Shown here: positions 1-64,000 of the stretch, piece by piece
Numbering within the stretch: the first letter of the stretch is position 1
Layout of the letters: every line of letters starts with the position of its first letter
From: Pseudolabrys sp. FHR47
GTDB taxonomy: Bacteria > Pseudomonadota > Alphaproteobacteria > Rhizobiales > Xanthobacteraceae
Direction: 5' to 3'
DNA: 64,000 nucleotides
Assembly (NCBI RefSeq): GCF_005153485.1
Contig: NZ_CP039740.1
Span: forward strand, 4,453,520-4,517,519
Program-made: the position numbers and the translations under genes
Notes under the pieces: model-generated
The model's input: only the letters and a program-made list of their open reading frames with translations
The model's database searches: none
What the model was told of the DNA's origin: nothing

Positions 1-852
1 TCGCTATTGTCGGCCGTCGTCGCCGACGGCATGAGCGGCCGTCGCCACCGCTCCAATGCTGAACTCGGCGCGCAGGGCGTCGCCAATGTGGCGTCCATCG
101 TGTTCGGCGGCATGTGCGTCACCGGCACCATCGCGCGCACCGCGACCAATATTCGTGCCGGCGCGCGCGGGCCGATATCGGGCATCTTTCACTGTGGCTA
201 TTTGCTGCTGTTCCTCGCCGTGGCGGCGCCGCTGGTCGGCTATATCCCGCTCGCAGCGCTGGGCGCCGTGTTGCTGATCGTGTCGTGGAATATGGCGGAG
301 AAGGAGGAGTTCTGGTCGCTGCTGCGCACCTCGCGCGGCGACGCCGCTGTGCTGCTCGCGACATTCCTGCTCACGATTTTCGTCGATCTGATCACCGGCA
401 TCGCCGTCGGCGTGGTGCTGGGCTCGCTCCTGTTCCTGCACCGCATGGCCGAGTCGGTCGAGATCCAGGCGGGCGGGCTCGAAGACGTCGCCGATACGGC
501 CGACAGAACCAAATACGATGCCGAGGCTGCCAGCGAGCGCGATGTGATGGTCTATCGCATCAGCGGCGCGTTCTTCTTCGGCGCCACCGCGCATGTACTG
601 ACGGCGCTGGAGCGTATCGGGAGCACGCCGAAACTGCTCATCCTCGACTTCACCGATGTGCCGCTGATCGACACCACGGCGGCGCGCTCGCTGCATGCCT
701 TCGTCAAGAAGCTCGCCAGGAGCGGGGCGAACGTCTATTTCGCCGCCGCCAGGCAGAACGTGCGGCACGAACTCATTGCCGCGGGCTTGAAGCCGCCGCT
801 GATGCGCTATGCCGCCAGCGTCGAAAGCGCCCGGAAGCTGTACGAGACTTAA
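1..852 (+). CDS. SulP-family inorganic anion transporter, C-terminal part
   Basis: The frame is already open at base 1, so the N-terminal membrane part lies outside the window. What remains is the end of the SulP transporter core (GRRHRSNAEL, then GMCVTGTIARTATNIRAGAR, a conserved stretch in this family), several hydrophobic helices, and a cytoplasmic STAS domain from about base 535 to the stop, including VPLIDTTAARSLHAF at the usual regulatory loop. The family moves sulfate, bicarbonate or other anions across the inner membrane, often by proton or sodium symport. The substrate cannot be told from this part. A family A palindrome follows the stop codon by 2 bases. Confidence 0.9.
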   Translation, partial: SLLSAVVADGMSGRRHRSNAELGAQGVANVASIVFGGMCVTGTIARTATNIRAGARGPISGIFHCGYLLLFLAVAAPLVGYIPLAALGAVLLIVSWNMAEKEEFWSLLRTSRGDAAVLLATFLLTIFVDLITGIAVGVVLGSLLFLHRMAESVEIQAGGLEDVADTADRTKYDAEAASERDVMVYRISGAFFFGATAHVLTALERIGSTPKLLILDFTDVPLIDTTAARSLHAFVKKLARSGANVYFAAARQNVRHELIAAGLKPPLMRYAASVESARKLYET

Positions 853-854
853 TT

Positions 855-976
855 GTCATTCCGGACGCGGCCATCAGCGCGTCTTTCGCGCTATGGCCGC
901 GATCCGGAATCCATAACCCCGGTGCTGCGGAGTATGGGTTCCGGGCTCCCTCGCTTCGCTCGGTCCCCGGAATGAC
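855..976. repeat. Extragenic palindrome, family A, copy 1
   Basis: An imperfect compound palindrome begins GTCATTCCGG and ends CCGGAATGAC, with internal arms around ATCCGGAATCCA and GGGTTCCGGGCTCC. It fills most of the 314-base gap after the SulP gene. The rest of the gap (977-1166) shows no gene that I can support. Related elements occur at 9533, 15009, 20622, 27008, 32463 and 63105. Confidence 0.8.
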
Positions 977-1166
977 CACCCGCCCTTAGTCGAATAGGCG
1001 AATTCAGCGGGCTGCCTTGCGCCGAACGCGAGGCCCGCGGCCTTTCCCGGTGCGGCCATCGCACTATCTGTCGCGTGAGACCGCATCCGCGGCCGCAACA
1101 ATCATCTCAAAGGGAACGTCCGCTCGTCCGCGCCGCCTGGCACGGGCGGCGGAGTATTTTTCGCCG

Positions 1167-2033
1167 ATGTTTTCAACCATAAACCCCAAGCTGTCCGCCG
1201 CCCTCGCTGCCGCTATCTGGGGCACCACCTATATTTTCGTCAGCACCGTACTGCCGCACAATCCGATCTTCACCGGCGCGGTGCGCGCGCTCGGCGGCGG
1301 CCTGCCGCTGCTCTTGTTCTACAACGAGCTGCCGCCGCGCGAATGGTGGGGCAAGGTGGCGCTGCTCGGCACGCTCAATTGCGGCATCGTCTTCGCCTTC
1401 CTGTTCATCGCCGCAGAGCGCCTGCCCGGCGGGGTCGCCGGCACGCTGCAATCGCTCGGGCCGATAATCACCGTGCTGATCGCCTGGCCGCTACTCGGCG
1501 AGCGGCCGACGTTGCTGCGGCTGACCAGTGTCGTGCTCGGCGCCATCGGCGTGATGATCTTGCTCACCGGCGGCCGGATCGTGCTCGATTTTATCGGCGC
1601 GGTCGCGGGCCTGATCGCCGCGGTGTCGCTGGCGCTGGGCGGCGTTCTGCTCAACCGCTGGGGCCGACCGATTCCGCTGCTCGAATTCACTGCTTGGCAG
1701 CTCGTCATCGGTGGCATCGAACTGGCGGCGCTGGCGGCCTTCATCGGCGACGTGCCCGCCTCGCTCGATATCACGAGCATTGCCGCCTATGCCTATGTCG
1801 CGCTCATCGGTACATCGCTGGCCTATGCACTCTGGTTTCATGGCGTCGACAGAGCCGGCGCGCCGGCGGTGGCACCATTCTTTCTGCTGATTCCAATGGT
1901 CGCCTTCGCGCTCGACGCCGTCATTCGTGGCTTCGTACCGACTTTAGTGCAATCGCTCGGTGCGGCAATCGTGCTCGGCAGCCTGAGCATCAATCAGTGG
2001 GCCGGCGAGCGTACAACGCGCGCAGCGCCGTGA
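1167..2033 (+). CDS. EamA-family (drug/metabolite transporter) permease
   Basis: Predicted inner-membrane permease of 288 residues made of two EamA repeats, about ten hydrophobic helices in all. The first repeat starts at LAAAIWGTTYIF near residue 10 and the second near residue 150. The conserved WGTTY and ERLPGG segments fit metabolite exporters of the RhaT/EamA type; the substrate is unknown. The frame stays open for 50 codons upstream of ATG 1167, but that extension is Arg/Pro-rich and unlike the family N-terminus, so 1167 is preferred. It converges on priA, with only 4 bases between the two stop codons. Confidence 0.88.
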   Translation: MFSTINPKLSAALAAAIWGTTYIFVSTVLPHNPIFTGAVRALGGGLPLLLFYNELPPREWWGKVALLGTLNCGIVFAFLFIAAERLPGGVAGTLQSLGPIITVLIAWPLLGERPTLLRLTSVVLGAIGVMILLTGGRIVLDFIGAVAGLIAAVSLALGGVLLNRWGRPIPLLEFTAWQLVIGGIELAALAAFIGDVPASLDITSIAAYAYVALIGTSLAYALWFHGVDRAGAPAVAPFFLLIPMVAFALDAVIRGFVPTLVQSLGAAIVLGSLSINQWAGERTTRAAP

Positions 2034-2037
2034 CGGG

Positions 2038-4215
2038 TCAATAAAAACTCATCGGATCGACATCGACGTCCATCTTGATGCTGCCGCGCGCCTTCGGCGC
2101 GACGTTCAGCCAGTCGCGCAAATAAGCCGACAGGTTGAATTCGCGCGGCGCCTTAACCAGCAGCCGGTAGCGATGGCGGCCGCGCACCACGGCGATGGGC
2201 GCCTCGGCGGGACCGAGCACGCGCACCGTCTCGTTGTAAGGTGCCGCCTTCGCCACGGCTTTCGCATAGCCTTCGGCGTCGTGTTTGTTGTCGGCGGAGA
2301 CGACGATGCCGGCCAGCCGGCCGAACGGCGGATAGCCCGACGCTTCGCGCAGCGCGATTTCGGTCTCGTAGAATTTCTCGCGATCGCCGAGGATCAGCGC
2401 CTTCATCACCGGATGCTCCGGCTGATGCGTCTGCAAAAAGCCGACGCCGCGATTGTCCTCGCGGCCGGCGCGGCCGACCACCTGATGCAGAAGCTGGAAC
2501 GTCCGTTCGCTCGCGCGCGGATCGCCATTGCCCAATCCCAGATCGGCATCGATGATGCCGACCAGATTGAGCTTGGGGAAGTGATGGCCCTTCGCCACCA
2601 GTTGTGTGCCGACGATAATATCGAAACGGCCTTCGGCGACGTCGTCGAGTTCCTGCCGCAGCCGCTCCATCGACTCGACGAGGTCGCTCGACAGAATGAG
2701 AATGCGCGTGTCCGGAAACAGCTCGGCGGCTTCCTGCTCCAGCCGTTCGACGCCGGGGCCGACCGCGGTGAAGCTCTCGGTGGCGTGGCAGTTCGGGCAC
2801 GCCTCCGGCGGCGGCATGTTGTAGCCGCAGTGATGACAGATCAGCCTTTTGCGGAAGCGATGATCGACCAGCCAGGCGTCGCAATTCGGGCATTGCAGGC
2901 GGAAGCCGCAGGCGCGGCATAGAGTGAGCGGCGCGAAACCGCGGCGGTTGAGGAACAGCAGCGCCTGATCGCCGCGCTCCAGCGTGTTATGGACGGCTTC
3001 GGCGAGACGCGGCGCGATGAAGCGGCCGCGCGGCGGGCCTTCGCGCGTGAGATCGATGGCCTCGACATGCGGCAACGACGCACCGCCGAAACGTTCCGGC
3101 AGATGCAGGCGGCGATAGCGGCCCTTGCGGGCGTTGACTTCGGATTCGACCGAGGGAGTCGCGGAAGCGAGGACGACGGGGATCTTCGCGATCGAGCCGC
3201 GCACCACCGCCATGTCGCGCGCATTGTAGCGGGCGCCGTCTTCCTGCTTGTAGGCCTGTTCGTGCTCTTCATCCACAACGATAAGCCCGAGATCGGCGTA
3301 AGGCAGAAACAGCGCCGAGCGCGCACCGACGACTACCGAGACCTCGCCTTCCGCGACCGCCGCCCAGGTGCGCGCGCGCAGGCGCGGTGACAATTGCGAA
3401 TGCCATTCGGCCGGCTTGGTGCCGAAGCGCGCGGTGAAGCGGTCGAGTGACTGGCCGGTGAGCGCGATTTCCGGCATCAAAATGAGCGTCTGCCGGCCCT
3501 TGCGGATGTTCTCGGCCACCGCCTCGAAATAAACCTCCGTCTTGCCGGAGCCTGTGACGCCGTCGACCAGCGACACAACATAACCGCCCTGATCGACCGT
3601 GGTGCGTAGCGCGTCCGCAGCGGCCAGTTGCCCGAGCGAGAAATCGGGCTGGCGGAAATCCGGATCGGGCTGGCGCGATACTTTCTCCGGCGGCAGCACC
3701 ACCGTTTCCAGCGTGCCCTCATCGACAAGACCGTCGATGACGCCGGTCGAGACGCCGGCCTCGCGCGCGGCATCGCCCTTGGCGCGCACCATGCCGTCTT
3801 CCAGCGCGCGCAGCACGCGTTGGCGCGCCACCGTCATGCGCTGCGGCGGCGGGCCGACGAGGCGGACGCCGACGCGCTCGCGCGCGGGCCCGAGATCATT
3901 GCCCATGCGCAGCGCCATGCGCAGCACCATGCCGCGCGAGGCCAGCGTGTAACCCGACACCCAGTCGATGAAGGTGCGCAGCTCGCTCTTCAGCGGCGGC
4001 ACGTCGATCTTCGCCGCGATGTCCTTGAGGCGGTTGTGCAGGCCGGGCGCGGGATTGGGGTTTTCGGCCCAGACCACGCCCACGGTCTCGCCGCGCCGTC
4101 CGAGCGGCACGGCGACGACATCGCCGGGCGCGACCTCCATCCCCGCCGACACCCGGTAGGAATAGGCCTGGTCGAGCGCCACTGGCACCAGAACATCGAC
4201 AATGCGCGTGGTCAT
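2038..4215 (-). CDS. priA: Primosomal protein N' (replication restart helicase PriA)
   Basis: A 725-residue 3'-to-5' DNA helicase that reloads the replisome at stalled or repaired forks. Visible: N-terminal DNA-binding domain (residues 1-100), Walker A GVTGSGKT at about 219-226, a DEEH Walker B box followed by the aromatic-rich loop (YKQEDGARYNARD), and a zinc-binding insert with paired cysteines (CRACG, CPNC, CHHCG, CPNC). The start MTTRIVDVLVP at 4215 matches family N-termini. The frame is open for 74 more codons upstream, but that stretch overlaps the divergent xerC start region and does not look like PriA. xerC starts 72 bases away on the other strand. Confidence 0.96.
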   Translation of the reverse strand: MTTRIVDVLVPVALDQAYSYRVSAGMEVAPGDVVAVPLGRRGETVGVVWAENPNPAPGLHNRLKDIAAKIDVPPLKSELRTFIDWVSGYTLASRGMVLRMALRMGNDLGPARERVGVRLVGPPPQRMTVARQRVLRALEDGMVRAKGDAAREAGVSTGVIDGLVDEGTLETVVLPPEKVSRQPDPDFRQPDFSLGQLAAADALRTTVDQGGYVVSLVDGVTGSGKTEVYFEAVAENIRKGRQTLILMPEIALTGQSLDRFTARFGTKPAEWHSQLSPRLRARTWAAVAEGEVSVVVGARSALFLPYADLGLIVVDEEHEQAYKQEDGARYNARDMAVVRGSIAKIPVVLASATPSVESEVNARKGRYRRLHLPERFGGASLPHVEAIDLTREGPPRGRFIAPRLAEAVHNTLERGDQALLFLNRRGFAPLTLCRACGFRLQCPNCDAWLVDHRFRKRLICHHCGYNMPPPEACPNCHATESFTAVGPGVERLEQEAAELFPDTRILILSSDLVESMERLRQELDDVAEGRFDIIVGTQLVAKGHHFPKLNLVGIIDADLGLGNGDPRASERTFQLLHQVVGRAGREDNRGVGFLQTHQPEHPVMKALILGDREKFYETEIALREASGYPPFGRLAGIVVSADNKHDAEGYAKAVAKAAPYNETVRVLGPAEAPIAVVRGRHRYRLLVKAPREFNLSAYLRDWLNVAPKARGSIKMDVDVDPMSFY

Positions 4216-4287
4216 AGAGGCGGGTCTAGGCCGATTCAGGGGCCAGAAGGAAGGTCTTAACCGGGCGCGCCTAGGCTCTTTGGCGCC

Positions 4288-5229
4288 ATGAGCCTCACGA
4301 TCGCCATCGCCCCCGACGTCGCCGCCGAAATCGGCCGCTGGCGCGCCTATCTCGGCGCGGAACGGCGCATGTCGCCGAAGACGCTGGAGGCCTATGAGCG
4401 CGATGTCGGCCAGTTCCTCGGCTTTCTGGCCGAGCACCTCGGCGGTCCGCCATCGCTGAAATCTCTGGCGAAAATCACCCCGGCCGATGTCCGCGCCTTC
4501 ATGGCGGCGCGGCGGGCCGACGGCGCCGGCAATCGTACCTTGATGCGCTCACTGGCCGGAGCCCGCTCCTTCGTCCGCTTCCTTGAGCGCAACGGCAAAG
4601 GCAAAGTCGGCGCGCTCGCGGCCATCCGCGCGCCGAAGGCAGGCCGCACACTGCCCAAGCCGCTCGCCGCATCGGCCGCCAAACAGATGACCGACATCGA
4701 TCTGCGCGCCGGCGAGGATCGCGAGACCTGGATCCTGGCGCGCGATGCCGCTGTGCTGGCGCTGCTTTATGGCTGCGGCCTGCGCATTTCGGAAGCGCTC
4801 GGCCTCAAGCGCGGCGACGCGAATGGCAAGGACGCGCTCACCGTTACCGGCAAAGGCAACAAGACGCGCATGGTGCCGGTGCTGCCTCAGGTCACCAAGG
4901 CCATCGCCGATTACCTCGCGATTTGTCCTTATGTGCAGCCACCGGAGGGCCCGCTGTTCGTTGGCGCCAAAGGCGGACCGCTCAGCCCGCGCATCGTGCA
5001 ACTGGCAATGGCGACGCTGCGCGGCGCGCTCGGTCTGCCGGACACGGCAACGCCCCATGCCTTGCGCCATTCCTTCGCCACGCATTTGCTGGCGCGCGGC
5101 GGCGACCTGCGTTCGATCCAGGAATTGCTCGGCCACGCCTCGCTGTCGACCACTCAGATTTACACCGCCGTCGACAGCGCCCGTCTGCTCGAAGTTTATG
5201 CCAGCGCCCATCCGCGGGCGTCATCGTAA
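4288..5229 (+). CDS. xerC: Tyrosine recombinase XerC
   Basis: A 313-residue site-specific recombinase that, with XerD, resolves chromosome dimers at dif during division. The N-terminal core-binding domain covers about residues 10-105 and the catalytic domain about 130-305. The full catalytic set is present: Arg166 (GLRISEAL), Lys189 (TGKGNK), His257 and Arg260 ([12 protein letters not shown]), His283 ([11 protein letters not shown]) and Tyr292. It sits divergently beside priA, as in related alphaproteobacteria, which argues for the housekeeping XerC rather than a phage integrase. No att-like duplication is seen. Confidence 0.94.
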
Positions 5230-5309
5230 TTTCATCGTCGACAACGCCGGCGCGCTCTTGCCGGCGCCCGCGCGGACGATCATCGTCCTCCACCAAACAG
5301 GGGACGACC

Positions 5310-5927
5310 ATGGCGGGACCGCACGAAAACCTCGAACACGCCGAACACGCGGAGCACGCCTCCCACGGCGGCAACAAAAAGATCGCGCTGCTGATATCGG
5401 TGCTGGCGCTGTTTCTCGCTTTCTCCGAGACGCTCGGCAAGGGCGCGCAGACCGAAAGCATTGGTCTCAACATCAAGGCGTCCGACACCTGGAATTTCTT
5501 TCAGGCCAAGACCATCCGGCAGACCGGCATCCGGACCGCCGCGGACAATCTCGCAGCGATCGCACCGTCGATCGACAAGCCGGAAATCAAGGCGGCGATG
5601 GAAAAGCAAATCGAGACCTGGCGTGCGACGGCAATGCGCTACGAATCCGATCCCAAGGAGAAGGATGGTCGCAAGGAACTGCGCGAACTGGCCTTGAATT
5701 ACGAGCATCAGCGCGATTACCAGCTCGCGCGCTACCATCAGTTCGAACTGGGCTCGGCGGCGTTCCAGATCGGCATCGTGCTGGCCTCGGCCGAAGTCAT
5801 CACCGGCATGGTCGTGCTCGGCTGGCTGTCGGGGCTGGTTGGGCTTGTCGGCGTTATCTTCTCGGCCTTCGGCCTGTGGGCGCCGCACGCGCTCGACTTC
5901 CTGCTGCACGCCAGCGGCGCGCACTGA
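5310..5927 (+). CDS. DUF4337 family membrane protein
   Basis: A 205-residue protein matching the DUF4337 pattern: a short His/Glu-rich N-terminus (ENLEHAEHAEHASHGG), one hydrophobic helix (IALLISVLALFLAF, about 26-40), a long soluble middle beginning TESIGLNIKASDTWNFFQAK, and two closely spaced C-terminal helices (about 150-195). Its biochemical role is unknown. ATG 5310 is chosen because AGGGGA lies 6 bases upstream and the protein starts as the family does; the longer open frame upstream overlaps xerC. The next gene converges on it with a 3-base gap. Confidence 0.85.
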   Translation: MAGPHENLEHAEHAEHASHGGNKKIALLISVLALFLAFSETLGKGAQTESIGLNIKASDTWNFFQAKTIRQTGIRTAADNLAAIAPSIDKPEIKAAMEKQIETWRATAMRYESDPKEKDGRKELRELALNYEHQRDYQLARYHQFELGSAAFQIGIVLASAEVITGMVVLGWLSGLVGLVGVIFSAFGLWAPHALDFLLHASGAH

Positions 5928-5930
5928 TCG

Positions 5931-6461
5931 TCAGGCGGCGCCGCGAAACGCTCTGCGCCGCAATCGCTTTAGCAGGCGCAGGAAGCCGCCGCGCTCGCCG
6001 CGGAGCATTGCGGCAATCTGCTTCATGCGGACGCGCACCGGTTCGGTGATGGCATGCGCCCAGGCGCGCACGCGCAGCACCCACTCATAGAGCGCGCGAA
6101 ACCACGCCATCTGCAGCAGCTTGTCGCGCGTCACATCGAAGATGAAGGCGGTAACGCCAACGCCGATCAGCTTGGCGGCGACAATGACAGCGACGGCCCA
6201 GAGCCAGTGCCGGGTTGCGAGGAAATAGACTTCGAGCAGCTTCAGCGGCATGACGACGAGAATGAGCGGCACGATAAACACGATCAAGGTCGCCCAGGGC
6301 GGCAGCCGCTCAATCCCCCGCGCCAGCTTTTGCTTGAAGGCCAGCCACGGAATAAAGCCGACGATCCGCGCGACCACCGGCGACAAGTGGTCCCACAGCC
6401 ATGCTTCCAGGAGGAACAGCAAGGCGAGGAAAACCCAGAGGGGGCGGAGCCAGCGGCGCAT
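5931..6461 (-). CDS. Conserved small inner-membrane protein, function unknown
   Basis: A 176-residue protein with an N-terminal helix (LWVFLALLFLLEAWLW, residues 8-23), a central hydrophobic block (WATLIVFIVPLILVVMP and HWLWAVAVIVAAKLIGVGVTAFIF, about 56-108) and a basic, Arg-rich C-terminus (RGERGGFLRLLKRLRRRAF). It resembles hypothetical proteins of Bradyrhizobium-type genomes, but I do not recognise a named family. No catalytic motif is visible. The positive tail suggests a cytoplasmic C-terminus. Confidence 0.72.
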   Translation of the reverse strand: MRRWLRPLWVFLALLFLLEAWLWDHLSPVVARIVGFIPWLAFKQKLARGIERLPPWATLIVFIVPLILVVMPLKLLEVYFLATRHWLWAVAVIVAAKLIGVGVTAFIFDVTRDKLLQMAWFRALYEWVLRVRAWAHAITEPVRVRMKQIAAMLRGERGGFLRLLKRLRRRAFRGAA

Positions 6462-6509
6462 CGGACTAATGTAGGAGGCCGAATAGCCGGATATAAGGCG
6501 TCAGTTCCG

Positions 6510-6604
6510 CCTCATCCTGAGGAGCGGTCGCAGACCGCGTCTCGAAGGATGGGGCGGCCACATGGTTCGAGACGCCGGGCTGCGCCCGGCTCCTCACCAT
6601 GAGG
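6510..6604. repeat. Dispersed palindromic repeat, family C, full copy
   Basis: Two hairpin units stand side by side. The left unit runs from CCTCATCCTGAGGAGC to GTCTCGAAGGATG and the right unit from CATGGTTCGAGACGC to GCTCCTCACCATGAGG, separated by about 10 bases. Each unit has its own GC-rich apex (GGTCGCAGACC; GCCGGGCTGCGCCCGGC). The same two units occur at 45691-45738 and 46035-46081, where a nuclease gene lies between them. The right end is 10 bases past the lpdA stop codon. Confidence 0.85.
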
Positions 6605-6613
6605 CCGACCACC

Positions 6614-8014
6614 TCACATATGAATCGCGCGCTTGGCGACCGCCATGGCCGCTTCCTTCACCGCCTCGGGCAACGTCGGATGGGCGTGGCAGGTGCGGGC
6701 GATGTCTTCCGCCGCGCCGCCGAATTCCATGACGATGGCGGCTTCGGCGATCATGTTGCCGGCATCCGAACCGATGATATGCACGCCGAGCACGCGGTCG
6801 GTTGTGGCGTCGGCAATGACCTTGACGAAGCCGTCGGTCTGCTGGTTCGCCTTGGCGCGGCCGTTCGCGGTGAACGGAAACTTGCCGACGTTATAGGCGA
6901 CGCCCGCGGCCTTGAGGTCTTCCTCGCTTTTGCCGACAGAGGCGATCTCCGGCATCGTGTAAACGACACCCGGGATGACGTCATAGTTCACGTGGCCAGC
7001 CTGGCCGACCAGCATCTCCGCGACCGCGACGCCTTCGTCCTCGGCCTTGTGCGCCAGCATCGGGCCGGCGATCACATCGCCAATGGCCCAGATGCCCGGC
7101 ACGCTGGTCGCGTAGTAATGATCGGTGACGACGCGGCCGCGCTCGTCCATCTTCACGCCGAGCTCTTTCAACCCGAGGCCGTCGGTGTAAGGCACGCGGC
7201 CGGTCGAGACGAGGACGATATCGGCCTCAACGGTCTCCGCCTTGCCCTCGCCCTTCGCCGGCTCGATGGTCGCCTTCAGCGTCTTGCCGGACGAATCGAC
7301 GCCGGTGACCTTGGACGACAGCTTGAACGCGATGCCCTGCTTCTCCAGCAGGCGCTGGCCTTGCTTGCGCACTTCGCCGTCCATGCCGGGCAAAATGCCG
7401 TCGAGGAATTCCACCACCGTGACCTTGGCGCCGAGACGGCGCCACACCGACCCCAGTTCGAGGCCAATGACGCCGGCGCCGATGACCAGAAGATGCTTCG
7501 GCACCTCCGGCAGCGACAGCGCGCCGGTCGACGACACGATGCGCTTTTCGTCAATGTCGATGCCGCGCAGCTTCGCCACGTCGGAACCGGTGGCGATGAC
7601 GATCGACTTGGTCTCCAGCGTCGTCACCTTGCCATCGGCGGCTTTTACCTCGACCTTGCCCGGCGCGACGATGCGGCCGAAGCCGTAATGGGTTTCGACC
7701 TTGTTCTTCTTGAACAGGAAGTCGACGCCCTTGACGTTGCCGTCGATGGCATCCTGCTTGAACTTGAGCATGGTCGGCAGATCGAGCTTCGGGCTAGGCA
7801 CGCCGATGCCCATCTTGGCGAAGGAGTGCCCGGCTTCCTCGAACAGCTCGGAGGCATGCAGCAGCGCCTTCGACGGGATGCAGCCGATGTTGAGGCAGGT
7901 GCCGCCGAGTGACTTTTTCTCGACCACCGCGGTTTTCAGGCCGAGTTGCGCCGCGCGAATGGCGCAGACATAGCCGCCGGGGCCGGAACCGATGACGATG
8001 AGATCGTAGGACAT
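6614..8014 (-). CDS. lpdA: Dihydrolipoyl dehydrogenase (E3)
   Basis: A 466-residue flavoenzyme that reoxidises the dihydrolipoyl arm of the 2-oxoglutarate dehydrogenase complex with NAD+. Visible: FAD-binding [18 protein letters not shown] (8-25), redox disulfide Cys40/Cys45 in [16 protein letters not shown]-binding [15 protein letters not shown], and the C-terminal dimerisation domain with the His445-Pro/Glu450 catalytic pair ([13 protein letters not shown]). It is the last gene of the odhA-odhB-lpdA set, 11 bases after a small membrane protein gene, and is likely translated from the same message. Confidence 0.97.
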
Positions 8015-8025
8015 AATAATTTTAC

Positions 8026-8259
8026 CTACCGCACTTTTCCTTCAAGAGCCGCTAACCGATCGAGAACGCTCTTGTCCGTGAGACTGATGACATACCACGT
8101 GATGAACCACCCCACGACGGGAATGAGGATCAAGAGCGTATAAGCGAAGCTCTTCCCTTTCCGGCGCGAAATCGGAACCATAAAAGCAAAAACGATGAGG
8201 GTTAAAGTTGCGAACGGCAACAGAGACATGAAAATGTCAGGCTCAGAAACAGGCTGCAT
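8026..8259 (-). CDS. Small membrane protein between odhB and lpdA
   Basis: A 77-residue protein with two hydrophobic helices ([18 protein letters not shown], about 13-30, and [21 protein letters not shown], about 38-58) and a polar tail [16 protein letters not shown] that could form a short coiled coil. GGAGGG precedes ATG 8259 at good spacing, so it is probably translated. It does not belong to the 2-oxoglutarate dehydrogenase complex as known. It could be an unrelated passenger or a membrane factor. No family is recognised. Confidence 0.7.
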
Positions 8260-8280
8260 GCGCCCCCTCCGTTTCAGCTT

Positions 8281-9501
8281 TTACAAATCCAAAACCAGCC
8301 GCGCCGGATCCTCCAGGTTTTCCTTCACGCGCACCAGGAAGGTGACCGCCTCGCGGCCGTCGACGATGCGGTGATCGTAGGACAGCGCCAGATACATCAT
8401 CGGGCGCACCTCGATCTTGCCGCCGATGACCATCGGCCGCTCCTGGATCTTGTGCATGCCGAGAATGCCGGACTGCGGCGCATTGAGGATCGGCGTCGAC
8501 ATCAGCGAGCCATAGACGCCGCCGTTCGAGATCGTGAAGGTGCCGCCCTGCATCTCGTCGATCTTGAGCTGGCCGTCGCGGGCGCGCTTGCCGAAATCGT
8601 TGATCTTCTTCTCGATGCCGGCGAGCGACATCATGTCGGCGTCGCGCACCACCGGAACGACGAGGCCCTTCTCGGTGCCGACGGCAACGCCGATGTGATA
8701 GTAGTTCTTGTAGACCAAGTCAGTGCCGTCGATCTCGGCGTTGACTGCGGGAATGTCCTTCAGCGCGGCGATGCAGGCGCGCACGAAGAAGCCCATGAAG
8801 CCGAGCTTCACGCCGTGCTTCTTTTCGAACAGATCCTTGTACTGATTGCGCAGCGCCATCACCGTGGTCATGTCGACCTCGTTGAAGGTCGTGAGCATGG
8901 CGGCGGTGTTCTGCGCGTCCTTGAGGCGGCGCGCGATGGTCTGGCGCAGCTTGGTCATGCGCACGCGTTCTTCGCGCGAAGCATCGTCCGGCGCGGACGG
9001 CGCGCGCATCTGCACCGGCGTGGCGACCGGCGTCGGGGCGGAGGCGGCCTTCTCGATGGCGGCGAGCATGTCGCCCTTGGTCACCTGGTTCTTGAGGCCG
9101 GTGCCGGCGACGGTCGACGGATCGACGCCGCTTTCGGCAGCGAGCTTGCGCACCGACGGGGCCTGCGCCGTGTTGGTCGCGGCGGCGGGGGCACTGGCAG
9201 GGGCAGCCGCAGGCTTGGCCGGAGCCGCGGCGGGCGCGGCAGCGGGCGCAGCCTTGGCCGCACCAGCGCCGTCTTTGATGGTGCCGAGGATCGCACCGAC
9301 ACCGACGGTGTCGCCGTCCTTGGCGGCGATATCACCGAGCACGCCGGCGGCCGGCGCCGGCACTTCCAGCGTCACCTTGTCGGTCTCGAGCTCGACGAGC
9401 GGCTCGTCGACCGCGACGGCGTCGCCGGGCTTCTTGAACCACTTGCCGACGGTGGCTTCGGTCACCGATTCGCCCAGCGTGGGCACCTTGATGTCAGTCA
9501 T
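8281..9501 (-). CDS. odhB: Dihydrolipoyllysine succinyltransferase, 2-oxoglutarate dehydrogenase E2
   Basis: A 406-residue core subunit that passes the succinyl group from the E1-generated thioester to CoA. It has one lipoyl domain (1-75) with the lipoylated Lys42 in [11 protein letters not shown], an Ala/Pro linker (about 76-115), a peripheral subunit-binding domain (about 116-150, [11 protein letters not shown]) and the catalytic domain ending in [12 protein letters not shown], with His377 and Asp381 of the HxxxDG motif. It lies between odhA and lpdA on the same strand, with a family A repeat in the 120-base gap from odhA. Confidence 0.97.
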
Positions 9502-9532
9502 GATTGTTTCCGTTCAATGATCTTGTTTCGGC

Positions 9533-9614
9533 GTCATCATCCGCGAAAGCGGATGATCCAGCTCTTCCGGCAGAGAGCAGAAAGCGCTGGGTCTCCGCCT
9601 TCGCGGGGGCGACG
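9533..9614. repeat. Extragenic palindrome, family A, copy 2
   Basis: Contains GTCATCATCCGCGAAAGCGG followed by a second arm with TCTCCGCCTTCGCGGG. It fills the odhA-odhB gap. An RNA hairpin here could stabilise the upstream odhA message or weaken read-through to odhB. Confidence 0.75.
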
Positions 9615-9621
9615 AAAATGA

Positions 9622-12579
9622 TTACCCCAGCGCCTCGTCGAGGAACTGCTTGAGCTGCGCGAGATGCTTCGACATCTGGCCGACCGCGGTCGACGCCGAG
9701 GCCGGACGGCCGGCATAGCGGGCGCGGCGGTGCTTGGCGTTGATCTGGTTGAGCACCCATTCAAGAAAGACGTCGACGAAGAACCAGGAGCCCATATTGC
9801 GCGGCTCTTCCTGGCACCAGACGATTTCAGCTTGCTTGAAGCGCGACAGCTCGGTGACCAGCGCCTTGGTCGGGAACGGATAGAGCTGCTCGACGCGCAG
9901 GATGTAAATATCGTTGACGCCGCGCTTCTCGCGCTCCTCATAGAGGTCGTAATAGACCTTGCCCGAGCACAGCACGACGCGGCGGATCTTGTCGTCGGGC
10001 GCAAGCTTGATCTTCTCGCCGGGCAGCGACTGCGCGTCGTCCCACAGCAGGCGATGGAACGAAGTGCCGGCGTCCATCTCGGCGAGGTTCGAAATCGCAC
10101 GCTTGTGGCGCAGCAAGCTCTTGGGCGTCATCAGGATCAGCGGCTTGCGGATCTCGCGCTTCAATTGCCGGCGCAGGATGTGGAAGTAATTGGCCGGCGT
10201 GCTGCAGTTGGCGACCTGCATGTTGTCTTCGGCGCACATCTGCAGATAGCGCTCGAGGCGCGCCGACGAATGCTCCGGCCCCTGCCCTTCATAGCCATGC
10301 GGCAACAGGCAGACGAGGCCCGACATGCGCAGCCACTTGCGTTCGGCCGAGGAGATGAACTGGTCGAATACGACCTGGGCGCCGTTCGCGAAATCGCCGA
10401 ACTGCGCTTCCCACAAAGTCAGCGTGTTCGGCTCGGCGGTCGAATAGCCGTACTCGAAGCCGAGCACTGCTTCTTCCGACAGCATCGAGTTCATCACGTC
10501 GTACTTGGCTTGGCCGTCGCCGAGCTTGTTGAACGGCACGTAACGCTTCTCGGTGTCCTGATCGAACAGCACCGAATGACGTTGCGAGAAGGTGCCGCGC
10601 TCGGAGTCCTGACCCGACAGGCGGACCGGATGGCCTTCCTTGAGCAGCGAGCAGAAGGCGAGCGCTTCGGCGGTCGCCCAGTCGATACCCTCGCCCGTCT
10701 CGATCGCCTTGCCGCGATTGTCGAGGAAGCGCTGCACGGTGCGATGAACGTTGAAGTCCTTCGGCACCGTGGTGATCGCCTTGCCGATGGCGCGCAGCTC
10801 GGCGAGCGGAACGCCGGTATTGCCGCGGCGCGGATCGTCGGCATCCTGCGCCGGCTTGAGGCCCGACCAGCGGCCGTCGAGCCAATCGGCCTTGTTCGGC
10901 TTGTAGGCTTGGCCGGCTTCGAATTCGGCGTCGAGGCGCGAGCGCCAGTCGGCACGCATCTTGTCGATCTCGCCTTCGGTAACGACGCCTTCGGCGATCA
11001 GCTTCTCGGAGTAGATTTCCAGCGTCGACTTACGCGAGCGAATGTTCTTGTACATCACCGGCTGTGTGAATGCCGGCTCGTCGCCTTCGTTGTGGCCGAA
11101 GCGACGATAGCACCACATGTCGATGACGACCGGGTGCTGGAACTTCATCCGGTATTCGGTCGCGACCTTGGCCGCGTAGACCACCGCCTCCGGATCGTCG
11201 CCGTTCACGTGCAGGATCAGCGCGTCGATCATCTTGGCGACGTCGGACGGATAAGGCGACGAGCGCGAGTAACGCGGATAGGTCGTGAAGCCGATCTGGT
11301 TGTTGACGATGAAGTGAATGCTGCCGCCGGTGCGATAGCCCTTCAAGCCCGACAGGCCGAAGCATTCCGCCACGACGCCTTGGCCGGCGAAAGCCGCGTC
11401 GCCGTGAATCAGCAACGGCATCACCATGGTGCGATCTTCCGGCGTCGCGCCGTGCTGCTCCTGCTTGGCGCGCACCTTGCCGAGTGTCACCGGATCGACG
11501 ATTTCGAGATGCGACGGGTTCGGCGTCAACGACAGATGCACCTTGTTGCCGTCGAACTCGCGGTCCGACGAAGCGCCGAGGTGGTACTTCACGTCGCCGG
11601 AGCCTTCGATGTCATCCGGCGTCGCCGAGCCGCCCTTGAATTCGTGGAACAGCACGCGGTGCGGCTTGCTCATCACCTGCGTGAGCACGTTGAGGCGGCC
11701 GCGATGCGGCATGCCCAGCACGATTTCCTTCACGCCGAGATTGCCGCCGCGCTTGATGATCTGTTCGAGCGCCGGGATCAGCGATTCACCGCCGTCGAGA
11801 CCGAAGCGCTTGGTGCCGGTAAATTTGACGTCGAGGAACTTTTCGAAGCCTTCGGCTTCCACCAACTTGTTGAGGATGGCGCGCTTGCCCTCGCGGGTGA
11901 ACTGGATTTCCTTGTCGCGGCCTTCGATGCGCTCCTGGATCCAGGCTTTCTGCGCCGGATTCGAGATGTGCATGAACTCGACGCCGAGCGTCTGGCAATA
12001 GGTACGGCGAAGGATCGTGACGATCTCGCGCATCGACGCGAATTCGAGGCCGAGCACCTTGTCGAGGAAGATCTTGCGATCCATGTCGGCTTCGGTGAAG
12101 CCGTAGGACGCGGGCATCAGTTCTTCTTCGTTCGGCTCTTCCTGAATGTTGAGCGGATCGAGCTTGGCGTGGAAGTGGCCGCGCATGCGGTAGGCGCGGA
12201 TCAGCATCAGCGCGTGGATGGAATCGCGCGTCGCCTGCATGACATCGGCGCTCGACAGGTCGACACCCTTGGCCTGCGCGGTCTTGGTAATCTTTTCGCC
12301 GAGCTTCTTTTCGGTCTCGGCCCACTGCCCGTCGAGCGCGGCGACCAGATCGCCGCTCGGCCGCGCCGGCCAGTTCGGCTTTTTCCAGGAGGCGCCCTGG
12401 GCCTGCTTCACCACATCTGGACCGTTGTCCTTGAGCGCCTCGAAGAAGGTGCGCCATTCGGCGTCGACCGAGTTCGGGTCTTTCTCGAACCGGGCCTGCA
12501 GGTCTTCGATATAGGCGGCGTTACCGCCATAGAGGAACGAGGTGTGGGCGAAGGCGGCGTTGGCGTCTTGGCGGGACAT
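9622..12579 (-). CDS. odhA: 2-oxoglutarate dehydrogenase E1 component
   Basis: A 985-residue thiamine-diphosphate enzyme that decarboxylates 2-oxoglutarate and loads succinyl onto E2. Visible: N-terminal E1 segment (SFLYGGNAAYIEDLQARFE, about 12-30), HRGRLNVL, the cofactor region GDAAFAGQGVVAE, CYRRFGHNEGDEP, and the transketolase-like C-terminal half with LLPHGYEGQGPEHSSARLER. MSRQDANAAFAHTSF at 12579 matches alphaproteobacterial E1 starts; the 52 extra open codons upstream are not family-like. The length is normal. Confidence 0.97.
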   Translation of the reverse strand: MSRQDANAAFAHTSFLYGGNAAYIEDLQARFEKDPNSVDAEWRTFFEALKDNGPDVVKQAQGASWKKPNWPARPSGDLVAALDGQWAETEKKLGEKITKTAQAKGVDLSSADVMQATRDSIHALMLIRAYRMRGHFHAKLDPLNIQEEPNEEELMPASYGFTEADMDRKIFLDKVLGLEFASMREIVTILRRTYCQTLGVEFMHISNPAQKAWIQERIEGRDKEIQFTREGKRAILNKLVEAEGFEKFLDVKFTGTKRFGLDGGESLIPALEQIIKRGGNLGVKEIVLGMPHRGRLNVLTQVMSKPHRVLFHEFKGGSATPDDIEGSGDVKYHLGASSDREFDGNKVHLSLTPNPSHLEIVDPVTLGKVRAKQEQHGATPEDRTMVMPLLIHGDAAFAGQGVVAECFGLSGLKGYRTGGSIHFIVNNQIGFTTYPRYSRSSPYPSDVAKMIDALILHVNGDDPEAVVYAAKVATEYRMKFQHPVVIDMWCYRRFGHNEGDEPAFTQPVMYKNIRSRKSTLEIYSEKLIAEGVVTEGEIDKMRADWRSRLDAEFEAGQAYKPNKADWLDGRWSGLKPAQDADDPRRGNTGVPLAELRAIGKAITTVPKDFNVHRTVQRFLDNRGKAIETGEGIDWATAEALAFCSLLKEGHPVRLSGQDSERGTFSQRHSVLFDQDTEKRYVPFNKLGDGQAKYDVMNSMLSEEAVLGFEYGYSTAEPNTLTLWEAQFGDFANGAQVVFDQFISSAERKWLRMSGLVCLLPHGYEGQGPEHSSARLERYLQMCAEDNMQVANCSTPANYFHILRRQLKREIRKPLILMTPKSLLRHKRAISNLAEMDAGTSFHRLLWDDAQSLPGEKIKLAPDDKIRRVVLCSGKVYYDLYEEREKRGVNDIYILRVEQLYPFPTKALVTELSRFKQAEIVWCQEEPRNMGSWFFVDVFLEWVLNQINAKHRRARYAGRPASASTAVGQMSKHLAQLKQFLDEALG

Positions 12580-12778
12580 GAGATCTGGGTCCTGGCGCGG
12601 CGCAATTGCCGCGCGATGTGCGTTTCCGGCGTGAGGCAATCCGGCAAAGAGCCCGGCGATCCCCAGCCGGACCGCAAGCTGCTCTGTCGGATTGGGCCGC
12701 TCCCGGGCATGACGCCCTAGGTCGGCGGACCTCACTCTTAAACCTATTTATGACGTAGTTAAGTCCAAAAAAGCATAG

Positions 12779-12798
12779 AAATGAACTATAGTTCATTT
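12779..12798. promoter_or_regulatory. 20-base perfect palindrome upstream of odhA, candidate operator
   Basis: The half-site AAATGAACTA is followed directly by its exact reverse complement. It lies 200 bases before the odhA start in an AT-rich patch within GC-rich DNA. It has no loop, so it suits binding of a dimeric repressor better than an RNA hairpin. The other parts of the 351-base odhA-sucD gap (12580-12930) hold only a stem-loop at 12866-12896. Confidence 0.55.
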
Positions 12799-12865
12799 TA
12801 ACGGATACGCCGCAGAGGCCCGCACCAGGCCTAAGGCCAAAACTCAGGGCGCCGCTCCAAACGAC

Positions 12866-12896
12866 AAGCGCCGCCGGCATCAGCCTGGCGGCGCTT
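12866..12896 (-). terminator. Stem-loop after sucD, possible terminator
   Basis: A perfect 10-base-pair stem, AAGCGCCGCC with GGCGGCGCTT, and an 11-base loop lie 35 bases past the sucD stop in the direction of transcription. There is no clear U tract, so termination efficiency is uncertain; it could be a stabilising 3' hairpin. Confidence 0.45.
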
Positions 12897-12930
12897 GCAT
12901 CTGGTTGGCTGTCTGCCTGACGGGGCCGGC

Positions 12931-13815
12931 TTAGCCCTTCAGCACTTCCACCAAAGTCTTGCCGATGCGCGCCGGCGACGGCGACACGCGAATGCCGGCG
13001 GCTTCCATCGCCGCGGTCTTCGACTTCGCATCGCCCTTGCCGCCGGAGATGATCGCGCCGGCATGACCCATGCGGCGGCCCGGAGGCGCGGTGACGCCGG
13101 CGATGAAGCCGACCATCGGCTTCTTGCGGCCCTTCTTGGCTTCGTCGATCAGGAACTGCGCGGCGTCTTCTTCGGCCGAACCGCCGATTTCGCCGATCAT
13201 GACGATCGAGGTGGTCTTGGGATCGGCAAGGAACATCTCCAGCACGTCGATGAACTCGGTGCCCTTGACCGGATCGCCGCCGATGCCGACCGCCGTGGTC
13301 TGGCCGAGGCCTTCGCGCGTCGTCTGGAACACCGCTTCATAAGTCAGCGTGCCGGAGCGCGACACGATGCCGACCGAACCGGTCGAGAAGATGTTGCCCG
13401 GCATGATGCCAATCTTGCATTCGCCGGAGGTCATAACGCCCGGGCAGTTCGGCCCGATGAGGCGCGACTTGGAGCCCGACAGCGCGCGCTTGACCTTGAC
13501 CATGTCCATCACCGGAATGCCTTCGGTGATGCAGACAATGAGCGGGATCTCGGCCTGGATGGCCTCGCAGATCGCATCGGCCGCACCCGGCGGCGGCACG
13601 TAGATCACGGAGGCGTCGGCCCCCGTTTTCTCCTTAGCCTCGGCCACGGTGTCGAACACCGGCAGGTCGAGATGCGTCGAGCCGCCTTTGCCCGGCGAGG
13701 TGCCGCCGACCATCTTGGTGCCGTAGGCGATGGCCTGCTGCGAATGGAAGGTGCCGTTCTTGCCGGTGAAGCCTTGGCAGATGACCTTGGTATTCTTGTC
13801 GATGAGGACGGACAT
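12931..13815 (-). CDS. sucD: Succinate--CoA ligase, alpha subunit
   Basis: A 294-residue subunit carrying CoA binding and the phosphohistidine of succinyl-CoA synthetase. N-terminal Rossmann-like CoA-binding domain with [15 protein letters not shown] (about 15-29); His251 in [14 protein letters not shown] is the phosphorylated residue. Its start codon overlaps the sucC stop by one base (position 13815), so translation is coupled. Confidence 0.97.
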
Positions 13816-14984
13816 TACGCAGCCTCCTTCACGGCCTTGACGATCTTCTGCGCGGCATCGTCCAGGTCGTCACCGGAGGTGACGTTGAGGCCCGATTCCT
13901 TGATGATTTTCTTGCCGAGGTCGACGTTGGTGCCTTCGAGGCGCACGACCAGCGGCACCTTGAGACCCACTTCCTTCACCGCGGCGACAACGCCTTCGGC
14001 GATGACGTCGCACTTCATAATGCCGCCGAAGATGTTGACCAGGATGCCTTTCACGTTCGGATCGGAAGTGATGATCTTGAACGCCGCGGTGACCTTCTCC
14101 TTGGTGGCCGAGCCGCCGACATCGAGGAAGTTCGCCGGCTCCATGCCGTAGAGCTTGATGATGTCCATCGACGCCATCGCAAGGCCGGCACCGTTGACCA
14201 TGCAACCGATCTGGCCGTCGAGCGCGATGTAGTTGAGGTCGTATTTCGACGCCTCGACTTCCTTGTCGTCTTCTTCGGTGATGTCGCGCAGCGCCATCAC
14301 ATCGGCGTGGCGATAGAGCGCGTTGTTGTCGAAATCGACCTTGGCGTCGAGGCAGATGATCTTGGCGTCCTTGGTCACGACCAGCGGATTGATCTCCAGC
14401 ATGGACATGTCCTTGGCGATGAACGCCGCATAGAGCTTGGGCAGAATATCGCCGATCTGCTTGGCGAGATCGCCGGTCAGCTTCAACGCCTGCGCAACGG
14501 CGCGCGAGTGATGCGGCATCAGGCCGGTCGCCGGATCGACCGAGAACGAAACGATCTTGTCGGGGGTGTCGTGCGCGACCTGCTCGATGTCCATGCCGCC
14601 TTCGGTCGAGACGACGAAGGCGACGCGCGAGGTTTCGCGATCGACCAGCGCGGAGAGATAGAACTCCTTATCGATGGCCGAGCCTTCTTCGATGTAGAGG
14701 CGGTTGACCTGCTTGCCCTTCGGGCCGGTCTGGTGCGTGACCAGGGTCGAGCCGAGAATGCGGGTCGCTTCCTTCTTCACGTCGTCGACGGTCTTGACGA
14801 CCTTAACGCCGCCGGCCTTGCCGCGGCCGCCGGCATGGATCTGGGCCTTCACCACCCAGACCGGACCGCCAAGCTCATTGGCGGCTTTGATGGCCTCATC
14901 GACGGTGAAGGCGGGGATGCCGCGCGGCACCGGGACGCCGAATTCCTTCAGAACTGCTTTGGCTTGGTACTCGTGGATATTCAT
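13815..14984 (-). CDS. sucC: Succinate--CoA ligase, ADP-forming beta subunit
   Basis: A 389-residue ATP-grasp subunit beginning [20 protein letters not shown]. Nucleotide binding is marked by [19 protein letters not shown] (about 42-60), metal and substrate residues by [16 protein letters not shown], and the power-helix region by [13 protein letters not shown]. It works with sucD to make ATP from succinyl-CoA. It lies 114 bases downstream of mdh's partner region on the same strand, with a family A repeat between. Confidence 0.97.
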
Positions 14985-15008
14985 CGGCTCTCCCCAACTC
15001 CCTAGGCT

Positions 15009-15089
15009 GTCATGCCCCGCGAAAGCGGGGCATCCAGTATTCCCGGTCTCGCAGCGATTACTGGATCGCCCGCTTGCGCGGGCGATGAC
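15009..15089. repeat. Extragenic palindrome, family A, copy 3
   Basis: Two hairpins: GTCATGCCCCGCGAAAGCGGGG, which shows a perfect CCCCGC/GCGGGG stem, and GATCGCCCGCTTGCGCGGGCGATGAC-like arms, with CCAGT and ACTGG facing each other between them. It sits between sucC and mdh. Confidence 0.85.
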
Positions 15090-15098
15090 AGCAACGAG

Positions 15099-16274
<1,176 letters not shown>

Positions 16275-16358
16275 TCATCTCGACCATCGAAGAGCGCTGC
16301 GGTGCGAAGGCAGATGTGCGGCATGAACGGCGAGTTCGTGGGGCGTTAGGTTCTCCGT

Positions 16359-16507
16359 CTTCACCCTCCCCTGGAGGGGGAGGGTCGACTGAGCGAGCGC
16401 AGCGAGATTCAGTCGGGGTGGGGTGAGCTTTCGGAGTCAAAGGTTCACCCCACCCCGGCTCGCATCTTCGATGCTCGCCGACCCTCCCCCTCCAGGGGAG
16501 GGTGAAG
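16359..16507. repeat. Extragenic palindrome, family B, copy 1
   Basis: A long inverted repeat with arms CTTCACCCTCCCCTGGAGGG and its mirror at the right end, and inner arms around GGGGTGGGGTGA / TTCACCCCACCCC. Each outer arm itself contains a small palindrome (CCCTCCCCTGGAGGGGGAGGG). It lies in the roughly 1-kb gap between mdh and the DUF1003 gene. Bases 16062-16358 hold no gene I can support. Confidence 0.88.
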
Positions 16508-16607
16508 AAGAAGCGCGGCGGACATGCGTCATCGCCCGTATTCTTTGGTCGGCCCCGGGCAGGCCGCAGTCCCAGTTCGCATTCCTATCCAACGCCCCCT
16601 AACGAGG

Positions 16608-17020
16608 GCGCGCGGAACGCCGGGGCTCGAACAGCCCCGCAGCCTCGTGTGAGTGTGAGTTAGATTCACACGAGTTAGTCACCACGGAATTGCCGAGCCT
16701 TTGGCGTTCCGCGCGCGGTGTTTCTTAGGTTTGCTCCGCATGGCCCCCGGTGGACTCACGACCTTTCAGGCGGGCCCTTCTTACGTCGGGGCAGCCTATC
16801 CACCGCTGTGGGATTTCTTCAGGACGTGACGCAACCTCCCGTCACCCCACGCCCAGTTACACTCCCCGTTGCGCGCGGTTTAGCGCGCCAGGACCGATGC
16901 GGCTTGGACCGCCGGGAGGGAAACCGCGCCGCATCTCCGACGCCCCAAACCCGGCCACCGCTCCCCGCCCCAGCATCTGAAGATGCTGTACAGACACCCC
17001 TCGCTAGATGGGGCGGGATG
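16608..17020 (-). ncRNA. Candidate structured non-coding RNA or long mdh leader
   Basis: No credible protein frame covers this segment, but it has several perfect nested stems: a 14-base closing stem (16608-16621 with 16703-16716) around a GGGGCT/AGCCCC hairpin (16622-16637) and a 9-base stem (16644-16652 with 16666-16674); GATGCGGC/GCCGCATC (16896-16903 with 16928-16935); GCGCGC/GCGCGC (16871-16888); CAGCATCT/AGATGCTG (16971-16988); and CCCGCCCC/GGGGCGGG (16963-16970 with 17010-17017). A sigma-70-like promoter lies just upstream on the minus strand. I looked for hallmarks of RNase P RNA, SRP RNA and tmRNA and found none. It could be a new RNA, a long 5' leader of mdh, or a non-transcribed repeat. 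Confidence 0.5.
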
Positions 17021-17026
17021 AGGTGG

Positions 17027-17055
17027 AATATAGGCCTAGTAGGAATATAGGTCAA
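17027..17055 (-). promoter_or_regulatory. Sigma-70-type promoter reading towards mdh
   Basis: On the minus strand TTGACC (17055-17050) and TATATT (17032-17027) are separated by exactly 17 bases. The match to TTGACA/TATAAT is unusually good for this GC-rich genome. Predicted transcription starts near 17020, just upstream of the folded segment and about 960 bases before mdh. The -35 box is only 3 bases past the DUF1003 stop codon. Confidence 0.6.
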
Positions 17056-17058
17056 GGA

Positions 17059-17877
17059 CTATTTTCTGGGAAAGTTGCGAAGCGCAGAGTCCTGCATCAT
17101 CTCAAGCTGAATCTGCTGAATCTCGGCCAGCCGCTCCCACTGCCGCGTGAGGATGTGATCGATCTTCTCGTGCAGGTGCCGGATTTCCAGCTCGGCCTTC
17201 AGGTTGACGCGATAGTCGTTCTCCGAGCGCAGCCGGTCCTTCGCCTCCTGCCGGTTCTGGCTCATCATGATGATCGGCGCCTGGATCGCCGCCAGACACG
17301 ACAGCACCAGATTGAGCAAGATGAACGGATAAGGATCGAACACATCGCGCTGCACGGCGATGAGGTTGAAGGCCATCCAGACGACCAGCACCGCGAAGAA
17401 GATCATGATGAAGGTCCAGCTGCCGCCGAAGGCCGCCAGCCGATCGGAAAGACGCTCGCCGAAGCTGCGCTGTCCGGCATATTCGGCCTCGACGTTTTCG
17501 GCCAGCGTTTCATGGGCGGCGAGGCTCTCGACCACCTCATGCTCGAGCCGGGTGAGTTCGCCGCGCTCCTGGCCGAGGAGTTCGGCGACATAACGCGAGC
17601 GGTAGCGGTCGAGGTCCGCGTTGCAAACGTAACCCTCGGCCGGCAGGTCGGGATGCTCGGCATGAATGCGGTCGAGCAGACTGGGCCGCACCACGTCGAG
17701 CGACGTCACGTCGCGGAGCGGCTTTTCCTTGTTGCAGATCACGCACTGAAAGCGCACCGGCCTGGCTCGCTTCGCCCGGGTCGGCACGCCGCTTGTGGAT
17801 GCGTCGTTTTGGGATGCGTTGTTTGAGGAAAGGGGCGGCGTGCCGCCCTCGCCGGTCGGATGCGATGGATCGGACAT
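17059..17877 (-). CDS. DUF1003 domain-containing membrane protein
   Basis: A 272-residue protein. A Ser/Pro-rich N-terminus is followed by a Cys pair (FQCVICNKEKPLRDV, Cys45/Cys48) and another Cys at 85 (GYVCNADL), then a helical segment, and two membrane helices (SWTFIMIFFAVLVVWMAFNLI, 153-173; FILLNLVLSCLAAIQAPIIM, 185-204) joined by the typical DUF1003 loop FDPYP. The C-terminus (LHEKIDHILTRQWERLAEIQQIQ) looks like a coiled coil. The family's function is not established. ATG 17877 (MSDPSHPTGE) is preferred; an upstream frame adds 20 residues without support. Confidence 0.88.
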   Translation of the reverse strand: MSDPSHPTGEGGTPPLSSNNASQNDASTSGVPTRAKRARPVRFQCVICNKEKPLRDVTSLDVVRPSLLDRIHAEHPDLPAEGYVCNADLDRYRSRYVAELLGQERGELTRLEHEVVESLAAHETLAENVEAEYAGQRSFGERLSDRLAAFGGSWTFIMIFFAVLVVWMAFNLIAVQRDVFDPYPFILLNLVLSCLAAIQAPIIMMSQNRQEAKDRLRSENDYRVNLKAELEIRHLHEKIDHILTRQWERLAEIQQIQLEMMQDSALRNFPRK

Positions 17878-17966
17878 ATGACGGTCTCGCTTGCGGTCGC
17901 CCAGGCTATATGTCGCGCCGCGCGGCGCGATTGGCAACGGTCAACCGCCTTGCGAAAAACTAAATT

Positions 17967-19139
17967 CTACGTATCGACGATCTTCGCCAGATCGACATTC
18001 TCCGCCGTGCGCGGCCCATGCGGCAAACCGAGATAAGACTGCGAACGCATTTCGAACAGGCGCGAAGCGGTGCGCTTGAACTCGTTGGCCTCATAGCCGT
18101 CGGTGCCGGTGTAGAGCTGCTCGGGCGACGCCTCGGCAGAGGCGAGCAGCTTCACCGCATGGTCGTACAAGGTATCGACCAGGATGATGAAGCGCTTGGC
18201 CTCGTTGCGGCGCGACTGATCCATCACCGGGATGCGGTCGATGATGAGGGTGTGGAATTCCAGCGCGACCTTGAGGTAGTCCGCGGCCGCCAGCGGCTTC
18301 GAACACAAATCGGCGAAATCGAATCGGGCTACGCCCATGGCCGCCTTCGGCACATTGACGATGTGCCCTCTCACCACCATTTCGTGCGCGGCGCCTTCGG
18401 CGTCGCCGACCAGATCGCGCCAGGCGTTGTCCAGCGCCGCCTCGGCCTGGATATCGGGGGGCACGTACCAGGCATTGACGCCGGTGAGCTTTTCCAGCCG
18501 GAAATCGGCGCGGGCATTGAGCCGCACCACTTCGCACTGCTGCTCCAGCAATTTGAGAAACGGTACGAACAGCGCGCGGTTGAGCCCATCTTTATAAAGA
18601 TCCCGCGGTGCCAGGTTCGACGTCGCCACCATGACAACGCCGCGCTCGAACAGCCGCGTGAACAACCGGCCGAGGATCATCGCGTCGGCGATATCGGTGA
18701 CGTGGAATTCGTCGAAGCAGATGAGCTGCGTCTCGTCGGCGATTTCCTCGGCGGCATGGAGGATCGGGTCCTGGTCCGGAACCTTGCCGTCCTTGATGGC
18801 CTGCCGATAACGATGCACCCGCTCGTGCACGTCCGCCATGAATTCATGAAAATGCGCGCGGCGCTTCTTCTCGACCGGCGTGGACTCGTAGAACAGGTCC
18901 ATCAGCATGGTCTTGCCGCGGCCGACCTCGCCATGGACGTAAAGACCCTTCACGGGCGTCGCTTTCGCCTTCTTGGCGAACAGCCAGCCGAGCGACGACG
19001 ACTTGCGCGCCAGCAGCCGCTCGGTCAGCCGCTGATCGAGCGCGACATAGTGCCGGGCAAGTTCGGCCTGCGCCGGATCGGCCTCGATCTTTCCGGAGGC
19101 GACCAGCGCCGCATAGCGGCTGGCAAAGGTTTGAGGCAT
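17967..19139 (-). CDS. zapE: Cell division protein ZapE (AFG1-like ATPase)
   Basis: A 390-residue AAA-type ATPase. Walker A GEVGRGKT at 70-77, Walker B LICFDEFHVTDIADAMI around 139-155, sensor region VATSNLAPRDLYKDGLNR, and the C-terminal FDFADLCSKPLAAADYL block typical of ZapE/AFG1. In E. coli ZapE acts at the Z ring. MPQTFASRYAALVASG at 19139 is the family-like start. In many alphaproteobacteria this gene lies close to mdh and the suc/odh genes, as it does here. Confidence 0.94.
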   Translation of the reverse strand: MPQTFASRYAALVASGKIEADPAQAELARHYVALDQRLTERLLARKSSSLGWLFAKKAKATPVKGLYVHGEVGRGKTMLMDLFYESTPVEKKRRAHFHEFMADVHERVHRYRQAIKDGKVPDQDPILHAAEEIADETQLICFDEFHVTDIADAMILGRLFTRLFERGVVMVATSNLAPRDLYKDGLNRALFVPFLKLLEQQCEVVRLNARADFRLEKLTGVNAWYVPPDIQAEAALDNAWRDLVGDAEGAAHEMVVRGHIVNVPKAAMGVARFDFADLCSKPLAAADYLKVALEFHTLIIDRIPVMDQSRRNEAKRFIILVDTLYDHAVKLLASAEASPEQLYTGTDGYEANEFKRTASRLFEMRSQSYLGLPHGPRTAENVDLAKIVDT

Positions 19140-19481
19140 GCGTGGAAGGACATATAGCGGGGCGGCGGGGTAATGCCGCAACTGCTAAGGCGTACCGCCG
19201 CACCTGTAAATCGCCCGATTCGCCAGGGCAGCCTCTTCGCGGGGCGGCAGATGGACACGCCACACGACAAACCCGCGGCGAAAACGTTCATAGCGGGTAT
19301 TCCGGCGACCCAGATACCGCATTAACCTATTGTAACCCATGCGTTTTCTGCAACGGAGGCCGTCTGCGGCCAAAAGCGCATCGCATTTTTGCTGCAATGC
19401 ACCATATACATGCACACAAACAAAAAGTGAGTCGGGAGACCCAGGGAACAAGCTAACCACCTGACCTGAGGACTTCCGACA
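19140..19481. other. Divergent intergenic region between zapE and a GNAT gene
   Basis: A 342-base gap with no supportable gene. It must hold the promoters of both flanking genes. It has a less GC-rich segment (19320-19430) with short inverted repeats GGCCG/CGGCC near 19350 and GCATT/AATGC near 19383. No clear pair of -35 and -10 boxes was found. Confidence 0.5.
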
Positions 19482-20057
19482 ATGAACGAGCCCCTGCCCG
19501 ACGACGGCGTCGTCCGCAAGCTCTGGCCCGCCGAGGCCGCCGCCTACCGCGATCACCTGCTGCGCCTCGACCGCGAGAGCCGCAACACGCGCTTCTCCGG
19601 CGCGGTCTCCGACGAATTCATCGACAAGCACGCCCACAGCATCAGCGACTTCGGCGTCATCGTGTACGGCTTCTTCGTCGACGGCGTGCTGCGCGGCGCC
19701 GGCGAACTGCGCCCGGTGGGTCCGCTGTTCAGCCACGAGGCCGAGGCCGCTTTCTCGATCGAAAAGGACTGGCAGAGCCACGGCGTCGGCACCGCGCTGC
19801 TCGAGCGTATCCTGTTGTCGTCGCGCAACCGCGGCATCCGGTTGCTGCGCATGGATTGTCTGGCCGGCAATCGCCGCATGCAACAGCTCGCCCGCAAGTT
19901 CGAAGCCGACTTTACCTTCGATTTCGGCAGCATCATCGGCGAGGTGAAGGCGCCGCGCTACACAGCCTTGTCGCTCGCGCTCGAAGCCGTCGAAGACGCC
20001 CACGGCATCGCCACCTCGATGCTCGACGCGCAGATGCGGCTGTTCAAGGTGGCGTAG
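19482..20057 (+). CDS. GNAT family N-acetyltransferase
   Basis: A 191-residue acetyltransferase fold. The acetyl-CoA-binding loop is QSHGVGTALLERIL (about 103-116), following a beta strand (AEAAFSIEKDW). MRMDCLAGNRRMQQLARKFEADF is the expected C-terminal half of the fold. The family transfers acetyl from acetyl-CoA to an amine, but the substrate is unknown. The start has GAGG upstream (about 12 bases). It abuts thpR tail-to-tail with no intervening base. Confidence 0.88.
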   Translation: MNEPLPDDGVVRKLWPAEAAAYRDHLLRLDRESRNTRFSGAVSDEFIDKHAHSISDFGVIVYGFFVDGVLRGAGELRPVGPLFSHEAEAAFSIEKDWQSHGVGTALLERILLSSRNRGIRLLRMDCLAGNRRMQQLARKFEADFTFDFGSIIGEVKAPRYTALSLALEAVEDAHGIATSMLDAQMRLFKVA

Positions 20058-20591
20058 TCAGAGAAGCGGATAGCTTTCTTCCACCACATAAGGCCCGCCG
20101 CCGGTCGAGGCGCGCGATGAGAACAGCACGAAGCGCGTCACCGGAAACGGCGCCGTGCGGAAGAAGCCGCGCGCCGACAGGTAGTCCGCGACATCGAGGC
20201 TGGATGTCGAGCGCAGCCGCGCCAAAGTCACATGCGGCGTGAACTTGCGCGTTTCCGGTTCAAGCCCGATGCGGCGCATCAGCCGCTCCTGCTCATCCTG
20301 CAACTCCGCCAGAGCCGGCTCGGCCGCGACCTGCGCGTAGACCGAGCGCGGCTTGCGGCCGCCGAATGAGGCCAGCCCGTCGAAATGCAGATCGAATGCG
20401 GGTTTGCGGATATCGGCGAGGATGGAGGCCGCATCGTTCGCGGCGCGGTCGTCGATATCGCCGAGGAAGCGCAAGGTGATGTGATAATTCTCGCGGTCGA
20501 TCCAGCGCGCGCCCGGCAGCCCGCCGCGCAGCATGTTCAGCGCTTCGGCGACGCCGGAGGGAATTTCGATGCCGGTGAAGAGACGGGGCAT
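20058..20591 (-). CDS. thpR: RNA 2',3'-cyclic phosphodiesterase (LigT family)
   Basis: A 177-residue two-histidine phosphoesterase. The paired HxTx motifs are His37-Ile-Thr-Leu (NYHITLRFLG) and His120-Val-Thr-Leu (TPHVTLARLR), the full active site of the family. It opens RNA 2',3'-cyclic phosphates. The length is normal and the start MPRLFTGIEIP is typical. Confidence 0.94.
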   Translation of the reverse strand: MPRLFTGIEIPSGVAEALNMLRGGLPGARWIDRENYHITLRFLGDIDDRAANDAASILADIRKPAFDLHFDGLASFGGRKPRSVYAQVAAEPALAELQDEQERLMRRIGLEPETRKFTPHVTLARLRSTSSLDVADYLSARGFFRTAPFPVTRFVLFSSRASTGGGPYVVEESYPLL

Positions 20592-20621
20592 GGGTTGGTT
20601 CTCAGAACGTCAAACACACTC

Positions 20622-20702
20622 GTCATGGCCGGGCTTGTCCCGGCCATCCACGTCTCACAGCATAAAGAAGACGTGGATGCCCGGCACAAGGCCGGGCATG
20701 AC
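20622..20702. repeat. Extragenic palindrome, family A, copy 4
   Basis: Arms GTCATGGCCGGGCTTGTCCC and its mirror ending CCGGGCATGAC, with an inner CCACGTCT/AGACGTGG pair. It ends 5 bases before the arylesterase stop codon, so it forms the 3' end of both converging... thpR leader side and the arylesterase transcript; a role in transcript stability is possible. Confidence 0.82.
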
Positions 20703-20707
20703 GGGGA

Positions 20708-21394
20708 TTAATTTGCCTTCACTTGCGCGATCAATTCTTCCACCTTCGGCAGAATATTCTTCACGATCACGTCGACGCCTTCGGCGGTCGGATGCATGCC
20801 GTCACGCTGGTTGAGCTTGCTGTCGGCGGCGACGCCGTCGAGAAAGAACGGATAGAGCAGAGCATTATGTTTCTGCGCGAGCTCGGGGAAAATGCCGTCG
20901 AACTTCGCCACGTAGTCAGGGCCCATATTGGGCGGCGACTTCATCCCGGCGATCAGCACCGGAATCTTGCGCTCGCCGGCCTTGGTCAGAATCTTGTCGA
21001 GCGCCGCGCGCGTCACGTCGGGGGCAACACCACGCAGCGCGTCATTGGCGCCGAGTTCGAGGATCAGCGCGTCGGCGTCCGCCGGCACCGACCAGTCGAA
21101 GCGGTCGAGCCCGCCGGTCGCCGTGTCGCCGGAAACGCCGGCATTGACCAGTTCGACGGCATGGCCCTTGGCCTTTAAGGCCACTGCCAGCTTGGAGGGA
21201 AAAGCGTCCTGGACATTGAGCCCGTAGCCAGCGGACAGGGAGTCGCCGAGCACGACGATCTTCACGGGTTTGTCAGCCGCGAGGGCCCCAATCGGGCCCA
21301 AAATGCCGGCAAATATGAGGTATAGCGCCGCAGCCTGCTGGACGAAGCCCGAAACCACCCCATATGACGGCGATCGCATCGGAAAGAGATTCAT
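20708..21394 (-). CDS. Arylesterase / SGNH hydrolase (TesA type), exported
   Basis: A 228-residue SGNH-family esterase. A hydrophobic N-terminal helix (VVSGFVQQAAALYLIFAGILGPIGALAA, about 13-40) looks like a signal sequence. Catalytic blocks: Ser52 in VLGDSLSAGYG, Asn117 in ELGANDALRG, and Asp198/His201 in DGMHPTAEG. It probably hydrolyses acyl esters in the periplasm, like E. coli TesA. ATG 21394 has AGGAGAAGG at good spacing; its first bases overlap the start of the ABC gene on the other strand. The TesA/ABC exporter divergent arrangement also exists in E. coli (tesA-ybbAP). Confidence 0.9.
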   Translation of the reverse strand: MNLFPMRSPSYGVVSGFVQQAAALYLIFAGILGPIGALAADKPVKIVVLGDSLSAGYGLNVQDAFPSKLAVALKAKGHAVELVNAGVSGDTATGGLDRFDWSVPADADALILELGANDALRGVAPDVTRAALDKILTKAGERKIPVLIAGMKSPPNMGPDYVAKFDGIFPELAQKHNALLYPFFLDGVAADSKLNQRDGMHPTAEGVDVIVKNILPKVEELIAQVKAN

Positions 21395-22085
21395 GAAAGC
21401 ACCTTCTCCTGCAGGCCCCGCCATTGCCTTGTCGGGGCTCAATCTCTCGCTCGGTCGCGACGCCGCCCGCGTTCATATCCTCAAGGACATCGACCTGAAT
21501 ATAGGCAGAGGCGAGGCAATTGGCCTCGTCGGCCCGTCAGGCTCGGGCAAATCGACCCTGCTCATGGTGATGGCCGGGCTGGAACGCGCCGACACCGGCA
21601 CCGTGACGGTCGCCGGTGAGAACCTGCGCGAACTCGACGAAGACGAACTCGCGCGCTTCCGTGGCCGCAACATAGGCATCGTCTTTCAGTCCTTCCACCT
21701 CATCCCGACCATGACGGCGCTGGAAAATGTCGCGGTGCCACTCGAACTCGCCGGCATCGACGATGCGCAGGACCGCGCCCGCGCCGAACTCGATCTCGTC
21801 GGCCTCGGCCATCGTCTGCATCACTATCCGGCGCAGATGTCGGGCGGCGAACAGCAGCGTGTCGCGGTCGCGCGCGCGCTGGCGCCGAATCCATCGATCC
21901 TCGTCGCGGATGAGCCGACCGGCAATCTCGACGAGGACACCGGCAAGCAGATCGTCGAACTCCTGTTTGCCGGCTACGAGAAGCGCGGCGCGACCTTGGT
22001 GCTGGTGACGCACGATCCCATGCTGGCGCAGAAATGCGGCCGCGTCGTGCGGCTGCGCTCCGGGCATATTGTGGACGGTCAATAA
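21393..22085 (+). CDS. ABC transporter ATP-binding protein (YbbA/LolD type)
   Basis: A 230-residue ATPase with Walker [10 protein letters not shown] (47-55), Q-loop FQSFHLIP (98-105), signature MSGGEQQ (149-155), and Walker [13 protein letters not shown] (169-180). It pairs with the FtsX-like permease that follows, whose ATG overlaps this TAA stop. The start ATG 21393 has GGAAAGAG 5 bases upstream; its first two bases are also the arylesterase start on the other strand. The substrate of YbbAP-type systems is unsettled. Confidence 0.95.
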
Positions 22086-24634
22086 TGGGCAGCGCTTCAC
22101 GCTGGCTCCCGCTCCGTTACGCGCTGCGCGAGATGCGCGGCGGGCTGTCGGGCTTCTATGTTTTCGTTGCCTGCATCGCGCTCGGCGCCATGTCGATCGC
22201 CGGCGTCGGTTCGCTCGCCGCCAGTCTCAATGACGGCCTTGCACGCGAAGGCCGCGTCATCCTTGGCGGCGATTTGTCGTTCAGCCTGATCCAGCGTGAG
22301 ACCAAGCCGGAGGAACTGGCGTTCCTGAAAAGCCACGGCGAGGTCTCGACCACCGCCAGCCTGCGCGCCATGTCGCGCATCGCCAGCGGCGACGCCACGC
22401 TTGTAGAACTGAAAGCCGTCGATAAGGCCTATCCGCTGTTTGGCAAGGTGACGCTGGCGCCCGACATGCCGCTCGATGAGGCGCTGGCACAGCGCGACGG
22501 CGCCTATGGCGCGGTTGCCGACCCGACCTTGCTGGCGCGACTCGCCATCGAACCCGGCGCGCGCATCACCGTCGGCAATATCGACTTCATCATCCGCGCC
22601 GCGCTCACCAACGAGCCGGACAAGCTGTCGGTCGGTATCGGCTTCGGCCCGCGCCTGATGGTCAGCGAAGAAGCCTTGCGCGCCACCGGTTTGTTGCAGC
22701 CCGGCAGCCTGGTGCGCTGGAAGTATCAGGTGAAACTGCCCGGCGCCGGCAATGAAGCCGCGGTCAAGGCGGTCACCGACGACGCCCGCATCAAACAGTC
22801 CAATGCCGGCTGGGAAATCCGCAACCGCACCAATGCCTCGCCGCAACTCGAGCGCAACGTCAACCGCTTCACGCAATTCCTCACCATCGTCGGCCTCACC
22901 GCATTGCTGGTCGGCGGCGTCGGCGTCGGCAATGCGGTGAAGAGTCATCTCGACCGCAAGCGCGCCACCATCGCCACGCTGAAAGCGCTGGGCGCCAGCG
23001 GCCGCCGTGTCTTCGCGATCTATCTCACGCAGGTGATCCTGCTGTCGCTGATCGGCGGTGCCATCGGCGCAACTTTAGGCGCGGCACTGCCCTTCATCGT
23101 CGTCGGCCTGTTCGGCTCGATCATTCCGCTGCCGATCGTGCCGGCCATCCAGGCGCCCGAACTCGTTCTGTCGCTGGTCTACGGCCTGCTCACCGCGCTC
23201 GCCTTCGCGCTATGGCCGCTCGGCCGCGCGCACGATGTGCCGGTCGGCGCGCTGTTCCGCGACGTCGTCGCCGCGCAGCCGGCCTGGCCGCGCCGTAGCT
23301 ACATGGCGCTCACCGCACTCGCCATCGCCGCGCTCGGCACGCTGGCGGTGCTGCTCGCCTATGACCGGCGCGTGGCGCTGATCTATGTCGGCGTCGCTGC
23401 CGCGGTCTTCGTGCTGCTGCAGCTTGTCGGCATCCTGGTGATGGCGGTGGCGCGCCGGGTGCCGCGGGCGCGCTCGACCAGCCTGCGCATGGCCGTGGCC
23501 AATATCCACCGCCCCGGCGCGCTGACGCCGACCATCGTCTTGTCGCTCGGCCTCGGCATCGCGTTGCTCGTTACCGTGATCGAGATCGACGGCAATCTGC
23601 GCAGCCAGTTCGCCAAGGAATTGCCGGCGCGGGCGCCCGCTTTCTATTTTCTCGACATCCCGTCCGACCGGGCGCCGGATTTCGACGCCTTCGTCGCCAA
23701 GCAAGCCCCTAACGCCGCGCTCGATGAAGTGCCGATGCTGCGCGGCCGCATCGTCTCGGCCAAGGGCATCGATGCGCAGGATCTCAAGCCGTCGGAAGAA
23801 GCCGCCTGGGTGCTGCAGAGCGACCGCGGCATCACCTATTCGGCGACGGTGCCGAACGGCTCGCGCCTCACGGACGGCGCGTGGTGGGCGCCGGATTATC
23901 GCGGCGAGCCCTTGGTGTCGTTCGAGAAGAAGATCGCCGACGGCCTCGGCCTCACCATCGGCGACACCGTCACCGTCAATGTGCTCGGCCGTAACATCAC
24001 GGCGAAGATCGCCAATCTGCGCACCGTCGACTGGCAAAGCCTGAGCATCAATTTCATTCTGGTGTTCTCTCCGCACGTGTTCGATGGCGCGCCGCATACC
24101 CGGCTGGCGACCTTGACCTATCCGAATGGCGGCTCGAACGCGGAGCAGGAGAACAAGATCATCCGCGCCGTGGCGCAGGACTTCCCGATGATCACCACCG
24201 TGCGCGTCAAGGACGCGCTCGACGCCATCGGCTCGCTGATCGGCAATCTGGTGCTGGCAATCCGCGGCGCCTCCGGCCTGACGCTGCTGGTCGCGGCGCT
24301 GGTGCTCGGCGGCGCGCTGGCCGCCGGGCATCGCCACAGGGTCTATGATGCCGTCATCCTCAAGACGCTCGGCGCCACCCGGCTGCGGCTGATCGGCGCC
24401 TACACCATCGAGTATCTTCTGATCGCCGCCGCCACTGCCGTGTTCGGGGTGCTCGCCGGCAGCGCCGCGAGCTGGCTGATCGTCACCGAACTCATGCGCC
24501 TGCCGTTCGCCTGGCAGCCCGGCGCGGCGCTGATCGCCACGGTGGCGGCCGTGCTGGTGACGGTGGTGCTCGGCCTCGCCGGCACCTTCTCGGCGCTCGG
24601 CCAGAAACCGGCCCCGGTGCTGCGAAATCTCTGA
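22085..24634 (+). CDS. ABC transporter permease, FtsX-like (YbbP type)
   Basis: An 849-residue permease. It has an N-terminal helix, a periplasmic domain (about 40-250), a first FtsX-type group of helices (about 260-420, with KRATIATLKALGASGRRVFAIY), a second periplasmic domain (about 500-700) and a final FtsX group (RVYDAVILKTLGATRLRLIGAY, about 760-845). This duplicated layout fits the YbbP family of extracytoplasmic lipid or lipoprotein-handling systems. The start overlaps the upstream stop as TAATG, so expression is coupled. Confidence 0.94.
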   Translation: MGSASRWLPLRYALREMRGGLSGFYVFVACIALGAMSIAGVGSLAASLNDGLAREGRVILGGDLSFSLIQRETKPEELAFLKSHGEVSTTASLRAMSRIASGDATLVELKAVDKAYPLFGKVTLAPDMPLDEALAQRDGAYGAVADPTLLARLAIEPGARITVGNIDFIIRAALTNEPDKLSVGIGFGPRLMVSEEALRATGLLQPGSLVRWKYQVKLPGAGNEAAVKAVTDDARIKQSNAGWEIRNRTNASPQLERNVNRFTQFLTIVGLTALLVGGVGVGNAVKSHLDRKRATIATLKALGASGRRVFAIYLTQVILLSLIGGAIGATLGAALPFIVVGLFGSIIPLPIVPAIQAPELVLSLVYGLLTALAFALWPLGRAHDVPVGALFRDVVAAQPAWPRRSYMALTALAIAALGTLAVLLAYDRRVALIYVGVAAAVFVLLQLVGILVMAVARRVPRARSTSLRMAVANIHRPGALTPTIVLSLGLGIALLVTVIEIDGNLRSQFAKELPARAPAFYFLDIPSDRAPDFDAFVAKQAPNAALDEVPMLRGRIVSAKGIDAQDLKPSEEAAWVLQSDRGITYSATVPNGSRLTDGAWWAPDYRGEPLVSFEKKIADGLGLTIGDTVTVNVLGRNITAKIANLRTVDWQSLSINFILVFSPHVFDGAPHTRLATLTYPNGGSNAEQENKIIRAVAQDFPMITTVRVKDALDAIGSLIGNLVLAIRGASGLTLLVAALVLGGALAAGHRHRVYDAVILKTLGATRLRLIGAYTIEYLLIAAATAVFGVLAGSAASWLIVTELMRLPFAWQPGAALIATVAAVLVTVVLGLAGTFSALGQKPAPVLRNL

Positions 24635-24912
24635 CTGGCGGCCATTAACACCTTGGTTTGCCAGCGACATTCCGCCGCGCCGGTAGCCCGGGACAGCGGC
24701 AGGCCTTGTTTTTGCGGCGGAATCGGGCCCGGCGGCAAAGGTTAATATTCCGCAAGGTGGCGCCGACATGCCCCCGCCATATCTGGCGTCCAACCTCACC
24801 AACCATTACATTCTGCGACACGAGCGCCGATCCCGCGACCGCGGGGCCAGGCGCCTGACGAGAGCCGGCACCGTCACCTGACAGCCGCCGGCACTGAGAA
24901 GAGGGAACTTCG

Positions 24913-25671
24913 ATGTCGGACTTCGACCGTAACGTTGCCGCCCGCGGCTTCGGCACCGCCGCGCGCACCGCGGAGATCGATGCGGGCCTGCGCGCCTACA
25001 TGCTCCGCATCTACAACTACATGGCGGCCGGCGTCGCTCTGACCGGCGTGGTCGCCTGGCTTACCTTCAACGCCGCAGTGCAGACCAATGCCGCGGGGCA
25101 GATGGTGCTGACGTCGTTCGGCCAGACGATCTTCGGCGGACCCGTAACCATCATTCTGTTCCTGGCGACGCTGGGACTGGTGTTCTTCCTGAGCTTCCGC
25201 GTGCACACGCTGCAGCCGTCGACCGCGCTCATGCTGTTCATGGGCTACGCGGCGCTGCTCGGCCTGATGCTGTCGTCGGTGTTCCTCGCCTACACCGGCG
25301 CGTCGATCACCCGCACCTTCTTCATCTCCGCGGCGTCGTTCGGTGCGCTGAGCCTGTACGGCTACACCACGCAGCGTGACCTGTCGCCGATCGGCTCGTT
25401 CCTGGTCATGGGCCTGTTCGGCCTCATCCTGGCGATGGTGGTCAACATCTTCCTGAAGAGCACGGGCCTCGACTTCGCCATCTCGGCGATCGGCGTCCTG
25501 ATCTTCGCGGGTCTCACCGCCTGGGATACCCAGAAGATCAAGGAGATGTACGACGTCAACGACGACGGCACCGCGGCCGGCCGCAAGGCGGTGATGGGCG
25601 CGCTGACGCTCTATCTCGACTTCATCAACCTGTTCCTGTTCCTACTGCGCTTCTTGGGCGATCGGCGCTAA
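24913..25671 (+). CDS. Bax inhibitor-1/YccA family membrane protein
   Basis: A 252-residue protein with seven hydrophobic helices and the family signatures AYTGASITRTFFISAASFGALSLYGY and FAGLTAWDTQKIKEMY near the C-terminus. Bacterial members are implicated in calcium leak or regulation of membrane proteolysis, but the role here is unproven. The start has GAGGGAA upstream. The last 20 bases of the gene are nearly repeated just after the stop (25680-25698), a small tandem duplication. Confidence 0.94.
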   Translation: MSDFDRNVAARGFGTAARTAEIDAGLRAYMLRIYNYMAAGVALTGVVAWLTFNAAVQTNAAGQMVLTSFGQTIFGGPVTIILFLATLGLVFFLSFRVHTLQPSTALMLFMGYAALLGLMLSSVFLAYTGASITRTFFISAASFGALSLYGYTTQRDLSPIGSFLVMGLFGLILAMVVNIFLKSTGLDFAISAIGVLIFAGLTAWDTQKIKEMYDVNDDGTAAGRKAVMGALTLYLDFINLFLFLLRFLGDRR

Positions 25672-25722
25672 CGCGCCCCTGGGCGATCGCCGCTAACGAA
25701 CAGAGACAGTTGCGAAATGCAG

Positions 25723-25753
25723 CGCCCCGGCCCAAAGCCGGGGCGTTTTCTTT
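25723..25753 (+). terminator. Rho-independent terminator after the BI-1 gene
   Basis: CGCCCCGGC and GCCGGGGCG form a perfect 9-base-pair stem with loop CCAAA, followed by TTTTCTTT. It also touches the GST stop codon, so it could serve both converging genes. Confidence 0.9.
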
Positions 25754-26372
25754 AAGATTGCGGCGCTTCTTCTTCCATCGCCGCCCGTACATTCGGCCGC
25801 GCCGCCATCCGGGTGCGATGATCGAGCACCTTCGGATAACGCGCCGGATCGACACCGTCGCCTTCCATCCACTGGGCGAGCGTGAACAGATAGGCATCGG
25901 CGATCGAGTAATCCTCGCCCATCACCCAGGGGCCGGCGATCTGCGTTTCGACGTATTCGAAGCAGGCTCCGACCGTTTCCGGCACCTTGCGCCGCATCGC
26001 CTCAATCGCCGCCTCGTCATCGACCCAGCGATGGCCTCGCCCACGATGGGCGTGTGCCACGTGCAAGGTGGAGCAGAGATAGCTGTTGAACTCCTGCATC
26101 TTGGCGAAGCGGAATGGATCGGTCGGCGCCAGGCGGGCCTGCGGAAAGGATTGCGCAATGAAAGCGAGGATCGCCGGCGTTTCGGTGATGGTGCCGGCGG
26201 GCGTCACCAGAGCCGGCACCCGGCCCTTGGGGTTGACCGCCAGAAAGTCCGGCGAGCGCTGCTGGGACTCGGCGAAATTGACGCGCCGCAGCTGGTAGTC
26301 GGCGCCCGCATCCTTCAGCGCAATGTGCGACGCCAGCGCACAGGAATTCGGGGAAAAATACAACGTGAACAT
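25752..26372 (-). CDS. Glutathione S-transferase family protein
   Basis: A 206-residue two-domain GST. The thioredoxin-like N-terminal domain begins MFTLYFSPNSCALASHIAL, with the glutathione-binding region NPKGRVPALVTPAGTITETPAILAFIA (cis-Pro at VPAL, then ETPAI where ES is usual). The all-alpha C-terminal domain follows (about 85-206). SPNSCALA is typical of beta-class bacterial GSTs, with Ser or Cys near residue 10 as the likely catalytic residue. The substrate is unknown. Confidence 0.92.
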   Translation of the reverse strand: MFTLYFSPNSCALASHIALKDAGADYQLRRVNFAESQQRSPDFLAVNPKGRVPALVTPAGTITETPAILAFIAQSFPQARLAPTDPFRFAKMQEFNSYLCSTLHVAHAHRGRGHRWVDDEAAIEAMRRKVPETVGACFEYVETQIAGPWVMGEDYSIADAYLFTLAQWMEGDGVDPARYPKVLDHRTRMAARPNVRAAMEEEAPQS

Positions 26373-26480
26373 TGGACCTCCTTGAGGGACTCCTATGGAG
26401 CAACTGGACGCCGCTTTTTCCAGCGATATTCTTTGATCTCCACCATCGCTCCGCCTGATCGCCTGTTGTAGTCTGACTCA

Positions 26481-27002
26481 ATGTCCCTTTCGATCCGCCC
26501 CACGACCCCCGCCGATATCCCGGCCATCGCCGCCATCTACGCCCACGCCGTGCGCACCGGCACCGCGACCTTCGAGCTCGAGCCGCCGACCGAGGCCGAG
26601 ATGCTGCGCCGCTATGACAAGCTGCGCTCAGGCGGTTTTCCCTACATCGTCGCCGAGATCGACGGGAAGGTCGCCGGCTACGCCTATGCCGGGCCGTTCC
26701 GCGAGCGGCCGGCCTATCGCTTCACCGTCGAGGACTCGATCTACATCGCGCCAGACATGCAGAAGCGCGGGATCGGCAAGGCGCTGATGGCAGAGCTGAT
26801 CAAGCTCTCCACCGAAGCCGGCTTCCGGCAGATGCTGGCGGTGATCGGCGATTCAAACCAGGCAGGCTCGATCGCCCTGCACAAGGCTTGCGGCTTCCAG
26901 CCGGCGGGCGTGTTCAAGTCGGTCGGCTACAAATTCGGCCGCTGGCTCGACACGGTGCAGATGCAGTTGCCGCTCGGGAAGGGCGATAAAGAGCCGGCTT
27001 AA
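26481..27002 (+). CDS. GNAT N-acetyltransferase, phosphinothricin-acetyltransferase-like
   Basis: A 173-residue acetyltransferase. The N-terminus IRPTTPADIPAIAAIYAHAV, the segment GYAYAGPFRERPAYRFTVEDSIYI and the acetyl-CoA loop QKRGIGKALMAELI (about 94-107) match the Pat/YncA group, which acetylates phosphinothricin-like amino acids or methionine sulfone/sulfoximine. Actual substrate is unknown. It is divergent from the GST gene with 108 bases between. Confidence 0.93.
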   Translation: MSLSIRPTTPADIPAIAAIYAHAVRTGTATFELEPPTEAEMLRRYDKLRSGGFPYIVAEIDGKVAGYAYAGPFRERPAYRFTVEDSIYIAPDMQKRGIGKALMAELIKLSTEAGFRQMLAVIGDSNQAGSIALHKACGFQPAGVFKSVGYKFGRWLDTVQMQLPLGKGDKEPA

Positions 27003-27007
27003 TTGCT

Positions 27008-27130
27008 GTCGTCCCCGCGAAGGCGGGGACCCATACGCCGTGTTCTCTCGATAGTGCAGGGATTATGGGTCCCCGCTCATAGGCGTTCTAAAAGAACGCC
27101 GTCCTTCGGACGGCTATGCGCGGGGACGAC
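27008..27130. repeat. Extragenic palindrome, family A, copy 5 (long form)
   Basis: Outer arms GTCGTCCCCGCG and CGCGGGGACGAC; internal GGGGACCCATA and TATGGGTCCCC; and a small extra stem around GGCGTTCTAAAAGAACGCC. It is 123 bases long, longer than copies 2-4, because of that inserted hairpin. It lies between converging genes. Confidence 0.88.
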
Positions 27131-27135
27131 AAACA

Positions 27136-27513
27136 TCAATTCGCCAGCGCCAGTTGCGGCTTGTCGATGACGCGCAGGACGCGGTCGAGTTCGTGGCCGC
27201 GGCGCAGGATCAATCCGGTTGCCGAGATGACGCTGTAGGCGCCCTGGCGCTGCGCCAGCTTCGGGTCTTTCTCGATACGATAGAGCGGCACTTCGGACGA
27301 GCGCCTGAATACCGAGAACACCGCCCGGTCTTTCAAAAAGTCGATGGCATAGTCACGCCATTCACCGGCGGCGACCATACGGCCGTAGAGGTCGAGAATG
27401 CGATTGAGTTCGCGGCGGTTGAAGGTGACCTGACCGAGCAGGTTGGGGGCACCACGCGCCGGAGCGCCCCCGGGAAACTGGCTAGGCTCGCTGTCGCCGG
27501 ACTCGATCGTCAT
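27136..27513 (-). CDS. DUF2794 domain-containing protein
   Basis: A 125-residue soluble protein. The conserved part begins VTFNRRELNRILDLYGRMVAAGEWRDYAIDF and continues with ISATGLILRRGHELDRVLRVIDKPQL, which matches the alphaproteobacterial DUF2794 family of unknown function. AGGGAGG lies at good spacing before ATG 27513, so the 23 extra open codons upstream are not used. Confidence 0.9.
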   Translation of the reverse strand: MTIESGDSEPSQFPGGAPARGAPNLLGQVTFNRRELNRILDLYGRMVAAGEWRDYAIDFLKDRAVFSVFRRSSEVPLYRIEKDPKLAQRQGAYSVISATGLILRRGHELDRVLRVIDKPQLALAN

Positions 27514-27713
27514 GCGGCCTCCCTGCGATGTGACAGATGGATGATCGCGCCGCCCGCCCGCCGCCGCAAGCCCCTGATTCAAATGGCAGGATCGCGCGCC
27601 GAAGTTCCCGTTGCCGCGTCCGGCCAGGCGAAAACGCCGCGATTTCAGGCCAAAAAGCCGCGGGCGGCATCACGAACTCGTCAGCACTTCTCACAATAAC
27701 GCCCAATTTCGGT

Positions 27714-27904
27714 CAATCGCCGGACACGAGGCCTTGGGATAAATGCACCGTTGCCTCAAGGCCCGGTCCGGTTTGACCTCCGGATTCCTCAGCCCCCCAG
27801 CCCCCCGGGGGTCTTCGGACCGGGCCGATCGAGTTCAAGTTGAGTAGCGTTCGATTCAATCCCCTATGCCTTAGGGCCGGCCCCAAAAAGCCGGCCCTAT
27901 TTTT
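27714..27904 (+). ncRNA. Candidate small RNA with alternative stems and terminator
   Basis: In the 460-base gap between DUF2794 and DUF1223, both on the minus strand, a plus-strand segment ends in a strong terminator although no plus-strand gene lies before it. Two mutually exclusive folds can be drawn: CCGGAC (27721-) with GTCCGG enclosing GGCCTTG/CAAGGCC, or GGCCCGGTCCG with CGGACCGGGCC (11 perfect base pairs, about 27759-27822). No promoter was recognised. It may be an antisense or regulatory RNA, but its transcription is an inference. The remaining bases (27514-27713) hold nothing I can support. Confidence 0.42.
27872..27904 (+). terminator. Rho-independent terminator (plus strand)
   Basis: TAGGGCCGG and CCGGCCCTA make a 9-base-pair stem with a loop of about ten bases (CCCCAAAAAG), followed by TTTTT. 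The stem also works on the minus strand for the DUF1223 transcript, but there the T tract is missing. Confidence 0.85.
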
Positions 27905-27973
27905 ATGTGCTGGACGCATGAAAATGGCGCGCCCGTCGGACGCGCCCCTTCAAACCCGGTGCTTGCTGCGCGA

Positions 27974-28729
27974 TTATTTCATCGCCACGGTCGCGGCGCC
28001 GACCATCAGGCTCGGCTTTCCATCGACGCTGTTCTGCACCAGCACGACGAAATGATTGATGTCCGATAGCGTGAAGTTCGCGTTCGGAATCTCGCTGAGC
28101 GGCAGCGTGAAGGTTTCCGCCTTGCCGCTCCAGGTGCCGAGTTTCACCCAGCGCCGCACGACGTTGTAGTAGTTCAGGTTCTGGCCGCGATTTTCGCCGC
28201 GCTGGATCGTGACCTCGATTTTGTCGGTGACCGGGCACAGCCACACGTCGGCGGTAATGGGCTCGCCGTTCACGGCCGGCACGTTGACGACGATCTTGCC
28301 ATCCTCGATCGCTGCCTTCACCGCCAGCCGCAGCGCGAGTTTATCGTCGCGCGACTTGGCAACCGCATCCTTGATCGCAGCCTGGTCGCTGCCGAGCGCA
28401 TGAGCGACGCCGTTGATCACGGCCTGCGGCGTATAGACGGCGCCGTCGCCGCGTGCGATCGAATAGGCGCGCTGCCGCTTGCTGTGCCCCTTCAGCGCCA
28501 GGGTATCTTTCCAGCCGAGATAATCCCAGTAATCGACCGGCAGACTTACGGCGATGATGGACGGGTCATGGGCCAGATTGCCGAGCAACCGGTCGGCGGG
28601 CGGGCAGGACGAGCAGCCCTGGCTGGTGAACAGCTCGACCACGGCTTTCGGCTCCCCGCCAGCGGCGGGGTTCGCGACAGCCAGCACCGCGCCAAAGGCG
28701 GCGGCAAAGGTCAGGCGGCTCAGTCCCAT
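27974..28729 (-). CDS. DUF1223 family exported thioredoxin-like protein
   Basis: A 251-residue protein with a signal peptide (LTFAAAFGAVLAVANPAAGG, cut near residue 25). The N-terminal half is thioredoxin-like, VVELFTSQGCSSCPPADRLLGNLA with a CxxC pair (Cys39/Cys42), then VDYWDYLGWKDTLA. The C-terminal half is a beta-rich domain. The family (DUF1223) is common in alphaproteobacteria and its redox role is presumed, not shown. It lies downstream of acnA by 113 bases, same strand. Confidence 0.9.
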   Translation of the reverse strand: MGLSRLTFAAAFGAVLAVANPAAGGEPKAVVELFTSQGCSSCPPADRLLGNLAHDPSIIAVSLPVDYWDYLGWKDTLALKGHSKRQRAYSIARGDGAVYTPQAVINGVAHALGSDQAAIKDAVAKSRDDKLALRLAVKAAIEDGKIVVNVPAVNGEPITADVWLCPVTDKIEVTIQRGENRGQNLNYYNVVRRWVKLGTWSGKAETFTLPLSEIPNANFTLSDINHFVVLVQNSVDGKPSLMVGAATVAMK

Positions 28730-28842
28730 TTCGGCGTCATTCCCCGGTTGGCGCGACGCGCATCATATAGGGACAAAAGTAAATCACCCGCCACTCACTT
28801 CGCAGTGAGGGCGGGCGACCGTAGTCCGGAACCGGCGATGCG

Positions 28843-31548
<2,706 letters not shown>

Positions 31549-31817
31549 GATTGTGTTTCCATTCCCGGCGGGGGACGATAAATCCGTTCGGGGCGCCCGC
31601 TCGCTAAGTCATTGGTTTCAATTGCAAATCCAAGGACAATGGCTGGCCAGCACCGTTATGCGCTGGCAGGGCGCCGCAGTTCGCTGGCTTATAAGGTCTT
31701 TTTTTGCGCAATGCCATAATCACTGGGATCATTCCAGAGTATGAAGGCGCCAATTTTGTTCAGGCTCTTGTTCCGGATCGTCATAAACGACCGCACGCGC
31801 GAGCGAAGGCAGGTTCG

Positions 31818-32441
31818 ATGAAGACCGACCGGATGCAGCTCATCTGCGAGAGCCTGGCCTGCGAGCGCGGCGGGCGGCAGGTTTTTGCCGGCGTGAACTT
31901 CACGGTATCGGCCGGCGAGGCCATGGTCGTGACCGGGCGCAATGGCGCCGGTAAGTCGACCTTGCTGCGGGTGATCGCCGGGCTGCTGCGGGCGGCGGAA
32001 GGCCAGGTGACGCTGGCCGGCGGCCGCGAGGACGCGACGCTTCCGGAGCAGGCCCACTACCTCGGCCATCTCGACGCGGCCAAGCCTTCGCTGACGGTGC
32101 GGGAAAACCTGACCTTCTGGGCCGACTTTCTCGGGGCTTCGGACGAAGCGGCGATCGAATCCGCCCTCGAAGCCGTCGAATTAGACACGCTCGCCGACTT
32201 GCCGGCGGCCTACCTCTCGGCCGGGCAGAAGCGGCGGCTGTCGATCGCCCGGCTCCTGGCCGTCAAACGGCCGGTCTGGCTGCTCGACGAACCCACCTCC
32301 GCCCTCGACACCCAATCGCAGGACCGTCTTGCCGGATTCATGCGCGACCACCTTTCCGGTGGCGGCTTCATTGTTGCAGCGACCCACGGCCCAATTGGCC
32401 TCGACACTCCGCGGGAGTTGAAGATGGGGGCGGGAGGATGA
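31818..32441 (+). CDS. ccmA: Cytochrome c maturation ATPase CcmA
   Basis: A 207-residue ABC ATPase that, with CcmB, C and D, releases holo-CcmE for heme delivery to periplasmic c-type cytochromes. Walker A GRNGAGKST (40-48), signature LSAGQKRRLSIARL, and Walker B WLLDEPTSALD are present. ATG 31818 is taken as start; ATG 31833 is possible. The longer open frame upstream has no family support. Confidence 0.95.
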   Translation: MKTDRMQLICESLACERGGRQVFAGVNFTVSAGEAMVVTGRNGAGKSTLLRVIAGLLRAAEGQVTLAGGREDATLPEQAHYLGHLDAAKPSLTVRENLTFWADFLGASDEAAIESALEAVELDTLADLPAAYLSAGQKRRLSIARLLAVKRPVWLLDEPTSALDTQSQDRLAGFMRDHLSGGGFIVAATHGPIGLDTPRELKMGAGG

Positions 32442-32462
32442 GAGCCGCAAATCCAATCTTCC

Positions 32463-32550
32463 GTCATTCCCGCGAAAGCGGGAATCCAGCACGTCCTTGG
32501 GCAGGCGTCAGCGCGACAAAGAGCTGGATCCCCGCTTTCGCGGGGATGAC
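32463..32550. repeat. Extragenic palindrome, family A, copy 6
   Basis: GTCATTCCCGCGAAAGCGGG faces CCCCGCTTTCGCGGGGATGAC-type arms, with ATCCAGC and GAGCTGGAT inner pairs. It separates ccmA from ccmB inside what should be one operon. Confidence 0.88.
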
Positions 32551-32571
32551 CGGTTTAATGGAATGCCGCCA

Positions 32572-33240
32572 ATGACCGCTTTTACGGCCTTAATCCTCCG
32601 CGACATGCGTCTGTCCGTCCGCGTCGGCGGCGGCGCGCTAATGGGCGCGCTGTTCTATTTCGTCGTCGTCTCGATGATCCCCTTCGCCATCGGCCCGGAC
32701 CTCAACCTCCTGGCGCGGATCGGCCCGGCCATGCTGTGGATCGGCGCCCTGCTCTCGACGTTGCTCGCGCTCGACCGGCTGTTCGCCAGCGACCATGACG
32801 ACGGCTCGCTCGATCTTCTCACCATGAGCAGCCTGCCGCTGGAACTGACGGTCGCTGCCAAGGCCATCGCGCACTGGCTCACCACGGCGCTGCCGCTCAT
32901 CGTCATCACGCCGGTGCTCGGCCTGATGCTCAATGTCGAACTCACGGCGATGGGCTATGTCGCGCTGACCCTGCTTGCCGGCACGCCGTCGCTGACCTTC
33001 ATCGGCCTGATCGGCGCGGCCCTGTCCGTGACATTGCGACGCGGCGGCCTCCTGATGGCGATCCTGGTGCTGCCGCTGACAGTGCCGGTGCTGATCTTCG
33101 GCGTCGCCGCGGCGAACGCCGCCATCGTCGGGCCTGCGCCCTTCGGGCCGCCTTTCACCATCCTCTGCGCGCTGTCTCTGGCGAGTTTCGTGCTCGGACC
33201 TTTTGCCGCCGCGGCCGCCCTGCGGCAGGGACAGGAGTGA
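32572..33240 (+). CDS. ccmB: Heme exporter protein CcmB
   Basis: A 222-residue six-helix membrane subunit of the CcmABCD complex. MTAFTALILRDMRLSVR at the start and the helices LLSTLLALDRLFASDHDDGSLD and LTLLAGTPSLTFIGLIGAAL match the family, including the conserved D-x-DDGSL stretch. ATG 32563, three codons upstream, is an alternative start. A dispersed repeat lies just before the gene. Confidence 0.94.
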   Translation: MTAFTALILRDMRLSVRVGGGALMGALFYFVVVSMIPFAIGPDLNLLARIGPAMLWIGALLSTLLALDRLFASDHDDGSLDLLTMSSLPLELTVAAKAIAHWLTTALPLIVITPVLGLMLNVELTAMGYVALTLLAGTPSLTFIGLIGAALSVTLRRGGLLMAILVLPLTVPVLIFGVAAANAAIVGPAPFGPPFTILCALSLASFVLGPFAAAAALRQGQE

Positions 33241-33334
33241 CAATGAGTAACGAAGACATGACCGCGGCCTTGACTCACGTCATTGCCCGCCTGTCGCGCG
33301 CTGGCTAGATATCTGCCAGTCCTAGAGTTCAGAT

Positions 33335-34060
33335 ATGGCCCTGATCGACCTCGCCAACCCGACCCGTTTCCTTGTGCTGGCCAACCGCGTGCTGCCGTGG
33401 CTCGCGGCCGCGACCGCGATCGTCTTCGCCTACGGGCTCTATCGCGTCGCCTATGCGCCGGACGACTACCAGCAGGGCGCGACCGTCAAGATCATGTTCC
33501 TGCATGTGCCGTCGGCATGGCTGGCGATGATGGGCTGGGGCCTGATGACCGTCGCGGCGCTGGGGACTCTCGTATGGCGGCATCCGCTCGCCGATGTCGC
33601 GGTCAAAGCCGCGGCGCCGATCGGTGCCGCCTTCACCTTCATCTGCCTCATCACCGGCTCGCTGTGGGGCCGGCCGATGTGGGGCACCTATTGGGTGTGG
33701 GACGCGCGGCTGACCTCGGTGCTGGTGCTGTTCCTGCTCTATCTCGGCATGCTGGCTCTGTACTGGACCGCCGACGATCCGAACCGCGCTGCGCGCGCCG
33801 CCGCCATTCTGGCACTGGTCGGCGCCGTCAACATCCCGATCATCAAATTCTCGGTCGACTGGTGGAACACGCTACACCAGCCAGCCTCGGTCGTACGCAT
33901 GGACGGCCCGGCCATCGACCCGACGATCCTCGTGCCGCTATTGGTGATGGCACTGGCCTTCACGCTGCTGTTCTTCACATTGCACATCGCGGCGATGCGC
34001 AACGAAATTCTGCGCCGCCGCGTCCGTTCCATGCGCATGATGCAGGCGGCAAGCGCATGA
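33335..34060 (+). CDS. ccmC: Heme-handling protein CcmC
   Basis: A 241-residue six-helix membrane protein that presents heme to CcmE. The tryptophan-rich heme motif is WGTYWVWDARLTS (116-128), and the flanking histidines are His57 (FLHVPSAW) and His181 (NTLHQPASV). Its stop codon TGA lies inside a family D palindrome, which also encodes the last two or three residues. A 94-base gap separates it from ccmB. Confidence 0.96.
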   Translation: MALIDLANPTRFLVLANRVLPWLAAATAIVFAYGLYRVAYAPDDYQQGATVKIMFLHVPSAWLAMMGWGLMTVAALGTLVWRHPLADVAVKAAAPIGAAFTFICLITGSLWGRPMWGTYWVWDARLTSVLVLFLLYLGMLALYWTADDPNRAARAAAILALVGAVNIPIIKFSVDWWNTLHQPASVVRMDGPAIDPTILVPLLVMALAFTLLFFTLHIAAMRNEILRRRVRSMRMMQAASA

Positions 34061-34101
34061 CCCGGAAAAGTGTGAAGCGGTTTTCCGAAAAGGTCATGCG
34101 C
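34053..34101. repeat. Dispersed palindrome, family D, overlapping the ccmC stop
   Basis: GCGCATGACC (34053-34062) is the exact inverted copy of GGTCATGCGC (34092-34101), with CGGAAAA and TTTTCCG as inner arms. GCGCATGA occurs again at 34113 at the start of ccmD. Similar elements are known in many Hyphomicrobiales genomes. Confidence 0.85.
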
Positions 34102-34115
34102 AAAGGAAAGAGCGC

Positions 34116-34292
34116 ATGATGGCTCTCGGACCTCACGCGAGCTTCATTGTCGTCGCATATCTTGCGACCGTGATCGTCGTCCTCGGACTGACGGTCTGGA
34201 TCGTGCGCGACTATGCCGTGCAACGACGCATTCTCAACGACCTCGAAAGCCGCGGCATCAAGCGCCGTTCGCAGCGCGAGGACCGGGCATGA
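34116..34292 (+). CDS. ccmD: Heme exporter protein CcmD
   Basis: A 58-residue single-helix protein: MMALGPHASFIVVAYLATVI is followed by VVLGLTVWIVRDY and a charged cytoplasmic tail (QRRILNDLESRGIKRRSQ). CcmD stabilises CcmC-CcmE binding. The conserved HxxFI/Y start (PHASFI) and position between ccmC and ccmG identify it. Its TGA overlaps the ccmG ATG (ATGA). Confidence 0.92.
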   Translation: MMALGPHASFIVVAYLATVIVVLGLTVWIVRDYAVQRRILNDLESRGIKRRSQREDRA

Positions 34293-34897
34293 GCGCCGTG
34301 GACGACAACGCCCCGCCCAAGCGCTCACGCGGTCTGCTGCTGGCTTTGCCGCTCGCGATATTCGTTGCCATCGCCGCGCTGTTCTATTTCGGCCTGATCG
34401 CCGGCGATCCGTCGAAGCTGCCATCGGCGCTGATCGGCAAACCCGTGCCGCCAACCAACCTGCCGCCGCTCGAGGCCTTGGCCGTCAATGGCAAACCGGT
34501 GCCGGGCCTGACGGACGACATGCTCAAGGGCCAGGTGACTCTGGTGAATGTCTGGGCGTCGTGGTGCGTGCCGTGTCACGACGAAGCGCCGCTGCTCGAC
34601 GCACTCGCCAAAGATCAAAGCTATAAGGACAAGCGTTTCGCCATCGTCGGCATCAATTACAAGGACGTCGCCGAGAATGCACGGCGCTTCCTCAACCGCT
34701 ACGGCAATCCCTTTAGCGCCGTCGGCGTCGACGAGAAGGGCCGCGCCTCGATCGACTGGGGCGTCTATGGCGTGCCGGAGACCTTCCTGGTCGGCCGCGA
34801 CGGCCGCATCGCCTACAAACTGGTCGGCCCGATTACGCCGCAAAATCTCGAGGCCGTGCTCAAGCCGCAGATCGAAAAGGCGCTGCAACAGCCTTAA
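34289..34897 (+). CDS. ccmG: Thiol:disulfide interchange protein CcmG/DsbE
   Basis: A 202-residue membrane-anchored periplasmic thioredoxin. N-terminal anchor LLLALPLAIFVAIAALFYFGL (about 16-36), then a thioredoxin fold with Cys93/Cys96 in WASWCVPCHDEAP and cis-Pro in YGVPETFLV. It keeps the apocytochrome CxxCH thiols reduced before heme attachment. The first ATG overlaps ccmD's stop. ccmE, ccmF and ccmH are not in this window, so the maturation set must be split over the genome. Confidence 0.95.
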   Translation: MSAVDDNAPPKRSRGLLLALPLAIFVAIAALFYFGLIAGDPSKLPSALIGKPVPPTNLPPLEALAVNGKPVPGLTDDMLKGQVTLVNVWASWCVPCHDEAPLLDALAKDQSYKDKRFAIVGINYKDVAENARRFLNRYGNPFSAVGVDEKGRASIDWGVYGVPETFLVGRDGRIAYKLVGPITPQNLEAVLKPQIEKALQQP

Positions 34898-34988
34898 CCA
34901 CGAGCCATTCGCGCCCGTAACCAAACGTTAGAGCCGGCAATGATACCCCTCACCCACGTCCGTCCCGTGGGCAGGAAGGATCAGCCTT

Positions 34989-36089
34989 TTGCACTCGACC
35001 AGCGGCCAGCACTTCTCCCGGCTCGACCACCTGCGCGCCTTCGCCGCCTATCTGGTCTTCGTCTGGCATTTCCTGCACATGACGCCGGATTTTCCGGTGC
35101 CCTATGCCAGCCAGCCGGTGTTTCCGCTGGCGTTGTTTGACGAGGGCCACACCGGCGTCGCCCTGTTCATGACGTTGTCCGGCTATCTGTTTGCCAAGCT
35201 GGTTGGCGATAACGAAATCGACTTCCCCAACTTCCTGTGGAACCGGGCGATGCGGCTGGCGCCGCTCCTGATCCTGTGCCTCGCCGCCTGGGTCGTCATC
35301 GGGCAGATGGGCGGCACGCCGATCCTGGCGAGCGATCTCATCTATGGCTTCCTGCTGCCGACCTGGCCCTATGGCGCGTGGTCGATCGCAATCGAGCTAC
35401 ACTTCTATCTCATATTTCCATTGCTGCTGTTGCTGGTGCGCCGCCAGGGCCCGGGCGCGCTGATGCTGGTGGTTGCCGGTGCGCTGGCGTTGCGCGTGAA
35501 CTGGTGGCTCACCTTCGGCGAGGCGCAGCACATCGCCTACTGGACCATCTTCGGCCGCATCGATCAGTTCGTGTTCGGCATGATCTTCGCCTTCGCGACA
35601 ATGTCCGGCACGTTACGCCGGCCGGCGCTCAACATCGTCACGGCGATTTCGATGCTGTCGTTCCTGATCATCTGGACGCAGTTCGATGCCATGGGCGGCT
35701 TTCATAACCGCACCGGCGCGCCATCAACGCATCCGATCTGGATCGTCATTCCGACGATCGAGGCCATCGCCTTCGGCGCCTTGATCGCCTGGTATGACGG
35801 CACGACTTTCCGCATCCCCGCGGCCGTTGATGCCGCGCTGACGCGGATCGGCGAATGGTCGTACTCGATTTATCTCTTGCACTTCTTCCCGATCATCGCG
35901 CTGCGTCACACCTTCTGGGGCCGCAGCGGCAGCGCCGATGATTTCTATGTCGCGTGGCTCAGCGCGACATTGGCCTTCATCGCCTTCCTGCCGGTGGCGG
36001 CGATGTCCTACAATTTGCTCGAGAAGCGCTTTCTCGCCTTCCGCAAACCTTATCTGCGCGAACGCGCCGCGACGGCGCCCGCCGCCTGA
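34989..36089 (+). CDS. Acyltransferase 3 family membrane protein
   Basis: A 366-residue protein with about ten hydrophobic helices. The start region HFSRLDHLRAFAAYLVFVWHF carries the catalytic-type LDxLRxxA block with a following His; the middle holds SIAIELHFYLIFPLLLLL, both family signatures. Members acylate sugars or lipids of the cell surface. The start appears to be TTG 34989, with AGGAAGGA 7 bases upstream; no ATG is suitably placed. It converges on yciB with a 2-base gap. Confidence 0.9.
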   Translation: MHSTSGQHFSRLDHLRAFAAYLVFVWHFLHMTPDFPVPYASQPVFPLALFDEGHTGVALFMTLSGYLFAKLVGDNEIDFPNFLWNRAMRLAPLLILCLAAWVVIGQMGGTPILASDLIYGFLLPTWPYGAWSIAIELHFYLIFPLLLLLVRRQGPGALMLVVAGALALRVNWWLTFGEAQHIAYWTIFGRIDQFVFGMIFAFATMSGTLRRPALNIVTAISMLSFLIIWTQFDAMGGFHNRTGAPSTHPIWIVIPTIEAIAFGALIAWYDGTTFRIPAAVDAALTRIGEWSYSIYLLHFFPIIALRHTFWGRSGSADDFYVAWLSATLAFIAFLPVAAMSYNLLEKRFLAFRKPYLRERAATAPAA

Positions 36090-36091
36090 GC

Positions 36092-36658
36092 CTACGGCTT
36101 CTTGTCGGGCGCGGCGTATTTGTTCAGCAGGGGCACCTGCGCGATGCCGAACAGCAGCGTCAGCGGCACGAAGCCGAACAGCTTGAAATTAACCCAGAAG
36201 TCCGTCGTCTGCGTGCGCCAGACCGCCTCGTTGAGCACGGCGAGAAAGACGAAGAACAGCATCCAGCGCCAGGTCAGCTTGCGCCAGCCTTCGTCGGTGA
36301 TGTGGAACACCGAGTCGAAGACGATATTGAGCAGCGGCTTGTTGAACACGATGCCGAACAGCAGCGCGCCGGCGAACAGGAGATAGATGATGGTCGGCTT
36401 GAGCTTGATGAACACGTCGTCGTGCAGCACAAGCGTCAGCCCGCCGAAGACCAGTACCACCACCGCCGTGACCACCGGCATGACGGCGATATGCCGCGTC
36501 AATGCATAGGAGACGGCGAGTGCGGCCAGCACCGCGACCATGAAGCCGCCGGTGGCGTAATAGATGCCAAGTCGGGAATTCATGACGAAGAACAGGATCA
36601 GCGGCCCGATGTCGAGCGCCAGCTTGAGCAGGGGATTGAGTTGTTTTTTGTCAGCCAT
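36092..36658 (-). CDS. yciB: Inner membrane-spanning protein YciB / septation protein A
   Basis: A 188-residue protein with five or six helices. LNPLLKLALDIGPLILFFVMNSRLGIYYATG and the C-terminal NEAVWRTQTTDFWVNFKLFGFVPLTLLF are hallmarks of the YciB (IspZ) family, linked to envelope synthesis at the septum. Its ATG directly abuts the ftsY stop, so the two are translated from one message. Confidence 0.95.
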   Translation of the reverse strand: MADKKQLNPLLKLALDIGPLILFFVMNSRLGIYYATGGFMVAVLAALAVSYALTRHIAVMPVVTAVVVLVFGGLTLVLHDDVFIKLKPTIIYLLFAGALLFGIVFNKPLLNIVFDSVFHITDEGWRKLTWRWMLFFVFLAVLNEAVWRTQTTDFWVNFKLFGFVPLTLLFGIAQVPLLNKYAAPDKKP

Positions 36659-37591
36659 TTAATCCTCAATCCCCACCACCGCGCGGGCGAAATCGCGCGC
36701 AGTGAAATCGCTCAGGTCGTCGACGCCTTCGCCGACGCCGATGAAGTGCACCGGCAGTTTGAACTTCTCAGCAATCGCCACAAGGATGCCGCCGCGCGCG
36801 GTGCCGTCGAGCTTGGTCATCACGAGACCGGTGACGCCCGCGATCTTGCCGAAGATCTCGACCTGGCTCAGCGCGTTCTGCCCGACAGTGGCATCGAGCA
36901 CCAGCAGCACGGCATGCGGCGCCGAGGGCTCCACCTTGCGGATGACGCGCACGACCTTTTCCAGCTCGTTCATCAATTCGGCACGGTTCTGCAGACGGCC
37001 GGCGGTGTCGATGAGCACGACCTCGGTGCCGTCGGCCTTGGCCTGCGTCACCGCATCGAAGGCGAGGCCGGCCGGATCGGCGCCGGGCGTGCGGGCGACG
37101 ACCGAGGCGCCGGTACGCTCGGCCCAGATCTTGAGCTGATCGATAGCGGCGGCACGGAACGTGTCGGCCGCGACCAGCATCACCTTTTTGCCCTGGGCGC
37201 GGAAGCGCGCCGACATCTTGCCAATGGTGGTGGTCTTGCCCGAACCGTTGACGCCAGAAACCAGGATGACGAAAGGCTGCGCGGTGACTTCGAGCGGCTT
37301 GGCCACCGGCGCCATTACCTTCTCGATCTCGCCGGCGAGCAGCGCGCGCAATTCGTCCGGCGCAATGCCCTTCTCGTAACGGCCGCCGCCGAGCGTTTCG
37401 GCGATGCGCGAGGCAAAGCCGACACCGAGATCGGCGCGGATCAGCTCATTCTCCAGATCGTCGAGCGTGGCGGCATCAAGCTTGCGCTTGGTGACGAGAT
37501 CGCTGATCGCGGTTCCGAGCGAGGCCGAGGTACGCTTGAGACCGCCGCTCAGGCGCTTCCACCAGCTCTGCTTTTCGGTCGTCTCGTTCAT
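36659..37591 (-). CDS. ftsY: Signal recognition particle receptor FtsY
   Basis: A 310-residue SRP receptor GTPase. After a short N-terminal segment and the four-helix N domain (about 20-95), the G domain shows G1 GVNGSGKTTT (113-122), DTFRAAAIDQL, G3 DTAGRLQNRAEL and TKLDGTARGG. The long acidic A domain of E. coli FtsY is missing, as is common in alphaproteobacteria. Together with ffh (43718-45277) it targets membrane proteins. MNETTEKQSWWKRL at 37591 is the best start. Confidence 0.97.
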   Translation of the reverse strand: MNETTEKQSWWKRLSGGLKRTSASLGTAISDLVTKRKLDAATLDDLENELIRADLGVGFASRIAETLGGGRYEKGIAPDELRALLAGEIEKVMAPVAKPLEVTAQPFVILVSGVNGSGKTTTIGKMSARFRAQGKKVMLVAADTFRAAAIDQLKIWAERTGASVVARTPGADPAGLAFDAVTQAKADGTEVVLIDTAGRLQNRAELMNELEKVVRVIRKVEPSAPHAVLLVLDATVGQNALSQVEIFGKIAGVTGLVMTKLDGTARGGILVAIAEKFKLPVHFIGVGEGVDDLSDFTARDFARAVVGIED

Positions 37592-37651
37592 TGCCAGTTC
37601 CCAGGGAGCCGCGCCCCTGATACCCGTTTCGGCGGCCATTGGTAAGAAATT

Positions 37652-38398
37652 ATGACCCCCGACGAGATGCTCGCCCGCCTCCTCTACCGTGACGGCATGA
37701 TGCTGGTCGTCGACAAGCCGGCGGGGCTGTCCGTCCATCGCGGGCCCAAAGGCGGCCATAGCCTCGAGGACTATTTCGGCGCGCTGCGCTTTGGCCTGCC
37801 ACGCGACCCGGCGCTGGCGCACCGCCTCGACAAGGATACCTCGGGCTGCCTCGTGCTCGGCCGCCACCGCAAGGCGCTGGCGCTGCTCGGCAAGCTGTTC
37901 AAGCAGGGCAAGGTCGGCAAGACCTACTGGGCCGTGGTCGAAGGCGGCCCGGCCGAGGACGAAGGCCTGATCGACATGGCGCTCGCCGAACTCGACAAGA
38001 CCCGCGGCTGGTGGATGAAGCCCGATCCGAGCGGCAAGCCGGCGCAATCGACGTGGAAGGTGATGGGGCGCGGGGAAGGCAAAGCATGGCTCGCGCTTGA
38101 GCCGCTGACCGGCCGCACGCATCAACTGCGCGTGCATTGCGCCGAGATGGGCTTTCCCATTGTCGGCGATCCGATCTATGGCAGCGCCGATCGCAGCGGG
38201 GTGCCGCCGCTGCATCTGCACTCACGCAGCATCACGGTGCCGATCTCGAAGAACAAGCCGGCGGTGACGATCGAAGCGCCGGTGCCGGAGCATATGCGGG
38301 AGTTGCTGCGCGCGTGCGGGTGGTCAGGCAGCGAGCAGTTGCCGCCCGTCGTGACCGGCGACGGTGAGATCGAGAAACAGCCCCGGCGCGACGGGTGA
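37652..38398 (+). CDS. RluA-family pseudouridine synthase
   Basis: A 248-residue enzyme. The catalytic motif HRLDKDTSGCLV contains Asp60; MLVVDKPAGLSVHRG and GRTHQLRVHCAEMGFPIVGD are further RluA blocks. There is no S4 domain. It modifies uridines in rRNA or tRNA; the exact site cannot be predicted. It runs against the dapF-mtaB-ftsY-yciB set, and its last 25 codons overlap the end of mtaB on the other strand. The C-terminal residues after about 224 are Pro/Gly-rich and not family-like. Confidence 0.92.
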   Translation: MTPDEMLARLLYRDGMMLVVDKPAGLSVHRGPKGGHSLEDYFGALRFGLPRDPALAHRLDKDTSGCLVLGRHRKALALLGKLFKQGKVGKTYWAVVEGGPAEDEGLIDMALAELDKTRGWWMKPDPSGKPAQSTWKVMGRGEGKAWLALEPLTGRTHQLRVHCAEMGFPIVGDPIYGSADRSGVPPLHLHSRSITVPISKNKPAVTIEAPVPEHMRELLRACGWSGSEQLPPVVTGDGEIEKQPRRDG

Positions 38399-39556
38399 AT
38401 TCAGTCGTACTGGCGTGAACTGCTCGGTGCGGGCGATGCCGCCGCGCTCGGTCAGCACGCGATGCGTCGCACCGACTTGCGCATCGAGATGCGCGCGTAA
38501 GGCAGCCTCGCCGCGCTCGCGCAGACGCTGCGCGCGTTCCTTGACGACAGCGCGGTCGAGCTGCGGCATCCTCGCCGCCGGCGTACCGGGCCGCGGCGAG
38601 AACGGAAAGACATGAAGCTGGGTCAGCCCGCAGTCGTCGACCAGATCGAGCGAGCGCGCAAACATGTTGTCGGTCTCAGTCGGGAAGCCGGCGATGATGT
38701 CGGCGCCGAACACGACATCCGGCCGCAGCCGGCGCACCTCGTTGCAGAAGGCGATGGCGTCGGCACGCGAATGCCGCCGCTTCATGCGCTTGAGGATCAT
38801 GTCGTCGCCGGCCTGCAGCGACAGATGCAGATGCGGCATCAGCCGCGGCTCGTTCGCCAGCGCATCGAGCAGATCGGCGTCGGCCTCGACGGAATCAATC
38901 GACGACAGCCGCAGCCGCGCGATCTCCGGCACCTCATGCAGCAGCCGCTTGACCAGCGCGCCGAGCTTCAATTCGCCATCGCGATAGCTGGTGATATCGA
39001 CGCCGGTCAGCACGATCTCGCGATAACCATTCGATGTGAGCCGCCGCGCCTGCGCAATCACATCAGCGATCGGCAGCGAGCGCGAATTGCCGCGCCCGAA
39101 CGGGATGATACAGAACGTGCAGCGATGGTCGCAGCCGTTCTGCACCTGCACGAACGCGCGGGTGTGGCCGTCGATATGATCCACGCCATGCGCCTTGATG
39201 CCGGTCGAGGCCATGATGTCGCCGACCGAAACGCGCGCCTCGCCGCGCCACGCTTTTTGCCATTCTTGCGCGGAAAGCTTCTCCTCATTGCCGAGCACGC
39301 GATCGACTTCCGGCAGCGCCGCGAACGGCGCACTGTCGGCCTGGGCCGCGCAACCGGTGACGATGATTTTTGTATCGGGCCTCTCGCGCCGGACGCGGCG
39401 GATGCTCTGTCGCGCCTGCTTCACGGCTTCCGCCGTCACCGCGCAGGTGTTGAACACCACGGCATCGGTGACGCCGCCAGCCTCCGCCTCGCGCTTGATC
39501 ACTTCGGATTCGGCAATGTTCAGCCGGCAGCCGAAGGTCAGCACCTCGACGCTCAC
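38324..39556 (-). CDS. mtaB: tRNA t6A37 methylthiotransferase MtaB
   Basis: A 410-residue radical-SAM enzyme adding a methylthio group to t6A at tRNA position 37. The N-terminal domain has Cys10, Cys38 and Cys69 ([20 protein letters not shown]), and the radical-SAM cluster Cys142-Cys146-Cys149 ([16 protein letters not shown]) follows. TRAM-type C-terminal region ends the protein. The start is GTG 39556, whose GTGA overlaps the dapF stop. The tail overlaps the RluA-family gene by 75 bases. Confidence 0.95.
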
Positions 39557-40437
39557 GGCGTTGGCGCCTTCTCGAACAGCTTTTCGTCGAACGTGCCGTT
39601 GAACTCGAACTCGACCGGCCCGGTCATCAGCACGTGATCGTCGCTGGCACGCCATTCGATGACGAGTTCGCCGCCAGGCAGCGTCATATGCACCTTGCGC
39701 TCGGTGCGCTTGAGCCGTGCCGCCGCCACCGCGGTGGCGCAGGCGGCCGAGCCGCAGGCGCGCGTCAAGCCGGCGCCGCGCTCCCAGGTGCGCATGACGA
39801 TGTGCTCGCGATCGACAATATGCGCGAGCGTGATGTTGGCGCGGTCGGGAAAGATCGGATGATTTTCGAGCAGCGGCCCGAACTTTTCCAGATCGTAGGC
39901 ATAAGGATCGTCGACCCAGAAGATGGCGTGCGGGTTGCCCATGTTGACGACCGACGGCGAATGCAGGATCGGCGCATCGATCGGCCCGACCTGCAACTCG
40001 ATGATCCGCGTGTCGCGGAATTCCTCGGCCAGCGGAATCTCGTTCCAGGCAAAGCGCGGCTTGCCCATGTCGACGGTGAATTGGCCGTTATCGTTCTTCC
40101 AGGCGTTGAGAATGCCGGCGCCGGTTTCGAACACCAGCTTGGACTTGCCGTTCGCATCTGAGACGATGGTCGCGACGCAACGCATGCCGTTGCCGCAGGC
40201 GCCGGCTTCGGAGCCGTCGCTGTTGTAAATGCGGATGAAGGCTTCGGTGCCCGGCGTGCGCGGCGGATAGAGCGCCATTAATTGGTCATAAGGCGCACCG
40301 GCAGGCGATGCGGCGGCGCGCGCCTCGTCGGCGGCGATCGGCACAGCGCGCGGCGTATCGGCACGCAGATCGACAACGACGATCTCGTTGCCGGCGCCGT
40401 TCATCTTCACGAAAGCCTTGTTGGAAAGCGCACCCAT
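39553..40437 (-). CDS. dapF: Diaminopimelate epimerase
   Basis: A 294-residue cofactor-free epimerase converting LL- to meso-diaminopimelate for lysine and peptidoglycan. The two catalytic cysteines are Cys81 ([13 protein letters not shown]) and Cys228 ([14 protein letters not shown]), both in intact motifs. It leads the dapF-mtaB pair and shares a 4-base overlap with mtaB. Confidence 0.97.
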
Positions 40438-40577
40438 GATCCGCCAGCGGTTCTGGAAAACCGGGACCTTGCCCGGCTTTCGCCCGGTTTATATGGCCAA
40501 AGATCGTCCCATTGGCTAGGGGCCATGATAGAATCACCTGCCTAACCGAATCGCCGGAAAAGGACGGAGAGCGCACG

Positions 40578-41225
40578 ATGTCTGGAGCGCGGAGCCTCGG
40601 CTTGTACCTTGGCTTGCACCTTGCCTTGGCGGCGATCGCGGCGGTCTGGCTGGCGACGGGTCCGAACGCGCTGGCGCAAGGCGCTCCGCCCAAGCCGGGC
40701 CCGACCCCGGCGGCGCCGATGCCGGATATCAAGCCGCATGTGCCGCTGCCCGCCCAGCCCGGCGACGCCTTCGGCGAGGAAGTGCAACTTCCCGACCGCA
40801 ATGTCGTCTACATCAAGGGTCACACCAACTGGGATACGGCCTTCGATACATTGATCGACGCCTTCAAGTCGCTGAACGATTACCTCACCAAGCAGAACAT
40901 CAAGCCCGCCGGCCCTTATCTCACCGTCTATACCGAGACCGACGACACCGGATTCTCGTTCCAGGCCGGCGTCATCATCGCGCAGCCGCTCGCCAATCCG
41001 CCGAAAGGCGACATCGCCTCGGGCAAGGCGCCCGCCGGCAAGGCGCTGAAGTTCGTCCATCGCGGTTCCTATGACGCGATGGATACGACTTACGAGGCGA
41101 TCACCAATTATCTCGACGATCGCAATCTCGAAGCACAGGATCTGTTCATCGAGGAATTCGCCACGGATCCTGCCAAGAGCGATCCGAACTCTCTCGTCAT
41201 CAACGTCTATGTGCCGGTGAAATGA
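40578..41225 (+). CDS. GyrI-like effector-binding domain protein, membrane-anchored or exported
   Basis: A 215-residue protein with an N-terminal hydrophobic segment (LGLYLGLHLALAAIAAVWLA, residues 8-27) then a Pro-rich linker (about 35-60) and a GyrI/SOUL-type domain (NVVYIKGHTNWDTAFDTLIDAFKSLNDYL, later GFSFQAGVIIAQPL and KFVHRGSYDAMDTTYEAITNYL). Such domains bind small ligands in regulators; here it is in the envelope, with no DNA-binding domain. GGAGAG precedes ATG 40578. The gene overlaps the next one as ATGA. Confidence 0.85.
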   Translation: MSGARSLGLYLGLHLALAAIAAVWLATGPNALAQGAPPKPGPTPAAPMPDIKPHVPLPAQPGDAFGEEVQLPDRNVVYIKGHTNWDTAFDTLIDAFKSLNDYLTKQNIKPAGPYLTVYTETDDTGFSFQAGVIIAQPLANPPKGDIASGKAPAGKALKFVHRGSYDAMDTTYEAITNYLDDRNLEAQDLFIEEFATDPAKSDPNSLVINVYVPVK

Positions 41226-41923
41226 TGAAATCGATGTCCCGCCACGCTCTGAGCCTGATGATCGTCGCCTGCACATTAGCCACGCCGATCATGCCGGCTG
41301 CCGCCCGTGCCGCCGAGCGTTCGATCACCGTCACCGGCGAAGCCACCGTCTCGGTCGCGCCCGACAATGCCAACATCCGGCTCGGCGTCACCAGCCAGGG
41401 CAAGAATGCGCGCGAGGCGAGCGAGACCAATGCCCGGCAGATGACCAATGTGCTGGCGGCCATCAAGGAGGCCGGCGTCGCCGACCGCGACGTGCAGACC
41501 TCGCGCCTGTCCCTGCAGCCGCAATACGAACAGGGCAAGGCCGGCCCGGCGCGGCTGCTCGGCTTCCAGGTCACCAACCAGATCACCATTCGCATCCGCG
41601 AAATCGATAAATTCCCCGGCATTCTCGATCGCGCCATTGCCGCCGGTGCCAACGAAATGTCCGGCATCGAATTTGTCGTGTCGGAGCAGTCGAAACTGCT
41701 CGATCAGGCGCGCGACGACGCCGTCTCCGATGCCCGCCGCAAGGCCGAGCTTTATGCCAAGGCCGCCGGCGTCAAGCTCGGTCCGGTGACCTCGATCACC
41801 GAAGAAGGATCGAGCCCGCCGCGGCCGGTCGTGCAGGCGATGCGCGCTTCCGCCGTACCGGTGGCGCCGGGTGAGCAACTGCTGCGCGCCGCCGTCTCCG
41901 TGACCTTTGAATTGACGCCCTGA
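41222..41923 (+). CDS. SIMPL domain-containing (DUF541) periplasmic protein
   Basis: A 233-residue protein. A signal peptide (LMIVACTLATPIMPAAARA, cut near residue 27) is followed by the SIMPL domain: ITVTGEATVSVAPDNANIRLGV, SRLSLQPQYEQ, and the C-terminal DARRKAELYAKAAGVKLGPV block that is diagnostic. Function in bacteria is not defined (envelope stress is often suggested). The first ATG overlaps the stop of the GyrI-like gene, so the two are coupled. Confidence 0.92.
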   Translation: MMKSMSRHALSLMIVACTLATPIMPAAARAAERSITVTGEATVSVAPDNANIRLGVTSQGKNAREASETNARQMTNVLAAIKEAGVADRDVQTSRLSLQPQYEQGKAGPARLLGFQVTNQITIRIREIDKFPGILDRAIAAGANEMSGIEFVVSEQSKLLDQARDDAVSDARRKAELYAKAAGVKLGPVTSITEEGSSPPRPVVQAMRASAVPVAPGEQLLRAAVSVTFELTP

Positions 41924-41975
41924 CAGGCCGCGATAGTCTTGAGCGCGGAATTGGCATCCCTGCGGAGCCAATGCG

Positions 41976-42830
41976 ATGCGTCTTGCGCGGCCGTTTTTAT
42001 CGCTCACGACATTGCTCGCCGTGCTGGCGGCACAGACCGCGTCAGCCGAAGAACGCATCGGCTTCGACAGCGCGCGCTACCTCGTCGGCACGCTGAAGCA
42101 ACGTATCGCGTATGAGCGCGGAGAAGTGCCGCCGCTTAATCCAGCGACTCCGCTCATCGGCTATCTGTCGAAGCCCGATGGCGCGGGTCCCTTTCCCGCC
42201 GTGGTGCATCTGCACGGCTGCAGCGGCCTCACCGAGCGCATGCGGCGTGCAAGCGCGGCACGCATGACGAACTGGGGTTATGTGTCGCTGGTCGTGGACA
42301 GCTTCACGACGCGCGGCCTCAAGGACGACTGCGTCACGCCGCCGGCCGACCGCCACGCCGATGCCATGGGCGCGCTTACCTATCTCGCCACGCTGCCTTT
42401 CGTCGATCCGCAACGCATCGCGCTTGTCGGCCACGCCCAGGGCGGCGCGGCCGCGCTGCAGGTCGCGTCCGAGCGGCCTTATCGCCTGTTCGATATGCCG
42501 GACGGTCCGAGCTATCGGGCCGTCGTCGCCTTCTACCCGCGATGCAACGCCGCCAGGCAAACACTGGCGCTGCCGACCCTGATCCTGATCGGCGAACTCG
42601 ACGCCTGGTCGCCCATCAAACTGTGCGAGTGGTGGATGCAGCGGCGCGATGGCCGCGGCGCGCCTGTGCGGCTGGTGGTCTACCCCGAGGCCTTCCATGG
42701 CTTCGATGATCCGGGCATCCGCAACGGCATGGATTTCACCTTCGGCCACTGGGTGAAATACGATCCGGATACCGCAGCCTTGGCCTCGGCGGAGCTGGCG
42801 AATTTCCTTGCCGTCAATTTATCCAAATAA
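41976..42830 (+). CDS. Dienelactone hydrolase-like alpha/beta hydrolase, nucleophile replaced by Ala
   Basis: A 284-residue exported protein (signal peptide LSLTTLLAVLAAQTASA, cut near residue 24). It has a dienelactone-hydrolase-like fold: PAVVHLHGCSGLTER with the oxyanion region, SLVVDSFTTRG, and ALVGHAQGGAAAL where the catalytic Ser or Cys normally stands. The middle residue of GHAQG is encoded by GCC (Ala), so the usual nucleophile is missing. The acid (IGELDAWSP) and base (EAFHGFDDPG) regions are intact. It could be a non-catalytic binding protein. Confidence 0.82.
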   Translation: MRLARPFLSLTTLLAVLAAQTASAEERIGFDSARYLVGTLKQRIAYERGEVPPLNPATPLIGYLSKPDGAGPFPAVVHLHGCSGLTERMRRASAARMTNWGYVSLVVDSFTTRGLKDDCVTPPADRHADAMGALTYLATLPFVDPQRIALVGHAQGGAAALQVASERPYRLFDMPDGPSYRAVVAFYPRCNAARQTLALPTLILIGELDAWSPIKLCEWWMQRRDGRGAPVRLVVYPEAFHGFDDPGIRNGMDFTFGHWVKYDPDTAALASAELANFLAVNLSK

Positions 42831-43569
42831 TTCAAGTACTCAGTGGGAAGAACGAATTCGAATAAAAGTTCGATATTCAGCCAAACTGAATTTTTTGTGC
42901 GTGTGACGCACACACCTCTTGCGGCGCAGGTCGCACTTGGAGTGTACATAGTTGCGTACAATGCAAAATGCATAACGGCGCATCTCAGGTTTGGACCCTA
43001 AGATACGCCGCTGTAAGAACCGCAAAACAACCTACCCTTATGGAAGGGGCAGGGCAGACCGAGCAGCGCGACGGTGCGCCGCCCGGAGGGGCATAGCCCC
43101 CAGCCAGCTAGTCAGCCCGAAAAGGGCGGATCGGACGCTTCTCAGGGCCTGCCGATCCCCGTCACTAGCAAGTTAGACTTGGATTCCTTTTGCTCATTGG
43201 AAACAATGGGTTGAAGTGAGATACGAACAGTTTTTAGAGAAACCGTGTGCGGGGCGGAATAAAGCAAGCTATATCAATAGCTTGTGGCACATGTCGCTCG
43301 GCCTGCCGATTCGAAAAAGTACATATTTTTCAATAGCTTTGGTTATTGGCTCGGCGGATTAAACATGACCGAACCTAAGCCACTGATAAATTGTAGAGAA
43401 TCAGTGACTCTTGTTCGGTGAACTTTGACTTGACCGTACTCCTCCCGGTCCCTAGTTTCCCGCCGTTCTCGATAGAGACTGACGAATTCGACCCGCCGCC
43501 CGGTCCATGAGGCCGGAGGCCACCGCCCGACAGCGCGATGCGCCCTCGGGCGTTAAGTCGTTTGCGCTC
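42831..43569. other. AT-richer intergenic island with palindromes
   Basis: No supportable gene. The base composition falls well below that of the surroundings (by eye), and short frames on both strands lack family features. Structures seen: a symmetrical interrupted palindrome at 43369-43418 (CCGAAC and CACTGAT with exact mirrored arms), a stem at 42975-43012, and ATGCAAAATGCAT near 42960. The sequence GGCCTGCCGAT occurs twice, at 43145 and 43301. No tRNA, transposase remnant or att duplication was identified. It may be a decayed insert. Confidence 0.55.
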
Positions 43570-43705
43570 CTTCACCTCTCCCCTGTGGGGAGAGGTCGAT
43601 CCGAAGGCGAAGCCTGAGGATCGGGTGAGGGGGTTCCTGAATTTGAGGGCGTAACCCCTCACCCGACCGCTTCGCGGTCGACCTCTCCCAATGGGAGAGG
43701 TGAAG
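43570..43705. repeat. Extragenic palindrome, family B, copy 2, in front of ffh
   Basis: Outer arms CTTCACCTCTCCC and GGGAGAGGTGAAG; inner CCCTCACCCGA and TCGGGTGAGGG. It ends 12 bases before the ffh start codon, so its right arm runs into the ribosome-binding region. Confidence 0.88.
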
Positions 43706-43717
43706 AAAGAGAAGTGG

Positions 43718-45277
43718 ATGTTCGACAATCTGTCGGAAAAACTTGGCGGCATTCTCGACCGCCTCACCCGCCGGGGCGCGCTGTCGGAAGCCGACGTCGA
43801 CGCCGCGATGCGTGAGGTGCGCCGTGCGCTGCTCGAGGCCGACGTGGCGCTCGATGTGGCGCGCGAGTTCGTCGACAAGGTCAAGAAAGAAGCCGTCGGC
43901 GCCATCGTCGTGAAGTCCGTCACGCCGGGCCAGATGGTGGTCAAGATCGTGCACGACCAGTTGGTCGCCACGCTGGGCGCCGAAGCGCAGGCGATCGATC
44001 TCAATGCCGCGCCGCCGGTCGCGATCATGATGGTCGGCCTGCAGGGCTCCGGCAAAACCACCACCACCGCCAAGCTCGCCAAGCGCCTCACCGAGCGCCA
44101 GAAGAAGAAAGTACTGATGGCTTCGCTCGACGTGCGCCGTCCGGCCGCGATGGAGCAACTCGCCGTGCTCGGCCGCGAAACCGGCATCGATACTTTGCCC
44201 GTCGTCGCCGGCCAACAGCCGCCGCAGATCGCGCAGCGCGCGCTCCAGGCCGGCCGCCTCGGCGGCTACGACATCGTGCTGCTCGACACCGCCGGCCGAA
44301 CCACGCTCGACGACGAAATGATGAACGAGGCGGCCGAGGTGAAGCGCTCGGCCAACCCGCATGAAGTACTGCTCGTCGCCGACTCGCTGACCGGCCAGGA
44401 CGCCGTCAATCTCGCGCGTTCGTTTAACGAGCGCGTCGGCCTCACCGGCATCGTGCTGACCCGCGTCGATGGCGACGGCCGCGGTGGCGCCGCGCTGTCG
44501 ATGCGCGCCGTGACGCAGAAGCCAATCAAGCTGATCGGCACCGGCGAAAAGATGGACGCGCTGGAGGAGTTCGATCCCGCGCGCATCGCCGGCCGCATTC
44601 TCGGCATGGGCGACATCGTCGCCCTCGTCGAAAAGGCCGCCGCGCATATCGACGCCGAAAAGGCGGCGCGCACCGCCGAGAAGATGCGCAAGGGTCAGTT
44701 CGACCTCAATGACATGCGCGACCAGCTTCAGCAGATGATGTCGATGGGCGGCATCGGCGGCCTCATGGGCATGATGCCCGGCGTCGCCAAGATGAAGAAC
44801 CAGATCGCAGCGTCCGGGATGATGGACGACAAGCTGCTCAAGCGTCAGGTCGCGATCATCGAGTCGATGACGCCGCAGGAGCGGCGCAATCCCGACATTC
44901 TCAAGAATAGCCGCAAGAAGCGCATCGCCGCCGGTTCGGGCACCTCGCCGGAGCAGATCAACAAGCTCCTCAAGATGCATCGCGGCATGGCCGACATGAT
45001 GAAGATGGTCGGCAAGGGCGGCAAACGTGGCCCGCTCGCCGGCCTCGGCCAGATGCTCGGTGTTGGCGGCGGCGCAGCACCGTCGCCGGAACAGCTCGCC
45101 GAGATCGCCAAGAACATGCCGGGCGGCGGAGGCGGTCAACTGCCGCCGGGCTTGCCCGGTAGCGGAGGTTTTCCGCCGACAATGCCGAAATTGCCGCCGA
45201 ACATGCCCGGCCTCCCGGGCCTCGGCGGGAAATTCCCCGGACCCGGCGGACTGCCGGGCTTCGGGAAGAAGAAATAA
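43718..45277 (+). CDS. ffh: Signal recognition particle protein Ffh
   Basis: A 519-residue SRP54 homologue. N domain (1-85), GTPase domain with G1 [15 protein letters not shown] (about 106-120), [24 protein letters not shown] and [10 protein letters not shown], and a Met-rich M domain ([22 protein letters not shown], then [20 protein letters not shown]) that binds SRP RNA and signal sequences. The C-terminus has a Gly/Pro-rich extension (about 455-519). ATG 43718 ([11 protein letters not shown]) is the family start; the 9 upstream codons are repeat-derived. It leads the ffh-rpsP-rimM-trmD-rplS cluster. Confidence 0.97.
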
Positions 45278-45326
45278 CCCAACTTCAACACATCAACGAT
45301 CGAGATACCTGAAAGGAAACCTGAAA

Positions 45327-45665
45327 ATGCTCGTCATCCGTATGGCCCGCGCCGGCACCAAGAAGCGTCCATTCTATCACATCGTGCTCGCCGACTCGCG
45401 TTCGCCGCGCGACGGCCGCTTCATCGAACGCCTCGGCTACTTCAATCCGCTGCTGCCGAAGGACAAGGAAGAGCGCCTCAAGCTCGACTACGAGAAGGTC
45501 AAGGAGTGGATGAAGAAGGGCGCGCAGCCGTCCGACCGCGTGATGCGCTTCCTCGACAAGGCCGGCGTTGCCAAGCGCACCGTGCGCAACAATCCGGAGA
45601 AGGCCGTGCCGCGCAAGGAACGCAAGGCTAAGGCCGAAGAAGCCGCCAAGGCCCCGGCGGCCTGA
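45327..45665 (+). CDS. rpsP: 30S ribosomal protein S16
   Basis: A 112-residue small-subunit protein beginning [20 protein letters not shown], with the S16 blocks [19 protein letters not shown]. The Lys/Ala-rich C-terminal tail (residues 88-112) is usual in alphaproteobacteria. AAAGGAAA sits at good spacing. It lies 49 bases after ffh. Confidence 0.98.
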
Positions 45666-45690
45666 GGTTCGTCATTCGCCGTTGTGCTAC

Positions 45691-45738
45691 CCTCGTCCTG
45701 AGGAGGCCGGCATTAGCCGGCCGTCTCGAAGGACGAGG
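45691..45738. repeat. Family C repeat, left unit, before the GIY-YIG gene
   Basis: A nearly complete hairpin: CCTCGTCCT with AGGACGAGG as outer stem (9 base pairs, perfect) and GGCCGGC with GCCGGCC as apex stem around ATTA. It corresponds to the left unit of the full copy at 6510-6604, and ends 5 bases before the start codon of the nuclease gene. Confidence 0.9.
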
Positions 45739-45743
45739 CCGCA

Positions 45744-46079
45744 ATGGGTGCGTGGCTTTATATTCTTCGGTGCAACGACGGCAGCTATTACACCGGCACG
45801 ACACGTGCCGATCTTGAGCGGCGCGTGGCCGAGCATCAAAGCGGGCACTTTCCCGGTTACACCGAGACCCGGCGGCCGGTTGAATTGGCCTATAGCGAGT
45901 ACTTCGATCAAATCACCGACGCGATTGCAGCCGAACGCCAGATCAAAGGCGGGTCGCGCGTGAAGAAAGAAGCGTTGATGTCCGGGGATTTCGCAAAGCT
46001 TAAAGAGTCGGCGCGGCGGCACCGAAGCCCCTCTCTTCATGGTTCGAGACGCGGCGCTCCGCGCCGCTCCTCACCATGA
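45744..46079 (+). CDS. Small GIY-YIG nuclease-family protein, bracketed by family C repeat halves
   Basis: A 111-residue single-domain GIY-YIG protein. The motif is spelled [17 protein letters not shown] (residues 4-20), with Arg26/Arg27 (LERRVAEH) and Glu (around 30, 57) as usual catalytic residues. The family cleaves DNA. The right unit of the family C repeat encodes its last 13 residues ([13 protein letters not shown]) and its stop, which means the ORF was extended or terminated by the repeat. It lies between rpsP and rimM, where most relatives have no gene. Translation likely starts at ATG 45744 although no strong ribosome site is seen. Confidence 0.87.
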
Positions 46080-46081
46080 GG
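46035..46081. repeat. Family C repeat, right unit, spanning a stop and a start codon
   Basis: CATGGT (46038-46043) mirrors ACCATG (46073-46078), with GCGGCGC/GCGCCGC as apex stem. It corresponds to the right unit of the full copy at 6510-6604. The unit contains the GIY-YIG stop (TGA 46077-46079) and the rimM ATG (46076-46078). Confidence 0.88.
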
Positions 46082-46600
46082 TCCGAGAGCACGGACAAAA
46101 CCCGCGTATGCGTCGCGCGCATTGGCGCGGCGCATGGCGTGCGCGGCGAGGTCAAGCTGTGGTCCTTCACCGAGGACCCCGAAGCGATCGCCGATTACGG
46201 CCCGTTCGAAACGCAGGACGGCAAGCGCACCTTCGAAATCGAACAGATGCGCGCGGCGAAGGATCACTTCGTCGTGCGCCTGTCCGGCGTGCCCGACCGT
46301 ACCGAAGCCGAGAAGCTCACCAACACCGATCTCTACGTGCCGCGCGATCGCCTGCCGGCGATCGACGAGGACGGCACCTATTATCATGCCGATCTCATCG
46401 GCCTTGCCGCGGTGTCACCGGAGGGCATCGCGCTTGGCAAGGTGACGGCGCTTTACAATTTCGGTGCCGGCGACCTCATCGAAATCGCGACGCCGCAGGG
46501 CGGCGAGCCGATGCTGCTGCCGTTCACCAATGCGGTGGTGCCGGAGGTCGACATCAAAGGCGGCAAGATCACGGTCGTGCTGCCGTCGATCATTGAGTGA
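46076..46600 (+). CDS. rimM: Ribosome maturation factor RimM
   Basis: A 174-residue 16S-processing and 30S-assembly factor that binds S19. N-terminal domain [24 protein letters not shown] (about 12-35) and PRC-barrel C-terminal domain ([18 protein letters not shown]). ATG 46076 overlaps the preceding stop as ATGA and is part of a repeat; no Shine-Dalgarno sequence is visible in front, so translation probably depends on the upstream gene. The first ten or so residues ([10 protein letters not shown]) are not conserved in the family. Confidence 0.95.
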
Positions 46601-46604
46601 TCTT

Positions 46605-46735
46605 CTTATCCCTCCCCTGAAAGGGGAGGGTCGACGCGCGTAAGCGCGTCGGGGTGGGGTCAAACTGACCTCACCGATGACCCCCACCCGGCGAGCTTCG
46701 CTCGCCGACCTCCCCCTTGCAGGGGGAGGTATAAG
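46605..46735. repeat. Extragenic palindrome, family B, copy 3, between rimM and trmD
   Basis: Outer arms CTTAT-CCCTCCCC and GGGGAGGTATAAG; inner GGTGGGGTCA and TGACCCCCACC; a GCGCGTAAGCGCG-type apex on the left. The right end runs directly into the trmD ribosome site (AAGGA 46733-46737). Confidence 0.87.
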
Positions 46736-46744
46736 GACTGTGTG

Positions 46745-47440
46745 ATGTTCCGCGCCACCATCCTCACCCTCTATCCGGAGATGTTTCCCGGCCCGCTCGG
46801 CATCAGCCTGGCCGGCCGCGCGCTCGCCAATGGGCTGTGGTCACTCGAAGCCAAACAGATCCGCGACTACGCCACCGACAAGCACGGCACGGTCGATGAT
46901 ACGCCGGCCGGCGGTGGCCCGGGCATGGTGATGAAGGCCGACGTCCTCGCCCGCGCGCTGGATGCCGTTTCGCCCGATGCCCGTCCCCGCATGATCATGA
47001 GCGCGCGCGGCAGACCGCTGACGCAAGCCAGAGTCCGCGACCTGGCAGCCGGCCCCGGCGCGGTGATCCTGTGCGGCCGCTTCGAGGGCGTTGACGAGCG
47101 CCTGATCGAGGCACGCGGCCTCGAGGAAGTCTGCCTCGGCGATTTCGTGCTGTCCGGCGGCGAGATGGCCGCCCTGACCCTGCTGGACGCCTGCGTGCGC
47201 CTCATTCCGGGGGTCATGGGCAAGGAGGCCTCCGGCGTCGAGGAAAGCTTCTCCGACGGCCTCCTGGAATACCCCCAGTACACCCGGCCGGCCGTGTTTG
47301 AGGGCCGGCCGATCCCGGAGGTCCTGACCTCCGGCGACCACGCCAAGGTCGCCGCCTGGCGCCGCGCCGAGGCCGAAAGGCTGACCCGGGAACGCCGCCC
47401 GGACCTCTGGGCGGCCTTTTTGGCCCGAAAGAAGCCCTGA
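46745..47440 (+). CDS. trmD: tRNA (guanine-N1-)-methyltransferase TrmD
   Basis: A 231-residue SPOUT methyltransferase making m1G37 in t[51 protein letters not shown] (S-adenosylmethionine knot) and [22 protein letters not shown] are all present. GTG 46742 just upstream could serve as start, but ATG 46745 is better spaced from AAGGA. Confidence 0.97.
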
Positions 47441-47560
47441 AACGGGGCCAAAACCCTAGGTGACAAGGGCCCCGCTTTGCTCTAAAAGCCCGGCCAACCC
47501 ATTCAGTTTGAGCCTTGAACCGCGCGCCGGTTGCTGGCGCTGCCGACGGAGATTTGAGCC

Positions 47561-47947
47561 ATGAACATCATCCAGGAACTTGAAAAAGAGCAGATCGAGA
47601 AGCTGTCCGCCGCCAGGACGCTTCCGGAATTCGCACCGGGCGACACCGTGATCGTCAACGTCAAGGTGACCGAAGGCGACAAGACCCGCGTGCAGGCCTA
47701 CGAAGGTGTCTGCATCGCGCGTTCGGGCCGTGGCCTGCACGAGAGCTTCACCGTCCGCAAGATTTCGTACGGCGAAGGCGTCGAGCGCGTGTTCCCGCTC
47801 TACGCGCCGGCGATCGACTCGCTCAAGGTCGTGCGCCGCGGCAAGGTGCGTCGCGCCAAGCTGTATTACCTGCGCAACCTGCGCGGCAAGAAGGCCCGCA
47901 TCGTCGAAGCGACCAGCTCGACCGGCGCCGAAGCGGCGGCCTCTTAA
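47561..47947 (+). CDS. rplS: 50S ribosomal protein L19
   Basis: A 128-residue large-subunit protein with [71 protein letters not shown] and an Ala/Ser tail. GGAGATTTGAGCC precedes the ATG. It ends the rpsP-rimM-trmD-rplS cluster and is followed by a strong terminator. Confidence 0.98.
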
Positions 47948-47976
47948 AAAAAGTTATGGCTGTTCGAGGATAGCCA

Positions 47977-48011
47977 AAGGGGCTGCGCTTGCGCGGCCCC
48001 TTTTCTTTTTT
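47977..48011 (+). terminator. Rho-independent terminator after rplS
   Basis: GGGGCTGCGC pairs with GCGCGGCCCC (one mismatch) and is followed by TTTTCTTTTTT. It sits 30 bases past the rplS stop. Confidence 0.93.
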
Positions 48012-48043
48012 GCGCCAATCGCTCCTCAAATCCGAATGCAGGC

Positions 48044-49222
48044 TCACAGGCTCCGCAACCGCGTCAACAGGCGCTCCACATCCGCGGCGGTGTGATAGAG
48101 GCCGAAGCCGAGCCGCAGCCTGTCGCCACGCACATCGGTGACAATGCCGGCCGCATGCAGGCGATCGTACCAGGCCCCCGCGTCCGCGCTCTGGAAGGTC
48201 AGGAAGTTGCCGCGCGCCGGATTGTCGAGCGGCACAACCAGATTGTCTGCCGTGAAAAGTCCCCACGACTTCTCCGCCATCGCCGCCATGAATTGCTGCT
48301 GCAACACTTCGACATGCGCGTGAATCAGCGCGGCATCGATCTCTTCGCTCGCCAGCCATTCGAGCACAGCGCGCAAGCGATAAAGTCCTGACGGATCGAA
48401 AGTCGCGCCCATGAAGCGCCAGCCATCCTCGGCATAGGGCACGCCCGTCTGCACGCCCGCGAGATTGCCAAAGCTGGCATACCAGCCAGTGTTGCGCGGA
48501 CGCGGGGCAAAACCCGGCGGACAGTGCATGAAGCAGGCGCCTTCGCCGGCCATCGCATATTTGTAGCCGCCGGCAATGTAGAAGGCGCGGGTCGCGATAC
48601 GCGATAAGTCGGTCGGCCGCGCCATGAAGCCGTGATAGCCGTCGATCACGACCAGCCGCTCCGGCGCCGCGACCTGATCCACCAGCGCTTCGAGATCGGT
48701 CAGCGCAAAGCCTGAATTGAAGAACACCTGGCTGACGAAGACGAGGTCCGGCGCCTCCTCCTTCACCGCCGCTGCCAGCCGTGTGGCGAAGGTGGCGAAG
48801 GGCTCGGCCGGAACCTGCGTCAGGGCAATGATGCCGTCTTCCTTGAGCCGCTCGGTCTGACGCCTGAAGGAATGGAATTCGCCGTCGCTCGTCACCACCC
48901 GCATCGGCCGGTCGAGCGGCCCGCAGGACAACAGCCGATTAACGAATTCGAAGGTGTTGGGCGCCGGGACCAGAGTCGCGGGGTCGGGCAGGTTCAGGTG
49001 CCGCGCCAGCATGACGCGGACCGCCGGCCAGACCTCGCCGAGCACATGATCCCATTTGTCGTCGGCGAGGCGCGCGGCGTCGGCCCAGGCGAGCTGTTGG
49101 GCGGCCTCGGTCACGTCCGGCCAGAAATGATGGCTGTGCGCGGCGAAATGCAGGCGCTCCGGATCGGCGCCGCGAAACCGGCTGAAAGCGCCTGCGAGAT
49201 CGAGCGGAACGGGCCGCGCCAT
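48044..49222 (-). CDS. Class V aminotransferase, kynureninase-like
   Basis: A 392-residue PLP enzyme. Asp194 and His197 in VVIDGYHGFMARP are cofactor contacts, and Lys221 in AGGYKYAMAGEGACF is the likely Schiff-base lysine. HFAAHSHHFWPDVTEAA near residue 26 is seen in kynureninase relatives. It lies divergently opposite tryptophan 2,3-dioxygenase, which supports kynurenine hydrolysis to anthranilate, but the substrate is not proven; a cysteine-desulfurase-like role is possible. ATG 49222 has GGGGAAATG upstream. It faces rplS tail-to-tail. Confidence 0.84.
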   Translation of the reverse strand: MARPVPLDLAGAFSRFRGADPERLHFAAHSHHFWPDVTEAAQQLAWADAARLADDKWDHVLGEVWPAVRVMLARHLNLPDPATLVPAPNTFEFVNRLLSCGPLDRPMRVVTSDGEFHSFRRQTERLKEDGIIALTQVPAEPFATFATRLAAAVKEEAPDLVFVSQVFFNSGFALTDLEALVDQVAAPERLVVIDGYHGFMARPTDLSRIATRAFYIAGGYKYAMAGEGACFMHCPPGFAPRPRNTGWYASFGNLAGVQTGVPYAEDGWRFMGATFDPSGLYRLRAVLEWLASEEIDAALIHAHVEVLQQQFMAAMAEKSWGLFTADNLVVPLDNPARGNFLTFQSADAGAWYDRLHAAGIVTDVRGDRLRLGFGLYHTAADVERLLTRLRSL

Positions 49223-49262
49223 ATCATTTCCCCGCGTTGTCAATGGACTACCGGCCGATACG

Positions 49263-49277
49263 TTTTAAGTTTAAAGT
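49263..49277. promoter_or_regulatory. AT-rich motif between kynureninase-like gene and kynA
   Basis: TTTTAAGTTTAAAGT stands out in a GC-rich 97-base divergent gap and lies about midway between the two starts. It has a repeated TTTAA core. A regulator of kynurenine use could bind here; the identity of the factor is unknown. Confidence 0.4.
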
Positions 49278-49319
49278 ATCTTGCCGGCCCTTGTCGAACC
49301 CTTTCACCGGATGCCACCC

Positions 49320-50165
49320 ATGACCGAACGCAAGCCGCCCGAGACCCGCGTCGAACAGGACATGCATGTCGATCTCGCCGGCAAGCTCAGCTACGGCGCC
49401 TATCTCCAGCTCGACCGGTTGCTGTCGGCGCAGCGGCCGGTAACGCAGGAGCACGACGAGGTCGCGTTCATCATCATCCATCATGTGCAGGAGCTTTGGC
49501 TGAAGCTGATCGCGCATGAACTGGAAGCGGCCACCCAATCGATCCGGCGCGACGACCTGCCTCCGGCCTTCAAGTCCTTCGCCCGCGTCACCCGCATCCA
49601 GGAGCAACTCATCCGCGCCTGGGACGTACTCTCGACCATGACGCCGGCCGATTATCTCGCCTTCCGCAGCGCGCTTGGCCCCGCCTCCGGCTTCCAGTCC
49701 TTCCAGTATCGCCTCGTCGAATTCCGCCTCGGCGCCAAGGACGCAAAGATGGTCCTGCCGCATCGGCATCATGCCGAGCACCACGACATTCTGAGCAAGG
49801 CACTGGCCGCGCCAAGCCTGTACGACGAGGCGCTGCGGCTGCTCGCGCGCCGCGGCTTTGCGGTGCCGCAGGCTGTGCTCGATCGCGACGTCACACACCC
49901 GCATGTCAGCGACCCGGCGGTGCGCGACATCTGGCTGTCGATCTATCGCGACCCGGACAAGCACTTCGACCTGTACGAGCTGGCCGAGGAACTGGTCGAC
50001 ATGGAGGACTGGTTCCAGCAATGGCGCTTCCGCCACATGAAGACGGTCGAGCGCATCATCGGCTTCAAGCGCGGCACCGGCGGCTCCTCCGGCGTCGGCT
50101 TCCTGAAAACGGCGCTGGAACGCTCGTTTTTCCCCGAATTGTGGGAGCTGCGGACCCTGCTTTAA
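49320..50165 (+). CDS. kynA: Tryptophan 2,3-dioxygenase
   Basis: A 281-residue heme dioxygenase opening the indole ring of tryptophan to N-formylkynurenine. FIIIHHVQELWLKL holds the distal His (54/55), RFRHMKTVERIIGFKRGTGGSSGVGFLK has the proximal His239 and the substrate-binding GTGGS loop. Length is normal. ATG 49320 is chosen; ATG 49311 is an alternative. Together with the divergent kynureninase-like gene it suggests a short kynurenine route; formamidase (kynB) is not in the window. Confidence 0.96.
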   Translation: MTERKPPETRVEQDMHVDLAGKLSYGAYLQLDRLLSAQRPVTQEHDEVAFIIIHHVQELWLKLIAHELEAATQSIRRDDLPPAFKSFARVTRIQEQLIRAWDVLSTMTPADYLAFRSALGPASGFQSFQYRLVEFRLGAKDAKMVLPHRHHAEHHDILSKALAAPSLYDEALRLLARRGFAVPQAVLDRDVTHPHVSDPAVRDIWLSIYRDPDKHFDLYELAEELVDMEDWFQQWRFRHMKTVERIIGFKRGTGGSSGVGFLKTALERSFFPELWELRTLL

Positions 50166-50190
50166 CCCGGCGGCGGGCGTTCCGGCTTTA

Positions 50191-50219
50191 TTGTCGAAAC
50201 CGCAGCGACTGGCTATATA
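50191..50219 (+). promoter_or_regulatory. Sigma-70-like promoter upstream of leuC leader
   Basis: TTGTCG (50191-50196) and TATATA (50214-50219) are 17 bases apart. Transcription would start near 50226, at the ATG of a 31-codon reading frame (50227), so the leader peptide, if made, could come from a leaderless message. Confidence 0.5.
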
Positions 50220-50226
50220 CCCTGTC

Positions 50227-50322
50227 ATGGTTCTAAAGGTTCAGCGCATCATTCTGGCCGACCACACCCGCCTGCCCTGGCGGTTCTTCGGCCGCCTGAC
50301 CGCCGTCCAGGCCGGGCTTTGA
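50227..50322 (+). CDS. Putative leader peptide upstream of leuC
   Basis: A 31-residue frame, [20 protein letters not shown] followed by 11 residues ending LTAVQAGL. It has five Leu, three Val and two Ile, and most of the branched-chain residues are in the first ten positions. A strong stem, GGCGCGGCGCG with CGCGCGCGCC, follows the stop (50325-50350), and leuC begins 79 bases downstream. No ribosome site precedes it, and the predicted transcription start is close to its first base. A leader-peptide attenuator is possible, but there is no run of Leu codons. It could be chance. Confidence 0.42.
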
Positions 50323-50401
50323 CCGGCGCGGCGCGCTGACCGCGCGCGCCTGCTGCCCGCGAACGCTTCAGAACCAACCCTTTCAGACAAGGTACCAAGC
50401 C

Positions 50402-51805
50402 ATGCAACCGCGCACCCTGTACGACAAGATCTGGGACGACCACGTCGTCGATGTCCAGGAAGACGGCACCGCGCTGCTCTACATCGACCGCCACCTGGTC
50501 CACGAAGTGACCAGCCCGCAGGCCTTCGAAGGCCTGCGCACTGCCGGCCGCCCGGTCCACGCGCCGGAGAAGACGCTCGCCGTCGTCGATCACAACGTGC
50601 CGACCTCGGATCGTTCCAAGCCCAATCCCGATCCGGAAAGCGCCGAACAGATCGCCGCGCTGGCACAGAACGCCAAGGACTTCGGCATCACCTACTTTAA
50701 CGAACACGACAAGCGTCAGGGCGTCGTTCACATCATCGGCCCCGAGCAGGGTTTCACCTTGCCCGGCACCACGATCGTGTGCGGCGACAGCCACACCGCG
50801 ACGCATGGTGCTTTCGGCGCGCTCGCCTACGGCATCGGCACCTCCGAGGTCGAGCATGTGCTGGCGACGCAGACGCTGCTGCAGCGCAAGTCGAAGAACA
50901 TGCGCGCCATCGTCGACGGCAAATTGCCGCCGGGCGTGACGGCTAAAGACATCATCCTTGCCATCATCGGCGAGATCGGCACCGCCGGCGGCACCGGCTA
51001 TGCGCTGGAATATGCCGGCGAAGCCATCGACGACATCTCGATCGAAGGCCGCATGACCATCTGCAACATGTCGGTCGAAGGCGGCGCCAAAGCCGGCTTC
51101 GTCGCGCCGGACCAGAAGGTGTTCGAATATCTGAAAGACCGGCCGATGGCACCGAAGGGCGCAGCCTGGGATCAGGCCATGCGCTATTGGGAAACCTTGC
51201 GCTCGGACGACGGCTCGCACTTCGATCGGGAGATCAGGCTCGACGCCGCCAAGCTGCCGCCGATCGTGACCTGGGGCACCAGCCCCGAGCAGGTCGCCTC
51301 GATCGCCGGCCGCGTGCCGGTGCCGTCGGAAATCCACGATGAGAAGAAGCGCGTCGCGGCCGAGCGTTCACTCGGTTACATGGGCCTCAAGGGTGGCGAG
51401 AAGATCACCGACATCGCGATCGACCGCGTCTTCATCGGCTCCTGCACCAATGGCCGCATCGAGGATCTGCGCGAAGTCGCGCGCGTCGCGCAGGGCAAGA
51501 AGGTCAACGCCAATGTGTCGGCGATGATCGTGCCGGGCTCGGGCCTGGTGAAGCTGCAGGCGGAAGCCGAAGGCCTCGACAAGATCTTCAAGGAAGCCGG
51601 CTTCGACTGGCGCGAGCCGGGCTGCTCGATGTGCCTCGCCATGAACCCGGACAAACTGGCGCCGGGCGAGCGCTGTGCCTCGACCTCGAACCGCAACTTC
51701 GAGGGCCGGCAGGGCTACAAGGGACGCACGCATCTGGTGTCGCCGGCCATGGCCGCCGCCGCCGCGATCGCCGGGCATTTCGTCGACGTGCGCGAGTGGC
51801 GCTGA
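50402..51805 (+). CDS. leuC: 3-isopropylmalate dehydratase, large subunit
   Basis: A 467-residue [4Fe-4S] subunit that converts 2- to 3-isopropylmalate in leucine synthesis. Cluster ligands are in [11 protein letters not shown] (cysteine near 350) and [11 protein letters not shown] (two further cysteines, about 410). [23 protein letters not shown] and [12 protein letters not shown] are also family blocks. The small subunit leuD lies 5 kb downstream, not next to it, because accessory genes intervene. Confidence 0.97.
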
Positions 51806-51829
51806 GCGCGAGCGAATCCTAAAACTGAA

Positions 51830-51859
51830 AACGCCGCCCAACGAGGGCGGCGTTTTTTT
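51830..51859 (+). terminator. Rho-independent terminator after leuC
   Basis: AACGCCGCCC pairs perfectly with GGGCGGCGTT around AACGA, followed by TTTTT. On the minus strand it lies just past the LamG gene's stop codon with an A/T stretch on the other side, so it may end both transcripts. Confidence 0.93.
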
Positions 51860-51882
51860 ATCGCACGATCGCGCCGGATTCA

Positions 51883-54000
51883 TCAGACGTGAATCTTTCG
51901 CGCCTCGCTGCTGCTTGGAATAAGTGGACAGTTCGATGGCTGCTGTGCCCACACATAGACGATGTAAGCCGCAGCGACGACCAACTCGGCGATGGTCTCC
52001 GCGACGGCCGCGGCCGTGCCGAACAGGGCGACCAGGATTTTCACGACAAGCCGTCCGAGCAGGTACCAGGACAAATAGCTCAAGGCGATCTTGATCAGCG
52101 GCCAGAGCACTCCGTAGTTCTGGAGGATGGCCAGGGTGCCGAATACCCCAGTCACGTTGGCCAAAGTCAGGTTCTGCGTGATGACGGTCATCAGCGGCCG
52201 GTTCTGCAGGATCTTCGTATTGATGAAATCCATCGCCTTCTGCGTCAGCGTTGCGTAGATACCGAAGATCGTCAGCAACGCCGAGACCACCGACCAGATC
52301 ATCTGAATACGCCACATATTGCAGTCGCTGATCGACTCTTCCGGCGCGCGGAACACCACGATGGATTTTTCGGGCGTGTGATGGATCAGGATGTGCTCGC
52401 CGGCGATCTTGTGATGCGTGATGATGCAGCGCATGTCGAACGGCCGTTCCCGCATCATGGTGCGGGCGCGCACCCAGGCGCTCTCGAGCCGCCCGCGAAA
52501 TTGAGCCCTCATCTCCGGCGGCATCAGCGCGACCAGCCGCCCTTCGAGATCGCTGCGCATCGCCTCGTCCAGCAATCTGTCGAGGTCCGGAACGTCGTCG
52601 AATGAAATCGACGCGCGGATCGACGCCATTTGCTCCGGCGGCAGTTGGGCGTAACCCGGCTCCGCATCGTAAAGATGAACTTGCGCCGGTCCCTGGCCGG
52701 GACGCACCGAGTTGGTCTGCGGCTTGAGCCACGCCGTGTCGGCAAGACCGATCGGAGTTCCGTCGACTTCATCACGCGGCAATGCCTGGGCGAAGTCGTA
52801 GTGCGAGACAAGGCCCGGCTCCATCAGCGGATAGCCGTTCTGCCACTGGGCTATCGCGGCGGCATCCAAACAGATGCTCCAGATGTCGACCGACTGAACG
52901 TAGCCCTGCAGGGTCCATGCGCTCGACGGCTGGTCGGCGATGACGGCGCCGGCGACAAGCACGTTGGGCGCGGATAGCGGCGAGATCGCTCCGAACGAGG
53001 AGTTGGACGTATCGATCGCGCCATTCACATAGATCGACAACGTCGCCGTCGCCGGATCGTAGGTCGTCGCAACATTGATCCATCGGCCATACGAGACCGT
53101 GGCGTTCGACAGCAGCGAATTCGACGCCACGCTGATATCGCCACGCAGCGACGCAAAGCGATAAGCGTTCACATTGGTGTCGTAGTAAAGATACAGCGCA
53201 ACACCGCTTTGAGCGTCAAGCGGCTGATTGACCAGGATCGCCTGACCCGCCGGAATGATGTCGGAGGTGGCACCGATCACGTTCGGGTTGTCGACGTAGA
53301 TCCAGGCCTGGATCGTATAGGCGTCGTTGCCGGCACCGCCAGGGTTGGTATTGGCGTCGCGAATTGGCTGGCAATAGGCCGTCCCGGTCAGCGACACGGA
53401 CGGCACCACGTTCATCACCGTGGCACCCGACGTCAACGTCAACGGCAGATTATGGCCCGATGTATCGGCCGGCGGATTGATCGAGAAATCGAAATAGGCG
53501 GCGTAAGCCTGGCTCGGGTCCGGGTCGAACATCGCATCGAGAATCTGCGAGAGCGACAGGGCCGAACTGTAGACCCGCACGCAATTGAGGTTGCCCTGCA
53601 GATTGCTGCCGATAACGATCGGATTCGATCCGGCGGGAGCGCTGCCTTTGATTGTCGCCTGGGTATCGAGTTCGCCATCGATATAGATCTGCAGCATATT
53701 GCCGGTGAAGACGCAGGCAAGATAGGTCCAGTCGTTCTCAGAGATCGGATTCGATGAGCCGTTCGACCACAATGTCGGCATGCCGACGATCTGGACGAAA
53801 GCCTGCCGGCCGACCACCCCGAATGCGAACGTCCCATCCTGCACGAGAATGTTCGCGGTATTCTGCAGACTGCCGAACTGAACCCAGGCAGCGATGGTGA
53901 AAGGCTGACTGCCATTCAGCGCCACGCCTATATTCGACGCGGTTTGCGCTTGGCCGGTGACAAAGAAGTTGGTCTGGAGAAAAGAGGTCGTGTTGGACAT
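51883..54000 (-). CDS. Two-LamG-domain protein with C-terminal membrane helices, function unknown
   Basis: A 705-residue protein. Two LamG-like jellyroll domains (about 10-175: ALNGSQPFTIAAWVQFGSL, YIDGELDTQATIKGSAP; and about 195-400: YTIQAWIYVDNP, YVNGAIDTSNSSFG) are followed by a soluble linker, an alpha-helical segment (about 480-555) and four or five hydrophobic helices (about 562-584, 617-650, 651-684). No signal peptide is visible, though LamG domains are usually extracellular. GC content is lower than around it. AAGGAG precedes ATG 54000. It is the second gene of a pair with the CARDB-like protein (51 bases upstream). I do not recognise a described system. Confidence 0.82.
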   Translation of the reverse strand: MSNTTSFLQTNFFVTGQAQTASNIGVALNGSQPFTIAAWVQFGSLQNTANILVQDGTFAFGVVGRQAFVQIVGMPTLWSNGSSNPISENDWTYLACVFTGNMLQIYIDGELDTQATIKGSAPAGSNPIVIGSNLQGNLNCVRVYSSALSLSQILDAMFDPDPSQAYAAYFDFSINPPADTSGHNLPLTLTSGATVMNVVPSVSLTGTAYCQPIRDANTNPGGAGNDAYTIQAWIYVDNPNVIGATSDIIPAGQAILVNQPLDAQSGVALYLYYDTNVNAYRFASLRGDISVASNSLLSNATVSYGRWINVATTYDPATATLSIYVNGAIDTSNSSFGAISPLSAPNVLVAGAVIADQPSSAWTLQGYVQSVDIWSICLDAAAIAQWQNGYPLMEPGLVSHYDFAQALPRDEVDGTPIGLADTAWLKPQTNSVRPGQGPAQVHLYDAEPGYAQLPPEQMASIRASISFDDVPDLDRLLDEAMRSDLEGRLVALMPPEMRAQFRGRLESAWVRARTMMRERPFDMRCIITHHKIAGEHILIHHTPEKSIVVFRAPEESISDCNMWRIQMIWSVVSALLTIFGIYATLTQKAMDFINTKILQNRPLMTVITQNLTLANVTGVFGTLAILQNYGVLWPLIKIALSYLSWYLLGRLVVKILVALFGTAAAVAETIAELVVAAAYIVYVWAQQPSNCPLIPSSSEARKIHV

Positions 54001-54051
54001 GGCCCGCTCCTTGTTGCTTACCCTGGAATTCTTGGCAGCGTTGAAGCGTCC

Positions 54052-55080
54052 TCACGACGAGGGCTGATATCCGATCGAGCAGTTTCCGACCTTGATCAAG
54101 ACGCCGACATTGGATCGACCGGCTGCCAGCGCCTTGGCGCGGATGATGTTCTCGTCTCTCTCCAGGGGGCCGAAGTCCTCGGCGAACATGGCGATCTCTT
54201 CCTGACTGTCGGAGCCAAAGTAGAGCGTCGTCTGAATGCTGGCGCCGCTCGGCCAGCTCGTTCCGGATGGCGCCTGCGCGATCGTTTCCATGTAACCGGA
54301 GTACTGCGGAGGCAGAAATGCTGAGGGTCCGGGAATCGCCTGATCCGGCGAGGTCACGGTCGTGGTCTGATTGATGCCGAGCGCGGTGTTGAGCAATTGC
54401 ACGGTGGTCCCGATCGGTACACCGCTGCATTGCGCCGACACGGCCATCAGTATCTGGCTGTTGAAACGGTTCGAAATCAGATTGAGCTGATCCCATTCCG
54501 GCTCGTTGGGATTGGTCACCAGCGTCATGTTGCGCCAACAGATATTCTGGTTGGTGCGAACCCACATCACGAACGAATCCCAGGTCGGAAAGGGCGGAAT
54601 ATCCGCCGCCGTCCAGGGATTGGCCAGGGTCGAAACGGCGCCGACCATGCAGTAATGCTGGCCGCTGGGCAGTGCCGCGGGTGTCCAGGTGAACGGCGCC
54701 TGCGTCACCGTCACGGCGTTGGCGTTGACGGAAGGGAGAGTATCGAACGGCTGCCACTGGTTGTTGACGTTGGCCAACAACGCGTTCGGCGTCCACTGAT
54801 CGGGAGTCATCAACAACGACGACGGGCACCAGTACAGATAGACCGTCCCGCCCGACGCCGTGGAGCCGAGGTTCTTGCCGCGCACATAGATGTAGTTGCT
54901 CTGATTGACGATCAGCGCCTTGTTGGGATCGCTGCTGTAATTAGCCGTGTAGGTTGAGGTCGGGTCGGCCACCAACTGGTTTTGATTACAGATGATATCC
55001 GGCGATGTGTAGGGATACCCGGGCGACGGCGACTGTCCCGAATCCTGCAATGAATCGCGTACCAGAATGTTCCAGCCCAT
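54052..55080 (-). CDS. CARDB-like beta-sandwich protein, partner of the LamG gene
   Basis: A 342-residue protein without a signal peptide. Its start, MGWNILVRDSLQDSGQ, is followed by YTSPDIICNQNQ and NQSNYIYVRGKNLGSTASGG, a pattern found in CARDB/APHP-type beta-sandwich domains (SPDI...N..NYIYVR). Cys-, Trp- and Asn-rich beta segments continue to about residue 260; the C-terminal 80 residues carry helices (DSQEEIAMFAEDFGPLERDEN). No enzyme motif is visible. GGGGGGCG precedes ATG 55080. TTGCATAGGTTGCAA (55115-55129), a 5-base-arm inverted repeat, lies 35 bases upstream and may be an operator. Confidence 0.78.
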   Translation of the reverse strand: MGWNILVRDSLQDSGQSPSPGYPYTSPDIICNQNQLVADPTSTYTANYSSDPNKALIVNQSNYIYVRGKNLGSTASGGTVYLYWCPSSLLMTPDQWTPNALLANVNNQWQPFDTLPSVNANAVTVTQAPFTWTPAALPSGQHYCMVGAVSTLANPWTAADIPPFPTWDSFVMWVRTNQNICWRNMTLVTNPNEPEWDQLNLISNRFNSQILMAVSAQCSGVPIGTTVQLLNTALGINQTTTVTSPDQAIPGPSAFLPPQYSGYMETIAQAPSGTSWPSGASIQTTLYFGSDSQEEIAMFAEDFGPLERDENIIRAKALAAGRSNVGVLIKVGNCSIGYQPSS

Positions 55081-55254
55081 TACGCCCCCCTATGTTGTCG
55101 TCCTTTCCTCATGCTTGCATAGGTTGCAAAACAGGTAAATTGCTACTGAAAATTTATTTGCGCACCGTTTGGTGTTGTGTGAATGCAGCGCAACGCCTCC
55201 GCGCCAACCGGCACGCGGGAGGTCAATGCTCAAATGACTTCAGTGACGGCGCTT

Positions 55255-55497
55255 CTACTGCCACCAGCAATGCATCACCGGCACAATGACCGTGCCGCTG
55301 GGACGATGCTGCTCGACCAGCCGCGCCTGACATTGGCGCGTCGAATTGGGTCCCGGCTTGGCGCGTCCCGGAGTGATGATGATGCGCTGGCGCGAGGCCT
55401 GCGCCACTTCGGTGCCGCGCGGCGTCTGGGCCGCGGCGGGCAGTGCCGCGACGGCAGCGATCGAACCGGCCAAGGCGACAGCGAGGATACGGCGCAT
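55255..55497 (-). CDS. Small exported protein, function unknown
   Basis: An 80-residue protein with a clear signal peptide (MRRILAVALAGSIAAVAALPAAAQ is written here only as its first 20 residues: MRRILAVALAGSIAAVAALP). The mature part has two cysteines (CQARLVEQHR; HCWWQ at the end) that could pair. ATG 55497 is chosen; a GTG at 55506 overlaps the upstream stop as GTGA and would add three residues. It follows another small secreted protein gene and may be co-translated. Confidence 0.7.
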   Translation of the reverse strand: MRRILAVALAGSIAAVAALPAAAQTPRGTEVAQASRQRIIITPGRAKPGPNSTRQCQARLVEQHRPSGTVIVPVMHCWWQ

Positions 55498-55502
55498 CGA
55501 GG

Positions 55503-55760
55503 TCACCAGCGCTGGCTGCGGGCGCTGTAGGGCGCGAACAGCCCGACACTGCGCTCGCGGCGCGGGGCGCGCTCGTAGACCACCCGATCCGAATGATGCG
55601 AGCGGGCATAGGCCGCGAAAGCCTGCCGGTCGGCGGAAGAGGAATAGCTGACCTTGCTGCGCGGCTCTTTGCAGCCAAAGAACTCGGCCGAGGCCGGCGT
55701 CGCGGCGGCGCCGGTCAGTGCGGCGGCGAGAATGGCGGATCCGAACAACTTCAGGGCCAT
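55503..55760 (-). CDS. Small exported protein, function unknown
   Basis: An 85-residue protein with a signal peptide (KLFGSAILAAALTGAAATPA, cut after SA near residue 25) and a basic, Ser/Arg/Tyr-rich mature part (SKVSYSSSADRQAFAAYARS, then RAPRRERSVGLF). One Cys remains in the mature part. Its stop overlaps the next small gene's possible GTG start. No family recognised. Confidence 0.7.
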   Translation of the reverse strand: MALKLFGSAILAAALTGAAATPASAEFFGCKEPRSKVSYSSSADRQAFAAYARSHHSDRVVYERAPRRERSVGLFAPYSARSQRW

Positions 55761-55888
55761 GACGTGTCCTTTCGCGATGCCGCCATAATAGTTAACGGCC
55801 GCCTATTCCGCAAGCACGGTCAACGGCTTGGCCAGTCCTTCCGCGGCGCGCTTGGTTCGGACCGCCGTCTCGCCTAGATAACCCTCCC

Positions 55889-56314
55889 ATGGCACGCGAA
55901 TTCGACGATCCGGAGGGCTGGTTCGGGGCGGAAGCACCCTCGCTCGACGATATCGAGGCCCTGGCCCAGGCCGCCTATGCCCGGCTGCCGGAAACCTTCC
56001 GGGCGCTGTGCGAGGGGCTGGTCATCCAGGTCGACGATTTTCCGACCGATGAAGTCCTGGAGCACATGGGCGCGGAGAGCGAATTCGACCTGCTCGGCCT
56101 GTTCCAGGGCATCGGCCTGCCGTTCCGGTCCGACCAGATCACTGGGCAGATGCCGAATATGGTTTGGTTGTACCGGAGGCCTATCCTGGACTACTGGGCC
56201 GAGCACGAAGAGACGCTCGGCGCCATCGTGACCCACGTCCTCGTGCACGAGATCGGCCACCATTTCGGCCTGTCGGACGAAGACATGGAAGCGATCGAAG
56301 CCAGCGTGGAATGA
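55889..56314 (+). CDS. Zincin-like metallopeptidase family protein (DUF1025 type)
   Basis: A 141-residue protein with the zinc motif His120-Glu121-Ile-Gly-His124 (VLVHEIGHHFGLSD) near the end, preceded by RSDQITGQMPNMVWLYRRPILD. The N-terminal half is Asp/Glu-rich. This matches the short single-domain metallopeptidase family present in most alphaproteobacteria, with unknown substrate. Confidence 0.92.
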   Translation: MAREFDDPEGWFGAEAPSLDDIEALAQAAYARLPETFRALCEGLVIQVDDFPTDEVLEHMGAESEFDLLGLFQGIGLPFRSDQITGQMPNMVWLYRRPILDYWAEHEETLGAIVTHVLVHEIGHHFGLSDEDMEAIEASVE

Positions 56315-56324
56315 AGGGCCGGAC

Positions 56325-56789
56325 ATGACGCTGACGGAATTGACGTGGCTGGCGCTTGCCGCCTACGGCGTCCACATTCTCGAGGAATTCACCTTCGATT
56401 GGCGGAACTGGGCGCGCAACGTGCTCAAGCTGCCGGCGGAGTGGGACCATTTCTACGTCACCAATGCGCTCGTAATCGTGCTGGGGGCCGTGGCGGCCCA
56501 ACTGGCGGCGACCCGGCCGGTGATTGCGCTCGGCTTTCCCGCGCTGATGATCATCAACGCCACGTTCTTCCACGTCCTGCCTTTCATCCGGGCCAAGGGC
56601 CGCTTCTCGCCGGGGCTGATTACGGCGGTTCTGCTGTTTTATCCGCTCGGTTTTGCCTGCTTCCGGGTTGCCGATGCCGGTCCGGGGGACATCGCCGCCG
56701 CCTTTCTGATCGGCGCCGGCTTGATGGCCTCCCCGGTTGCGCTGCTTGTGCTGAAGGACAAACCCTATTTTCGGCAGGACCGCGCCTAA
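56325..56789 (+). CDS. HXXEE domain-containing membrane protein
   Basis: A 154-residue protein with four or five hydrophobic helices. The family motif H-x-x-E-E is His17-Ile-Leu-Glu20-Glu21 (AYGVHILEEF); the second conserved histidine is in NATFFHVLPFI. Function unknown. It starts 10 bases after the metallopeptidase gene and is probably in the same transcript. Confidence 0.88.
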   Translation: MTLTELTWLALAAYGVHILEEFTFDWRNWARNVLKLPAEWDHFYVTNALVIVLGAVAAQLAATRPVIALGFPALMIINATFFHVLPFIRAKGRFSPGLITAVLLFYPLGFACFRVADAGPGDIAAAFLIGAGLMASPVALLVLKDKPYFRQDRA

Positions 56790-56897
56790 CCAAAAAACCC
56801 GCATGGCAGGGCCTCCGGGCGGGCTATTGACCGGGCCCCCGGACCGCTTCAGAAAGACGGTCCACGAGCCGCTCTCATCGGCTAACGCGAGGAAACG

Positions 56898-57503
56898 ATG
56901 GAAAAATTTACTCACCTCGAAGGCGTCGCCGCCCCGCTGCGGATCATCAATGTCGACACCGACATGATCATCCCGAAGCAGTACCTGAAGACGATCAAGC
57001 GCACCGGACTGGGCAAGGGCCTGTTCTCGGAGCAGCGCTATCTCGACGACGGCGCCGAGAACCCGGAATTCGTGCTCAACAAGCCGGCCTATCGCAATGC
57101 CAAGATCCTGGTCGCCGGCGACAATTTCGGCTGCGGCTCCTCGCGCGAGCATGCGCCGTGGGCTCTGATGGATTTCGGCATCCGCTGCGTGATCTCGACC
57201 TCGTTCGGCGATATTTTTTATAACAACTGCTTCAAGAACGGCATCCTGCCGATCCGCGTGTCGCCGGAAGACCTCGAGAAGCTGTTCGACGACGCCGATC
57301 GCGGCGCCAATGCCACGCTCTCGGTCGATCTCGAAAGCCAAGAAATCCGCGGCCCGGATGGCGGCGTCATCAAGTTCGACGTCGATGCGTTCCGCAAGCA
57401 CTGCCTGCTCAACGGCCTCGACGACATCGGCCTGACCAAGCAGAAGGCCGACAAGATTTCGAGTTTCGAGCAGAAGGCCGCCGCCGCGCGCCCGTGGGCG
57501 TAA
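56898..57503 (+). CDS. leuD: 3-isopropylmalate dehydratase, small subunit
   Basis: A 201-residue swivel-domain subunit that pairs with Leu[47 protein letters not shown] and [13 protein letters not shown] are the family blocks. AGGAAAC precedes the ATG. It lies 5.1 kb from leuC, with the LamG/CARDB pair and other accessory genes in between. Strong terminator follows. Confidence 0.97.
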
Positions 57504-57528
57504 ATCCGGTCGCATGCAGATAACCGAA

Positions 57529-57559
57529 AGCCGCGCCAAAGGGCGCGGCTTTTTTCTTT
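57529..57559 (+). terminator. Rho-independent terminator after leuD
   Basis: AGCCGCGCC pairs with GGCGCGGCT around AAAG, followed by TTTTTCTTTT. It sits 26 bases past the leuD stop. Confidence 0.93.
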
Positions 57560-57574
57560 TCGGCACGCGCTAAA

Positions 57575-57778
57575 TTAAAGCTCGACCTTGCCGTACAGCG
57601 TGACGTTGAGGCCGATCTTCTCGCAGGTCAGATGCACCGCGGTGTCGATGGTGCCACCGCGCAAATCGCCGCGGTCCATAGCCTCGCGGATGACCTTGGT
57701 CAGCTCGGCCTGCGCCTGCGGACGCACCGTTTTGATGTAACGGTCGATCGCAACCTGCAGGGCTTTGTCGCCGATCAT
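57575..57778 (-). CDS. Small DUF6494-like protein
   Basis: A 67-residue protein beginning MIGDKALQVAIDRYIKTVRP. A helical N-terminal half (QAQAELTKVIREAMDRGDL) and a C-terminal strand pair (TVHLTCEKIGLNVTLYGKVEL-like end) match the DUF6494 type by layout. The role is unknown. GAAGAAAC precedes ATG 57778. Confidence 0.72.
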   Translation of the reverse strand: MIGDKALQVAIDRYIKTVRPQAQAELTKVIREAMDRGDLRGGTIDTAVHLTCEKIGLNVTLYGKVEL

Positions 57779-58034
57779 GTTTCTTCGACGGGCCTGTATG
57801 GCGCGCGCAACAAACAACATGCGCGGCGCGGGTTTCGCTGCGCGATATTAGCCATGATCGCAGCGGCAAGACAGGCGCCGCAGCTTCCATTTTAGGCAGC
57901 TAGTTAACGTCCGTATGACGGTCGCAGCGGCGGCGTTAGCGATAGATTCATCTTGTTCTGTACCGCCGCGCCCATCTGGTTAAGATGGCCTTGCCGCACC
58001 GCCGAGATATCCGCCGAGACCACAGGAGAGTGAG

Positions 58035-58625
58035 TTGAGTTACTTTTCCCCGACCAAGGGCGACCGCACCGCAAAGCCGGTCGAGACCGCCGCGCCGGAA
58101 GCCAAGCCCACCGCCGCACCGCTGCGCACCGCCGAGCGCGAAATCGTTTCCACGCTGGGCGCCGGACTGCTCATTACCGGCAACATCGTTTCCACCGGCG
58201 GCGTGCAGGTGTTTGGCCGCGTCGTCGGCGACATCCACGCCGCGCATCTGGTGGTCGGCAAAGGCGCCAATATCGAGGGCAATGTCCGCGCGCAGGATGT
58301 CATCATCGACGGCACCTTCAAGGGCACCATTCACGGCAATGTCGTGAAGCTGCAATCGACCGCCATGGTCGAGGGCGAGGTTTATAACCGCTCGCTGGCA
58401 ATCGACCAGAACGCAAATTTCGAGGGCGTCGCCCGCCGGCTGTCGCAGCCGGTCGAAGCGCCGCTGGACGACCAGATCGCCGTGAAGCCGTCGACCCCGG
58501 CCTTGGTGCCGGAACAGCCGACCACCACCGCCTATGCCTATGCGAATGGCGGCAACGGTCACGCCACCCACGATGGCGGCAATATGAACAGCGAACTGCC
58601 GAACGGCCAGACGTCGAACTACTAA
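58035..58625 (+). CDS. Bactofilin family polymer-forming protein
   Basis: A 196-residue protein with a disordered Pro/Ala-rich N-terminus (1-35), a bactofilin beta-helix core (ISTLGAGLLITGNIV, VFGRVVGDIHAAHLVVGKGANIEGNV, GTFKGTIHGNVVKLQ, about 36-130) and a disordered Gly/Asn-rich tail. Bactofilins polymerise without nucleotides and shape cells or localise enzymes. AGGAGAG lies before the TTG at 58035, which I take as the start. Confidence 0.9.
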   Translation: MSYFSPTKGDRTAKPVETAAPEAKPTAAPLRTAEREIVSTLGAGLLITGNIVSTGGVQVFGRVVGDIHAAHLVVGKGANIEGNVRAQDVIIDGTFKGTIHGNVVKLQSTAMVEGEVYNRSLAIDQNANFEGVARRLSQPVEAPLDDQIAVKPSTPALVPEQPTTTAYAYANGGNGHATHDGGNMNSELPNGQTSNY

Positions 58626-58653
58626 GTCCGGCCACATCGGCTCCGAGGAAATC

Positions 58654-58682
58654 AAAAGGCGCGGGATCACCCCGCGCCTTTT
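58654..58682. terminator. Bidirectional terminator between bactofilin and CoA-ester lyase genes
   Basis: AAAAGGCGCGGG and CCCGCGCCTTTT form a 12-base-pair stem with loop ATCAC. The A and T tracts on the two sides make it usable in both directions, and both flanking genes converge here. Confidence 0.9.
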
Positions 58683-58703
58683 CGTTTGGATGTGACCCGA
58701 AAT

Positions 58704-59582
58704 TCATCCGCGCACGGCAATTGCTTCGGCGATGGCCACGGTGCGCCGTGCCATTTCGGCGTGAAGGCGCTCGACCATCCGGCCGTCAATGGACACCACG
58801 CCCTTGGACTTGTTCTCCGGCAGATCGAAGGCCGCGATCATCTTGCGCGCCCATTCGACTTCCGCCTCGCTCGGCGAAAACGCCTTATTGCACGGCTCGA
58901 TCTGGTTCGGGTGAATGAGCGTCTTGCCGTCCATGCCGAGCTCGACACCCTGCTGGCATTCGGCGGCGAAGCCTTCGGCATTGCTCAGATCGTTGTAGAC
59001 GCCATCGAGCACTTCGACGCCGTAGATGCGCGCGGCCGCGATCACGGTCGTCAGCCACGGCAGCATCGGCGCCCGGCCAGGCACCAGCCGCGCCCGCGTA
59101 TCCTTGGCCAGATCATTGGTGCCGAGCACGAAGCAGGACAGCCGCGCTTCGGAATCCTTGGCCTCGGCGGCGATCGACAGAATGTTGAAGATGGCGAGCG
59201 GCGTCTCGATCATGGCCCAGACCCGCGTCTTCGCCGGGGTATGCATATCGAGCAGGCGCCGGCCAATCATCTCCAGCGTCTCGGCCGACTGCACCTTGGG
59301 GATGAGAATCGCGTCCGGCGCCGCCTGTGCCGCGGCCGCAAGGTCCTCGGCATGCCACGGCGTATCGACGGCATTGGTCCGGATGATGACTTCGCGGGCG
59401 CCGAAACCGCCGGCCTTCACCGCGTCGGCAACCTGCTTGCGCGCCGCCTCCTTAGCGTCGGGGGCGACCGAGTCCTCAAGGTCGAGGATCACGCCGTCGG
59501 CGGGAAGGGTTTTCGCCTTCTCCAGCGCGCGGGCATTCGACCCGGGCATGTAGAGGACACTGCGGCGCGGACGGATGGTCAT
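58704..59582 (-). CDS. HpcH/HpaI aldolase/citrate lyase family protein (CoA-ester lyase)
   Basis: A 292-residue CitE-type TIM-barrel enzyme. RRSVLYMPGSNARALEKA, VILDLEDSVAPDAK, VIIRTNAVDTPWHAEDL, IPKVQSAETLE, ETPLAIFNILSIA, FVLGTNDLAKDTRAR and DGKTLIHPNQIEPCN are the diagnostic blocks. Members act on malyl-, citramalyl- or methylmalyl-CoA; the substrate here is undecided. MTIRPRRSVLYMPG at 59582 is the family start. Confidence 0.92.
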   Translation of the reverse strand: MTIRPRRSVLYMPGSNARALEKAKTLPADGVILDLEDSVAPDAKEAARKQVADAVKAGGFGAREVIIRTNAVDTPWHAEDLAAAAQAAPDAILIPKVQSAETLEMIGRRLLDMHTPAKTRVWAMIETPLAIFNILSIAAEAKDSEARLSCFVLGTNDLAKDTRARLVPGRAPMLPWLTTVIAAARIYGVEVLDGVYNDLSNAEGFAAECQQGVELGMDGKTLIHPNQIEPCNKAFSPSEAEVEWARKMIAAFDLPENKSKGVVSIDGRMVERLHAEMARRTVAIAEAIAVRG

Positions 59583-59643
59583 GTGGAACCCCATTTCAAT
59601 GAACACCCGACCCTACCGTCCACGCGCGGTGCATGCCACTGTC

Positions 59644-60423
59644 ATGGCGATGATCTCGACCAAAGACGATACATGGCTCGCGGGCGTCGACGGCTGCCCA
59701 GGCGCCTGGCTCGCGGTATTCGCCCGGCCGGACGGCGTGATCCTGCCGCCGCGCATCGTAAAGCGCTTTGCCGATGTCGCCTTCGGCGATGAGCGGCCGG
59801 CCATCATCGCCGTCGACATGCCGATCGGCCTCCCCGAGCAAAGCCCGGCCGGCGGTCGATTGGCCGAGCGCGAAGCGCGGGCGCTGCTCGGCGAGCGCCG
59901 ATCGAGTGTGTTCCGCATTCCGTCGCGCCGTGCCGTCGAGGCCAGCGTGGCGCCCGAGCCCGCAGATGCGCGCGAGCGCTTTTTCGCCGCCTGCGCCGTT
60001 GCACGCGAAACCTCGGACGACAGCAAGGGCTTTGCCAAACAGGGCTTCTACATTCTCGACAAGGTAACTGAGGTCGACGCTTTCCTGCGCGCGTACGACG
60101 ATCATGTGGGGCGCGTGTTCGAGACCCACCCCGAGCTGGCCTTCGTGATGATGAATGACGGCGCGCCGCTTGAACTGCCGAAGAAGGTGAAGAGCCGGGT
60201 GTATCCGCCGGGGCTCGATTTGCGGCGCGCGTTGTTAGTGCGCGCCGGCATTGACGAAAGCGTGGCGGCAATGAAAGCCCCGAAGGGCGCCAGCGACGAC
60301 GATCTGATCGACGCGCTCGCCTGCCTCATCACGGCTCGACGCCTGTTCCGGCGCGAAGCGCGATCCTGGCCCGAGAACCCGCCGCGCGACGAGCACGGCT
60401 TGCCGATGGCGATCTGGGCGTAA
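59644..60423 (+). CDS. DUF429 domain-containing protein
   Basis: A 259-residue RNase H-like-fold protein. WLAGVDGCPGAWLAVF (about 10-25), AVDMPIGLPE (about 57-66), VFRIPSRRAV, then FETHPELAFVMMN and a C-terminal ASDDDLIDALACLITARRL are the DUF429 pattern, with conserved Asp residues that suggest a nuclease-like fold. The role is unknown. ATG 59644 is taken; 59650 is equally possible. It is divergent from the lyase gene with 61 bases between. Confidence 0.86.
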   Translation: MAMISTKDDTWLAGVDGCPGAWLAVFARPDGVILPPRIVKRFADVAFGDERPAIIAVDMPIGLPEQSPAGGRLAEREARALLGERRSSVFRIPSRRAVEASVAPEPADARERFFAACAVARETSDDSKGFAKQGFYILDKVTEVDAFLRAYDDHVGRVFETHPELAFVMMNDGAPLELPKKVKSRVYPPGLDLRRALLVRAGIDESVAAMKAPKGASDDDLIDALACLITARRLFRREARSWPENPPRDEHGLPMAIWA

Positions 60424-60444
60424 CGCCTGCGTCAAACTCGGCGC

Positions 60445-60560
60445 GCTCCCTCTCCCCTCGGGGGAGAGGGTTGGGGTGAGGGGGCAAGTGAATCCATGAG
60501 TTTGTAACCCCTCACCCGGCACGCTAACGCGTGCCGACCTCTCCCTATGGGAGAGGTGAA
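60445..60560. repeat. Extragenic palindrome, family B, copy 4
   Basis: Outer arms TCCCTCTCCC/GGGAGAGG with inner GGGGTGAGGG and CCCTCACCC, and an apical GGCACGCTAACGCGTGCC stem. It lies between converging genes. Confidence 0.87.
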
Positions 60561-60571
60561 AGGAGGGAAGC

Positions 60572-62221
60572 TTAGCGCGCGCCTACCGTATACCGTCCTG
60601 GATACTGCGGCTGGCGATCCGTCGTCTCGCCCGGTTTGATGATCTTGTAGAGCTGGAAGCGGTCGCCGTCGGCGACAAGCTTGAGGTGCGACGGATAGGG
60701 ATTGGGCGCATCGTCTTCGGTGAACAAGACATAGAGATAATCGAACTTGGTCCAGTTCAGCCAGAAAGCCGGCGTGCCCGGCTGCGGCTGCTCGGCGGCG
60801 ACGATGAGCTGCGCCACCGACGGCGGCGTGCCGTCATGAATGTCGGCGTAATCCTCGTAGGCCGGCTTGACGTGAACGATCTGCTTGCCCGGCACCGTGA
60901 ACAAGGTCGTCACCAGCGCCGAGCGTTCAATCGTGGCCATACAGGCCGCATGAACGAGGCCGAGATCGCGCACGTCGTCGCCCATCGACCGGTCGGAATA
61001 AGAGACGAACACCTTCGAGCCGGGTGCAATGCGCTTCACTGAGGCGCGTAGCTGACTCGTCGTGTCCGAAAGCTGCGTCCAGTTGTAGTCGATCTCGATC
61101 AGCCGCGCGGCCATCAGCACGATAAGCACGATCATGAAGCCGCGACGTACCAGACGGCGGCGCAGCTCGAGATCGCCGCATGCAAAAATCATGAAGGCGA
61201 CGCCAATCGGAACGCGTTGGTCGGTCATGTAGGTGTCGAACATCACGCGTGGCAACGCCAGATAAATGACGCCGGCGACCAGCAGCAGCACATAGACCAA
61301 CGGGTGGAAGCGCAGCACGCGATGGCGCACCGCCCAGACGATGGAGGCGCCGAGCACAGTGACGATCAGAAAAGCCGCGATGTCCGAGTAGTCGGCGATG
61401 ACATACATCAGGCCGTCGATCTTGCCGCGCTGCTCCCAGTAGACGTTGCCGGCCAGCCCCAAGGTCGGGCTAGCCCACAGCAGCGGCGCGGCGACAAGGA
61501 ACGGCAGACCGCCGCAGACGAACTCGGCGATGCGCGCCGGCCAACCTTTATCGCGAGAAGTCGCGCCGCGCCGATCCCAGAGCCTCAGCACTTCGTAAGA
61601 CAGAATGCCGATGCCATACACACCGAGCGCCGACAGATGGCAGAAGAACAGCAGCGGCACGCTCGCCGCCGACAAGAGGTAGCGCCACGGCCAAGCACGA
61701 TCGCGCAGCGCCACCCAGCCGGCCATCGCCCACAGCGCGATGCCGATGCCGAACAGATAATTCATCAGTCCGACGAGGAAGACGTAGTTGTACAGAAGCG
61801 GAAACGCGAACAGCGGTGTCGTCGACCAGCGGCCGATCAGGGCGCGGTTGAGCGCCAGCGACCCCGAGATGATCAGCGCGAACATCGCCACCATGTAGAT
61901 CTGGCCGGCGACGTAGATGTTCACGCCCGCGCGCGCCAGCCATGGCACGATAAAGTCCATGGTCAGGTTCGGGATCACCTGCCAGTTGATCTGGTAGAAC
62001 TCGGCCAGCCGCGGATTCTTGTCGAGCGTCGCCAGCACCTGCATGCGCGCGAGATGATTGACGTAGTCCGACAGCGGCGGCAGCGGATGGGTCCAGACCG
62101 GGATCGAAATCAGCAGCGTAAACGCCGCGAACAGCACGACGATCTGTCCGCCGGAAAAGCCGTGCGAGCGGTGACGCGCAATGGTCGGCTCGGCGTTATC
62201 CGGCCTGGTTGGTGACAGCAT
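60572..62221 (-). CDS. Large multi-pass membrane protein, possible GT-C-type transferase
   Basis: A 549-residue protein with about ten hydrophobic helices over residues 25-380 and a periplasmic C-terminal domain (about 385-549). The first loop, THPLPPLSDYVNHLARMQVL, has an acidic residue placed as in GT-C membrane transferases, but no definite catalytic signature is seen. NVYWEQRGKIDGLMYV and LWASPTLGLAG are distinctive. It may be a polyprenyl-linked sugar transferase. ATG 62221 is preferred over GTG 62272. Confidence 0.72.
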   Translation of the reverse strand: MLSPTRPDNAEPTIARHRSHGFSGGQIVVLFAAFTLLISIPVWTHPLPPLSDYVNHLARMQVLATLDKNPRLAEFYQINWQVIPNLTMDFIVPWLARAGVNIYVAGQIYMVAMFALIISGSLALNRALIGRWSTTPLFAFPLLYNYVFLVGLMNYLFGIGIALWAMAGWVALRDRAWPWRYLLSAASVPLLFFCHLSALGVYGIGILSYEVLRLWDRRGATSRDKGWPARIAEFVCGGLPFLVAAPLLWASPTLGLAGNVYWEQRGKIDGLMYVIADYSDIAAFLIVTVLGASIVWAVRHRVLRFHPLVYVLLLVAGVIYLALPRVMFDTYMTDQRVPIGVAFMIFACGDLELRRRLVRRGFMIVLIVLMAARLIEIDYNWTQLSDTTSQLRASVKRIAPGSKVFVSYSDRSMGDDVRDLGLVHAACMATIERSALVTTLFTVPGKQIVHVKPAYEDYADIHDGTPPSVAQLIVAAEQPQPGTPAFWLNWTKFDYLYVLFTEDDAPNPYPSHLKLVADGDRFQLYKIIKPGETTDRQPQYPGRYTVGAR

Positions 62222-62433
62222 GTGAATTTGAGCCTGATGCGAGGCTACCAGTGATCCAATCGACCTGAACACGCGATGAATGCGGAGCCTGCCAGAAGAT
62301 AGTTACGAAGGGCCTGATGGAACCCGACGTGCCGGTGCGGCAGCGGCGGCCGGCAGATCGTCGCACCGGGTTGCCTCGCCCGCGCCTATATGAGAGGCAA
62401 ACGCCCGTTCCAGGAGACGCCCAGGAGACGTCC

Positions 62434-63099
62434 ATGAGCTTCCCGCAACGCCTGATCGAGGGTTACAGCGCCTTTGCCGGCGGCCGGCTCAAATCCGAGC
62501 AGGACCGCTTCCGCCAACTCGCCGAAATCGGCCAGAGCCCGGAAATCATGGTCATCGGCTGCTGCGATTCGCGGGTCGCGCCGGAGGCCATTTTCGATGC
62601 CGGACCGGGCGAACTTTTCGTCGCCCGCAATATCGCCAATCTGGTGCCGCCCTACACGCCGGACGGGGCCCAGCGCGCCGTCTCGGCCGCGCTCGAATTC
62701 GCGGTGCAGGCGCTGCGCGTCAAACACATCGTCGTGCTCGCCCACGCCCAGTGCGGCGGCATCCGCGCCTATGCCGAGGAAGCGGCGCCGCTCTCGCCCG
62801 GCGATTTCATCGGCCGCTGGATCGAGCTTCTCGAACCGGCGGCCAAGGTGGTTGGACCGCGTGGCGATCGCGGCATGACCGAATATCTCACGGCGCTTGA
62901 GCAGCAGGCGGCGGTGTCCACCCTGGACAACCTGATGACCTTTCCGTGCATCAGCATCCTGGTCGAGCGCGGCAAGCTGCAGCTTCACGCCGCCTATTTC
63001 GGCGTCGCCACCGGCGACCTATCGGTTTACGACCCGGCGCAGAAGAAATTCGTGCGGATCGAGCCTGCCGATGCGCCGTTCAAGAGCCCGGGGTTTTGA
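62434..63099 (+). CDS. Beta-class carbonic anhydrase
   Basis: A 221-residue zinc enzyme that hydrates CO2. Zinc ligands are Cys43 (GCCDSRVAPE), His104 and Cys107 (LAHAQCGG), with the Asp45/Arg47 pair in the same block. LFVARNIANLVPPY is also typical. AGGAGACG lies at good spacing; the 13-base stretch around it is duplicated (CAGGAGACGCC, CAGGAGACGTC). Supplies bicarbonate to carboxylases. Confidence 0.96.
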   Translation: MSFPQRLIEGYSAFAGGRLKSEQDRFRQLAEIGQSPEIMVIGCCDSRVAPEAIFDAGPGELFVARNIANLVPPYTPDGAQRAVSAALEFAVQALRVKHIVVLAHAQCGGIRAYAEEAAPLSPGDFIGRWIELLEPAAKVVGPRGDRGMTEYLTALEQQAAVSTLDNLMTFPCISILVERGKLQLHAAYFGVATGDLSVYDPAQKKFVRIEPADAPFKSPGF

Positions 63100-63104
63100 T
63101 ACAG

Positions 63105-63199
63105 GTCGTCCCCGCGAAGGCGGGGACCCATACGCCGCGTCCTCTCGATAGCGTGTTGGCTATGGGTCCCGGGCCTCGCTGACGCTCGCCCGGGACGAC
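63105..63199. repeat. Extragenic palindrome, family A, copy 7
   Basis: GTCGTCCCCGCGAAGGCGGGGACCC-type left arm and a right arm ending CGGGACGAC, with GGGACCCATA facing TATGGGTCCC. Lies between converging genes. Confidence 0.87.
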
Positions 63200-63206
63200 A
63201 TCCTTA

Positions 63207-64000
63207 TCACGCCGCCTTTTTCTTCGCTTGAAGAAGCTTGCGGTTGATAAGCGCTTCGGCGATCTGGATCGCATTGAGCGCCGCGCCCTTGCGCAGGTTG
63301 TCGGACACGACCCACATTTCGAGGCCGTTCTCGATCGTCGGGTCGGTGCGGATGCGGCTGATATAGGTCGCATCCTCGCCGCCGCTTCATACGGCGTGAC
63401 GTAACCGCCCGGCTCGCGCTTGTCGATGACGAGACAGCCCGGCGCCGAACGCAGATATCGCGTGCTTCATCTTCCGTGATGGGGTTCTCGAACTCGATGT
63501 TCACGGCTTCGAATGCGACACGAACACCGGCACGCGAACGCAGGTGCCGTTAGCTTGATCTTGGGGTCGAGAATTTTCTTGGTCTCGACCACCATCTTCC
63601 ACTCTTCCTTGTGTAGCCGTCTTCCATGAAGACGTCGATCTGCGGAATACGTTGAAGGCGATGCGCTTCGGGAATTTCTTGTTCTGCACTTCGTCGAGCG
63701 TGAACACCGACTTGGTCTGCGAGAACAGTTCGTCCATCGCATCCTTGCCGGCGCCCGACACCGATTGATAGTCGCGACGACCACGCGCTTGATCTTCGCC
63801 TTGTCGTGCAGCGGCTTGAGCGCGACGACGAGCTGCGCCGTCGAGCAGTTCGGATTGGCGATGATGTTCTTCTTGCGGAAGCCGTCGAGCGCATGCGCGT
63901 TCACTTCCGGAACGATCAGCGGCACGTCCGGATCATGCGCCAGGTCGACGAGTTGTCGATCACCACCGCGCCTTGCGCCGCGATCTTCGGCGACATTCCT
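63207..64000 (-). pseudogene. asd: Aspartate-semialdehyde dehydrogenase, partial, frameshifted (probable sequence errors)
   Basis: The minus strand carries the end of Asd. It makes aspartate semialdehyde for lysine, threonine and methionine. Recognisable pieces in three frames, in order: [55 protein letters not shown] (the catalytic Cys), [66 protein letters not shown] and [20 protein letters not shown]. At least eight one-base losses separate them. Each would be repaired by adding one base, usually to a short run. The N-terminus lies beyond base 64000. Real decay is possible, but read errors at a contig end fit better. Confidence 0.8.

Follow-up and report, generated by a model that had tools for sequence, protein, structure and literature searches.

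A small GIY-YIG nuclease gene lies between two facing palindromic (REP) units inside the rpsP-rimM operon of Pseudolabrys sp. FHR47, and related genes in other genomes and on plasmids are also bracketed by inverted repeats. The best reading of this arrangement is a REPtron-like element in which a GIY-YIG nuclease would replace the RAYT transposase, both the action of the nuclease and the movement of the element being predicted from sequence comparisons.

The GIY-YIG gene and its repeats in Pseudolabrys

The stretch of DNA analyzed here (the window; 64,000 nucleotides) is the terminal part of a 4.52-Mb single-contig genome. The following features were observed at the locus:

45327..45665, + strand: rpsP (ribosomal protein S16), an ORF and the upstream neighbor of the element
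45691..45738, + strand: left palindromic (REP) unit, 48 bp, F orientation, CCTC tag outward, DNA fold z -6.55
45744..46079, + strand: GIY-YIG nuclease gene (presumed enzyme), 111 aa, from the ORF, the PF01541 match and aligned homologues
46038..46081, + strand: right palindromic (REP) unit, 44 bp, R orientation, DNA fold z -5.70
46076..46600, + strand: rimM, an ORF whose ATG overlaps the nuclease stop

The left unit reads CCTCGTCC...GGACGAGG. The left and right units face each other, and each carries the core GAGGAG...CGTCTCGA or its complement, like the gene-less dimer at 6510-6604; the right unit (family D3) has 89% identity to 6561-6604. As single-stranded DNA, both units fold far better than their shuffles (z -6.6 and -5.7, with 0 of 200 shuffles equal). 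The first-pass annotation had described a nuclease gene between the two halves of a palindromic repeat inside rpsP-rimM, and the sequence and ORF reading confirm it. Its figure of about 300 bases between the units also stands (299 around the nuclease gene), but the 10 or so bases given for the compact block do not, as the same unit ends are 6 bases apart. Furthermore, the right unit does supply, as claimed, the last 13 codons of the nuclease gene (99-111), its TGA stop and the ATG of rimM (46076), which shares the four bases ATGA with that stop. In the rimM frame upstream of 46076, the ORF listing holds no other ATG, GTG or TTG start after the preceding stop. Because rimM takes its start codon from the repeat, and this codon overlaps the stop of the nuclease gene, the window copy appears to be tied into the operon now. 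Across 45200-46900, no Rfam family of structured RNA reached its gathering threshold.

The window protein matches PF01541 with 55.7 bits (cut-off, 22.6), and this was the sole domain found. Among 43 aligned homologues, Y6, G18, R27, H31 and E64 are invariant and Y16 is at least 90% conserved; we take Y6, Y16, R27, H31 and E64 to be the GIY-YIG catalytic residues. By its domain and conserved residues, the protein belongs with the GIY-YIG nuclease superfamily, and nuclease activity is predicted. Its AlphaFold model is poor (mean pLDDT, 60.7; pTM, 0.42). The closest solved structures by sequence are the UPF0213 single-domain GIY-YIG proteins PDB 1zg2 (E 5e-12) and 1ywl (E 4e-10), both hypothetical proteins; the small GIY-YIG genes of other types in the present set are unbracketed (0/19). 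A known defense gene was rejected, as all PADLOC matches were weak. A phage origin was likewise unsupported: in PHROGs, the window protein and L003 had no match, while L002 and L005 had weak ones only, and the L005-type protein had no match in a phage collection. A study of Caulobacter XRE regulators, in the part covered here, regards two GIY-YIG genes as possibly phage related.

The in-frame reading of the right repeat is observed well beyond this locus. Among the best 120 of 620 homologues, whose tails were judged from protein letters (the DNA was seen for fetched loci alone), the C-terminal tail reads as the right unit in 97. The form HGSR...SSP accounts for 86 of these and HPS...SSG for 11, and the two correspond to two forms of the right unit translated in one frame up to an internal TGA; several of the other 23 tails are near variants. 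The right unit overlaps the matched coding end in fetched loci L018, L021, L022, L023, L024, L034, L038 and L041, among others. A repeat lying beside the gene by chance is unlikely to have stayed in frame across so many lineages, and in some of them the right hairpin seems to have become part of the protein.

The PF01541 profile matched eight places in the genome, two of which are not small genes (UvrC, L007; a 250-aa frame, L008). Five of the six small genes lie between palindromes (L002, L003, L004, which is the window gene, L005 and L006), with four repeat families involved and whole dimers flanking some of the genes. The sixth, L001, is unbracketed and of a different subtype (YVYVLGC...YVGWTND). 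L005 and L006 (3817721-3818578) are two tandem GIY-YIG elements with one repeat family; the C-terminal third of L006 diverges as if frame-shifted, and L005 reads through. A RAYT was rejected as a resident of this genome, in which the Y1/RAYT domain (PF01797) has no match anywhere.

Four gene-less dimers related to the repeats beside these genes lie in the window, none with an assigned strand:

6510..6604: gene-less dimer of the window repeat family, from the sequence read, units 6 bases apart
20621..20703: gene-less dimer of the repeat family that brackets L005/L006 (family I8)
27008..27073: gene-less dimer with units like those beside L003 (D5; by-eye comparison)
63105..63170: another gene-less dimer whose units resemble those next to L003 (D5; by-eye comparison)

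In the 4.52-Mb genome, the core GAGGAG-N6-24-CGTCTCGA occurs in 24 copies, gene-bracketing units included, of which 3 look like chance matches (no stem), versus 0 for the reversed control pattern. A strict right-unit pattern gave 8 matches versus 0 for its control, and the L005 repeat family counts 40 units, again with the gene-bracketing ones. Thus, gene-less copies far outnumber gene-bearing ones in this genome. A further CGTC-type inverted dimer, GTCATTCCCGCGAAAGCGGGAATCCAGC / GCTGGATCCCCGCTTTCGCGGGGATGAC, lies at 32463-32550; by eye, its exact arm form does not occur beside any of the small GIY-YIG genes of the genome, six in all. Another dispersed inverted repeat, of the CTCCCCT...AGGGGAG type and without a CGTC-type tag, fills 46601-46735, between rimM and the gene that follows, and recurs at 16353-16513.

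Repeat-bracketed GIY-YIG genes in relatives and beyond

The close relatives of the window gene carry the same association. Among the matches listed for 100 family genomes, 33 at E 1e-15 or better fall in 28 genomes. Five close matches were listed without a locus (L152 among these was fetched later), and L032 and L042 were left out of the unit scan because of contig edges. Of the 26 loci scanned, 19 have units on both sides and every one has a unit on at least one side; the most frequent order is F-gene-R (13/26). Random intervals from the same loci gave 0/260 two-sided and 20/260 one-sided cases, and rpsP control loci gave 0/28 and 3/28; by these controls, chance proximity of gene and repeats was rejected. 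The sister subclade of the gene carries a sister repeat, CGTCATCCTGAGGTG...CCTCGAAGGATG, which links the window family to CGTC-tagged repeats. Genes of this type lacking the repeats in relatives, named beforehand as evidence against the association, were therefore not what these loci hold.

Covariation of gene and repeats, also proposed beforehand, held in one direction. All 19 genomes with the window gene type have at least 13 units (median, 68), while the 9 with the sister subclade only have a median of 4, the sorting into gene type C and sister type having been made by eye at E 1e-15. In the other direction it held only in part: the 72 genomes with neither the gene nor the sister type have a median of 1 unit, but 25 of them have 10 or more. 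The units in those 25 genomes are perhaps relics or repeats served by an undetected gene copy.

At the rpsP-rimM junction itself the gene is rare. The rpsP query matched 39 of 41 family genomes and 30 rpsP loci were read; this genome alone, 1 of the 30, has a GIY-YIG gene there. The junction is thus normally without an extra gene, as the first-pass annotation had supposed, and the alternative it had allowed for, a gene fixed at this place across the order, is not seen in the loci read. Two relatives (L052 and L060) hold gene-less dimers of the window repeat family at the junction, with a unit order opposite to that of the window; at least one further locus, L058, holds a dimer of a CGTC-tagged family, and in the genus mate G034 (L048) both gene and units are absent from the junction.

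Loci were added from named genomes and from a sample of 120 phylum genomes. The GIY-YIG loci were the best-scoring of longer lists, with 41 from one scan and 7 plasmid copies, and are therefore not a random sample. A generic arm test, which takes the best inverted match between the two flanks and is blind to repeat family, placed 54 of 103 GIY-YIG loci above the 99th percentile of 618 random intervals (threshold, 29.7); 28 rpsP controls had a median of 22 and a maximum of 31. The window's own arms score 18, because its two hairpins differ in stem, and are recognized by the family core alone.

Of 137 loci assembled, 2 without a tblastn hit (L083 and L087) and 2 duplicates were removed, leaving 133; 16 of these, bracketed and unbracketed, failed the motif or frame check, so that 117 entered the protein tree, and dropping 5 more with short flanks left 93 repeat-type and 19 other-type genes, a split made by eye on the tree of 117 proteins. 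Inverted arms were found in 68/93 repeat-type genes versus 0/19 other small GIY-YIG genes (Fisher p 1e-9), and 25/93 repeat-type genes have no detectable arms. L166 had been extracted in a wrong frame and L089 sits inside the large clade; with both moved, the comparison becomes 68/95 versus 0/17 (p 1.3e-8). The other-type genes L149 and L161 are unbracketed though their genomes, G063 and G085, also hold bracketed genes. These counts, with five of six in the Pseudolabrys genome, support the earlier suggestion of a RAYT/REPIN-like system with a GIY-YIG nuclease and extend it beyond what was first seen. Statistically, the association of the genes with repeats is strong, and the protein is a candidate enzyme for them. 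G085, a 3.0-Mb genome, has 14 PF01541 matches (UvrC and partial ones included), many bracketed, with several palindrome families; two genomes of its genus have 5 and 2.

A strict search for outward-tagged hairpins in both flanks recovered 27 of the 68 bracketed loci, typically laid out as YGTC-hairpin-CCA...gene...TGG-hairpin-GACR. Such arms also occur in records labeled as a planctomycete (L119), Ignavibacteria (L129), Bergeriella (L130) and Flavobacteriaceae (L144), some of which are metagenome bins whose labels may be wrong. Furthermore, a match between gene subtype and repeat subtype is observed. Over the 68 bracketed loci, arm similarity tracks protein identity (Mantel r 0.51, p 0.0005; pairs below 80% identity, a value reached in none of 2000 permutations). 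The correlation is also seen inside each of the two subclades (r 0.27, p 0.009; r 0.33, p 0.0005), and genome relatedness contributes to this match. Genes in one genome differ in their arms, and the same arms and protein type recur in other genera (L003 with L151 and L155; L005 with L148, L159 and L164). In a cross-genome test of 18 cases, one of them lacking a same-genome neighbor for comparison, the closest protein elsewhere exceeded any same-genome neighbor in arm similarity in 11, and we count this test among the results that speak against our reading.

Occupied sites, proposed mechanism and competing explanations

Plasmids carry these genes too. Matches were found in 33 and 20 plasmid records, and six of the seven copies read are bracketed, the exception being L177. 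The copy L180, on plasmid AZO_p3 of Azospirillum lipoferum 4B, lies between two complete REP dimers and between sufB and sufC; after rpsP-rimM, this is the second such element to sit within a row of genes resembling an operon.

Occupied and unoccupied forms of the same site are observed. In Sphingobium plasmids, the gap between fnrL and the response regulator (fixJ) is fully covered in 7 records and about 350 bases shorter in 4. Among those read, the full element is present in L182, L237 and L238; a solo hairpin with tags on both sides is found in L233 and L234, and other hairpins, without a tag, in L235 and L236. The left part of the L233/L234 solo hairpin matches the left arm of the full element and the right part its right arm; this hairpin may have been left by a deletion between the palindromes, or it may represent the ancestral target. 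Three plasmids cover a Shinella site, and the two of them that were read lack the element. For the Bradyrhizobium copy between rmuC and an MFS gene (L112), the empty sites span the joint at only about 75% identity and are thus too distant to give exact ends. No clean insertion between near-identical strains was found, so the exact ends and the target are deduced from comparison.

Among 27 elements, one of which (L029) is a doubtful hairpin call, no target-site duplication was detected at lengths 2 to 9 (p 0.13 to 0.995). A pyrimidine (C or T) adjoins the tag on its outer side at 52 of 54 ends. The flanks show slight inverted identity, with p values of 0.03, 0.06 and 0.04 for three bins (26 rows, L029 excluded). 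For three genomes that are about 91% alike, 3 of the 15 listed indels are gene-less CGTC-type dimers that one genome has and another lacks, and no GIY-YIG gene was seen in those 15. Other repeat types, a GAGCATGATCCGGAAAAG family among them, likewise occur in one but not in another of the related genomes G333, G283 and G290 (stretches L214-L231).

The explanation we hold to be probable is that left REP, GIY-YIG gene and right REP form one inherited mobile element, that gene-less dimers of its repeat family are non-autonomous forms derived from it, and that the GIY-YIG protein is the dedicated enzyme of the CGTC-type and related window repeats, in the place of RAYT. GIY-YIG enzymes, for example UvrC and Slx1, cut at DNA structures. 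The protein would bind the hairpin of its own repeat and cut at the hairpin base beside the (C/T)GTC tag while the DNA is single stranded or extruded. Release or copying of the double hairpin, whether or not it contains the gene, would follow, and host replication or repair would join it elsewhere, gene-less dimers behaving as non-autonomous copies. Single-strand hairpins would explain the absence of target duplication. It counts against this explanation that a nuclease of about 110 residues without known joining activity would need host help. The 25/93 repeat-type genes without detectable arms, the unbracketed plasmid copy L177, the 25 of 72 gene-less genomes rich in units, the low generic score of the window arms and the lack of a clean insertion between near-identical strains also weigh against it. 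We infer that it is the nuclease that does the moving.

The main rival, which we consider unlikely, is that a free-standing GIY-YIG homing endonuclease cuts existing REP dimers between the hairpins and is copied in by recombination on the arms, making it a parasite of the repeats and not their mover. Homing would place the gene where it is found, in the dimer spacer, and would lead equally to matched repeat and protein types; GIY-YIG is a classical homing nuclease fold in the part of a 2006 survey covered here (PMC1564403). As homing would have it, a solo REP hairpin occupies the position of the gene in Sphingobium L233 and L234, but this solo REP could equally have arisen by deletion between palindromes, and in two other Sphingobium relatives the site has other hairpins but no REP with a tag. 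A homing gene also agrees less well with a right repeat read in frame as the protein end in many homologues, or with rpsP-rimM dimers of two relatives whose unit order is opposite to that of the window.

A host-adapted or regulatory enzyme, which processes REP hairpins or cruciforms and has its expression controlled by the flanking REPs, neither being moved by it, seems improbable to us. Transcription of REPs is plausible, and they may function as RNA elements, according to the part of PMC3733652 covered here, and the rpsP-rimM element does overlap rimM as ATGA. However, the presence of the gene is patchy (the 33 listed matches in 28/100 genomes), it is absent from 29 of the 30 rpsP-rimM junctions read, it is carried on plasmids, and some genomes have several copies (14 PF01541 matches in G085 versus 5 and 2).

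Strongly disfavored, finally, is the idea that RAYT or another transposase moves the repeats and the GIY-YIG gene adjoins them by chance in insertion-tolerant gaps: gaps such as rpsP-rimM do collect several repeat families and 6 of 20 genomes tested have a Y1 domain, but this genome and 13 others (14/20) have none, two-sided units occur in none of the 260 random intervals or 28 rpsP loci, and the other-type small genes, L149 and L161 included, are unbracketed.

Relation to known REP systems and significance

In the part of their study covered here, Di Nocera et al. (2013; PMC3733652) divided REPs into GTAG and CGTC superfamilies and tied the former to RAYT transposases. The CGTC REPs, which predominate in Alphaproteobacteria, occur in five phyla and include dRS3 of Neisseriae and RPE-6/RPE-4 of Rickettsia conorii, "apparently lack a dedicated transposase," and their mode of spread was left open. 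The word GIY is absent from the main text of that paper. The 2006 GIY-YIG survey (PMC1564403), in the portion covered, reports no GIY-YIG homing endonucleases in Alphaproteobacteria and contains no word beginning with "palindrom." Among the papers found in the open-licence PMC literature, we recognized no earlier statement of a link between GIY-YIG proteins and REPs.

With RAYT/REPtron/REPIN systems (IS200/IS605-like TnpA-REP with GTAG REPs), the window element shares a single small enzyme gene flanked by monomers or dimers of a dispersed REP family. Also shared are REPs that in some cases overlap the gene end, repeat-specific pairs and many gene-less inverted dimers (for the RAYT side, PMC3733652 in the part covered). 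It differs from them in its enzyme, an HUH Y1 protein in RAYT systems and an unrelated GIY-YIG protein (PF01541 only) here, and in its tags, GTAG in those systems and GTC or CTC (CGTC/TGTC/CCTC) in the present units.

The resemblance to CGTC REPs lies in arms such as CGTCATTCCCGCGAAAGCGGGAATCCAG, with a CGTC tag, AT at the stem start and a CCA tail, and in the predominance of inverted dimers, often of unlike units, which is also seen here. Terminal CGTC/TGTC/CCTC tags with AT at stem positions 1 and 2 are present, the window family having CCTC and other families CGTC or TGTC; the AT is found in the gene-less dimer and the right unit, whereas the left unit at 45691 has GT. The window family departs from the stem of 8 to 9 bp, loop of 4 to 5 bases and CCA tail of CGTC REPs in having a bulged two-part stem and no CCA, and arms of the L002, L003 and L005 types show or nearly show that form. 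Compared with the text of the paper, the window family therefore appears to be a relative, not a strict member, of the CGTC REPs. These were published without a transposase (PMC3733652, in the part covered), whereas here a GIY-YIG gene lies between the arms.

GIY-YIG homing endonucleases of the I-TevI type share the catalytic fold and a mobile gene; unlike them, the window element has no intron, one domain in about 110 aa and its own repeats as flanks. From classical DDE insertion sequences it differs in the lack of target-site duplication across the 27 elements.

On balance, and with some hesitation, we favor a broader view, that the dedicated enzymes which CGTC-type REPs seemed to lack are, in several phyla, stand-alone GIY-YIG nucleases. 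These would form a minimal class of mobile element (a hairpin-nuclease-hairpin unit of about 400 bp), mechanistically separate from RAYT/REPIN and from known transposons. For each of several repeat families, the association points to a candidate enzyme, and the question of the mobilizer becomes testable with one small protein and one short hairpin. If true, this would assign a function to many genes whose present name is just "GIY-YIG nuclease family protein" and would represent a second, unrelated solution to the REP-mobilizer problem.
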